From: Deltaproteobacteria bacterium
GTDB taxonomy: Bacteria; Desulfobacterota; Syntrophia; Syntrophales; UBA8958
Length of the DNA: 41,349 bases
Direction of reading: 5' to 3'
NCBI GenBank assembly: GCA_026388335.1
Contig: JAPLJZ010000077.1
Coordinates: 1-41,349 of the forward strand
Translations under genes and position numbers: made by a program
Shown here: piece by piece, positions 1-41,349 of the stretch
Numbering within the stretch: the first letter of the stretch is position 1
How the letters are laid out: every line of letters begins with the position of its first letter
The notes under the pieces: model-generated
Seen by the model: the letters and a program-made list of their open reading frames with translations, nothing else
The model's database searches: none
Told to the model about the DNA's origin: nothing

Positions 1-14
1 ACGATGATTACTTG

Positions 15-767
15 TTATGCCTTGTATCCGATGTGCAGGTAGGTGGTCCCGAGGGTCAGGGGGTATTGTTCTATTTTATGGAGACCTGCTTCACCCATGA
101 GAACGGCAAAAACGGCTGGTCTGGGAAAATGAGTAATGGAATCTGACAGGTAGCTGTAAGCAGCCTGGTTCTTCGTAAAGTAACCGGCAATGCGGGGAAG
201 AAAATGATTTAGATAGGAGCGGTAAACCTTTCGTACATATTTATTTCCCGGTAGATGCATCTCGAGAATCATGATCTGGCCGCCCGGCGTGACAACCCGG
301 ACCATTTCCTTAAGAGTTTTGAGCCGTTCCGGGATATTCCGGATGCCAAAGGCGATAGAGGCGACGTCAAAGGCGCCGTCGTCAATCGGCAGGGCCACAG
401 CGTCAGCCTGGAGGAGCTGGATTCTTTTCGACAGGCCTTGGTTTTCGATCTTTAGCTGTCCCCTCACGATCATTTCATGAACAAAATCAAGAGCAACGAC
501 GTTAATTTTCGGATAGGCCAAGGCAGCTTCCATTGCCAGGTCCGCCGTCCCGGTCGCGAGATCAAGTAACCGATTGGTCTTGAAGAACTTCATTCTGCGG
601 ACGGCAAACCGCCGCCAGGCCACATCCCGCCTCAGGCTCAGAATACGGTTCAGGAGGTCATATCCTTCCGGGATGGTCGCGAAGATATCCCGCACCATCT
701 CGGTATGCTGTTTCTTTGAGGCCTTGGTTATGGGGAGATAAGCTTTTTTTTTGTGATTTGTTGCCAC
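15..767 (-). CDS. ubiE: Demethylmenaquinone methyltransferase (UbiE/MenG family)
   Basis: A class I SAM-dependent methyltransferase of 250 residues, the normal UbiE/MenG length. It would methylate demethylmenaquinol to menaquinol at the membrane, the last step of menaquinone synthesis. Seen: the family's N-terminal signature YDLLNRILSLRRDVAWR (about residues 36-52), SAM motif I LLDLATGTADLA (67-78) and the second family signature around GIRNIPERLKTLKEM. The start is GTG at 767 with AGGA eight bases upstream. It is the last visible gene of the run that begins with transketolase and sits 33 bases after the prenyltransferase that makes its substrate, which supports the menaquinone rather than the ubiquinone role. 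An anaerobe would not be expected to make ubiquinone, so menG is an equally good name. Confidence 0.93.
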   Translation of the reverse strand: MATNHKKKAYLPITKASKKQHTEMVRDIFATIPEGYDLLNRILSLRRDVAWRRFAVRRMKFFKTNRLLDLATGTADLAMEAALAYPKINVVALDFVHEMIVRGQLKIENQGLSKRIQLLQADAVALPIDDGAFDVASIAFGIRNIPERLKTLKEMVRVVTPGGQIMILEMHLPGNKYVRKVYRSYLNHFLPRIAGYFTKNQAAYSYLSDSITHFPRPAVFAVLMGEAGLHKIEQYPLTLGTTYLHIGYKA

Positions 768-800
768 GGGGAATTCCTTTATTGAATCTTTCCTATGCTG

Positions 801-1718
801 TCAAGGGAGAAAGGAAAAGAGCAGGCGGGCGGCGATGATAACGGCGCCGTTGAAGAAGTAGAGGATGCGGACGTATTTCCCGTGACTGTCAAGCTGTACT
901 GTGTCGGTGGTCCGGCGGGCGAGGCGGATCACCTTAAAGAGGATGGGAAGGGAGAGAAGACTCAAAAAGGCGAGTTTGTGAAGGTAGCCGGAGAGGGTAA
1001 GGGCGATGATACTTATATAAATGGCCAGCCAGAGGCGAAAAAGGCCGGTAATGGCTTTTTCCTTTCCCAGGCGGACGGCGAGGGTCCGTTTGCCGACGGC
1101 TCTGTCCGTGTCGATGTCGGGAATGCTCTGATAATAAAGAATGGAGGCGACCATCAGTCCGATGGGTAGGGAGAGATAAAAGGGGTCCCAGTCGGGTCGG
1201 CCGGCAATGACCCAATAGGTTCCCACGACCATGATCGGCCCCATATTAACGCCTACGAAGACCTCCCCCAGGCCGTGATAGCCGTAGCGGATGGGCGGTG
1301 CGACATAAAAGAGGCTGCTGAGGAAGGAAAAAAGCAGGATCGGCGCGAGCCCCCATACCTGATAGGCGCTCATCATACAACAGGCGACGAGGAAGGCCCC
1401 GGCGTAGAGGAAAATAATTACCCTTTTGAGTGTTTCCGGGGAGATCTTATCTTCCTGGATGACCCGGGAGCCGCCGATAGAGGAGCCGGCGTCGGTCCCC
1501 TGGAGGTGATCGAAGTAATCATTGGCCAGATTGGTGGCTAGGTGAACCATGAAGGCGGCAATATTGATCAGCACGAAACGCCAGGGATGCCAAGGGCCTG
1601 TTTGACCGGCAACGACCCAGCCGAGGGTCAGGGGAATAAGGGTGGCAATATAGAAGGGTGGCCGGCTGGCCTGTATCCAGGCTTTAACAATCTCTCTGTT
1701 CATTACAGGTTCTTCCAC
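801..1718 (-). CDS. menA: 1,4-dihydroxy-2-naphthoate polyprenyltransferase (UbiA family)
   Basis: A UbiA-superfamily membrane prenyltransferase of about 305 residues that would attach a polyprenyl chain to 1,4-dihydroxy-2-naphthoate, giving demethylmenaquinone for the methyltransferase encoded just downstream. Seen: about eight hydrophobic segments, the first Asp-rich prenyl-diphosphate motif NDYFDHLQGTD and the second DIDTDRAVGKRT. Start choice: GTG at 1718 has AGGAGG eight bases upstream. A TTG at 1724 is too close to that Shine-Dalgarno. ATG at 1703 overlaps the stop codon of the preceding permease by one base (TAATG) and is the main alternative. Either way the gene is translationally coupled to the ABC permease. 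A UbiA homologue for another aromatic acceptor is possible, but the neighbouring menG-type gene makes MenA most likely. Confidence 0.88.
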   Translation of the reverse strand: MEEPVMNREIVKAWIQASRPPFYIATLIPLTLGWVVAGQTGPWHPWRFVLINIAAFMVHLATNLANDYFDHLQGTDAGSSIGGSRVIQEDKISPETLKRVIIFLYAGAFLVACCMMSAYQVWGLAPILLFSFLSSLFYVAPPIRYGYHGLGEVFVGVNMGPIMVVGTYWVIAGRPDWDPFYLSLPIGLMVASILYYQSIPDIDTDRAVGKRTLAVRLGKEKAITGLFRLWLAIYISIIALTLSGYLHKLAFLSLLSLPILFKVIRLARRTTDTVQLDSHGKYVRILYFFNGAVIIAARLLFSFLP

Positions 1719-2449
1719 GCACAAAGCCTCCTTTCCATCACATCGAAGGCCTCGTAAAGGACGATGCCGATGGCGGAGAGGGCAATGATGCCGACGAACA
1801 TGGTGGTGTAATCGGCCCTTCCCCAGGCGTCGATGAGATATAATCCCAGACCGCGGCTGGTGCTGATGGACTCGACAAAGAATAATACGGCCACGGCGGT
1901 GCCGGTGCTAATGCGCAGGGACGTGAAGATGCCGGGCAGGGCCACGGGCCAGACGACGTGACGGTAGAAATGCCAGCGGTTTCCCCCTAAAGACTGAAGG
2001 GCGTAAACCACCTCCCGATCCAGGGAGCGAACCGCGTCCCGGGTGGTGATGAGGAGCTGGAAGAAGATGATCAGGGAAATCAGGATGATCTTGCCCAGAT
2101 CGCCGAGGCCGAAGAGCATGAGGATAATAGGCAGCAGGACGATCTTCGGGATCGGATAGCTAAGGTAGATAAGAGGGGCGAAGATCCGGTCGAGGCGCTC
2201 GTTGCTCCCTAAAACAAGGCCGAAGGGGACGGCGGTCATGAAGGCCAGGGCCAGGGCGGCGATGAGGCGCCAGGCGCTGACGGCCGTATGTTCCCAAAAT
2301 GCCTCCTCCCGGACTGCATGCAGCAGCCGCCTGAGGACGCTCAGGGGGTCCGGCAGGAGCTGGGAGCCCAAAAGCAGAGACGCCCCATACCAGAGGATGG
2401 TCAGGACTATTATCGTCAGGGCGTAATCAAGCCAGCGGCTGTTTTTCAT
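1703..2449 (-). CDS. ABC transporter permease (SsuC/TauC/NitT type)
   Basis: Inner-membrane permease of 248 residues from the BPD_transp_1 family that serves sulfonate, taurine, nitrate and thiamine-precursor importers. Seen: about six membrane segments (first at residues 9-28) and the cytoplasmic EAA loop at about residues 146-176, including ALQSLGGNRWHFYRHVVWP, which docks on the ATPase. The start ATG lies inside the end of the ATPase gene (23-base overlap), and the stop overlaps the possible ATG of the prenyltransferase, so the gene is embedded in the operon. Substrate cannot be read from the permease. It forms a complete importer with the ATPase and the lipoprotein upstream. Confidence 0.9.
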   Translation of the reverse strand: MKNSRWLDYALTIIVLTILWYGASLLLGSQLLPDPLSVLRRLLHAVREEAFWEHTAVSAWRLIAALALAFMTAVPFGLVLGSNERLDRIFAPLIYLSYPIPKIVLLPIILMLFGLGDLGKIILISLIIFFQLLITTRDAVRSLDREVVYALQSLGGNRWHFYRHVVWPVALPGIFTSLRISTGTAVAVLFFVESISTSRGLGLYLIDAWGRADYTTMFVGIIALSAIGIVLYEAFDVMERRLCAWKNL

Positions 2450-3203
2450 GGGGATGCTCGATCAGGTGTCTCAGGGTCATGTTTTTGGAAAAATAATCCG
2501 GCGCGGTCCTGAAGCCGGTTGTTCCCGCATTGGGATTGTCGATGATCTCGCCAATGCCGTGGGTGTCGGGATCCATGATCACGATGCGTCGTCCAAGAAA
2601 GACCGCCTCCTCGATATTGTGGGTGACAATAACGAAGCTGAATTTCCGCTTTTTAAAGAGGATCAGCAGGTGTTCCTGCAGGTGTTCCCGGGTGATCAGA
2701 TCCAGGGCGGCGAAGGGCTCATCGAGGAGGAGCAGGCTGGGCCGCAGCAGCATGGCCCGGGCCAGGGCCACCCGCTGGCGCTGACCGCCGCTGAGTTGAT
2801 GGGGATAGAGATGGTCGAGGTTCTCAATATCCAGTTCTCTTTTTATGGCCGTCAGGGCTTCCTGAGAAACGTGGATTTTCTGGAACTGGGCGCCCAGAAG
2901 GATATTTTCGGCGACCCGTTTCCACGGGAAGAGACCATAGGCCTGGAAAACCACCGCCATTTTCCGGGACGGCCCCTGGATTGTCTCGTCTTCCAAATGG
3001 ATTTCCCCGGTCGTGGGCGGCAGCAGCCCCGCGGCCATGAGGAGCAAGGTCGTCTTGCCGCATCCCGAAGGTCCGACAATGGCCAGAGAGTCATTGTATC
3101 CGACGTGAAAATGGACATCCTTTAGGACCACTTTCGGGTGAGCGCCGGGGCCGAAGGTTTTACCCAGTCCGGTAACGGCCAGTAAATCAGGGGAGGAAGC
3201 CAT
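2427..3203 (-). CDS. ABC transporter ATP-binding protein (SsuB/TauB type)
   Basis: Cytoplasmic ATPase subunit of the importer, 258 residues from ATG at 3203. A TTG two codons earlier (3209) is possible, but neither start has a strong ribosome-binding site. Seen: Walker A GPSGCGKTT (near residues 45-53), Q-loop region VVFQAYGLFPW, signature LSGGQRQRVALARA (from about 139), Walker B LLLLDEPFAALD (from about 159) and a switch histidine in VTHNIEEAVFLG. The EEAVFLGRRIVIM stretch is typical of the nitrate/sulfonate/taurine group. It overlaps the binding-protein gene upstream and the permease gene downstream. Confidence 0.92.
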   Translation of the reverse strand: MASSPDLLAVTGLGKTFGPGAHPKVVLKDVHFHVGYNDSLAIVGPSGCGKTTLLLMAAGLLPPTTGEIHLEDETIQGPSRKMAVVFQAYGLFPWKRVAENILLGAQFQKIHVSQEALTAIKRELDIENLDHLYPHQLSGGQRQRVALARAMLLRPSLLLLDEPFAALDLITREHLQEHLLILFKKRKFSFVIVTHNIEEAVFLGRRIVIMDPDTHGIGEIIDNPNAGTTGFRTAPDYFSKNMTLRHLIEHPHEKQPLA

Positions 3204-4158
3204 CGGCAACCATCTCAGTAATGGCCATATCCCGCGAGATGATCCCCTTTTTTCTTAACCATCCATAGATGTCCGCGAGTTGCGAGCGGTTCGGTAAACT
3301 GAGAGCGGGATAGGAGGGCAGGGTAAGGGTCTTGGTGAGCCCCTCCGGGATTCGACAGTGTTTATTGGCAATGATTCTGGCCTCTTCGGGGTGATTGTTC
3401 AAGTAATCAGCCCCCTTGCTGACGGCTTTGAGAAAGGCGCGAACCTGTTCGGGATGCTGTTTAAGAAAGTCGTCGGTGAAAACAAGCACCGTATCCGAGA
3501 TTCCCATGCCGGCGTCGTCAACGAGGACACGGGCTCCTTTCCTTTCGGCGAAGGTGACCAGGGGTTCGGGAAGGGCGGCGGCGGGGGCCTGGCCTTCCAT
3601 GAGCATCTGCAGGCGGATAGGGATATTCTTTGCTTCGATCAAACGGGTCTGCTGCGGTGAAATACCTTGTTTTTCAAGCATTTTTACTGCCAGGTACTCG
3701 ACGATGGTATTGGAACCGATGGCAATGCCTTCCTTCGCCAATTGGCTGAGGGATTCTGTCGGTCGGTTCGGAGCTGCCAGGAGAGCGAACATGCGCCGGG
3801 AAGCCGTCGTATTGAAAACCGTGGCGACCATTTTCACCGGGACATCATTGGACCGGAGGACCATGGGCGTCATGATGTCCCCGAAATATCCGGCCAGTTG
3901 GCGGGCCGACATGGCCACGTCCTTTTCCATGGCTGAATTGAAGGAGATAAGTTCCACTTTCAGCCCCGCGGCGGTGAAAAATCCTTGCTCCTGGGCGGCA
4001 AAGATGGGCAGGGCATGAATCAGGGGCAGAATCCCGAACTTGATTCCCTTTGCAGCGGGAACGTCCCGGTTTCCCCCGGAACAACCGCCAAGCATCATCA
4101 GGGCCATCAGGACAATTAAAAAAGCAGCTAAAAAACGCGGGGATTTTATCTTTTTCAT
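3187..4158 (-). CDS. ABC transporter substrate-binding lipoprotein (NMT1/SsuA-like)
   Basis: Solute-binding protein of 323 residues with a lipoprotein signal: basic N-terminus MKKIKSPR, a hydrophobic core and lipobox LGGC with Cys26 as the lipidated residue. The mature part resembles the NMT1/SsuA-like fold ([22 protein letters not shown] near its start; [20 protein letters not shown] later). The true start is ATG at 4158, overlapping the transketolase stop by four bases (ATGA). The open frame extends to 4653, but that part is antisense-type noise inside the transketolase gene and lacks a signal peptide. This family binds sulfonates, nitrate, pyrimidine precursors of thiamine or aromatic acids. 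The specificity is not visible, although coupling to a thiamine-diphosphate enzyme makes a thiamine precursor worth considering. Confidence 0.87.
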
Positions 4159-6197
4159 TTTCTGAAGAGAGATCTTGCCGTGTCGGCAATCTGATCCACC
4201 GTAAGGCCGAACTTCTCGTATAGTACCGGAGCAGGGGCACTGGCGCCGAAGCGATCCATGCCCACAATTGCTCCTTCGATCCCCACATAATGTTCCCAAC
4301 CCAGCTTTGCCCCCGCCTCCACGGCGACCCTGGCCTTTACCGCCGGTGGGAGGACGCGGTCTCGATATTCCGCAGGCTGGGCGTCGAACATGTCCCAGGA
4401 GGGAATGGAAACGACGCGGACCCGAATGGCTTCCCCGGTGAGTTTTCGTGCCGCTGCCAGGGCGAGATGAACCTCCGATCCCGTGGCGATAAAAATTACA
4501 TCCGGTCTGACCTGGGATGAATCCCAAAGAATGTACCCGCCTTTTTGAAGTCCTGTGGCGGCTGCCAGGTCCTGACGATTCTGGTTCGGGACATTTTGAC
4601 GGGTCAGGACGAGGGCCGTTGGGCCTTGACGGTTGGCAATGGCCGCTTGCCATGCCTGGACCGTTTCGGCGGCGTCACAGGGACGGATGACGCTGAGATT
4701 CGGAACGGAGCGGAGATTCATAAGCTGTTCGATGGGCTGATGGGTGGGACCGTCTTCACCGACGGCGATACTGTCGTGGGTAAAAACGTAGATGACCCGG
4801 AGACCCATCAGGGCGGCCAGTCGGATCGGCGGCCGCATGTAATCCGCGAAGGTGAAGAATGTGGCCGTATAGGGAATTATCCCTCCGTGGAGGGCCATAC
4901 CGCCGGCAATGGCGCCCATGGCATGTTCCCGAACGCCGAAGTGGATATTCCGCCCGCCGTAGTTCCATCCGCCGCCGACAGCGCCCGGTGTCCCGTCATC
5001 GTGATAATTCGGGTTTTGAAAGTCACCTTTGCCTTTCAACCAGGTCAGACAGGAAGGATTAAGATCCGCCGACCCCCCCATGAGTTCCGGGATGATTGAC
5101 GCCAGGGATTGCATAACCATCTCTGAGGCCTTGCGGGTTGACACTTCCTTCGTATCTCCCCCAAAATCGGGCAGGCCGGTTTCCCAATCCATGGGGAGTT
5201 CTCCCGTCATTACCCGCTGAAATTCCCGGGCCAGTTCCGGAAATGCCTGGATATAAAGATCGAAAACGGATTTCCATGCCTCTTCCCGGACCTTGCCTTT
5301 TTCCAGGGACTGCCGGTAATGGGATAGCACGTCTTCAGGAATGTAAAATGACGGTTCAAGGGGCCAGCCGAGTCGTTCTTTGGCGGCGTTTAATTCCTCC
5401 TGACCCAAGGGTGCGCCATGGCAGGCGGCGGTTCCTTCCTTGGTCGGGGCTCCGAAGCCGATACAGGTCTTCACTTTGATCAGCGTGGGCCGATTCGTTT
5501 CCCTCCGGGCTGATTCCAGAGCCTCATCAATGGCCTCGATGCTGTTTCCTTCGGTAACGGGAAGGACCTGCCACCCGAGGGCCGCAAAGCGCTGGGCTAC
5601 ATCCTCTGTGAAGGAGAGGGTGGTTGACCCGGCAAGGGAAATGCCGTTATCGTCATAGAGGACGATGAGTTTTCCCAGGCCCAGATGCCCGGCTAAGGAG
5701 CAGGCTTCGAAGGTCACGCCTTCCATAAGATCGCCGTCGCTGACCAGGGTATAGGTGTAGTGGTCGATGATGGTGTGACCCGGGCGGTTGTAGCAGGCTG
5801 CCAGGTGGGCTTCCGCCAGGGCCATGCCGACGGCGTGGCTGACCCCCTGGCCCAGGGGACCCGTGGTCATCTCTGTCCCCGGGGGATGAGCCCGTTCCGG
5901 ATGCCCCGGCGTCTTGCTTCCCCATTGGCGGAAGGCTTGGAGGTCTTCAATGGTCAGGTCGTAACCTGTGAGGTAGAGGAGGCTGTAGAGTAACATGGAG
6001 GCGTGTCCGGCAGACAGGACGACGCGGTCACGGTCCACCCAGCCGGGGTTTGCGGGATTGTGCTTCAGATTCTTCATCCAGAGGGTGTAGGCAAGGGCCG
6101 CCGCCCCCATGGGCATTCCCGGATGACCGGACTTTGACTTTTCTATCGCATCGGCGGATAGGAAGCGAATCGCATTGATACATTTATCTTCTATCAT
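4155..6197 (-). CDS. tkt: Transketolase
   Basis: Full-length transketolase, 680 residues. It moves two-carbon ketol units between sugar phosphates in the non-oxidative pentose phosphate pathway, using thiamine diphosphate and a divalent metal. Seen: N-terminal [12 protein letters not shown], substrate-binding [21 protein letters not shown] region, the TPP/metal motif beginning VSDGDLMEG, the pyrimidine-domain segment [16 protein letters not shown] and a C-terminal domain with [14 protein letters not shown]. The start is ATG at 6197 with only a distant, weak Shine-Dalgarno. It heads the ABC transporter/menaquinone run, and its stop overlaps the lipoprotein start. No thiamine-diphosphate riboswitch is recognisable in the short leader upstream. 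Confidence 0.95.
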
Positions 6198-6246
6198 TTT
6201 ACGGAGGCCTTCTTTATAGGGTATGGATGGTTATTGCTGATTGGCG

Positions 6247-6261
6247 TGTGAAGATTTCACA
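6247..6261. promoter_or_regulatory. Candidate operator palindrome (TGTGAA-GAT-TTCACA)
   Basis: A perfect inverted repeat of six bases per arm around a three-base centre, in the divergent region between transketolase and the CaiB-type gene. The half site TGTGA resembles those of the CRP/FNR family, but the spacing (TGTGA-N5-TCACA) is one base shorter than the CRP consensus. The role as an operator is inferred. Confidence 0.35.
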
Positions 6262-6285
6262 TTTTTTCAAACATGTCAATCAATA

Positions 6286-6299
6286 GTGATGAACATCAC
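6286..6299. promoter_or_regulatory. Second candidate operator palindrome (GTGATG-AA-CATCAC)
   Basis: A perfect six-plus-six palindrome with a two-base centre, 25 bases from the end of the previous palindrome and sharing GTGA half-site ends. It lies 79 bases upstream of the CaiB-type start and about 90 upstream of transketolase. Two related palindromes in one divergent region suggest one regulator, possibly of the CRP/FNR type. Confidence 0.33.
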
Positions 6300-6377
6300 T
6301 CGGGGATGACGAAGCATCTTTGCAATTACCTCTTTTTTATGGTAGTCCCACGTCATCATGAGAAAAAAGGAGGGAAT

Positions 6378-7559
6378 ATGTCAGGACCGTTAAAAGGGCT
6401 CAAGGTATTGGATTTTACAACGCTGTTGCCAGGTCCCTATGCCACCATGTGCCTGGCCGATATGGGGGCGGATGTTTTACGCGTCACTTCCGGGTCCCGA
6501 CCCGATCTCGTGGAATTTCTGCCACCCAAGATAACCGGGACAGATATTCCCGCCATCAGCGCCTACCTGGGAAGGGGCAAGCGCTCCCTGGCCCTCAATC
6601 TCAAGGATCCGCGAGGGATTCAGATTGTCCATCAGCTCCTGGCGGAATATGACATCGTTATCGAGCAGTTCCGTCCGGGAATTATGAACAAGTTTGCTCT
6701 GGATTATGAGAGCTTGAAAAGGGTAAATCCCGGCGTGATTTACTGCTCCATCACCGGTTATGGTCAGACCGGACCCCTGCGTGATCGGGCCGGACATGAC
6801 ATCAATTATCTGGCCCTGTCGGGCGTAATGGGCTATTCGGGAAGAAAGGCCTCAGGTCCGACGCTGATGGGGACTCAGATCGCCGATATTGCCTCGGGCT
6901 CCAATTATGCGATCATCGGAATCCTGGCAGCGGTTGTAAATCGCCTGCAAACCGGTAAAGGGCAATATATAGATATCTCCATGACCGACGGGGTGATGGC
7001 TTTCCATTCCATGGCCGGGGCTGCCTTTCTGGCCGGTGACCCGGCCCCGGGATGGGAGGAAAACTGGCTCAACGGAGGTTCACTATATGATTATTATGAG
7101 ACGAAGGATGGCCGCTATCTGAGCGTCGGCAGTCTCGAACCGCAGTTCTTCAGCGTCTTATGCCAGAGCATCGGCCGCCCGGACCTGATTCCCGGCGGGG
7201 TCATGCCGAAGGACCTGAATAAGGTCAAGGAAGATATCCGTGCCATCATTCGTTTGAAGACGAGGGATGAATGGGTGGAAATCTTCAAGGGCGTCGATGC
7301 CTGCGTGGAGCCGGTTCTGACCATGCAGGAGGCGCTGGAAAGCGAACTGGCAACGGCCAGAAAGATGGTCGTTGATGTACCCATACCTGACGGTGGCAAG
7401 GTCCGGCAATTGGCAAATCCGGTGAAATTTTCAGACACTCCGGCGGCTTATGCCTTCGCCGGCGTCCGGACCGGACGTCACAACAAAGAGGTGCTTCTGG
7501 AACTCGGTTATACAGAGGAACAGATCTCCGGGTTTGAGCAGACGGGCTTGTTCAAGTAG
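6378..7559 (+). CDS. CaiB/BaiF family CoA-transferase or 2-methylacyl-CoA racemase-like protein
   Basis: A class III CoA-transferase fold protein of 393 residues. Seen: N-terminal GLKVLDFTTLLPGPYATM, CoA-binding region ending VLRV, GYGQTGPLRDRAGHDINYLA with His140-Asp141, and IADIASGSNYAIIGILAA. The GHDINYL signature is characteristic of the alpha-methylacyl-CoA racemase branch, whose catalytic pair is a His in this motif and a downstream Asp, so epimerisation of a 2-methyl branched acyl-CoA is at least as likely as CoA transfer. The start is ATG at 6378 with GGAGGG five bases upstream. The open frame extends upstream to 6273, but that section has no ribosome-binding site and unlike composition. 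It stands alone on the plus strand, divergent from transketolase. Confidence 0.85.
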   Translation: MSGPLKGLKVLDFTTLLPGPYATMCLADMGADVLRVTSGSRPDLVEFLPPKITGTDIPAISAYLGRGKRSLALNLKDPRGIQIVHQLLAEYDIVIEQFRPGIMNKFALDYESLKRVNPGVIYCSITGYGQTGPLRDRAGHDINYLALSGVMGYSGRKASGPTLMGTQIADIASGSNYAIIGILAAVVNRLQTGKGQYIDISMTDGVMAFHSMAGAAFLAGDPAPGWEENWLNGGSLYDYYETKDGRYLSVGSLEPQFFSVLCQSIGRPDLIPGGVMPKDLNKVKEDIRAIIRLKTRDEWVEIFKGVDACVEPVLTMQEALESELATARKMVVDVPIPDGGKVRQLANPVKFSDTPAAYAFAGVRTGRHNKEVLLELGYTEEQISGFEQTGLFK

Positions 7560-7581
7560 CGGCAATTCTCGGTAGAACCTA

Positions 7582-7610
7582 TTGACACCGAATAGTTCTT
7601 TGATTATAAT
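7582..7610 (+). promoter_or_regulatory. Consensus sigma-70 promoter of the FmdB-type gene
   Basis: TTGACA (7582-7587), a 17-base spacer and TATAAT (7605-7610): both hexamers match the sigma-70 consensus exactly with optimal spacing. Transcription would begin near 7616-7618, leaving a leader of about 58 bases before the small zinc-ribbon gene. Confidence 0.8.
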
Positions 7611-7674
7611 AACATTCGAGCGGTCCATCGGAACCGTTTGTTCACTGACATGTCTTGAATAAGGAGGAAAGGCG

Positions 7675-7839
7675 ATGGCAACGTATGAGTACCGGTGCGA
7701 GGCGTGTAAAAAGTCGTTTACCTTGATCCAGCGAATTTCCGAACATGACAAGGCTAAGGTGGCCTGTCCGAAATGCAAAAGCGAGAAGGTCAAACAGCAG
7801 ATATCGGGTTTCCAGGTGAAAACCAGCCGCAAGAGCTGA
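7675..7839 (+). CDS. FmdB-family zinc-ribbon small protein
   Basis: A 54-residue protein beginning MATYEYRCEACKKSFT. It contains a rubredoxin-like zinc ribbon with CEAC (Cys8, Cys11) and CPKC (Cys31, Cys34), as in the FmdB/CxxC_CXXC_SSSS family of putative regulators. Named members were first linked to formamidase/amidase expression, but the family's function is largely unknown. The start ATG at 7675 has AAGGAGG eight bases upstream, and the gene follows a consensus sigma-70 promoter in its own short intergenic region, so it is probably a strongly expressed single-gene unit. The C-terminus is a short basic tail. Confidence 0.85.
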   Translation: MATYEYRCEACKKSFTLIQRISEHDKAKVACPKCKSEKVKQQISGFQVKTSRKS

Positions 7840-7896
7840 GACCGGATAATGCGAAAATGTTGATTTGTTGCGAATATGTCAAGGGTTGGGATGGGG

Positions 7897-8502
7897 TTAC
7901 TTTTTTGTGACGCCGATGTTCTGTTCCGCCCACTGGTGAGGATTTTTTCCCGTCACGCCGGCGTAGAAGTCACGAATTATCACCATGTCCCCTTCGATGT
8001 TTCCCGTCGTGATTACGGCCGGCCCGATTCCTCCCGCCTTCAGCTTGTAGTCAATATAACCGAGGGCAATGGGGACGCCGGCTCCATGGGCGATATAATA
8101 GAAACCGGTCTTCCAGTACCGCACCTTTGAACGCGTCCCTTCCGGGGGAATGACCATGATCATTCTGACGCTGTTTTTGAACGTCTGGATGCATTGCGTT
8201 ACGAGATCGTTCGCCTGGCGGCGGTCGACGGGGATGCCCCCCAGCCATTTGAAGAGGCTGCCGAAAGGCGGGCGAAAGATGGTGTGTTTTCCCAGCCAGA
8301 AGACCTTCATCCGGAAGGCAAGGGATAAGATCAGGGTGAGGGGAAGATCCCAGTTGGATGTATGGGGTGCGGCGATCATGACAAACTTGGGGGCATCCGG
8401 GACCTGACCTTCCTTTTTCCATCTAAAAATCCACAGATAGGAGATGGCCAGGAAATGGAGGACCTGATTAAGGACAGGGGTATCGAAAATTGTTCGTCTC
8501 AT
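7897..8502 (-). CDS. PlsC-type lysophospholipid acyltransferase
   Basis: A 201-residue acyltransferase of the 1-acylglycerol-3-phosphate O-acyltransferase fold, expected at the inner face of the membrane. Seen: the catalytic HX4D box HTSNWD (His47, Asp52), a hydrophobic N-terminal segment around VLHFLAISYLWIF, the acceptor-binding region FKWLGGIPVDRR and the PPEGTRSK block (about 119-126). It is shorter than standard PlsC (about 240), as seen in the group often annotated as glycerol acyltransferases. It could act on phospholipid or on another acyl acceptor. It converges on the FmdB-type gene and diverges from the RlpA-like gene. Confidence 0.87.
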   Translation of the reverse strand: MRRTIFDTPVLNQVLHFLAISYLWIFRWKKEGQVPDAPKFVMIAAPHTSNWDLPLTLILSLAFRMKVFWLGKHTIFRPPFGSLFKWLGGIPVDRRQANDLVTQCIQTFKNSVRMIMVIPPEGTRSKVRYWKTGFYYIAHGAGVPIALGYIDYKLKAGGIGPAVITTGNIEGDMVIIRDFYAGVTGKNPHQWAEQNIGVTKK

Positions 8503-8631
8503 GTTTTGCCTGAGCCCTTCAGGGTAGGAGCAAGGGAAGCTGTTCTTCCCCGTGCGGGGACTACATGGAAAGGCATCCCTGTGTCAAGGAGAATCATGCA
8601 AGGCAATAAAATTGGACATTTACATTTATTA

Positions 8632-8660
8632 TTGACGGCAGGAGCGGATTGAAGTAGAAA
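8632..8660 (+). promoter_or_regulatory. Possible sigma-70 promoter of the RlpA-like gene
   Basis: TTGACG (8632-8637), a 17-base spacer and TAGAAA (8655-8660). Both boxes are imperfect, but spacing and position, about 58 bases before the start codon, fit. Upstream, TCCCC-GTGC-GGGGA at 8547-8560 can form a short hairpin. Nothing else stands out in the 216-base divergent region 8503-8718. Confidence 0.35.
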
Positions 8661-8718
8661 ACTGACATTAAATGGAGCTGTTCCCATTATTCACAAAGAT
8701 CTAACAAAGGATTTAGGT

Positions 8719-9168
8719 ATGAGTCTCGAGAGTCAGAAGAGCATGATAATGGCCTTGGTTATTGCCTGTCAGCTTGGTCTGCTTGTTGCCATGCCTCCCC
8801 TTCAGGCAGAAACTACTTTCCCACCGGAAACAATCATAAAAGAGCAAAAGAATTCTGCCGTCGTGGAGGAGCCAGAGGGCGTAGAGGGCAAAGCCTACTA
8901 CTACGCCAAGCGCTACAACAAAAAGAGAACCAGTTCCGGGGCGCGCTACAACCCTCGGAAGCTGACGGCGGCCCATCCGACTATTCCCCTTGGTAATCGG
9001 CTAAAAGTAGTGAACCTCGCCAATGACAGATCGGTGGTGGTGACCGTCAATGATCGCTGCCGCAAGCACAGTTTTGAATTCATCGATTTGTCACAGGCGG
9101 CGGCGCGTAAACTTGGGTTTCTTGGCAAGGGGATGGCGCGGGTGCGGATCATCCCGATCGAAGAGTAG
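8719..9168 (+). CDS. RlpA-like exported double-psi beta-barrel protein
   Basis: A 149-residue secreted protein with a Sec-type signal peptide (hydrophobic core about 9-25, likely cleavage after LQA near residue 30), a short linker and a double-psi beta-barrel domain (about 56-147). RlpA is a lytic transglycosylase of the septal ring that cuts peptidoglycan strands lacking stem peptides. The residues in the positions of the catalytic His and Asp of RlpA are present: LTAAHPTIPLGN (His86) and VTVNDRCR (Asp112), although the usual DRGP is DRCR here. No lipobox cysteine is seen and there is no SPOR domain, so it is shorter than E. coli RlpA. The ribosome-binding site is weak. Confidence 0.83.
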   Translation: MSLESQKSMIMALVIACQLGLLVAMPPLQAETTFPPETIIKEQKNSAVVEEPEGVEGKAYYYAKRYNKKRTSSGARYNPRKLTAAHPTIPLGNRLKVVNLANDRSVVVTVNDRCRKHSFEFIDLSQAAARKLGFLGKGMARVRIIPIEE

Positions 9169-9212
9169 TATGACTCCCCCTAAGACTGGATTTCAATAAT
9201 ATCAAGTAGTTG

Positions 9213-10025
9213 TCATTGCGGCTGATGGCCGTCAAGGGTAAGAGCGAGTTCCCGATCATAGGCACCGTAGTCGCTGAGATTGTTGTGCCCGCCTCCATCG
9301 ATCCGGATCAGCTTGTGTGGCGATTTGATTAGCAGCTCCAGTCTAGCGCTGGCGTCAAAGGGGATGATGTCGTCCTTGGTTCCGTGGATGAGATAAACAG
9401 GACAGGCAACCTCCGGGATCCAGAGATCCGTCCGAAAGGGATATTTCAGGAAAAGGGAAATAAGTCCTTTGGGAAGAAAAGGATAGTGATAGGATGCCAG
9501 GTCGGTGAGGCTCAAATAGGGCGACTCCAGAATGAGCATCCGTGGTTTCCCGGATTTGGCAACGAACGTCGCAATCCCCGTTCCAATTGATCTGCCGTAC
9601 ACGATGATCCGGTTTTCCGGATAGGACTTTTTCAAATAGCCGTAGACCGCCAGCCCGTCCGCAAGCATCTGCTTTTCGTTCGAGATACTTCCGGTGCTCT
9701 TACCGAAGCCCCGGTAATCGGGAATCAGTATATCATAGCCCCGGGAGGTAAAATCCCTGGCCACATCTCCCCAGGTCCGCAGGCTCCCGGCGTTGCCATG
9801 AAAATAGAGAATGACCCCTTTGGCGTTTGCGGCCTTGAAGAGGACGGTGTTAAGGGTAGCTCCCTCAGCGGGCACATTCGCTTCTTCAAAGGGCCCGGAG
9901 AAGGCGTATTTATAGTCCGGCGGCAGGATTTCAGGAAAGAAGATGAGATTCTCCTGGCTGCAACCCACGATGAGGGTAAACAGACACGAGCAGCAGATGG
10001 GGGTGAGAAGGTTCTTTATTTTCAT
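9213..10025 (-). CDS. Alpha/beta hydrolase lipoprotein (BEM46-like)
   Basis: A serine hydrolase of the alpha/beta fold, about 270 residues. From ATG at 10025 the N-terminus MKIKNLLTPICCSC ends in a lipobox-like LIVGC (Cys22), so it is probably membrane anchored. Seen: oxyanion region LYFHGNAGS, nucleophile elbow GRSIGTG (Ser), acid in HGTKDDIIPF (Asp) and catalytic His in GGGHNNLSD. This matches the BEM46/ABHD13-like group of uncertain substrate. The frame is open to a TTG at 10070, but that start would bury the signal. Just upstream a GGAGG precedes a six-codon reading frame whose stop overlaps the ATG (see findings). Confidence 0.83.
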   Translation of the reverse strand: MKIKNLLTPICCSCLFTLIVGCSQENLIFFPEILPPDYKYAFSGPFEEANVPAEGATLNTVLFKAANAKGVILYFHGNAGSLRTWGDVARDFTSRGYDILIPDYRGFGKSTGSISNEKQMLADGLAVYGYLKKSYPENRIIVYGRSIGTGIATFVAKSGKPRMLILESPYLSLTDLASYHYPFLPKGLISLFLKYPFRTDLWIPEVACPVYLIHGTKDDIIPFDASARLELLIKSPHKLIRIDGGGHNNLSDYGAYDRELALTLDGHQPQ

Positions 10026-10083
10026 GGTTTTGTGACGGTCATTGTAAGCCTCCGGGAGGAACTTTACCAAGTTTCCGACCTGA

Positions 10084-10114
10084 TACCATGACGATTGAAA
10101 GAAGGAAAGGGCAA
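10084..10114 (+). repeat. Short dispersed repeat, copy 1
   Basis: A 31-base stretch, starting TACCATGACGATT and ending GGAAAGGGCAA, that recurs with 29 of 31 matches at 31586-31616 downstream of purF. Both copies lie between genes. In both the plus strand would read MTI-(E/K)-RRKG, so this may be the remnant of a mobile-element gene. The rest of the 327-base gap 10026-10352 holds no other recognisable feature apart from a poor TTGACT/TATAGC pair near 10151-10177. Confidence 0.5.
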
Positions 10115-10352
10115 ATTAACAAACTATCACGTAGCCTTGGGGAAATCGTCTTGACTTTTTAAGCCGCATTGTATAGCTGTGAGCATAGTCAGTACAAACA
10201 AACCATGATTGATGCTGTCTTCAAGTTTGGGCATTGCCTCAGGCCAAAAGAAACGATTCGATCAACGTCGAAACAGTTTCCGAACCTTGATCATTCCAAC
10301 CATACGAAGTTACCGTTATAGTTATTAAAACATACGGGGTGAAGATAAAAAT

Positions 10353-12647
10353 ATGGGCATGAAAGACCAAGATCAGATCTCCGGGCTTCAGGAGATCCTC
10401 CGCCTCCAAAAGGGCCTTCAGGATATCACCAACTCTATTCACGCCGCTCAGAACATCAAGCAGGGTATACTGGATACCAGGGCCAAGATCATCGAGCTTT
10501 TTAAGGTCGTATCGGCAGATATCTATGTGGTCGATTTTCTGAAGAACGACATATATACCGTCATGGCCGACGGGAACTGGCAGAAAGAAATAAGAATCCC
10601 GATTGACAATCATACCATACCGGGTTTCGTCGCCAATACGGGAAGCGTCGTGAATATCGCCAATGCTTACGACGAACAGGAGCTGAAAAGCGTCCATCGG
10701 GAAATCATCCCATATCCGGGACCGGATGAAAGAGCAGGCACTCAGACCGTGCAGGTCATGGCCATGCCGATTCTCCACAATGATGAGTTGATGGGTGTCA
10801 TACAGGTCATGAACAAACTGGGACAATCCGAAAAGTTTACCGACGAGGAACCGATACTGTTGCAGGAAATTGCGGAAGCCTTCGGCATTGCCTTTGACAA
10901 TCAGCAGAGAGACCCCAAAAGAGGGAAATCAAAGTTCGTCTATCTCGTCACACATGACCTGATCAGTGAGGAGGAACTGAGTCAGGCCCGGGAGGAAGCC
11001 AGAAAGATCAAGGCGCCTCTCGAATCCATTCTCATGAAGAGGTTCAACATCTCCAAGGACGACATCGGTAAATCCCTCGGGAGCTTCTATAAATGCCGCT
11101 TCGTTCCTTTCAATTCCAAAACGATCATTCCCAGCGATCTGCTGACGAACCTCAAAAGAGAATATCTTCTCCGCGAACTTTGGGTCCCGCTGGAGAAAAG
11201 CGACGGTATGATCAATGTCATTGTTGACGACCCTCACAACATCCTCAAGCGGGACACCATCGAAAGCCTCCTGAGGACCAAGGTGGTCAGATACGATGTG
11301 GCCCTGACGGATGATATCACTAAGTTCATTAACTTATTTTACCAGACAGATGCGTCCGAATCGAGTTTTGACGATATTCTTGGTAAACTTGACGTAGATG
11401 GCACATCGGGAGACGAAGCTGAAGATGAGGAAACAGTCAAGGAATCGGACAGCGCAATCATACAGCTCGTGAACAAGATCGTCAACGACGCCTTTTCGCG
11501 AAACGCTTCGGACATTCATATCGAGCCTGATGTGACGGAAAAGATCGTCAGTGTCCGCTTCCGGATCGACGGCAGCTGTACGTTTTACCAGACCCTGCCT
11601 TACAGCTACCGGGCCGCGCTCGTTTCCAGAATCAAGATCATGTCCAACCTCGACATCACGATCAAGCGAAGGCCACAGGACGGAAAAATCAAATTGAAAA
11701 AACCCGGTGGTGGGGAAATTGAACTTCGCGTCGCCACGGTACCGACGCAGGGCAATGTGGAAGATGTGGTGATGCGCATCCTGGCCAAGGGAGATACCAT
11801 GCCCCTGGGAGCCATGGGCATGACTAAAAGAAATTATGGCGATCTGACGGCGATCTGCGAAAAACCCTATGGGCTCATCCTGGTAGTCGGACCGACGGGA
11901 TCGGGCAAAACGACGACACTGCACGCCGCGCTGCGCCACATCAACACGCCGGACAGAAAGATCTGGACGGCCGAAGACCCTGTGGAAGTCACTCAGCGCG
12001 GCCTAAGGCAGGTCCAAGTGCAGCCCAAGATCGGGTTTGACTTCGCCGCCGCCATGCGTGCCTTCCTCAGGGCCGATCCGGATGTCATCATGGTCGGTGA
12101 AATGAGGGATTACGAGACGGCCAAAACGGCGATCGAGGCGTCCCTGACGGGGCATCTCGTCTTCAGCACCCTGCATACGAACAGTGCGCCGGAAACCATC
12201 ACAAGGCTCCTCGACATGGGGATTGATCCCCTGAACTTCTCGGACTCCCTGCTCGGCATTCTCGCTCAGAGACTGGTGAAAACCCTTTGCAAGAAATGCA
12301 AGGAAGCTTATCACCCTACGGTTGACGAATACAATGAACTGGCGAAAAGCTACGGCGTGGAGCCCTTCGAAAAACTGAATATCCCCTATTCCAAGAACCG
12401 GACACTCTACCGTCCGAAGGGATGCGACGCCTGCGAAAAATCAGGATACAAGGGACGGGTCGGCATTCACGAGCTGCTTATCGGGACGGAAGCCATTAAG
12501 AAATCCGTTCAGCAGAAAGCCTCCATCGAGGCCATGCGGGACATTGCCATTTCGGAGGGCATGGTCACCCTCTTCCAAGATGGCCTTCTGAAGGCACTGC
12601 AGGGACTGACGGACGTCAAACAAATTCACAGGGTGTGCATCAAATAG
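10353..12647 (+). CDS. GAF-MshEN-PilB/GspE-type secretion or pilus assembly ATPase
   Basis: A 764-residue hexameric ATPase of the type II secretion/type IV pilus family with an extra sensory front end. Domains: GAF (about 20-185), MshEN/T2SSE-N (about 195-335, a fold that binds c-di-GMP in some members), an acidic linker (350-366), then the motor. Motor motifs: Walker A GPTGSGKTTT (513-522), Asp box with EDPVE (541-545), Walker B RADPDVIMVGEMRD, His box LTGHLVFSTLHTNSA and the zinc tetracysteine CKKC/CDAC (646, 649, 691, 694). It powers assembly of pilus-like filaments from the cytoplasmic side. No pilin, PilC or PilQ gene is nearby, so it is an orphan motor. It converges on the MglA/roadblock cluster, overlapping the last gene tail to tail by eight bases. 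Confidence 0.92.
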   Translation: MGMKDQDQISGLQEILRLQKGLQDITNSIHAAQNIKQGILDTRAKIIELFKVVSADIYVVDFLKNDIYTVMADGNWQKEIRIPIDNHTIPGFVANTGSVVNIANAYDEQELKSVHREIIPYPGPDERAGTQTVQVMAMPILHNDELMGVIQVMNKLGQSEKFTDEEPILLQEIAEAFGIAFDNQQRDPKRGKSKFVYLVTHDLISEEELSQAREEARKIKAPLESILMKRFNISKDDIGKSLGSFYKCRFVPFNSKTIIPSDLLTNLKREYLLRELWVPLEKSDGMINVIVDDPHNILKRDTIESLLRTKVVRYDVALTDDITKFINLFYQTDASESSFDDILGKLDVDGTSGDEAEDEETVKESDSAIIQLVNKIVNDAFSRNASDIHIEPDVTEKIVSVRFRIDGSCTFYQTLPYSYRAALVSRIKIMSNLDITIKRRPQDGKIKLKKPGGGEIELRVATVPTQGNVEDVVMRILAKGDTMPLGAMGMTKRNYGDLTAICEKPYGLILVVGPTGSGKTTTLHAALRHINTPDRKIWTAEDPVEVTQRGLRQVQVQPKIGFDFAAAMRAFLRADPDVIMVGEMRDYETAKTAIEASLTGHLVFSTLHTNSAPETITRLLDMGIDPLNFSDSLLGILAQRLVKTLCKKCKEAYHPTVDEYNELAKSYGVEPFEKLNIPYSKNRTLYRPKGCDACEKSGYKGRVGIHELLIGTEAIKKSVQQKASIEAMRDIAISEGMVTLFQDGLLKALQGLTDVKQIHRVCIK

Positions 12648-13977
12648 CTTTTTCAAGACTCACGGGCATGATGGTCGCTTTGACCACACCGTCAGGTTCA
12701 CGTGTAAAGACGATCATGAATGCGATTTTCCCCTGCGGAAGGATTTTATTGTTCGAAAGGTCGCTTCCCTGGGGGATCGACAGGGCGGAACGGATTTCCT
12801 CCTCGCTGAGACTGCCCAGCTTATCATCAGAAAGCACATTGCCGCAGTAGGATGCCCGGGCTGCCAGCAATGCGTCCTTGGCATCGTAAAGCTTTCCCAT
12901 CACCTTGATCTTTGCCACAGGATAATCCGCACGATTCACCGCTGTTCCCTCAACCACCCGGACCTTCCCCAAAAGCACATTGTTGACGTAGCGTTGTTTG
13001 ACATTAATAAATTTTATCTGCCCGGAAATGATTTGCTGCGGGCTCTTCTCAACCGCAAAGAATTCTTCTATGAAAGGAATATTGGACGACAGCAGTTGAA
13101 TGGCCTGTTGACCTGCTTCCGGGTTTATCCAAAGATAGCCTTGAATGGCGGCGGCGATAAAGACAACGAACAGGGCCGCAGCACACACCCAGGCATTGAC
13201 CCACAGGGCTTTTTCCCCTTTCGGTTTTTTAGGTTTTTTCGATGCCGCCTTCTTTATTTCTTCCACAGGCAACGAAACTGTCTTTTCGATCTCCGGCTCT
13301 TCTGACGGCAAAGCAACCGGCTTAATTATCACCGTCCTGTCTGCTTCCGGAATGAAGGCCGGGGCTGAGATTGCCGTTTTTTCATAGCATTTGCGGCTTA
13401 CATCGATATCTTCCGCCTCCGTTCTCTCCTGACCGGATCCCTCCTCCTGATCCTCCACCCGAACAAGAGACTCTTCGGGTCGTCCTGCCTCGTACGAGGG
13501 CTCCTCTTCCCGTCCTTCCGCTTCCAGTCTGTCAACCGCTGTGTATGTCTTTTCTTTCTCCTCTGGCAGCAACGGGGTTTCATCCTGTCTCATGGTGTCT
13601 TCTAAAACCGGCGCCTGCTTTTTCTCCGTTACAACCTCTGCCGGCATGGCCTGGTTAGACATGACTGAAGCCGTTTCTTTCTGTTGAAGTCTCCTCTCCC
13701 CTTCCTCGGATGGTGTCTGCGGTAAAGTGTCATCGGCCGCAGGGAAATGGCCTTCTCTCTCCAGTGCCTCTGTGACATCCGATTGAGGTGCTATCGATGT
13801 CCGTTCGATAACCACGGCTATATCCCGTTCAACGGGAGCGGATTCGGTGGAAAGAGCCGCTTCCTCATTCTTTCCTTCAACCGGGCCTGTTTTGACGGTT
13901 GCGGTGATCGTCGACAGAAACGCGTCAAGCTCCTGCTTCTCACGGATCAAATCGAATGATGCCTGCTCATTGCTCAT
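12640..13977 (-). CDS. DUF3426-like single-span membrane protein with long acidic N-terminus
   Basis: A 445-residue protein. Residues 1-245 are low-complexity, rich in Glu, Pro, Ser and Thr and probably disordered. A Lys-rich stretch KKAASKKPKKPKGEK precedes one membrane segment (about 259-284). The C-terminal 160 residues resemble DUF3426 (for example GKVRVVEGTAVNRADYPVAKIKV), a beta-sandwich like domain usually placed outside the cytoplasm. In many deltaproteobacteria an N-terminal MJ0042-type zinc ribbon is fused to DUF3426. Here the zinc ribbon is a separate gene immediately upstream, so the pair may be a split version. It is last in the MglA/roadblock cluster. Role unknown; a membrane partner of the GTPase module is an inference from position. 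Confidence 0.7.
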   Translation of the reverse strand: MSNEQASFDLIREKQELDAFLSTITATVKTGPVEGKNEEAALSTESAPVERDIAVVIERTSIAPQSDVTEALEREGHFPAADDTLPQTPSEEGERRLQQKETASVMSNQAMPAEVVTEKKQAPVLEDTMRQDETPLLPEEKEKTYTAVDRLEAEGREEEPSYEAGRPEESLVRVEDQEEGSGQERTEAEDIDVSRKCYEKTAISAPAFIPEADRTVIIKPVALPSEEPEIEKTVSLPVEEIKKAASKKPKKPKGEKALWVNAWVCAAALFVVFIAAAIQGYLWINPEAGQQAIQLLSSNIPFIEEFFAVEKSPQQIISGQIKFINVKQRYVNNVLLGKVRVVEGTAVNRADYPVAKIKVMGKLYDAKDALLAARASYCGNVLSDDKLGSLSEEEIRSALSIPQGSDLSNNKILPQGKIAFMIVFTREPDGVVKATIMPVSLEKAI

Positions 13978-14141
13978 GGTATCGCCTGTTCATGCCTGTC
14001 CTTTGCATCTCGGAAATCGAACGCTCGCGATGGCCTCGTCACGGGGTCGTGACGGCAGACCTGAATCTCTGCGTCTCTCTATGCCGGGCAAAGAGCTTCA
14101 TGCTAAAAATGTTAAAAAACAGAACTTGTCTTTGGATGCGA

Positions 14142-14312
14142 TTAATTCCCCAGCCCTCCCTGTTCCCTGGCCGTCGTTTTTAATGCGGCCTTCGGCACGG
14201 GTACCTTAATGATATCATTGCAGACCATGCAAATAAACATGATCACCCTTCCCTTGATTTCTTCAGGCTCAAGCACATATCTTTCACCGCATTCCTCACA
14301 AAACACAATCAT
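14142..14312 (-). CDS. MJ0042-type zinc-ribbon small protein
   Basis: A 56-residue protein starting MIVFCEECGERYVLEPEEI. It has CEEC and CMVC pairs separated by about 21 residues, the pattern of the MJ0042/zf family zinc ribbons. ATG at 14312 has GGAG eight bases upstream. A GTG at 14336 in the same frame is less well placed. It lies 164 bases before the DUF3426-like gene; that gap shows no clear promoter. Because the same zinc ribbon is normally the N-terminal part of DUF3426 proteins, it probably works with that neighbour. Confidence 0.72.
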   Translation of the reverse strand: MIVFCEECGERYVLEPEEIKGRVIMFICMVCNDIIKVPVPKAALKTTAREQGGLGN

Positions 14313-14392
14313 ATCATCTGCTCCGCACTCCCGCACGTTTGTTTCCTGGTCATTATATCCATCAGCCGGTACTTACTGACCTTCATGCCATA

Positions 14393-15478
14393 CTATTGGC
14401 CTTGCCTCCACATCTTCAATTCTGCCCTCAGGGCGCTGAATTCTGCGTGGATGGTCTTCTTGATCTCTTCCAGTGCGATATCGAAAGCCTCATGCGGTGT
14501 CATTTCACCGCTGACCGCCGGGACGGCTTCCTCGTTTCCCCTCTCTGCCTGCGGAACCGCCGCTTCCATTACGGACTGTTTTTTCGACAGGATAATGGGT
14601 TCGGCTATCACATAGTCACCCTCTCCCTCCTCAGCCCAGTAAGCCGCCTGCTTTTCCGGCTCGACAGGTTTCTGCACTTCCTCTGCGGCCAGTTGTGGTT
14701 CGTCTTTCTGCACAGCAAGATCGACCTTATCAACCCAATACCGGTATTTCCTGATGTCTTCAAGCAGCAAGGCCTGCCTTTTCTCCACCGTTAAATCTCT
14801 TGATAACACGACGCTCTCAAGGTCGTCGTATACCGACAGGAGCAGATTGATGGAACCGGCATCGGCTGCGGAACCTCTCACACGCACGTAACGCCCGAGA
14901 AAACGAAGAATCCGCAGAAATCCCGGAGTCATGCGATCGTCGGCCAAAAGATCATGCAATCGGTTCAGCTCTTCGTCGAACTTTATCATGATCGAATCGT
15001 TGATTTCCCACTCGATGGACAAAACGATGCTTTTCAGATCCTTGAGTGGAGAATACAATATCGATGTGGAGGTGGCCATTTCACCATAGATCCGATCAAA
15101 ACGCTTGCCTTTCTCCTCCTTGGCCGCCGGAGTGTCTATTTCAGGCATAATCCCTTTCAGGCTTTCGTGTTCCTCCGGCACTGCTTCGGCGCCTGCAGGC
15201 TCGGCATCCTCCCCGAAAAGAAGATTGAGCCGTTGCTCTATTTCTTGAATAAATGGAGACCCTTTGGGCTTATCCGGGACGCCGTCGATATCGAGATCCT
15301 CCATCTTGTCCAGAGGCCCCCCGCCCGAGACATTCGCATCCGCCGCGATATCTTTCAGGCTTTCGTGCATTTTCGGCTGTTTGTCTTTTTGATCAGGATT
15401 TTTTACATCTTCACCGAATAGGACATTGAGACGGTTCTCTACCTCACGAACAAATGATGATTCCTTATTCACTTCCAT
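14393..15478 (-). CDS. Uncharacterised MglA-linked protein with duplicated N-terminal motif
   Basis: I do not recognise this 361-residue protein. It contains two copies of a unit: SSFVREVENRLNVLFGED (7-24) followed by HESLKDI (38-44), and SPFIQEIEQRLNLLFGED (74-91) followed by HESLKGI (104-110), with Pro/Asp/Glu-rich linkers. A predicted all-helical region follows (about 142-255), then an acidic linker and a C-terminal amphipathic helix (about 335-358). It is cytoplasmic: no signal or membrane segment. The start overlaps the end of the MglA-like gene by ten bases, so the two are coupled and probably interact. The repeated motifs look like short docking helices, which would suit a scaffold or effector of the GTPase. 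Confidence 0.65.
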   Translation of the reverse strand: MEVNKESSFVREVENRLNVLFGEDVKNPDQKDKQPKMHESLKDIAADANVSGGGPLDKMEDLDIDGVPDKPKGSPFIQEIEQRLNLLFGEDAEPAGAEAVPEEHESLKGIMPEIDTPAAKEEKGKRFDRIYGEMATSTSILYSPLKDLKSIVLSIEWEINDSIMIKFDEELNRLHDLLADDRMTPGFLRILRFLGRYVRVRGSAADAGSINLLLSVYDDLESVVLSRDLTVEKRQALLLEDIRKYRYWVDKVDLAVQKDEPQLAAEEVQKPVEPEKQAAYWAEEGEGDYVIAEPIILSKKQSVMEAAVPQAERGNEEAVPAVSGEMTPHEAFDIALEEIKKTIHAEFSALRAELKMWRQGQ

Positions 15479-16095
15479 TTTTCATGCTCCCATGTCAGTT
15501 CCTTCTCAAGGGAAGACATCGTTGCGGATATGATTTTCTTCAAAGTTGAAAGGATATTGTTTCCCTCCAGGGCGCTGGCTTCAAAAGAGGGCGCCTTGAG
15601 TTGTTCGTTGAGATCCATCTCCATGGTTTCAATATCCAGTATGGGAAGGCCCTGTTTTGCAAGATCCCTCTTGTTGTATTGTATGACCAGCGGTATATTA
15701 AAGATATTCTTGTGATAGAGAGCAAGATTCTCCTCGAGGTTTTTAAGAGATATCATATTCTTGTTGCGTCTCTCCACCGCTGAGTCCGCCACAAACACGA
15801 CGCCGTCGACCCCTTTGAGCACCAGACGCCTTGTTGAGTTGTACTTTACTTGACCCGGAACGGTGTAAAGCTGAATCTTGACATCATATTCCTTGATCTT
15901 GCCCATATCAAAAGGGAAAAAATCAAAAAAAAGCGTGCGGTCGCCTTGGGTTTTGACGGTGACCATCTCGGAGTTGATCTGCTGACTGCACTTGTTATAT
16001 ATGTACTCAAGATTGGTCGTCTTGCCCCCTCTTCCGGGGCCGTAGTAGACGATTTTTGCCTGGATGAGTTTGTCCTTCAGATTAATAAAAGCCAA
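15469..16095 (-). CDS. mglA: MglA-like Ras-type small GTPase
   Basis: A 208-residue small GTPase of the MglA family, the switch that sets cell polarity and directs type IV pili and gliding complexes in Myxococcus. Seen: P-loop GPGRGGKTT (19-27), the MglA-type G3 region YTVPGQ with Thr78 where Ras proteins have Asp, LVLKGVDGVVFVADS and the G4 motif NKRD (141-144). Start is TTG at 16095. The N-terminus MAFINLKDKLIQAKIVYYG aligns with known MglA starts, and an AGGAGG run lies 12 bases upstream, so the rare start is credible. The MglB-type roadblock gene is upstream and a coupled 361-residue protein downstream. Confidence 0.92.
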   Translation of the reverse strand: MAFINLKDKLIQAKIVYYGPGRGGKTTNLEYIYNKCSQQINSEMVTVKTQGDRTLFFDFFPFDMGKIKEYDVKIQLYTVPGQVKYNSTRRLVLKGVDGVVFVADSAVERRNKNMISLKNLEENLALYHKNIFNIPLVIQYNKRDLAKQGLPILDIETMEMDLNEQLKAPSFEASALEGNNILSTLKKIISATMSSLEKELTWEHEKWK

Positions 16096-16166
16096 TTATA
16101 TTCTTCTCCTCCTTTCCGGGGACGCCTTTATCCGTTTTGATCCACCGGCCTCTTCATGGACAAGGG

Positions 16167-16562
16167 CTATGCTGTGACCAGGACGGCGGTCAAATCTTCT
16201 ATCACCTTTGCCGCCTTCAGCCTGAGAAAACCCAGAGATACCTGATTGCCGAAGATGTTGATCAGAAGAAAATCGTCATTGATCTTGCTGAAGTAGATAC
16301 TCTCTTTCTCTCCTTTATGAAACAGGAGAGAAAATTCATCTTCTCCCACGATTTTTGCCATGCTGCTCATAGCACCAAAGTTGGCGGCTGCCAGAGCCGC
16401 TAACGAATAGACATCGCGCACGCCATTTCCATTGTCGACACTGACAATGATATTGCCGGCCGTATCGATCAGCATGGCGCTTTGTACGCCTATTCCAATC
16501 AGGTTCTCTGTCAGGGCGTCATGTATCCTGTCTAATTGCTTCTGCCCCAGTATTAGATTCAT
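16167..16562 (-). CDS. Roadblock/LC7 domain protein, MglB-like
   Basis: A 131-residue roadblock/LC7 protein, the fold of MglB, which acts as GTPase-activating partner of MglA. Seen: GVQSAMLIDTAGNIIVSV, alternating strands and helices, LAALAAANFGAMSSM and FHKGEKESIYFSKINDDFLLINIFG, typical of the family. ATG at 16562 is preceded by GAGGG. The frame is open to 16646, but the extra 28 residues look non-coding. It is directly upstream of the MglA-like gene (71-base gap), the usual mglBA order. Upstream, 16563-16742 holds a TATAAT box and a 10-base-pair hairpin. Confidence 0.85.
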   Translation of the reverse strand: MNLILGQKQLDRIHDALTENLIGIGVQSAMLIDTAGNIIVSVDNGNGVRDVYSLAALAAANFGAMSSMAKIVGEDEFSLLFHKGEKESIYFSKINDDFLLINIFGNQVSLGFLRLKAAKVIEDLTAVLVTA

Positions 16563-16656
16563 TACACCCTCGTTATCCTCCGGCTCCTTTTGAGAGGGCT
16601 GAGATGCACCACTTCTCAATGTTTTGCAGGTGCTCTTGCATAACACCCGGTACCAT

Positions 16657-16697
16657 CAACCCTGCCCTCATCCACGTTGCGCGAACAGGCAGGGTTG
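16657..16697. other. Inverted repeat, 10-bp stem
   Basis: CAACCCTGCC at 16657-16666 pairs perfectly with GGCAGGGTTG at 16688-16697 across a 21-base loop. It lies between the small helical protein gene and the MglB-like gene. No T tract follows on either strand, so it is not a standard terminator. It may be an operator or an mRNA structure setting relative expression. Confidence 0.4.
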
Positions 16698-16728
16698 AAG
16701 GAATGGCAATCAAAACATAGGTTCTCGT

Positions 16729-16734
16729 ATTATA
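16729..16734 (-). promoter_or_regulatory. Possible -10 box before the MglB/MglA-like genes
   Basis: TATAAT on the minus strand at 16734-16729, a perfect -10 hexamer. No good -35 box lies 16-18 bases upstream, so an activator-dependent or chance match cannot be separated. It would place a start near 16722, about 160 bases upstream of the MglB-like start codon. Confidence 0.25.
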
Positions 16735-16742
16735 GGAGATAT

Positions 16743-16925
16743 CTATATGCTCGTATCCAGTATTTCATTCGCCGCAGTTTTCAACTTACTGATCAGCTCT
16801 TCCGTATCACTCATCTCCGCAGCCTTAGCCATGGATATCCCCGTCTTGGTTGCGAGCGCCAGCCGCCCCTTCACTCCAGCCTCTTCCGTAACGATCTCGA
16901 ATATACGTACCAGTTTCTTTCCCAT
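16743..16925 (-). CDS. Small helical protein, paralogue 1
   Basis: A 60-residue protein of unknown family, starting MGKKLVRIFEIVTEEAGVKG. ATG at 16925 has GGAGG five bases upstream; the earlier ATG at 16937 has none. Predicted to be two or three helices with no membrane segment. It is closely similar in protein and DNA to the product at 18442-18639: both contain LVRIFEIVTE, AGVKGRLALA, TGIS and DTEEL. Each copy lies 17-18 bases after a roadblock-type gene, so roadblock plus small protein form a conserved two-gene unit and likely bind each other. Confidence 0.75.
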   Translation of the reverse strand: MGKKLVRIFEIVTEEAGVKGRLALATKTGISMAKAAEMSDTEELISKLKTAANEILDTSI

Positions 16926-16942
16926 TGTCCCCTCCATGGACT

Positions 16943-17323
16943 TTATGATGAGACGACCGCATCTTCAAATGCATCCAACATTTTGGGTAAGATCACATTC
17001 AATAGAAGTCCCAGCTTCGCTTTTTTTGTATCAATCGCAACTCCCCATTGATAGTCCCCAAGCGGAATGAATAGAATCCCCTTGTTCCCAGCCAAATCCA
17101 GAAAATAATACCGCCCCAGTTGAGGATAACCTTCCCCTTCTGAAAGAGATTTCTGAAGATTTAGTGTCACCTGGGAGAACAGGGTCGCCGTCTTGGCCGA
17201 AGACTTTGCGGTTGCAATGATCGTCTGCGCATCCGCCATCGAAACAATACTTGATGCAAGAAAACCATCCCCTACGTCCCTCTCCACCATTTCCATACAG
17301 TAATTAAGCTTCTGAATATTCAT
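16943..17323 (-). CDS. Roadblock-like protein, paralogue 1
   Basis: A 126-residue single-domain protein that looks like a divergent roadblock/LC7 fold: helix MNIQKLNYCMEMVERDVGDG, then strands and a long helix, then EGYPQLGRYYFLDLAGNKGI and DYQWGVAIDTKKAKLGLLLNVILPK. The start is ATG at 17323 with a strong AAGGAGGAG. The C-terminal half is strikingly similar to the product at 18658-19023, and also resembles the C-terminal domain of the DUF4388 protein (LGRYYILDL, GDYQCAIVFDNGKVALGLFLSVIVPKI). It is followed by the small helical protein gene. A role as an MglA regulator or a roadblock heterodimer partner is inferred. Confidence 0.7.
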   Translation of the reverse strand: MNIQKLNYCMEMVERDVGDGFLASSIVSMADAQTIIATAKSSAKTATLFSQVTLNLQKSLSEGEGYPQLGRYYFLDLAGNKGILFIPLGDYQWGVAIDTKKAKLGLLLNVILPKMLDAFEDAVVSS

Positions 17324-17524
17324 TGCTCCTCCTTTTTGCGCATGTTGTTAAACTATCGAAGATATCCCAAGGCCATTACCTTTGATCTCTCCGCCTCCCA
17401 TCCATCCCTTCTTCCTGCAAGAAAAAAAGTACATCAAGAAAACCTTTTACAATTCAACAGTTCATGCTTTTGATGGATCGAAGGCACCTGAAAGCTCTTC
17501 TCCCCAGATCAACACTTCCGGACG

Positions 17525-18415
17525 CTAACCCGCGTTAATCGCATCTTCAAAAATTCTGATGATCTTGGGAACGATCACACTCAGGAAAAGGCCGAGCGCC
17601 ACCTTTCCATTGTCAAATACAATTGCGCACTGATAGTCGCCGAAAAGAACGGAGGCGATCGTCTGGCCGTTTGATAGATCAAGGATATAATACCTCCCGA
17701 GAGCGTCAACGGAATCCCCATCAAACGCCTTTTTGATATAACCGGTCAACGAATGGAACATATCGAGAGATGAAAGAGATGAAGGTGACGAATGGTAGCT
17801 TGCCGCTACCACCCCGGTGTTCATGTTGATAATACCTGCGCCCATAAGGGCGTCTCCCATGTCTCTCTTTAACTGTTCCATGCAGCCGTTGAGTTTCGCC
17901 TCATTGCTGTCAGGCGCCACAGGCTTGGCCACGGCATCCTCAAAAATAGTCGTGGTGCTTCCGAAATCCACCTCCTTGCGTTCAAGCATTTCCTCCCGTA
18001 CTTCCACTCGATCATCAACGCCCGCCTCATCCCGACGCCTCGAACTTTCCATCAACAGCAACATCAGCCCCATTTCAATCTTTTTAGGAATATCGCTGGT
18101 GTTGAGCATGTACTTGATATTAAGTCGCACATTCTCCCATGCAACCATCTCCAGCGCGGCTTCCTCTCCTTCGAGATCGCCGAATGTTGCATTATAGAGG
18201 GTGCCCTGAACAAAACAAAAAGCTCCTTGTTCGTAGGTGTTGCGATAGACTTTCAAGATGCAGGTCTGCTGATCCATCGCAATGAACTGTAGAAAACTGC
18301 CTATTGACAAACCCACCAGCGGCCATCCCTGCATCTCTTCCTTTGGTCCTGATTTATCCGAGGGCGTTATCGTATAATCATATTCATTGTCCACAACCAG
18401 CTTTAATTCCTTCAT
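17525..18415 (-). CDS. DUF4388-roadblock fusion protein
   Basis: A 296-residue cytoplasmic protein. The N-terminal region (about 28-125) matches the DUF4388/PATAN pattern: LVGLSIGSFLQFIAMDQQTCILKVYR, FVQGTLYNATFGDLEGEEAALEMVAWENVRLNIKY. This domain is common in deltaproteobacterial response regulators and MglA-linked proteins. A charged linker follows (about 130-170), then a roadblock-like domain (about 175-296) close to those of its two neighbours. It lies between two copies of the roadblock-plus-small-protein unit. The 201-base gap after it (17324-17524) has no clear promoter. Function unknown; a signal-input adaptor for the GTPase switch is the best guess. Confidence 0.75.
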   Translation of the reverse strand: MKELKLVVDNEYDYTITPSDKSGPKEEMQGWPLVGLSIGSFLQFIAMDQQTCILKVYRNTYEQGAFCFVQGTLYNATFGDLEGEEAALEMVAWENVRLNIKYMLNTSDIPKKIEMGLMLLLMESSRRRDEAGVDDRVEVREEMLERKEVDFGSTTTIFEDAVAKPVAPDSNEAKLNGCMEQLKRDMGDALMGAGIINMNTGVVAASYHSSPSSLSSLDMFHSLTGYIKKAFDGDSVDALGRYYILDLSNGQTIASVLFGDYQCAIVFDNGKVALGLFLSVIVPKIIRIFEDAINAG

Positions 18416-18441
18416 TCAAATATCCTTATTTACCGGTACAA

Positions 18442-18639
18442 TTAGGAGCTTGTCTCTTTATGATGAGCTTCATAGACATCGCTTGCCGCATATTTGAACT
18501 TATTCACAAGCTCTTCCGTGTCCTCCATTTCGGCAGCCTGAGTCATGGATATTCCCGTATTGCTTGCGAGCGCCAGCCGTCCCTTCACTCCAGCCTGTTC
18601 CGTAACGATCTCGAAGATGCGTACCAGTCTCTCTCCCAT
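18442..18639 (-). CDS. Small helical protein, paralogue 2
   Basis: A 65-residue protein starting MGERLVRIFEIVTEQAGVKG, paralogue of the 60-residue product at 16743-16925. ATG at 18639 has GGAGG five bases upstream; a GTG two codons earlier would overlap the ribosome-binding site. The DNA of the first 90 bases is almost identical to the other copy, so duplication was recent or copies exchange sequence. The C-terminus diverges (SDVYEAHHKETSS). It sits 18 bases after a roadblock-type gene and 26 before the DUF4388 gene. Confidence 0.75.
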   Translation of the reverse strand: MGERLVRIFEIVTEQAGVKGRLALASNTGISMTQAAEMEDTEELVNKFKYAASDVYEAHHKETSS

Positions 18640-18657
18640 TGCCACCTCCGCAATTCT

Positions 18658-19023
18658 TTATGGTATGACGACTTTCTCAAAAGCACTGATGATTGTGGGT
18701 AAAACCACATTCAACAGAAGTCCCTGCTCCGCTTTATTTGTATCAATTGCAACCCCCCATTGATAGTCTCCAAACGGAATAAATAAAAGCCCGATGTTCC
18801 CGACACAATCCAAATAATAGTAACGTCCCAACTGAGGATAACCCTGTCCCTGCGAGAGAGAGTGCTGCATATATGCCTTTACCTCACAGAACAGTTGGAT
18901 AAAACATTGCTTTTGAGCGATCGAAGTATAGGGGGTACAATTTTGCTTGTCAATGAATATTTTGCATCGAAAAGCTTCCCGGAATATTTGCGCCTCCTCC
19001 GCAAATGGTCGGTAAGTTACCAA
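18658..19023 (-). pseudogene. Roadblock-like protein, paralogue 2, probably 5'-truncated
   Basis: The last 80 or so residues (SLSQGQGYPQLGRYYYLD, FGDYQWGVAIDTNKAEQG, LLLNVVLP) closely match the intact roadblock protein at 16943-17323, but the first 40 residues of the frame do not resemble its N-terminus and start only at a TTG without ribosome-binding site. The expected first helix and strand of the roadblock fold are missing. Insertion-sequence-like debris lies immediately upstream (19049-19080), so the gene was probably cut by an insertion. A functional shortened protein with a new N-terminus is the alternative. Confidence 0.6.
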
Positions 19024-19048
19024 CCACCTTAGCAGGAAGTGTTCGGCT

Positions 19049-19080
19049 CAGGGTGGTCAATTTTGGATTATCACAACCAC
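19049..19080. mobile_element. Possible IS21-type terminal remnant
   Basis: GGTGGTCAATTTTGGAT followed by ATCACAACCACC resembles the repeated GTGGTCA-type terminal motifs of IS21-family elements, from memory of that family. It has no transposase gene. A similar end occurs at 31508-31552. It abuts the truncated roadblock gene. Weak evidence on its own. Confidence 0.3.
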
Positions 19081-19135
19081 CGGGGGATCGTTACCCCTTT
19101 CCGCCCAAAGATGTTGTCATTAAGTAGAAATGTAC

Positions 19136-19188
19136 TTTACAAATGGTCGTCCATTTGGTAAATAGACTTCCATGATTGAACGACCATT
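19136..19188. promoter_or_regulatory. Inverted repeats around the start of the AAA/DUF4143 gene
   Basis: TTTAC-AAATGG, four bases, then CCATTT-G-GTAAA (19136-19162) form a near-perfect palindrome 10 bases before the start codon. AAATGGTCGT (19141-19150) occurs again inverted as ACGACCATTT (19179-19188) inside the first codons, and AAATGGTCG once more directly at 19003-19011. GGTAAGTTACC at 19011-19021 is a further small palindrome. Repeats spanning a start codon suggest autoregulation or a translation-blocking hairpin; this is inferred. Confidence 0.45.
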
Positions 19189-20350
19189 TTGGATTGAGAA
19201 GCTGACATCGGCATGGCAAAAAAGGTCCATCATCTGGCTGGCAGGTGTGCGCCGCGTAGGGAAGACAACGCTCGCCCGGATGTTGTCGGGTTCCAGTTAT
19301 TTAAACTGCGATCTGCCATCGACCTTGCGCAAGGTCGAAGACCCCGAGCTTTTTTTTCGCCATTTTCCCGAAGGTGCCGTTGTCATATTCGACGAGATCC
19401 ATCGTCTGCCTGACCCTTCGCAGACGCTGAAGATTGCCGCAGACGAATTTTCCCAGCTACGAATTCTGGCGACCGGCTCATCCACCCTTGCCGCAGGCCG
19501 AAAATTCCGGGATACGCTTACGGGACGCAAGGTGGTCCTCTTTTTCCCGCCTGTTCTGTACACGGAATCACAGCATGTCTTTGGGGTGAATGACCTTGAC
19601 AAACGGCTTTTACATGGGGGACTGCCGGAGTGTCTTCTGGCTGACGATATGGATGGTGATTTTTATGCTGAATGGTTGGATAGCTTTTATGCCCGCGATA
19701 TCCAGGAACTCTTCGGGATTCGGGAAAGAACGGGTTTTCTGAACCTCCTTCGCCTGATGTTGCGACAAAGCAGCGGGTTGGTCGATTATTCTTCCCTGTC
19801 TCGTGAATGTGACCTGAGCCGACCGACGGTTAAGGCACATCTTGAGGCAATGGCGGTTTCATGCGCCCTTTACCCCGTCCAACCCTTTCATGGAGGGGGG
19901 CGGCGGGAAATTATCAAACGGCCCCGGGTATATGCATTTGATACGGGGTTTGTCGCTTTTGCCCGCGGATGGGATCGTATTCGCGAAGATGACAGGGGGC
20001 TGCTCTGGGAACACCTGGTGCTGGATACATTGCGAGTTTCCACAGGGGGAAACGGCCTATTCTACTGGCGGGATAAATCCGGCCGGGAGGTTGATTTCGT
20101 TGTTGCCGGACCGGGAAAGCAGGTGCATGCTATAGAGTGCAAAATAAATCCCGACTATTTTGACCCCGAACCTTTGCGCGTGTTTCGCCAGGCTTATCCC
20201 GACGGCAGAAATTATGTCATATGCCCGGCTGTTGAGGAATCCTACCAGAGGCAATCAGGCGGCTTGACAATCCAAGTCGGCGGCTGCAGGACTTTACTGG
20301 AAGAATTTGGAAAGCGAAATAATACAACGAGTGTCCAGGATTTATCATGA
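19172..20350 (+). CDS. AAA ATPase with DUF4143 domain
   Basis: A 392-residue member of the widespread AAA_14/DUF4143 family, whose biological role is not established. Seen: Walker A GVRRVGKTT (25-33), Walker B VVIFDEIH (Asp74, Glu75), sensor-like ATGSS, then a winged-helix-like stretch YSSLSRECDLSRPTVKAHLEAM and a C-terminal nuclease-like core YWRDKSGREVDFVV...AIECKIN, the D-(E)xK pattern of PD-(D/E)XK folds. The family is often mobile and patchily distributed. The start ATG at 19172 has no clear ribosome-binding site and is surrounded by inverted repeats. It stands alone beside repeat debris, which suggests acquisition by transfer. Confidence 0.85.
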   Translation: MIERPFWIEKLTSAWQKRSIIWLAGVRRVGKTTLARMLSGSSYLNCDLPSTLRKVEDPELFFRHFPEGAVVIFDEIHRLPDPSQTLKIAADEFSQLRILATGSSTLAAGRKFRDTLTGRKVVLFFPPVLYTESQHVFGVNDLDKRLLHGGLPECLLADDMDGDFYAEWLDSFYARDIQELFGIRERTGFLNLLRLMLRQSSGLVDYSSLSRECDLSRPTVKAHLEAMAVSCALYPVQPFHGGGRREIIKRPRVYAFDTGFVAFARGWDRIREDDRGLLWEHLVLDTLRVSTGGNGLFYWRDKSGREVDFVVAGPGKQVHAIECKINPDYFDPEPLRVFRQAYPDGRNYVICPAVEESYQRQSGGLTIQVGGCRTLLEEFGKRNNTTSVQDLS

Positions 20351-20398
20351 AGGGTTACGACGGTAAGGGCACAGGATGCCGTACTCCTACCGTGTGAG

Positions 20399-20438
20399 AA
20401 CCCTCACCTCAACCCTCTCCCTGAAAGGGCGAAGGGGT
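20399..20438. repeat. REP-like intergenic palindrome
   Basis: AACCCTCACCTCAACCCTCT, then CCCTGAAAGGGCGAAGGGG: a GC-rich imperfect hairpin of the sort scattered between genes in many proteobacteria (CCCTCACC...CCCTCTCCC...GGGCGAGGGG). It follows the AAA/DUF4143 gene. The rest of the 159-base gap 20351-20509 shows only a small near-palindrome GGGTTAAGTTACCC at 20470-20483. Confidence 0.45.
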
Positions 20439-20509
20439 AGTTATGATGGACCCAAAAATATGGATAGTGGGTTAAGTTACCCTTGGGAGAAAAATTGAGA
20501 GGGATGGTC

Positions 20510-21484
20510 ATGCTGGAAGAAATTACGGACAATCTTTATATGCTCACCCTGCCCATGCCGTTTCGGCTGATGCACGTCCATGCCTTCGTTGCCGTTGACA
20601 ACGACGGGATCACGCTGCTCGACACCGGACTCAACACTCCCGAGACATTTGTCCGTCTCGAAGAATCCCTGCAGGGGATCGGTAAAACCATCGGCGACAT
20701 CAAGCGGATCTTCATCACCCACTATCACATTGATCATTGCGGGATGGCCGGCCGGCTTCAGAATATCTCCGGCGCCAGAATCCACATGTCCGAGCAGAGC
20801 CGGCCTTTTATCCTGAGGAGGGACGACGAGGAGTTTCTGTTTATAGATCGGATCAGAGACTTTTGCCTGATTCATGGGCTTCCGGGAAAGGCGATTGATT
20901 TTATCTCCGGATTGTTTCTGACCTTCAAGAAAGCGGGCAGCTCTTTCACCATCGATGAATTTTACCTCCCCGAACATAGGATTATCGTCGGGGGAAAAGA
21001 GATGCAGGTGATCCCGACGCCCGGACATACCCACGACCATGTGTCATTCTATTTTCCTCAGGAGCGCATCCTGTTGTCCGGCGATCATGTCTTGCCGGAG
21101 ATCACCCCCAATCTCAGTCCCAATTTGTTTGCCCCGGAGTTTCGTCCCCTGCGCAGCTATCTCGATTCGCTGTCCCTGATGGAAACTCTGTCCGTAGAAA
21201 AGGTTTATCCGGCCCATGGACAGCCGTTCAGTAATCTCAAAGGGAGAATCGAAGCGATATGTGATCATCACCGGATCAGGAAACGACTTACTTACGAATC
21301 CGTGCAAAGGGGGGTAAAGACGGCCTTTGTGGTTTCTCAGGACATTTTCGGGGTAGATTTACCCGAGTTCGATCAGTTCCTTGCCCTGAATGAAACCTAT
21401 GTCCATCTCATCGAATTGATCCAGGAAGGGCTGCTCTGTGAAGAAAGGGCCGCGGGTCTGATCCTTTACAGCGTCGCCCCTTGA
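20510..21484 (+). CDS. MBL-fold metallo-hydrolase
   Basis: A metallo-beta-lactamase fold hydrolase of 324 residues. Seen: HYHIDH (His71, His73, Asp75, His76), TPGHTHDHVSFYF, LLSGDHVLP and YPAHGQPF, which supply the full set of ligands for two metals. The C-terminal part (GRIEAICDHHRIRKRL and after) is the helical extension seen in glyoxalase II-like/LACTB2-like hydrolases, so a thioester, lactone or phosphodiester substrate is possible. ATG at 20510 has GAGAGGG six bases upstream. ATG at 20504 and TTG at 20483 are poorer choices. It has no clear operon partner. Confidence 0.85.
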   Translation: MLEEITDNLYMLTLPMPFRLMHVHAFVAVDNDGITLLDTGLNTPETFVRLEESLQGIGKTIGDIKRIFITHYHIDHCGMAGRLQNISGARIHMSEQSRPFILRRDDEEFLFIDRIRDFCLIHGLPGKAIDFISGLFLTFKKAGSSFTIDEFYLPEHRIIVGGKEMQVIPTPGHTHDHVSFYFPQERILLSGDHVLPEITPNLSPNLFAPEFRPLRSYLDSLSLMETLSVEKVYPAHGQPFSNLKGRIEAICDHHRIRKRLTYESVQRGVKTAFVVSQDIFGVDLPEFDQFLALNETYVHLIELIQEGLLCEERAAGLILYSVAP

Positions 21485-21535
21485 GAGAAAAGGAGCGGAC
21501 AATTTAACTAATTTGAAGAACTATTGAAATCATAG

Positions 21536-22693
21536 TTACAAAACGAATACAGAAATAACGGCCCCAATTGGCACTATATATAGGATATCTACTTTGCGAA
21601 GCAAAGCGATTAATGCTACAAATCCCATAAGAATCCTTACAATGTCCCATGGAATGACCATCGTGAATTTGATGCAGACATATAAGAGTAGTCCTACGAA
21701 GGAGGCGAAGATCCCATCTATAGCTTTCATAGAATATATCGAATTTTTCAGCCGATCAAAAAACGGCGCGACGGTGATCACCATAAAGAATGAAGGCGTA
21801 AATATAGCGATTGTTGCCACAAGCGCACCGGTGATCCCATAAACCAGATAGCCCACAAAGGTTGCCGTAATAACAATGGGGCCGGGTGTTATCTGACCGA
21901 GGGCTATCCCGTCCATAAAGGTCTTACTATTCAGCCAGCCACTGTTAATAACAATTTCGTGAAGCATGAGCGGAAGAGATGCAAACCCTCCTCCGAAGGC
22001 GAAGAGGTCTATTTTGAGCATAACAGCCGCCAGATTAAAGAGGATAGCGCTTAGGAAATAGAGCCCGGTAAAGCAGACAAGAAAAGTGACCAAGAGACCA
22101 ATGATTTGCTTGGCATTCCACCGTATTTCTTCTTTATCGTAATAGACGGAGGTACTTGAGGTGGATACCCTATGAATGGCCGCACCAAGACCGCCGGCTA
22201 CAATAATAACCATAAAAGGGCTTATACCCAACCACAACAACATGGCGGACATAAGAGCAATCATCACGCTCCTGCAATTATTTGCGACGTTTCTGCCAAA
22301 GGAGTATGCTGCATTAATAATGATTGCAACCACGATCACCTGAAGGCCGTTGAAAAGGGAGATAAACTTTGGGAGGCCGTTGAATCTGGTATATAAGACC
22401 GCGAGAATCAACATCAAAATAAAGGCCGGTAATCCGAAACCTAAATAGGCAGCCAATGCTCCGGATATTCCTCGAACCCTGAATCCTACATAAGCTGCTG
22501 CCTGCATGGCTGTGGCTCCTGGTATGGACTGGCAAAGGGCAACACCGTTTTTAAAATCATTTTCATCAAGCCATTGATTCCTGCGGGTGGCAAGTTCTCT
22601 GATATGCGCCACCATTGCGGGACCGCCGAAGGCCGTCAATCCAAGCCTGAAGAAAGCAATGAAAAGATATTTGATTGTCGGTGTCATGTTCAT
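21536..22693 (-). CDS. chrA: Chromate transporter family protein (CHR, two-domain)
   Basis: A 385-residue inner-membrane protein of the CHR family with two homologous halves, each with the family motif: AFGGPAMVAHIRE (about 19-31) and FAFGGGFASLPLMLHE (second half), plus QSIPGATAMQAAAYVG and GQITPGPIVITATFVGY, which are also duplicated. About ten membrane segments. ChrA exports chromate in resistance systems, but many homologues in anaerobes have unknown anion substrates, so the chromate role is uncertain here. It follows the selenoprotein gene by 72 bases on the same strand and could be co-transcribed. Confidence 0.87.
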   Translation of the reverse strand: MNMTPTIKYLFIAFFRLGLTAFGGPAMVAHIRELATRRNQWLDENDFKNGVALCQSIPGATAMQAAAYVGFRVRGISGALAAYLGFGLPAFILMLILAVLYTRFNGLPKFISLFNGLQVIVVAIIINAAYSFGRNVANNCRSVMIALMSAMLLWLGISPFMVIIVAGGLGAAIHRVSTSSTSVYYDKEEIRWNAKQIIGLLVTFLVCFTGLYFLSAILFNLAAVMLKIDLFAFGGGFASLPLMLHEIVINSGWLNSKTFMDGIALGQITPGPIVITATFVGYLVYGITGALVATIAIFTPSFFMVITVAPFFDRLKNSIYSMKAIDGIFASFVGLLLYVCIKFTMVIPWDIVRILMGFVALIALLRKVDILYIVPIGAVISVFVL

Positions 22694-22765
22694 AAATAAG
22701 CGTTTAAGGTTGACCTGCCGTGGAGGAAAGGAACACGATAAGAAGCCGGAGATCGGTGACGCGAA

Positions 22766-23158
22766 TCATTCCTCTTTTTGGAAAGGAGAAACCGGGGTAT
22801 TTTCAGGCATGGGGTGTTCGGCGGGAGCCGAAACGATAGCGCGGGCTCCCGCAAGCTCGAGCCATTTCATAAACAGGAAACTTCTCAACCGGATACGGAT
22901 GCGGTCCGCATCGGGCTTCGGACGAAGCTTTGCTGGATAGAACAGCTTTATATCTCCGGCGTGCGACAAGAGGTAATGATCGGAGTCGTCCAACGGTGCG
23001 CCGGTGAGCAACCGGGGCACATAACTTCCCGCCACGTCCCGCGCGGCTGGACATTTTCACCCGCCGCCCATCATAGGCTGGAAGTCCAGGACGATCGTCA
23101 CGGCACCCTGGCAGCGATCCCTGATGAACGCCGCAGCTTCGGAATCTATTTCGAACAT
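22766..23158 (-). CDS. Probable selenoprotein (CC/Se-motif type) with in-frame TGA
   Basis: Starting at ATG 23158 the frame reads MFEIDSEAAAFIRDRCQGAV, then VTIVLDFQPMMGGG (20-33), then TGA (23059-23057), then continues without stop for 96 residues: KCPAARDVAGSYVPRLLTG, DHYLLSHAGDIKLFYPAKLR, DADRIRIRLRSFLFMKWLEL. The part before the TGA is a plausible domain start, and the part after is a well-formed domain with no start of its own other than an internal GTG. The layout (acidic N-terminus, a glycine-rich motif with Sec/Cys, a strand ending LFYP, a strand RIRIRL and a helix SFLFMKWL) matches the small HesB-like CC/Se-motif (seleno)proteins of deltaproteobacteria, as I recall them. Length 130 residues including Sec34. 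The gene begins seven bases after the upstream gene. Gene callers would give only an 89-residue fragment. Confidence 0.72.
23036..23052 (-). promoter_or_regulatory. Candidate bacterial SECIS hairpin
   Basis: Starting four bases after the in-frame TGA, GTCC (23052-23049) can pair with GGAC (23039-23036), with an inner GC/GC pair and a small loop. A short stem-loop just 3' of UGA is where SelB binds in bacteria. The stem is short and I could not fold it computationally. Confidence 0.35.
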
Positions 23159-23165
23159 GGTTTAA

Positions 23166-23792
23166 CTATTTGCGGTTCCCTTCAGCAGGATTTTCTTTTC
23201 GCTTTTCAAGATGTCGCTTGAGGGCCGCCAGATCGCTGATCATGAGATCCTGCAGAGAGGTGCACGCCTCCTTTCCGAAGGGGGTTTCCGGCAGGAAGAG
23301 TGCATCCCTGATCAACTCGCCCACGGCGCTTACAAGTCCGTCAATGCCCCTGTCACGGAAAGCCGGCACGAGGTCATTATCAAAAACCGCCTTATCTTCC
23401 TCATCATATTCGAACACCGACTGCCAGGCCTGCAAGAATTCAAGCTCTGTCATCCCGAATCTTGCGAGGAGTTCCTCTTTGCAGGTCCCGTAGAGAAGAA
23501 GCAGGCCCGAGAGATATGTCCGCAATGCCTTCAGGTAACTCTTACTGTCCACCCCGGGACGGAGCTGCCAGTCTGCAAGGGCTCCCAGCGATCGCCTCTT
23601 TTCCAGACCGGCCAGTGTGGCGATGACCTCGTCTGCCGATATGGCCGAGGAAAACCATATTCGCTTCTGCTCCTTGGTCTTTGCACGACGGGCCGCGTTC
23701 GCGCAGAATCTCTGGGTGTGACGTCCCACGTAGCGGTCGTACGGTTCCTTGGTGGAAGCAAAGGCATCGTGCAGGAATTTCAGTATGGACAT
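23166..23792 (-). CDS. Unrecognised helical protein (208 aa) upstream of the selenoprotein
   Basis: I do not recognise this 208-residue protein. It is predicted almost all helical, soluble and charged, with no signal peptide or membrane span. Notable pieces: ILKFLHDAFASTKEPYDRYV, KEELLARFGMTELEFLQAW and a basic C-terminus KRHLEKRKENPAEGNRK. A general resemblance to TorD-like redox-enzyme chaperones was considered, but no signature was found. ATG at 23792 has AGGAGG eight bases upstream, better than the TTG at 23798. It is followed seven bases later by the probable selenoprotein, so the two are coupled. Confidence 0.65.
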   Translation of the reverse strand: MSILKFLHDAFASTKEPYDRYVGRHTQRFCANAARRAKTKEQKRIWFSSAISADEVIATLAGLEKRRSLGALADWQLRPGVDSKSYLKALRTYLSGLLLLYGTCKEELLARFGMTELEFLQAWQSVFEYDEEDKAVFDNDLVPAFRDRGIDGLVSAVGELIRDALFLPETPFGKEACTSLQDLMISDLAALKRHLEKRKENPAEGNRK

Positions 23793-23892
23793 GCTCAACT
23801 CCTCCTTGCCAGGTTCGGGGATCCGGTTTCAAGGATCGCAGAGAGTATGGAATAGTTTAATATTTTTTAACACATCCTTAAAGAAACAGCAA

Positions 23893-23939
23893 TAGGATCA
23901 ATCCGCCACGATCCTTCCGACCGTGGCGGATTGATCCTA
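23893..23939. terminator. Perfect 18-bp inverted repeat, probable terminator of the 4-hydroxybutyrate operon
   Basis: TAGGATCAATCCGCCACG (23893-23910) pairs perfectly with its complement at 23922-23939 across an 11-base loop. It lies 36 bases past the end of the CoA-transferase gene and before the next minus-strand gene. On the minus strand it is followed by TTGCTGTTTCTTT, a weak U-rich tract, so termination or 3'-end stabilisation of the island transcript is likely. The length and symmetry would also suit a repeat element or a protein-binding site. Confidence 0.6.
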
Positions 23940-23974
23940 CCTGATTCCAGACAAAAGATAGAGAGAGGTCTCTG

Positions 23975-25270
23975 TTACAGCATTCCCTGCTCTTTGGCCT
24001 GGGCCGTGAGCGACTCCCGGAAGTTGGGATGGGCGATGGCGATGAGAGCCTTGGCACGCTCGCGAATACTTTTGCCCCGCAGATCTGCCGCCCCGTATTC
24101 GGTGACGATGAAGTGGACGTCGTTTCGCGAGGTGGTCACAGCGGCACCCGGGTCAAGTGCACCGGCAATGCGTGAAACCTTCCCGCCGGCTGCTGTGGAA
24201 GGCAGTGCGATGATGGATTTCCCGCCGACGGAGCGGCTTGCCCCGCGGACAAAATCGACCTGCCCGCCGACGCCGCTAAACTGGTTGCGGCCGATCATCT
24301 CGGCGTTGACCTGCCCCATCATATCGACCTGCAGGGCGGAGTTGATGGAAATCATCTTCTCGTGCTGACCGATGATGAAGGGATCATTTGTATAGTCGAC
24401 AGGCCGCATCATGACATCGGGGTTGTTGTCGACAAAATCGTAGAGCTTGCGTGTGCCCATGAGAAAGGTCACAACATATTTTCCGGTGTTGATCGTTTTC
24501 TTCCGGTTTGTGACGACACCCGCCTCCGCCAATGCCACAATACCGTCGGAGAACATCTCGCTGTGAATACCCAGGTCCTTCTTATCTTTCAGGAACAGGA
24601 GCACGGCATCGGGAATGGCGCCGATGCCCAGTTGGAGCGTTGAACCATCTTCAATAAGTTTCGCCACGTTCTCGCCGATGGCTCTCTCAAGATCGCCGAT
24701 GACGGGCGGCTTGAGCTCGATGAGGGGCTCGTCCTTCTCAACGATGCAATCGATTTCGTCGAGGTGGATTTTCGCACCCAGGGTGCGGGGCATGAATTTG
24801 TTCATCTGGGCGATGGTTACCCGGTCGGCGCCGGACGCTGCGAGCGTATAATCCACGGAGACCCCGAGGCTGCAATAGCCCTCGGCATCGGGCGGCGTGA
24901 CCTGCATCAGGGTCACGTCAACGGGCAGGATTCGCCAGCTGAAGAGACGGGGAATCTCGGAGAAAAAACAGGGTGTATGAAGGGCGCGCCCCTCGGAGAC
25001 GGCCTTGCGGGTCGCGGCCCCGACGAAGAGTGAATTGTGCCGGAAACTCCCCTCCATGCCGGGCTGGGCGTACTTGGCGGGTCCCATGGCCACCATATGT
25101 ACGATCTCAACGTTTTTGAGTTCCGGGGCTCTTGCCACCAGGGCATCCACCAGCGTGGGCGGTTCGCCGCAGGCATGGCCTACGACGATACGGTCGCCAT
25201 CCTTAACCTGTTTCAGCGCCGTCTCGGCGCTCATGATCTTCTTTGCGTATTTCTGTTTCCAGTCGTTCAT
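23975..25270 (-). CDS. abfT: 4-hydroxybutyrate CoA-transferase
   Basis: A class I-like CoA-transferase of the acetyl-CoA hydrolase/transferase family, 431 residues. It would move CoA from acetyl-CoA to 4-hydroxybutyrate, giving 4-hydroxybutyryl-CoA for the dehydratase in the same operon. Seen: the active-site region LGIHSEMFSDG with Glu238, the position and context of the catalytic Glu of the Clostridium aminobutyricum enzyme; oxyanion/CoA loop QLGIGAIPDAV; FSGVGGQVDFVRGASRS; VTEYGAADLRGKS near the C-terminus. ATG at 25270 has GAGG seven bases upstream and overlaps the end of the four-cysteine gene by 68 bases. It is the last gene of the island. Confidence 0.92.
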   Translation of the reverse strand: MNDWKQKYAKKIMSAETALKQVKDGDRIVVGHACGEPPTLVDALVARAPELKNVEIVHMVAMGPAKYAQPGMEGSFRHNSLFVGAATRKAVSEGRALHTPCFFSEIPRLFSWRILPVDVTLMQVTPPDAEGYCSLGVSVDYTLAASGADRVTIAQMNKFMPRTLGAKIHLDEIDCIVEKDEPLIELKPPVIGDLERAIGENVAKLIEDGSTLQLGIGAIPDAVLLFLKDKKDLGIHSEMFSDGIVALAEAGVVTNRKKTINTGKYVVTFLMGTRKLYDFVDNNPDVMMRPVDYTNDPFIIGQHEKMISINSALQVDMMGQVNAEMIGRNQFSGVGGQVDFVRGASRSVGGKSIIALPSTAAGGKVSRIAGALDPGAAVTTSRNDVHFIVTEYGAADLRGKSIRERAKALIAIAHPNFRESLTAQAKEQGML

Positions 25271-25556
25271 AGTATTTCCTCACTTTCATCAACACTTCCG
25301 GGACGATCCTCTTCGCGGGCACTTCCGCGCCATCAACAGTGGCCGCCGCCACCGTAACATAAGGCGGGTCCTTGGGATTGTACTTGAAGGCACAGCCCGA
25401 CAGGCATCCGCTCAGAAAAACCATGAAATCGGCATCGGGACTGTTGAAGACAACGTCAAAGCCCATGTCGACGAGCGCTTTCTGTAGTTCAAGGGCAATC
25501 TGCCCCCGGTCGATCCGGGGATTGCAGCCCCCGCAGAACTGGATGCCCACCGTCAT
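25203..25556 (-). CDS. Small four-cysteine protein of unknown function
   Basis: A 117-residue soluble protein starting MTVGIQFCGGCNPRIDR. It has CGGC (Cys8, Cys11) and CLSGC (Cys51, Cys55), enough to hold a metal or a [4Fe-4S] cluster. An alternating strand-helix pattern (RGQIALELQKALVDMGFDVVF, DFMVFLSGC, PYVTVAAATVDG) suggests a small Rossmann-like or flavodoxin-like core. I do not recognise the family with confidence. It overlaps the CoA-transferase start by 68 bases and lies five bases after the NifU-like gene, so it is locked into the 4-hydroxybutyrate operon. A role in Fe-S supply or redox for the dehydratase is an inference. Confidence 0.7.
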   Translation of the reverse strand: MTVGIQFCGGCNPRIDRGQIALELQKALVDMGFDVVFNSPDADFMVFLSGCLSGCAFKYNPKDPPYVTVAAATVDGAEVPAKRIVPEVLMKVRKYYERLETEIRKEDHERRDGAETG

Positions 25557-25561
25557 CGACC

Positions 25562-25861
25562 TTAACCCCGGGGCCTCTTGAGAAATCGCAGGGCTTCCCG
25601 GACGAGATCATCGCTGACTCTCGTGCCGACGCGAACGTCACTGACCCAGGGGCAGGATTCGCGGATGCTGGCCACGATGATGTCACTGACGGTCTGCTCC
25701 GCACCCATGCAGGCGGCGCAGGCTCCCAGGAGCCGAAGACGGACAATGCCGCCCTCCTCGATTCCCGTGAGCTCGATGTCACCCTTGTGTGCTTTCAGCA
25801 CAGGCCTGACCTGTCTGTCGAGGACTGCATGGATATCCTTTTCCAACTGCTCCGTCTTCAT
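25562..25861 (-). CDS. NifU C-terminal domain-like Fe-S scaffold/carrier
   Basis: A 99-residue protein made only of the NifU C-terminal (Nfu) domain. Seen: VLKAHKGDIELTGIEEGGIVRLRLLGACAACMGAEQTVSD, with the cluster-binding CAAC (Cys48, Cys51), where Nfu proteins have a CxxC that carries a [4Fe-4S] cluster at a dimer interface. The start ATG at 25861 has a weak ribosome-binding site. Its position directly after the 4-hydroxybutyryl-CoA dehydratase gene, a [4Fe-4S] flavoenzyme, suggests it loads that enzyme; this is inferred from context. Confidence 0.85.
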   Translation of the reverse strand: MKTEQLEKDIHAVLDRQVRPVLKAHKGDIELTGIEEGGIVRLRLLGACAACMGAEQTVSDIIVASIRESCPWVSDVRVGTRVSDDLVREALRFLKRPRG

Positions 25862-25905
25862 CGCTTTTTCGTTTTCCGGAAGTTATTTATTTTTATTAAT
25901 TAGTC

Positions 25906-25953
25906 CGGACCCCCTGTCCGGTCCCGCTTGAAAAGCGAGGTCGAGGGGGCCCG
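25906..25953. other. Intra-operon hairpin between dehydratase and NifU-like genes
   Basis: CGGACCCCCT (25906-25915) pairs with AGGGGGCCCG (25944-25953) at nine of ten positions. Inside, CGCTT-GAA-AAGCG forms a second small hairpin. On the minus strand it is followed by AT-rich sequence (ACTAATTAATAAAAATAAATAA). It lies in the 147-base gap 25862-26008 and may be an attenuator or processing site giving more dehydratase than downstream products. Confidence 0.45.
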
Positions 25954-26008
25954 AACCGCCGTCGTTGCACCGGCATGCCGTTTCCTTCCGGAGGAAGGAG
26001 CGGCCCCC

Positions 26009-27460
26009 TTATGCGGGGATACCGGCGATCTTCTTTGCGAGTGCTTTCTTCTGTTCGAGGTTGCCCTGGCGCGAGATCATGATCCGCTGCGCCTGGGGAG
26101 AGCCGGCGCCGTGCATCGACTCGGTACGATAGCCCACGGCCGCCGTTCCTAGCGTGATGTTCTCGATAAGGCGTAAAATCCGCATGCGGTGTTCCGTGGG
26201 AACTGATGGAATGCCTTGCAGATACTTTTCGATGTATTTGCCTGTAACCGGGTTCCTCAGATCCTTCTCGGAGGGCATGGTGACCATGAGTCCACCGGCA
26301 ATGTCCTCGGCAAGCCGGGCGATTTCATAGGGGAACCGGGTGACATTCTGCTTGCAGACGTTGGCCAGCAGCAGGTCAATGAGGTAGTTCCCGGAGGCCG
26401 TCTTGTGTCCCTCGGCCGAACAGGCAATCCCGCATGCGTAAAGGGTCTCGTTTAAGTGCATCATCTCGATGAGCTTGTCCTTCACATGGGAGGCCTTGTT
26501 CGCGCCGTTGTAGTCGGCGGCCAATGCCGCCGCGCCGATCAGCACGTCGCCCACGCCCACCTTGCAGCCGCCGTAGCTCTGACGATGATACCCGGCGAAA
26601 CGCTCCACCAAGGCGCCGCTGAACTCGTACTCGCCGCACATGAAGACGTTTTCCCAGGGCACGAAGAGATTATCGAAAATCATCATGGCCTCGTGCCCGC
26701 CGAACTCCTTGTTACCCATGTCGAACTGGCCACCCTCGAGTTTGCGGGTGTCACAGGACTGGCGGCCTAAGATATAGAAGATGCCCTCGGCGTCGGCCGG
26801 CGCCACGAAGGACAGGGCGAAGTCGGCATCTTCTTTTGACATCGTGAGGGTGGGCATGACGAGGACCCAGTGGGAGTTGACGGCGCCCGTCTGGTGGGCC
26901 TTGCAGCCCCGCACGACGATGCCGTCCTCGCGCCTTTCCACGATGCGGCAGAACAGATCCGGATCGGCCTGCTTGCCGGGGGTGAGCCCGCGGTCGCCTT
27001 TGACGTCCGTCATGGCGCCGTCGACCGTCCAGTCCTCCTCCTGCATCTTCAGCAGAAAGCTCCGGAAGCGCTTATGGTACTCGGTGCCGAGCTTCTTGTC
27101 CATCTCGAAGGTCGTGCTGTCCATGGCGTTGATGGCGTCCATGCCCACACAGCGCTGGAAGCAGGCCGCCGTCTTCTGGCCCATCAAACGCTGCATCTTC
27201 ACCTTTTTCACCAGGTCCTCGGGGCTCTGGTGCAGGTGGCAGAAACGGTTGATCTTCTTGCCCGTCAGGGAGGAAGTGGCCGTCATCAGCTCCGCATGCT
27301 GCGGATCCTGCGCGAGCGTGTAGGTCATCTTGACAGAGTTCATCGAGGGACGGATGATGGGGTGGTCGACGACATTCTTCACCTCTTCGCCCATCAGGTA
27401 GACCTTGAAGTTCATCTTACGTAAACTCTCTTCGTACTGTTCTGGTGTTTTCAATGGCAT
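26009..27460 (-). CDS. abfD: 4-hydroxybutyryl-CoA dehydratase / vinylacetyl-CoA isomerase
   Basis: A 483-residue [4Fe-4S]- and FAD-containing dehydratase that converts 4-hydroxybutyryl-CoA to crotonyl-CoA by a radical mechanism, and isomerises vinylacetyl-CoA. It belongs to the HpaB/acyl-CoA dehydrogenase fold. Seen: cluster ligands in ACFQRCVG (Cys100, Cys104) and HRQSYGGC (His292, Cys299), equal to the Cys-Cys-His-Cys set known in the Clostridium aminobutyricum enzyme; N-terminal EQYEESLRKMNFKVYLMGE; GQFDMGNKEFGGHEAMM. All ligands are intact, so it should be active. The 105 bases upstream (27461-27565) show nothing specific. It follows the permease and precedes the NifU-like gene. Confidence 0.95.
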   Translation of the reverse strand: MPLKTPEQYEESLRKMNFKVYLMGEEVKNVVDHPIIRPSMNSVKMTYTLAQDPQHAELMTATSSLTGKKINRFCHLHQSPEDLVKKVKMQRLMGQKTAACFQRCVGMDAINAMDSTTFEMDKKLGTEYHKRFRSFLLKMQEEDWTVDGAMTDVKGDRGLTPGKQADPDLFCRIVERREDGIVVRGCKAHQTGAVNSHWVLVMPTLTMSKEDADFALSFVAPADAEGIFYILGRQSCDTRKLEGGQFDMGNKEFGGHEAMMIFDNLFVPWENVFMCGEYEFSGALVERFAGYHRQSYGGCKVGVGDVLIGAAALAADYNGANKASHVKDKLIEMMHLNETLYACGIACSAEGHKTASGNYLIDLLLANVCKQNVTRFPYEIARLAEDIAGGLMVTMPSEKDLRNPVTGKYIEKYLQGIPSVPTEHRMRILRLIENITLGTAAVGYRTESMHGAGSPQAQRIMISRQGNLEQKKALAKKIAGIPA

Positions 27461-27565
27461 AATATTTACCTCCGCTAAATTTCTTCTTACTGATAGAAAT
27501 ATTTGTTTAACTTTTTCAACCCGGCGTTCCGCATTCTTGCTGCGGTACTCTTTCTTTAAGTCAAC

Positions 27566-29008
27566 TTACTGATTTGGCAAATGCTTTTCATCATCCGGTT
27601 CCGGGGCGATACACTTGTTGAATACGGGGTCCTTTGCCTTGTCGTATTTATTCCAATTGCGGAAGAAATCCTTGCCGTAGACGAGCAGGCAGAGCACGAT
27701 ACCGACGGCAAAGGCATAACCGGCGCCCCGTGAGATCAACACAGCGCCGACACACCCGGCCACCCCAAGATCATTAAATGTCCTTGCTTTCAAAATGCCG
27801 ACGCGCACGGCGACAAATCCCTGCACCAGCATGGTCAGTGACAGGGCAATAGGCAGAACAGGTTTCACGAGGGTAACGATGGGAGATAAGAAATAGGCAG
27901 TGAAAGTTCCCAGTCGGAAAGAGGCGACACCGCCGATCAGGCTGTCCATTGCCTGCGGACCATGTTTATAACGTTCACATTCCACAACCTGCATGGCTGC
28001 CCACATCGGTCCGCACATCGAGAGGTCCGGACCCAGCATGGACATACCGATGTTTCTAATACCCACAATCATGTTGTTGCGGTTAGCGTCGAAATGGACA
28101 TTCTCGTCTCCATGGCGGAATTCCCGCGCTTCGTCAACGAGGGCTTCCGCCTGGATCAATTCACCGAAAAGCACGATGTATGTCGCGAAAACCAGAGGCG
28201 CGGCGCTTAGATAGAGACTGAGTGACGGCCAGCCGATACGGTCGGAGAAAGGCGTCCACTGTGTAAATAAAACGCCAAACTGTGGAATGGTAAATCCCCA
28301 TTCTATCTTGGGCCAGGGGAGTTCGCCGACCAGGGGCGCGAGGACAATGGCCAGGAGCAGCGATGGCAGGAGTCCCAGATCGGAGAGATGTTTGAAAAAC
28401 GGATGTTTCGAACGGAGTGTTTTGAAGTGGTTGGAAAACAGAATATAGAACACCGAACCGAGGGCAATGGTGATCGTCCATGGATAGAGATCAAAACGCC
28501 CTCCCTTTTCAAATACGAGCCGGACGGCGGCAATCCCGGCGCCAAGCAGAATGCCCGCTTTCAGCGCGTCGGGAACGATGTCCACGAAACGTTTGGCAAG
28601 GCCCGACGCACCAAAAAATAATGAGACAAGCCCCAGTTCTAATTCAAAGGCAATCAGGGCATGCATGCGGGGCACGCCTTCCGGGAATGTCTTCAGCCAC
28701 AGCAGGAGCAGCGGGATTGCCGGTGTGATCCAGCCCGGTACAACCGGGTCGCCGAGATGGGAATGCCATAAATAGAAAAAACCATTTAAAATAACGATTG
28801 TTATGGCAACTTCAAAGGGCATCCCGAGGTATTCCTGCAAAATCGGGATGATACCCAGGCAGACGGCACACATGATTAAACCTTGTATGTAATCTGCAAT
28901 TTCAAAACGATAATGAATAAAAGGCAGGCGTAACTGGAAGGGACCCAACGGAATGAAGGGTTGTACTTGACCATACTGACGTTTGTAGACCGGACCTGAC
29001 CAACTCAT
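27566..29008 (-). CDS. Multispan permease, NCS2/SulP-like, of the 4-hydroxybutyrate island
   Basis: A 480-residue inner-membrane protein with about 12-14 hydrophobic segments. LGDPVVPGWITPAIPLLLLW and PDALKAGILLGAGIAAV recall the UraA-type fold of NCS2/SulP transporters, but I cannot name the family. ATG at 29008 has GAGGAGG seven bases upstream; an earlier in-frame start at 29047 would add 13 unlikely residues. Being first in the operon with the dehydratase and CoA-transferase, it most likely takes up 4-hydroxybutyrate or a related short carboxylate; this is inferred from context. The C-terminus is charged and cytoplasmic (KYDKAKDPVFNKCIAPEPDD). Confidence 0.75.
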   Translation of the reverse strand: MSWSGPVYKRQYGQVQPFIPLGPFQLRLPFIHYRFEIADYIQGLIMCAVCLGIIPILQEYLGMPFEVAITIVILNGFFYLWHSHLGDPVVPGWITPAIPLLLLWLKTFPEGVPRMHALIAFELELGLVSLFFGASGLAKRFVDIVPDALKAGILLGAGIAAVRLVFEKGGRFDLYPWTITIALGSVFYILFSNHFKTLRSKHPFFKHLSDLGLLPSLLLAIVLAPLVGELPWPKIEWGFTIPQFGVLFTQWTPFSDRIGWPSLSLYLSAAPLVFATYIVLFGELIQAEALVDEAREFRHGDENVHFDANRNNMIVGIRNIGMSMLGPDLSMCGPMWAAMQVVECERYKHGPQAMDSLIGGVASFRLGTFTAYFLSPIVTLVKPVLPIALSLTMLVQGFVAVRVGILKARTFNDLGVAGCVGAVLISRGAGYAFAVGIVLCLLVYGKDFFRNWNKYDKAKDPVFNKCIAPEPDDEKHLPNQ

Positions 29009-29056
29009 TGCAATACCTCCTCTGTTTATTATATTGGTGACACGCACTGCTTTCCT

Positions 29057-29073
29057 TGCGAGTTACCCCCCAA
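29057..29073 (-). promoter_or_regulatory. Candidate sigma-54 promoter of the 4-hydroxybutyrate island
   Basis: On the minus strand TTGGGGGGTAACTCGCA has the invariant GG and GC of a -24/-12 promoter at the correct 10-base spacing. It matches 9 of 13 fixed positions of YTGGCACG-N4-TTGCW. The start would be near 29046, about 38 bases before the permease ATG. It fits the adjacent sigma-54 activator. A second near match, TGGCACGTTTGATGA (29151-29137), has GA instead of GC and is weaker. Confidence 0.45.
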
Positions 29074-29253
29074 CCGTATCGATATTAGAGATAACGAGGG
29101 ACAGTGAAAACAATGAAATTACGGTACGTGCCCTCTTCATCAAACGTGCCAAGTCAATGAGGACGTCCTTGCCGCTTGCTCAAGATATCTTAATCATTCA
29201 GATTTGTTTTACGGGGGAGGCTGGGACACCGTCGATGTCGATGTTCCTTATGT

Positions 29254-29265
29254 TGCAGTACTGCA
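29254..29265. promoter_or_regulatory. Candidate enhancer site of the sigma-54 regulator
   Basis: TGCAGTACTGCA is a perfect 12-base palindrome about 180-200 bases upstream of the proposed sigma-54 promoter, a normal distance for an activator binding site. Nearby, TTGC/GCAA words recur (29313-29340). The 334-base region 29009-29342 holds no gene. Confidence 0.4.
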
Positions 29266-29322
29266 CAAAGAACCGGGGATGGTCATTGTAATACTATGTA
29301 ATCATTCAATATCGCAATAATG

Positions 29323-29348
29323 CAATAGTCGCAGCGTTGCGACTATTG
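29323..29348. terminator. Hairpin at the end of the sigma-54 regulator gene
   Basis: CAATAGTCGCA (29323-29333) and TGCGACTATTG (29338-29348) form a perfect 11-bp stem with a GCGT loop. It includes the regulator's stop codon. On the minus strand it is followed by CATTATTGCGATATTG, not a clear U tract, so it may be a terminator, an mRNA stabiliser or a binding site for the regulator itself. Confidence 0.45.
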
Positions 29349-31412
29349 ATTCAGCAGATGGTATTTTGATGCTTTGCGAAAGATGGTGGCACGGTCGACA
29401 CCCAGAATTTCCGCCACCTTTTGCCATGATCTGCACTCCTTGTACGTTTCCGTCAGAAGATAGGTTTCCGTTTCGATGACGGCTTCCTTCAGCCGGGCGC
29501 CGTGCCGATGGAGAGGCTGCCGGACATAGATGAACCCGGGCAGATCATTCAAGGTGATTTCGTCTCCTTGCGACATGACGATCATCCGCTCGACGACATT
29601 CCTCAGTTCCCTGACATTGCCCAGCCAGGTGTAGTTTACAAGCTTGTCGAGGACCTGGAGCGATATGGTCTTGGTGTAACCGAAGTGGCTGTTGAATTCA
29701 TCGACAAAGTGCTTGATCAGGAGCGGGATATCTTCTCTCCGTTCCCGGAGAGGGGGAACATGAATAGGGACCACCATCAACCGGTAATACAGATCGTCCC
29801 GGAACTGCCGGTCATTGACCATCTTTTTTAGATCTTTATTGGTGGCGGCCACAATCCGGACATCGATGGGGATGGCTTTCGTGCCCCCCACGCGGTAGAC
29901 TTCCCGCTCCTGAATGGCCCGGAGCAATTTGACCTGCAGGGACAGCGGTAGTTCTCCGATCTCGTCGAGAAAAAGTGTCCCCGAGTTGGCGAGTTCGAAC
30001 AGCCCGAGCTTTCCTTCCTTCTTTGCGCCTGTAAACGCCCCGCTTTCATAGCCGAAGAGTTCCGATTCCAGAAGATGTTCCGGGATGGCGGCACAATTGA
30101 TATTGATAAAAGGGCTTGTGTCGCCCTTTCCCTGCCTGTGGATCAGTTTGGCGATCAATTCCTTGCCGGTGCCGGAATCACCGGTGATGAGAACGGTGGA
30201 GTCTACATCGGCTACTTTCCTTGCCAAATCAATAATTTGTCGCATCTGCACACTTCGGAAGATAATGTCCGAATCCATAATCTGTATGGCGCGCAGGTGG
30301 TTCAGCTCGGTCTTGTACTTGATGGACTGTTCCTTCTCCTGATGCAGCTGGTCCTGCAGATTAACCAGATCCGTGACGTCACGGACATTGGTGACGACGC
30401 GGAAGAGCTTGCCGTTTTCATCGAATATGGGGTTTCCCGTGACGAGAATCTGCTTCTTCCCCTTGACGGTCTGGTTGATGGTGACACTCTTCAGCTCCTT
30501 CATGACGACAAGTGTTACGGACTGGTCATAGTAGCCCTCATTCACGAGCTCCTGCATCGTACGGCCGACGACCTCCTTGGCCGGGATTCCGGTGATCCGT
30601 TCGTAGGCTTCGTTGACGTCGAGGACGAGCCCTTCGCCGTCGGTGATCCAGATACCATCGTATGAAGAATGAATGATTGCGCCGAGCTCGCGGTTCAGGC
30701 CCTTGACGACGCCCAACTCATGGGAGATCTTTTCTAAACGGGAGATATCCTGGAAGACGCTTACGGCACCTACGACCCTGCCGTCCCGGATAACGGGCGC
30801 ATAATTGACCATGAGGGACACGTTCTGCCCCTCGAACTTCTGCCCGATCAGGGGCTTCACCGACTTCATGACATCCATGAGCCGCGTGTTGGGAATCACC
30901 TCCAGAATGTTGCGACCCATGAATCCGGAAGCTCTGATGCCGAATAGATCCTCCGCCATGCTGTTGGCCGCGACGACGGTTCCGCTCTCATTAATGGCAA
31001 TGATCCCGCTTTCCACGGAGTTCATGATCGAGGAAACCTGCTCGCGGAATTCCTTAATCGCGACTTGAAGCGCAGCGGCATAGCCTTCCAGGGAGACAAC
31101 CCCGATGAACTTACCACCATTGTCCGACACAAGAGCCGGGATGGCAGGTTCGGGAATTTCCGCGACCTCTTCATCCGGTGACAGGCGTGCCGCACGGTCG
31201 GTGAGACGGTCCTCAAGTGTTCCGGTCATGGGTATACCGCTGTGCATAGCCGATAGCAGATCCTTCAGGGTCACGGCTCCGACGGGACCTTTTTGCGGAT
31301 CAAAAACGGGAACGATGTCCACATTTCTCGAATGCATAAGAGAGAGGGCCGTGCTGATTGTGTCGTTAAGGGACAATGGCTCGACGGGTATGACGATACT
31401 CGATACTTTCAC
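29343..31412 (-). CDS. Sigma-54-dependent activator with CBS pair and two PAS domains
   Basis: A 689-residue enhancer-binding protein. Domains: two CBS repeats (1-118), PAS 1 (about 125-235), PAS 2 (about 245-365), AAA+ domain (about 375-615) and a Fis-type HTH (last 40 residues, SWQKVAEILGVDRATIFRKASKYH). Seen: Walker A GDSGTGKE (near 410), GAFTGA loop for sigma-54 contact (near 457), Walker B GTLFLDEIGELP. CBS pairs bind adenosyl ligands such as AMP or ATP, and PAS domains bind small molecules or redox groups, so energy state and substrate may both be sensed. It starts at GTG 31412 behind a consensus promoter. It precedes the permease operon on the same strand and probably activates it. Confidence 0.92.
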   Translation of the reverse strand: MKVSSIVIPVEPLSLNDTISTALSLMHSRNVDIVPVFDPQKGPVGAVTLKDLLSAMHSGIPMTGTLEDRLTDRAARLSPDEEVAEIPEPAIPALVSDNGGKFIGVVSLEGYAAALQVAIKEFREQVSSIMNSVESGIIAINESGTVVAANSMAEDLFGIRASGFMGRNILEVIPNTRLMDVMKSVKPLIGQKFEGQNVSLMVNYAPVIRDGRVVGAVSVFQDISRLEKISHELGVVKGLNRELGAIIHSSYDGIWITDGEGLVLDVNEAYERITGIPAKEVVGRTMQELVNEGYYDQSVTLVVMKELKSVTINQTVKGKKQILVTGNPIFDENGKLFRVVTNVRDVTDLVNLQDQLHQEKEQSIKYKTELNHLRAIQIMDSDIIFRSVQMRQIIDLARKVADVDSTVLITGDSGTGKELIAKLIHRQGKGDTSPFININCAAIPEHLLESELFGYESGAFTGAKKEGKLGLFELANSGTLFLDEIGELPLSLQVKLLRAIQEREVYRVGGTKAIPIDVRIVAATNKDLKKMVNDRQFRDDLYYRLMVVPIHVPPLRERREDIPLLIKHFVDEFNSHFGYTKTISLQVLDKLVNYTWLGNVRELRNVVERMIVMSQGDEITLNDLPGFIYVRQPLHRHGARLKEAVIETETYLLTETYKECRSWQKVAEILGVDRATIFRKASKYHLLNQ

Positions 31413-31484
31413 GAGAGAACCTCAAAGTTTATCCGGGCGAAATAAAAGCTCCTCTTTGATAAGGACTTGCTTTTACGGGGAGAA

Positions 31485-31513
31485 AGTATAGGGAAATCAT
31501 TCTTGTCTGTCAA
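31485..31513 (-). promoter_or_regulatory. Consensus sigma-70 promoter of the sigma-54 activator gene
   Basis: On the minus strand TTGACA (31513-31508), 17 bases, then TATACT (31490-31485): only one base from consensus. Transcription would begin near 31478 with a 65-base leader. The -35 box is formed by the tip of the insertion-sequence-like repeat at 31508-31552. Confidence 0.75.
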
Positions 31514-31552
31514 TGAAAACTGACCACTGTGGTTGGATGTGATCACTTTTCA
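31508..31552. mobile_element. Possible IS21-type element end (remnant)
   Basis: Begins TGTCAA and contains TGAAAACTGACCAC (31514-31527) and GTGATCACTTTTCA (31539-31552), an inverted repeat with 12 of 14 matches. Terminal TG and repeated TGACCA/TGATCA words are typical of IS21-family ends as I recall them. No transposase gene remains. The dispersed 31-base repeat follows at 31586-31616. Confidence 0.4.
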
Positions 31553-31585
31553 GGGAAGAAGCGTTAACCAAATTATTCAACTTGC

Positions 31586-31616
31586 TACCATGACGATTAA
31601 AAGGAGGAAAGGGCAA
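31586..31616 (+). repeat. Short dispersed repeat, copy 2
   Basis: Matches 29 of 31 bases with 10084-10114. Located between purF and the sigma-54 activator gene, just after the insertion-sequence-like end. The strong AAGGAGGAAAG inside looks like a ribosome-binding site, but no gene follows. Confidence 0.5.
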
Positions 31617-31629
31617 TCTAAAAAGCCCG

Positions 31630-33045
31630 TCAAGGTTCGAAACAGTGCTTCCCCATCGTTTCGGTTGGGGGCAGGGGATACCGGCCTGTGTAGCAGGCCA
31701 GGCAGAACGATTCATGATTTATTCTCGTTGCTTCCACCATTCCTTCCAGGGAGAGGTAATACAGGGAGTCGAGGCCGATGAATTTGCCGATTGTGTCCAC
31801 TTCCCCTTTCTGAGCGGCAATCAGCTCTCCTTTCGCGGAGAAATCGATGCCGTAGGGGCAGGGATGACGGGTGGGGGGACAACTGATGACCATGTGGATT
31901 TCTTTAACCCCGTTGTCCCTCAGGTTACGAACGCGGTTACGGCTGGTGGTGCCGCGGATGATGGAATCTTCCACGATGAGGACCCTTTTACCCTCCAGGA
32001 GAGGCCGGACCGGATTGAGCTTAACCCGGACGCCGAAATCACGAACCGGTTGGGTAGGTTGAATAAAGGTCCTGCCTACATAATGATTCCTGATCATTCC
32101 CATCTCAAAGGGAAGACCGCTCTCCTCGGCATAACCCAGGGCGGCGTAATTGCCGGAATCGGGGAAAGGCATGACCAGATCGACGTCAGGCTGGTACTCC
32201 TTTGCCAGACGATGGCCCAGGCGCTTCCGGCAGAGATATACGTTCTGGCCGAAGATCTGACTGTCCGGCCGGGCGAAGTAGATCAACTCGAAGATACAGT
32301 GGGCGTGTTTGATTTCCGGAAAGGGGGTAAGGCTGCGGACGCCGGTATCATCGATGATCACGATTTCGCCGGGCTTGATGTCCCGGATGTAGGTCGCCCC
32401 CACGAGGTCAAAGGCGCAGCTTTCAGATGCGACCACCCAGCCGCCGTTGATCTGCCCCAGGCATAGCGGCCTGAAACCCCGTGGATCACGGGCCGCGATG
32501 ATCCGGTTGCGGGTCATCATGACGAGGCTGTAGGCCCCTTCGATTTGAGACAGGGCGCTGATGAGAGCCTCCTCGAATCCATTCCGTAAATGGGCGGCCA
32601 TGAGATGGACGATGACCTCGGTGTCCATGGTGGATTGGAAAATGGAGCCCCGCGCCTCCAGGGTCGAGCGCAGATACTGGGTATTGGTCAGGTTTCCGTT
32701 GTGACCGATGGCGTAATATTCCTCGCCGTGATGGGCGATGAAGGGCTGAGCGTTTGCGAGCACCGATGACCCGGTTGTCGAGTAACGGACATGACCGATG
32801 GCCAGATGGCCTTTGAGTTTGGCCAGATTATCTTCCCGGAAAACCTCGGAGACGAGCCCCATCGCTTTGTGGGACCAGATATCGCAACCATCCGCCGAAA
32901 CGATCCCCGCGCTTTCCTGCCCTCGGTGCTGAAGGGCGAAGAGACCAAAAAAGGTCAGTCGGGCCGCTTCCGGATGCCCATAGACGGCAAAAACGCCGCA
33001 TTCCTCCCGGGGTCTGCCTGTATCCAAATAATCATCATTTCTCAT
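31630..33045 (-). CDS. purF: Amidophosphoribosyltransferase
   Basis: First enzyme of purine synthesis: PRPP plus glutamine to phosphoribosylamine. 471 residues, with a 15-residue propeptide ending at EE-CGVFAVYG, so Cys16 becomes the N-terminal catalytic Cys after cleavage. Seen: N-terminal Ntn glutaminase (LQHRGQESAGI, GHVRYSTTGSS) and the PRPP-binding loop VLIVEDSIIRGTTSRN. The four Cys of the [4Fe-4S] type of Bacillus subtilis PurF are present (HAHCIFELIYFARPDS, RHPCPYGID, ESFCLACYTG), so it is the Fe-S, oxygen-sensitive type. It is last in the carA-guaA-carB-purF run. Confidence 0.96.
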   Translation of the reverse strand: MRNDDYLDTGRPREECGVFAVYGHPEAARLTFFGLFALQHRGQESAGIVSADGCDIWSHKAMGLVSEVFREDNLAKLKGHLAIGHVRYSTTGSSVLANAQPFIAHHGEEYYAIGHNGNLTNTQYLRSTLEARGSIFQSTMDTEVIVHLMAAHLRNGFEEALISALSQIEGAYSLVMMTRNRIIAARDPRGFRPLCLGQINGGWVVASESCAFDLVGATYIRDIKPGEIVIIDDTGVRSLTPFPEIKHAHCIFELIYFARPDSQIFGQNVYLCRKRLGHRLAKEYQPDVDLVMPFPDSGNYAALGYAEESGLPFEMGMIRNHYVGRTFIQPTQPVRDFGVRVKLNPVRPLLEGKRVLIVEDSIIRGTTSRNRVRNLRDNGVKEIHMVISCPPTRHPCPYGIDFSAKGELIAAQKGEVDTIGKFIGLDSLYYLSLEGMVEATRINHESFCLACYTGRYPLPPTETMGKHCFEP

Positions 33046-33105
33046 TGGCGTTGATCCATAATCGTGTCGTGAATTGTGAATGGGGGCAACTTTCCCCGAG
33101 CAAAA

Positions 33106-36471
<3,366 letters not shown>

Positions 36472-36479
36472 AATCTTAT

Positions 36480-36500
36480 GGGGTCAGGTCTTGAATTTTA
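36480..36500. repeat. Short conserved intergenic motif (REP-transposase-associated type)
   Basis: GGGGTCAGGTCTTGAATTTT lies in the 32-base gap between guaA and carB. This string is, from memory, common near REP-associated tyrosine transposase genes in deltaproteobacteria. It displaces any ribosome-binding site for carB. Confidence 0.35.
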
Positions 36501-36503
36501 GTG

Positions 36504-38033
36504 TTATTCCCATTCAATGGTTGATGGGGGTTTGGAACTGATGTCGTAAACGACGCGGTTGACACCTCGAACCTCGTTGATGATCCGGTTTGAGATTTTT
36601 GCCAGCAACTCATGGGGGATCCTCGCCCAGTCCGCCGTCATGGCGTCATCGCTGGTTACGGCCCGGATGGCCAGGATATTTTCGTAGGTCCGCTGATCAC
36701 CCATGATGCCGACGCTTTTGATGGGCAGCAGTACCGCGAAAGATTGCCATAGTTTTCCGTAGAGGTTTGCCGCCCTGATCTCATCGAGGAGGACCACGTC
36801 GGCCTTTTTCAGGATATTGAGACGCTTCTCCGTTACCTCGCCGATAATCCGGATGGCTAATCCCGGACCAGGGAAGGGCTGGCGCCAGACCATCTCCTCC
36901 GGAAGTCCCAGCTCCTTTCCCAGGAGACGGACCTCGTCCTTGAACAGGTGTTTCAGCGGTTCCACAAGTTTCAGTTTCATCTTTTTCGGAAGGCCGCCGA
37001 CGTTGTGATGGGACTTGATCACGGCGCTGGGGCCGCCGAAGGTGGAACGGGATTCAATGATATCCGGGTAGAGGGTTCCCTGAGCTAAATACTCAACACC
37101 CTTAATCTTCTTTGCTTCTTCTTCGAAAATCTCAATGAAGGTTCTGCCGATGATCTTTCTCTTCTTCTCCGGATTTTCGACCCCCCGCAAACGGTCTAAA
37201 AAGATCTTCCTGGCCCGTACGAACCGCAGTTTCATGTGGAAATGCTTTTGGAAGACATCCTGAACCTTTTCCGCTTCCCCCTGCCTGAGGACACCGTTAT
37301 CAACAAATACACAGGTCAATTGGTTTCCCATGGCCCGGTGGATCAAGACGGCGGCGACAGAGGAATCGACGCCTCCGCTTAAGCCCAGGATGACCTTGCC
37401 GTTGCCGATCTGGGAGTGGATTTCGTCTATCGCTTCCCGGGCAAAGGATTTCATGGTCCACTTTTCCTGACACCGGCAGACGGCAAAAAGGAAGTTGCCC
37501 AGGATTTTCTTTCCTTCCGGGGTATGGACGACTTCCGGATGGAACTGAAGACCGTAGAATCGCCGCTTCCGATCCTCGGCAGCAGCCACGGGAGTATTAG
37601 GTGTCGAAGCTGTGATCTTGAATCCTTTCGGCAGTTTGCCAATGGTATCGCCGTGACTCATCCAGCATTTCGTGGTCTTTTCGATATCTGTAAATATGCC
37701 TTCCTGCCTGATTATTTGCAGCTCGGCAAACCCGTATTCCCGTTTTGCAGCGGCGATGACGTCGCCCCCGAGGGTATGGACCATGAACTGGAGACCGTAA
37801 CAGATCCCCAGCACCGGGATGCCCAGTGTGAAAATGCCGGCATCGGCACGGGGGCTGTTCTTTTCGTAAATACTGGCCGGGCCGCCGGATAGGATGATCC
37901 CCTCTGGTTTCATGTCTCTGATTGTCTGCAGGGGAATATCCGGGGGTTCAATCTGGCAATATATATGGTGCTCCCGGACCCGCCGGGCGATAAGTTGGTT
38001 ATACTGGGAACCGAAATCAATAATCAGGATCAT
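36504..38033 (-). CDS. guaA: GMP synthase (glutamine-hydrolysing)
   Basis: Converts XMP to GMP with ATP and glutamine. 509 residues, the normal length. Seen: class I glutamine amidotransferase domain with PVLGICYGLQFMVH (nucleophile Cys) and GLQFHPEVVHT (His/Glu), then the ATP-pyrophosphatase P-loop LGLSGGVDSSVAA and the C-terminal dimerisation domain ending VNRVVYDISSKPPSTIEWE. Its start overlaps the carA stop by four bases (ATGA), so it is translationally coupled to carA. Confidence 0.97.
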   Translation of the reverse strand: MILIIDFGSQYNQLIARRVREHHIYCQIEPPDIPLQTIRDMKPEGIILSGGPASIYEKNSPRADAGIFTLGIPVLGICYGLQFMVHTLGGDVIAAAKREYGFAELQIIRQEGIFTDIEKTTKCWMSHGDTIGKLPKGFKITASTPNTPVAAAEDRKRRFYGLQFHPEVVHTPEGKKILGNFLFAVCRCQEKWTMKSFAREAIDEIHSQIGNGKVILGLSGGVDSSVAAVLIHRAMGNQLTCVFVDNGVLRQGEAEKVQDVFQKHFHMKLRFVRARKIFLDRLRGVENPEKKRKIIGRTFIEIFEEEAKKIKGVEYLAQGTLYPDIIESRSTFGGPSAVIKSHHNVGGLPKKMKLKLVEPLKHLFKDEVRLLGKELGLPEEMVWRQPFPGPGLAIRIIGEVTEKRLNILKKADVVLLDEIRAANLYGKLWQSFAVLLPIKSVGIMGDQRTYENILAIRAVTSDDAMTADWARIPHELLAKISNRIINEVRGVNRVVYDISSKPPSTIEWE

Positions 38034-39208
38034 GCCGCTTCTCCTTTTAAAGGATATGCTTGAGCGAGACCGCCCGCGGGTGACATCATTGCCACAAACC
38101 GGTCAAAGAGATAGGCGGCGTCATGAGGACCTGGGGCCGCTTCCGGGTGGTATTGAACGCTGAAAGCCATCAATTCCGGATAGGAAAGTCCTTCCGAAGT
38201 CCCGTCATTGAGGTTCTCATGGGTCGCCTCACGACACCGGGCGACGGAATCGGGAATGACGACAAATCCGTGATTTTGTGATGTAATTTCAATCTTCCCC
38301 GTCTGTTCCTGTCTCACCGGCTGGTTGATGCCGTGATGGCCGAATTTCAATTTTTCCGTTTTCCCCCCGGCGGCTTGTCCGAGGATTTGGTGCCCCAGGC
38401 AGATGCCAAAGACCGGTACTTTTCCCAGGACAAAGGCTGCTGCTGCCACCAGGTAGGGGAGGGCCGCCGGATCCCCCGGGCCATTGGAAAAGAGAACCCC
38501 ATCGGGTCGCCAGGCAAGGATATCCTCTCCTGTTGCTGTTGCCGGCAGGACAATGACCTGACATCCCCGTGCCTCCAGATGGCGGAGGATGTTGTATTTA
38601 ACGCCGCAGTCGATGACGACGACGCGGAGCGATATTTTATGGCTGTTTTTGAGCCCTGCCGTGATCTCTTGCCGGGTACCGTCTTGCCAATGATATGGGG
38701 CTTGACAGGCGACCTCCTTGACCAGATCACGGCCGACGAGCCCGGGATAGGCCCGGATCTTCTCGATCAACCCGGCGATGTCCGTTGTTTCCGTGGATAG
38801 AATCCCTTTCATGGCCCCGGCAAGACGGAGGCGACGGGTCAGCGCCCGGGTATCGAGACCTTCGACGCCCAATTTCCCGTGCGCTTCCAGAAACGCCTGC
38901 AGGGTTTGCCGGGATTGCCAGTTGCTGGGCCGGGAATGGTATTCCTTGACGATGAATCCTTCCAGATAAATCCCGGCGGATTCCATATCTTCGGGATTGA
39001 TGCCGTAATTGCCGACGAGGGGATAAGTCATAGTCACGATCTGCCCCTTATAGGAAGGGTCGGTGATGACCTCCTGGTAGCCGGTCATGCCGGTGTTGAA
39101 GACAACCTCGCCGCAGACTTCTCCGGCTCCGGCAAAGGCATATCCCGGAAAGACACTCCCATCTTCCAGAACGAGGATAGCTGGTGACTGCTGTCGCAAG
39201 AGCGACAT
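38030..39208 (-). CDS. carA: Carbamoyl-phosphate synthase small (glutaminase) subunit
   Basis: Glutaminase subunit feeding ammonia to CarB. 392 residues. Seen: N-terminal CPSase domain LVLEDGSVFPGYAFG-like start (AILVLEDGSVFPGYAFAGAG) and NTGMTGYQEVITDPSY; glutaminase nucleophile in VPVFGICLGHQILG; His/Glu in FSVQYHPEAAPGP. ATG at 39208 with GAGGGG nearby. It is the first gene of the carA-guaA-carB-purF run; guaA is inserted between the two carbamoyl-phosphate synthase genes. Confidence 0.96.
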   Translation of the reverse strand: MSLLRQQSPAILVLEDGSVFPGYAFAGAGEVCGEVVFNTGMTGYQEVITDPSYKGQIVTMTYPLVGNYGINPEDMESAGIYLEGFIVKEYHSRPSNWQSRQTLQAFLEAHGKLGVEGLDTRALTRRLRLAGAMKGILSTETTDIAGLIEKIRAYPGLVGRDLVKEVACQAPYHWQDGTRQEITAGLKNSHKISLRVVVIDCGVKYNILRHLEARGCQVIVLPATATGEDILAWRPDGVLFSNGPGDPAALPYLVAAAAFVLGKVPVFGICLGHQILGQAAGGKTEKLKFGHHGINQPVRQEQTGKIEITSQNHGFVVIPDSVARCREATHENLNDGTSEGLSYPELMAFSVQYHPEAAPGPHDAAYLFDRFVAMMSPAGGLAQAYPLKGEAA

Positions 39209-39270
39209 AATAACCCCTCAATTTTTATATGATTTACAATCGCCACTCATGAATAAAACACGAAGGCGAG

Positions 39271-39302
39271 AAGGCGAAATCATTTAAGTCTGATTTCACC
39301 TT
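39271..39302 (-). terminator. Probable terminator after glutamine synthetase
   Basis: AAGGCGAAATCA (39271-39282) and TGATTTCACCTT (39291-39302) form a 12-pair stem with one G-U wobble and an 8-base loop. On the minus strand it is followed by CTCGCCTTCGTGTTTTATTC. A second hairpin, GTCCA-CCT-TTTT-AGG-A-TGGAC (39336-39356), lies closer to the stop. Both sit in the 163-base gap before carA; no clear promoter for carA was identified. Confidence 0.5.
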
Positions 39303-39371
39303 TCCCGCCACCTAATAACGCATCCATCACCAATTGTCCACCTTTTTAGGATGGACAGACATCAACATCGA

Positions 39372-41348
39372 TCAGTTAATAAAGAGCATCTCCCAAAACT
39401 TCGGCAGGGGCCATAATTCATCGTCTACCAGACCTTCCAGCTCATCAACATAGTCCCGAAGCTCATTCATCTTGGGTTTGACTTTGCTGCAGAGCATCTC
39501 CGCTTTCTTCTGTTCGTCGTGGACGGACGAGGCAGCGGCGATTTTAGCAAGGATGTCTTTGTCTGTGCCATAAATTTTATTCACCAGCTCGGTAACTCTC
39601 TTTAACAGGTCCTGTTGGGCGGAAAGATCGGCCGCCTTGCCGAGTGCTTCCCGGGTGCCGATGATCGCTTTCGAGAGCCCCTTCTGATAGGCAGTTGCTG
39701 CCGGGATGACCTGGCTCAAGCAGATGTTGTCCAAGCATTTAGCCTCAATTTCCAGGTCTTTGATGTATCGCTCCAGGTGGATTAAATAGCGTGATTTGAG
39801 CTCGACGTTGGAAAGGACCCGATATTTATCAAACATCTCCAATGCTTTTTTGGTTATCAGGGCCTTCAAGGCGACCGGCGTGGTCTTGTCATTCGGGAGC
39901 CCTCTTTTGGCAGCCTCTTTTTCCCATTCCGGGACGTAGTTGTCGCCGTTGTAGAGGACCGCTTTGATCTCTTTCAGTTCTTTTTTGATCACGGTGAAAA
40001 CGCATTGGTTCATGTTGATGTTCTTCCCGCACAGGTCATTGATCTTTTCTGCCAGATAATCGAGGCTTTCGGCAACGATCGTGTTGAGAACCGCGGCGGG
40101 AAAGGAAATCGATTGGGATGAACCGACGGTTCGGAATTCAAATTTGTTGCCCGTGAAGGCAAAGGGCGATGTCCGGTTCCGGTCGGTGTTGTCCTTGCTG
40201 ACCATGGGCAGCGAGGAAATGCCGAGGTCTATGATCTCGTTGTCTGTAGCCTTGGTTACCTTACCTCTTTCGATATTATCGAGAATATTGGTGAGCTGAT
40301 CGCCGAGGAAGACGGAAATGATGGCCGGCGGCGCTTCGTTGGCGCCGAGCCGGTGGTCATTGGCATACGAGCCGACGGAAGCGCGCAGAATGTCGGCATG
40401 TTTGTAAACGGCGCGGATGGTGGCGACCAGGAAGACCAGGAACTGAATATTTTCATGAGGTGTTTGACCTGGGTTCAGGAGGTTGTTCCCTTTGTTGTCG
40501 GAGAGCGACCAGTTTAAGTGTTTGCCCGAACCGTTGATCCCCGCAAAGGGTTTTTCATGGAGCAGGCATGCAAGTTTGTGTTTCTTCGCCACCGCTTGCA
40601 TCGTGTCCATAACGATCTGGTTATGGTCAACGGCCAGGTTGGCTTCCTCAAAGACCGGCGCGAGCTCGAACTGGCTGGGGGCGACCTCATTGTGCCTGGT
40701 CTTCGCAGGAACGCCCAGTTTGAAGAGTTCCTCTTCCATGTCGTGCATATAGGAAGAAATTCTCTCCTTGATACTGCCGAAATATTGGTCTTCCAGTTCC
40801 TGCCCTTTCGCGGGAGGTGCCCCGATAACGGTCCGGCCGCCGAGGACCAGATCCTGTCGTTTGTAGAAATAGTCCGTATCGATGAGAAAGTATTCCTGTT
40901 CCGGCCCCAGAGTGGCGTAAACCCTTTTCACGTCTTTGTTGCCGAGCAGCCTCATCATGTTCACGGCGCTATTACTGACCGCCTTGTTCGACCTGAGCAG
41001 CGGGGTCTTCTTGTCGAGGGCCTCTCCGGTATAGGAGATGAAGGCAGTGGGGATACACAGGGTTGTCGAGATGCCGTTGCGCCGGATAAAAGCCGGCGAC
41101 GACATATCCCAGGCCGTATAGCCCCGGGCTTCGAAGGTGGCCCGGATGCCGCCGCTCGGGAAACTCGATGCATCCGGTTCACCCTGGACAAGCTGCTTAC
41201 CTGAGAACCGTTCGATGACTTCTCCGACCCCGAAGGGATCGATGAACGCATCATGCTTCTCTGCCGTAATGCCCGTCATAGGCTGGAACCAGTGGGCAAA
41301 ATGGGTCGCCCCTTTCGCGAGGGCCCATTCCTTCATGGCATGGGCCAC
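39372..41348 (-). CDS. glnN: Glutamine synthetase type III (partial, start beyond window)
   Basis: ATP-dependent synthesis of glutamine from glutamate and ammonia, type III, a hexamer-pair enzyme larger than types I and II. 658 residues are visible; the family is about 700-730, so roughly 50-70 N-terminal residues lie outside the window. Seen: [59 protein letters not shown], the ATP/glutamate region [16 protein letters not shown], and [23 protein letters not shown]. These are specific to GSIII. Separated from carA by hairpins, so it is probably a separate unit, but it supplies the glutamine used by all the downstream enzymes. Confidence 0.95.
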
Positions 41349-41349
41349 G

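Follow-up and report, generated by a model that had tools for sequence, protein, structure and literature searches.

A probable selenoprotein gene with an in-frame TGA at the end of a 4-hydroxybutyryl-CoA gene cluster in a Syntrophales bacterium, and its putative relationship to CC/Se motif and HesB-like proteins

The locus and its gene neighbourhood

The window, i.e., the whole stretch of 41,349 nucleotides that was analysed, is contig JAPLJZ010000077.1 of a Syntrophales draft genome (GCA_026388335.1; 4.06 Mb, 268 contigs). On its minus strand, a reading frame runs from an ATG at position 23158 through 32 further codons into a TGA (codon 34), and continues for another 96 codons up to a TGA at 22768-22766 (Table 1). 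The residues GGG precede the internal TGA and KC follows it. A mechanical list of open reading frames contained solely an 89-residue piece of this gene (22766-23035), starting at an internal GTG (codon 42). The first-pass annotation had proposed that the frame continues through the TGA from a start seven bases downstream of the preceding gene; the length of the continuation, the flanking residues, and the 7-base gap between the stop of that gene and the ATG were all confirmed by reading the sequence. Automatic annotation probably splits or shortens this gene, and the curated model of its family scores it under the cut-off.

Table 1. Coordinates of the genes and predicted features at the locus
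Feature	Position	Strand	Remarks
Chromate-transporter family protein (ChrA, PF02417)	21536..22693	minus	72 nt downstream of the predicted selenoprotein gene, same strand
Predicted selenoprotein gene	22766..23158	minus	130 residues, Sec at position 34, terminal stop TGA
In-frame TGA, predicted to be read as Sec34	23057..23059	minus	motif GGGUKC
More stable stem-loop	23027..23051	minus	UCC/GGA and GCCGCG/CGUGGC, loop CGGGA, -13.3 kcal/mol
Alternative stem-loop	23019..23037	minus	7 bp, loop GGGAA, 26 nt past the TGA, -5.1 kcal/mol alone (weak)
orf210	23166..23798	minus	directly upstream, 7 nt gap
CoA-transferase	23975..25270	minus	best PDB matches are 4-hydroxybutyrate CoA-transferase (3eh7, 3gk7)
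orf117	25203..25556	minus	small; lies between the genes for the dehydratase and the CoA-transferase; motifs FCGGC and GCLSGC
4-hydroxybutyryl-CoA dehydratase homologue	26009..27460	minus	PDB 1u8v, E 1.5e-232

The genes upstream include a homologue of 4-hydroxybutyryl-CoA dehydratase, an iron-sulphur flavoenzyme, and the CFQRC and HRQSYGGC stretches of the encoded protein, which we take to hold the iron-sulphur ligands of this enzyme, are identical to those of 1u8v. The product of orf117 is 91% and 77% identical to its counterparts at two closely related loci (designated L002 and L003, respectively), and had no Pfam match at an E-value of 0.01. For the product of orf210, neither NCBIfam nor Pfam gave a match at an E-value of 0.1, and matches in the PDB were at chance level only (E 0.64 and 0.94). 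This gene precedes the predicted selenoprotein gene at all three close loci, and it was found in 3 of 155 genomes of the same class, two of which also carry the selenoprotein gene. At L003, the dehydratase, orf117, CoA-transferase, orf210, and selenoprotein genes follow in the same order as in the window, and L002, which lies on a short contig, displays this order from orf117 onward. The selenoprotein gene is thus the last gene of a 4-hydroxybutyryl-CoA cluster that one other genome shares and of which a short contig carries a part. The third of the class genomes with orf210 (G430) encodes a dehydratase, a transferase, and an orf210 homologue that are 80%, 85%, and 40% identical to those of the window, respectively, and no CC/Se gene was detected there, either on the stretch that was read or by a search of the genome. 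Since G430 has the dehydratase and the transferase and no CC/Se gene was found in it, the dehydratase does not need the selenoprotein everywhere.

Homologues of the predicted protein

A scan of a collection of genome contigs, which detects near relatives only, yielded L002 and L003 (the latter from Syntrophaceae UBA2192), with protein identities to the window of 84% and 74%, respectively. Both have the same 130-codon frame, in which the TGA at codon 34 is the sole internal stop, so that the alternative outcome considered in the first-pass annotation, i.e., homologues that all end before the TGA or start after it, was not encountered. The motif is GGGUKC in L003 and GGGUQC in L002, and Cys16 and Cys36 are invariant across the three sequences. 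A further locus (L056, genome G482) has the same sequence as L003 throughout the gene (390 bases) and in 400 bases of flanking DNA, and the two were counted once. Between the window and L003, third codon positions hold 43 of the 76 differences after the TGA (binomial p 2.7e-5) and 11 of the 19 differences before it (p 0.024). In the three pairwise comparisons of the window, L002, and L003, dN amounted to 0.04-0.12 upstream of the TGA and 0.11-0.21 downstream of it, against dS values of 0.42-1.72 and 0.36-0.83, respectively. The earlier claim that both halves are coding is borne out by this lower dN than dS and by the excess of third-position differences on either side of the TGA.

The distribution of the gene is sparse. 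Of 11 genomes searched in the taxonomic family, it was found solely in that of the window. A profile built from the three close sequences matched solely the window gene and a locus in G308 (L036, see below) among 395 genomes of the phylum, while among 155 genomes of the class it matched the window gene, G482 (the genome of L003), and two weak candidates, both of which were treated as chance matches; one of these (L057) lacks the motif and has stops nearby, the other is L058. No match was obtained in viral contigs, plasmids, or phages. The 3.2 kb contig with L002 is binned in a Spirochaetaceae metagenome-assembled genome that gave no match to selA, and on account of this result and of its closeness to the window sequence we suspect that this contig was misbinned. 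Contamination was considered for the window contig as well and was rejected: its GMP synthase shares 94-96% identity with that of three genomes of the same genus and 84% with that of a fourth, values by which the contig appears to fit the genus of its assembly. This GMP synthase gene is present as a single full copy in the window's genome (G000), and full matches were absent from G004, G005, and G009.

Among the NCBIfam models, the window protein matched one family at an E-value of 0.1, namely NF041239 ("CC/Se motif family (seleno)protein"; 24.5 bits, E 2.1e-5), with an alignment that spans the TGA and pairs residues 2-104 with positions 3-90 of the 91-position profile. When the halves were scanned separately, the 33-residue part gave no match and the 96-residue part scored 14 bits. 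Passages of PMC13188914 describe this family as a known selenoprotein family with a CxxU motif, and PMC9312934 lists it as 'Hypothetical protein predicted in Moorella thermoacetica'. Neither the window protein nor L003 (27.5 bits) nor L002 (23.4 bits) reached the 40 bits set as the curated cut-off. The window protein is therefore treated here as a divergent relative of NF041239 with the motif GGGUxC and not as a strict member. The suggestion in the first-pass annotation that the full read-through belongs with CC/Se families thus held as far as a match spanning the TGA is concerned, but not at the curated threshold. No Pfam family matched the window protein, and a single match, in one of the 19 sequences aligned below, was at chance level. 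When the 19-row profile was searched against PDB sequences, no match turned up at E-values up to 10.

A search with NF041239 of 395 genomes sampled from the phylum gave 16 matches in 13 genomes; nine genomes have a match above the cut-off, and the 16 do not include the window gene. An in-frame TGA was present in 13 of the matches (one of which has two), two have Cys-Cys, and one has neither. The window's own genome encodes two further members, L024 (contig C212) with Cys-Cys and L037 (C74) with Cys-Sec; L034 is another Cys-Cys member, and L035 has neither Sec nor Cys (GSI). The commonest motif in the family is GU, and GU followed by C, CU, CC, and UU (L036) also occur, with no such motif in L035. 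In the member with UU (G308:C44:19336-19623), two consecutive TGA codons lie in frame (TGUUVKV) and apparently stand for Sec-Sec where some other members have Cys-Cys. In an alignment of these 16 sequences with the three close ones, at least 90% of the rows have Sec or Cys in the column of Sec34; L037 was aligned with its Cys in this column and its Sec in the next. All 19 rows match NF041239 at an E-value of 1 or better, although 16 of them were chosen by that match. Cys homologues at position 34, which had been put forward as a check, were thus found among the distant members (L024 and L034), but not among the close homologues, both of which have TGA.

Selenocysteine insertion at codon 34

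The genome of the window encodes the complete machinery for selenocysteine insertion. The selA, selB, and selD genes were detected with scores of 601.8, 392, and 393 bits, respectively, all above the curated cut-offs, and a tRNA-Sec match of 75.6 bits was identified by ARAGORN as tRNA-SeC with anticodon tca. A second tRNA-Sec match (47.4 bits, barely above the gathering score) was rejected as tRNA-Ser. The first-pass annotation had named selA, selB, selC, and selD as genes to look for, and all four are present. The selD gene itself appears to use Sec, as it contains an in-frame TGA within VHGSGUACK. The same genome also has two HesB-like matches (on C144 and C59) with one TGA each.

Downstream of the TGA, the mRNA can form two mutually exclusive, overlapping stem-loops (Table 1). 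According to a passage of PMC13188914, the bSECIS model requires a stem of 4-16 bp capped by a 3-9 nt loop that has a G early on, at a spacing of 16-37 nt and with an energy of at most -7.5, and a subset of putative bSECIS elements departs from this model. The loop of the more stable, bulged structure starts 15 nt past the TGA, one short of the spacing of the model. L002 and L003 can also form the pairing of the alternative structure. In the window, the 40 nt that start at the TGA fold with -14.5 kcal/mol (z -2.1; matched or bettered by 4 of 200 shuffles), and a 51-nt stretch gave a z-score of -1.24 (matched or bettered by 22 of 200). The corresponding folds of L002 and L003 were indistinct from shuffles (z -0.78 and -0.88 for 40 nt, 0.15 and -0.61 for 51 nt). 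A simplified bSECIS search, which considers unbulged stems and the energy of the stem-loop alone, was passed at 13 of 18 TGA sites (17 in the family and one in selD) compared with 233 of 1648 codons elsewhere in these genes, with relatedness left uncorrected in this codon control. L002 and L003 pass this search; the window (-5.1 kcal/mol, spacing 26), L029, both TGA codons of L036, and selD fail. An Rfam scan of the window at gathering thresholds gave no match. The short hairpin mentioned in the first-pass annotation exists but is modest, and its fit to the bSECIS model is imperfect. It is compatible with Sec insertion and does not constitute proof.

These data bear on two alternative readings of the TGA. 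The first is that it is an ordinary stop, which ends a 33-residue peptide, and that a separate protein is translated from the internal GTG at codon 42. Codons 42 and 47 are GTG in all three close sequences, the mechanically listed frame begins at codon 42, and TGA is a normal stop in this window, where it ends 10 of the 23 picked open reading frames. Nevertheless, the upstream half is under in-frame coding constraint, the stop at codon 34 is TGA in all three sequences, the family profile spans it, the frame of Cys-Cys members is uninterrupted at this site, and the Sec machinery is complete, which renders this reading very improbable. The second alternative, a pseudogene or a sequencing error in which a Cys codon was misread, draws on the draft state of the assembly with its 268 contigs and on the single base that separates TGA from TGT or TGC. 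An error of this kind had been named in the first-pass annotation as a result that would count against its proposal, and it is contradicted by the occurrence of the same TGA in three distinct assemblies with 74-84% protein identity, as well as by purifying selection and by the in-frame TGA codons in 13 of the 16 family matches; we regard it as scarcely credible. The stretch from 22766 to 23158 is, with high confidence, a genuine selenoprotein gene in which the TGA at codon 34 is read as Sec. The original proposal of a missed selenoprotein is upheld by TGA34 in three assemblies, the sel genes, and the family match across the TGA. With the machinery present in the genome, SelB loaded with Sec-tRNA would decode UGA34 on this mRNA, presumably aided by the stem-loop that directly follows.

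Relationship to HesB-like selenoproteins and possible function

The first-pass annotation had also likened the protein to HesB-like (seleno)proteins. At the level of direct matches this was not reproduced, since the HesB-like model TIGR01911 matched neither the window protein at an E-value of 0.1 nor any of the 19 family sequences at an E-value of 1, but profile-profile comparison lends it support. A HesB-like alignment (A6) was prepared from 20 of the 25 loci of a TIGR01911 search, with the partial matches L069, L074, L075, L079, and L083 excluded, and comparison of the 19-row family profile with this alignment by hhalign gave a probability of 85.7% (E 5.4e-6, score 35.7) over 72 columns with 14% identity, in which the Sec/Cys columns are aligned with each other. 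Omission of the three window-type rows gave 90.3% (score 37.6), masking of all Cys residues 58.1% (score 29.2), and the three window-type rows alone 17.4%. As controls, 100 column shuffles reached a maximum score of 16.9, the reversed profile 10.6, and an unrelated alignment of orf210 15.7. The HesB-like set matches IscA, SufA, and their relatives in the PDB. Genome G181 has a CC/Se selenoprotein gene and, immediately after it, a HesB-like selenoprotein gene (L048, G181:C1:1308219-1308761); both encode GGGU, and each contains a TGA of its own. An AlphaFold model of the three close sequences had a mean pLDDT of 42.3, too poor for judging a HesB/IscA fold. Of 247 genomes sampled from the phylum, 125 gave TIGR01911-like matches, two of these genomes above the cut-off, and most of the matches listed have one in-frame TGA.

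On the basis of these profiles, the CC/Se family is in all likelihood distantly related to HesB-like selenoproteins and, via these, probably to IscA/SufA-type proteins. A statement of the CC/Se-HesB relationship was not found in the titles and abstract openings that were searched, and it may already be in print. What is new here is the putative link between CC/Se and HesB/IscA proteins at the profile level, with the Sec column aligned, together with the tandem gene pair in one genome. HesB/IscA is thereby offered as a likely fold for the CC/Se family, and a divergent GGGUxC branch is added to a selenoprotein family of obscure function.

Sec34 would occupy the place of the conserved Sec/Cys of HesB-like proteins and would most likely provide a HesB-like scaffold with a reactive selenolate. 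It could form a selenenyl sulphide with Cys36 or Cys16 as the resolving residue, both cysteines being found in the three close sequences; alternatively, Sec34 could be a ligand of a metal or cluster, with Cys16 and Cys36 as co-ligands. In the weakest step of the proposal, the selenoprotein would protect, reduce, or mature the neighbouring dehydratase. The position of the gene at the end of the dehydratase/CoA-transferase cluster suggests such a dehydratase-linked role. Given that G430 has the dehydratase and transferase genes without the selenoprotein gene, a role in the operon with the 4-hydroxybutyryl-CoA enzymes is a tentative, rather doubtful proposition. A literature search for 4-hydroxybutyryl-CoA dehydratase together with selenoprotein returned one paper, on oral microbes, with a single mention of each.

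A ChrA-family gene follows the selenoprotein gene in the window. Among the gene types of the window cluster, ChrA is the sole one that was also seen next to another of the family members (one of 16), namely at L043 (G099:C95:1252-2793), where the ChrA-family gene lies directly beside the CC/Se selenoprotein gene and upstream of it. The selenoprotein might accordingly serve a ChrA-type transporter or the handling of oxyanions and not the 4-hydroxybutyryl-CoA enzymes, which would be compatible with its reading as a selenoprotein. With ChrA neighbours at only 2 of 19 loci, some of which are cut by contig ends, and with MoaE-type and BrkB-type genes instead at L002 and L003, respectively, we consider this role improbable. 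A broader proposal, to which we likewise attach little probability, is that CC/Se proteins, the GGGUxC branch among them, are a Sec arm of the HesB/IscA fold, with a selenolate in place of a thiolate ligand, and that in this case they would be devoted to keeping 4-hydroxybutyryl-CoA dehydratase active in syntrophic anaerobes. The 4-hydroxybutyryl-CoA neighbourhood provides a concrete setting for probing CC/Se function, and if the link to these enzymes were true, it would offer a handle on the reason for Sec in HesB-like proteins.

Among known systems, redox selenoproteins with UxC or UxxC resemble the window protein in that its GGGUKC also has a Cys two residues past the Sec, a likeness of motif only. 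NF041239 shares with it a profile aligned across the TGA and Sec/Cys in the same column; in contrast, the window protein has GGGUxC, Cys16 and Cys36, extra residues past the Sec, and a longer C-terminus, its identity to the other 16 aligned sequences is 20-30%, and its score stays under the curated cut-off. The window protein also lacks UxGP, the motif given for HesB-like proteins in a passage of PMC13188914, whereas the CC/Se family and the HesB-like selenoproteins of TIGR01911 are alike in the placement of Sec on the Sec/Cys column and in the tandem arrangement of their genes in G181.
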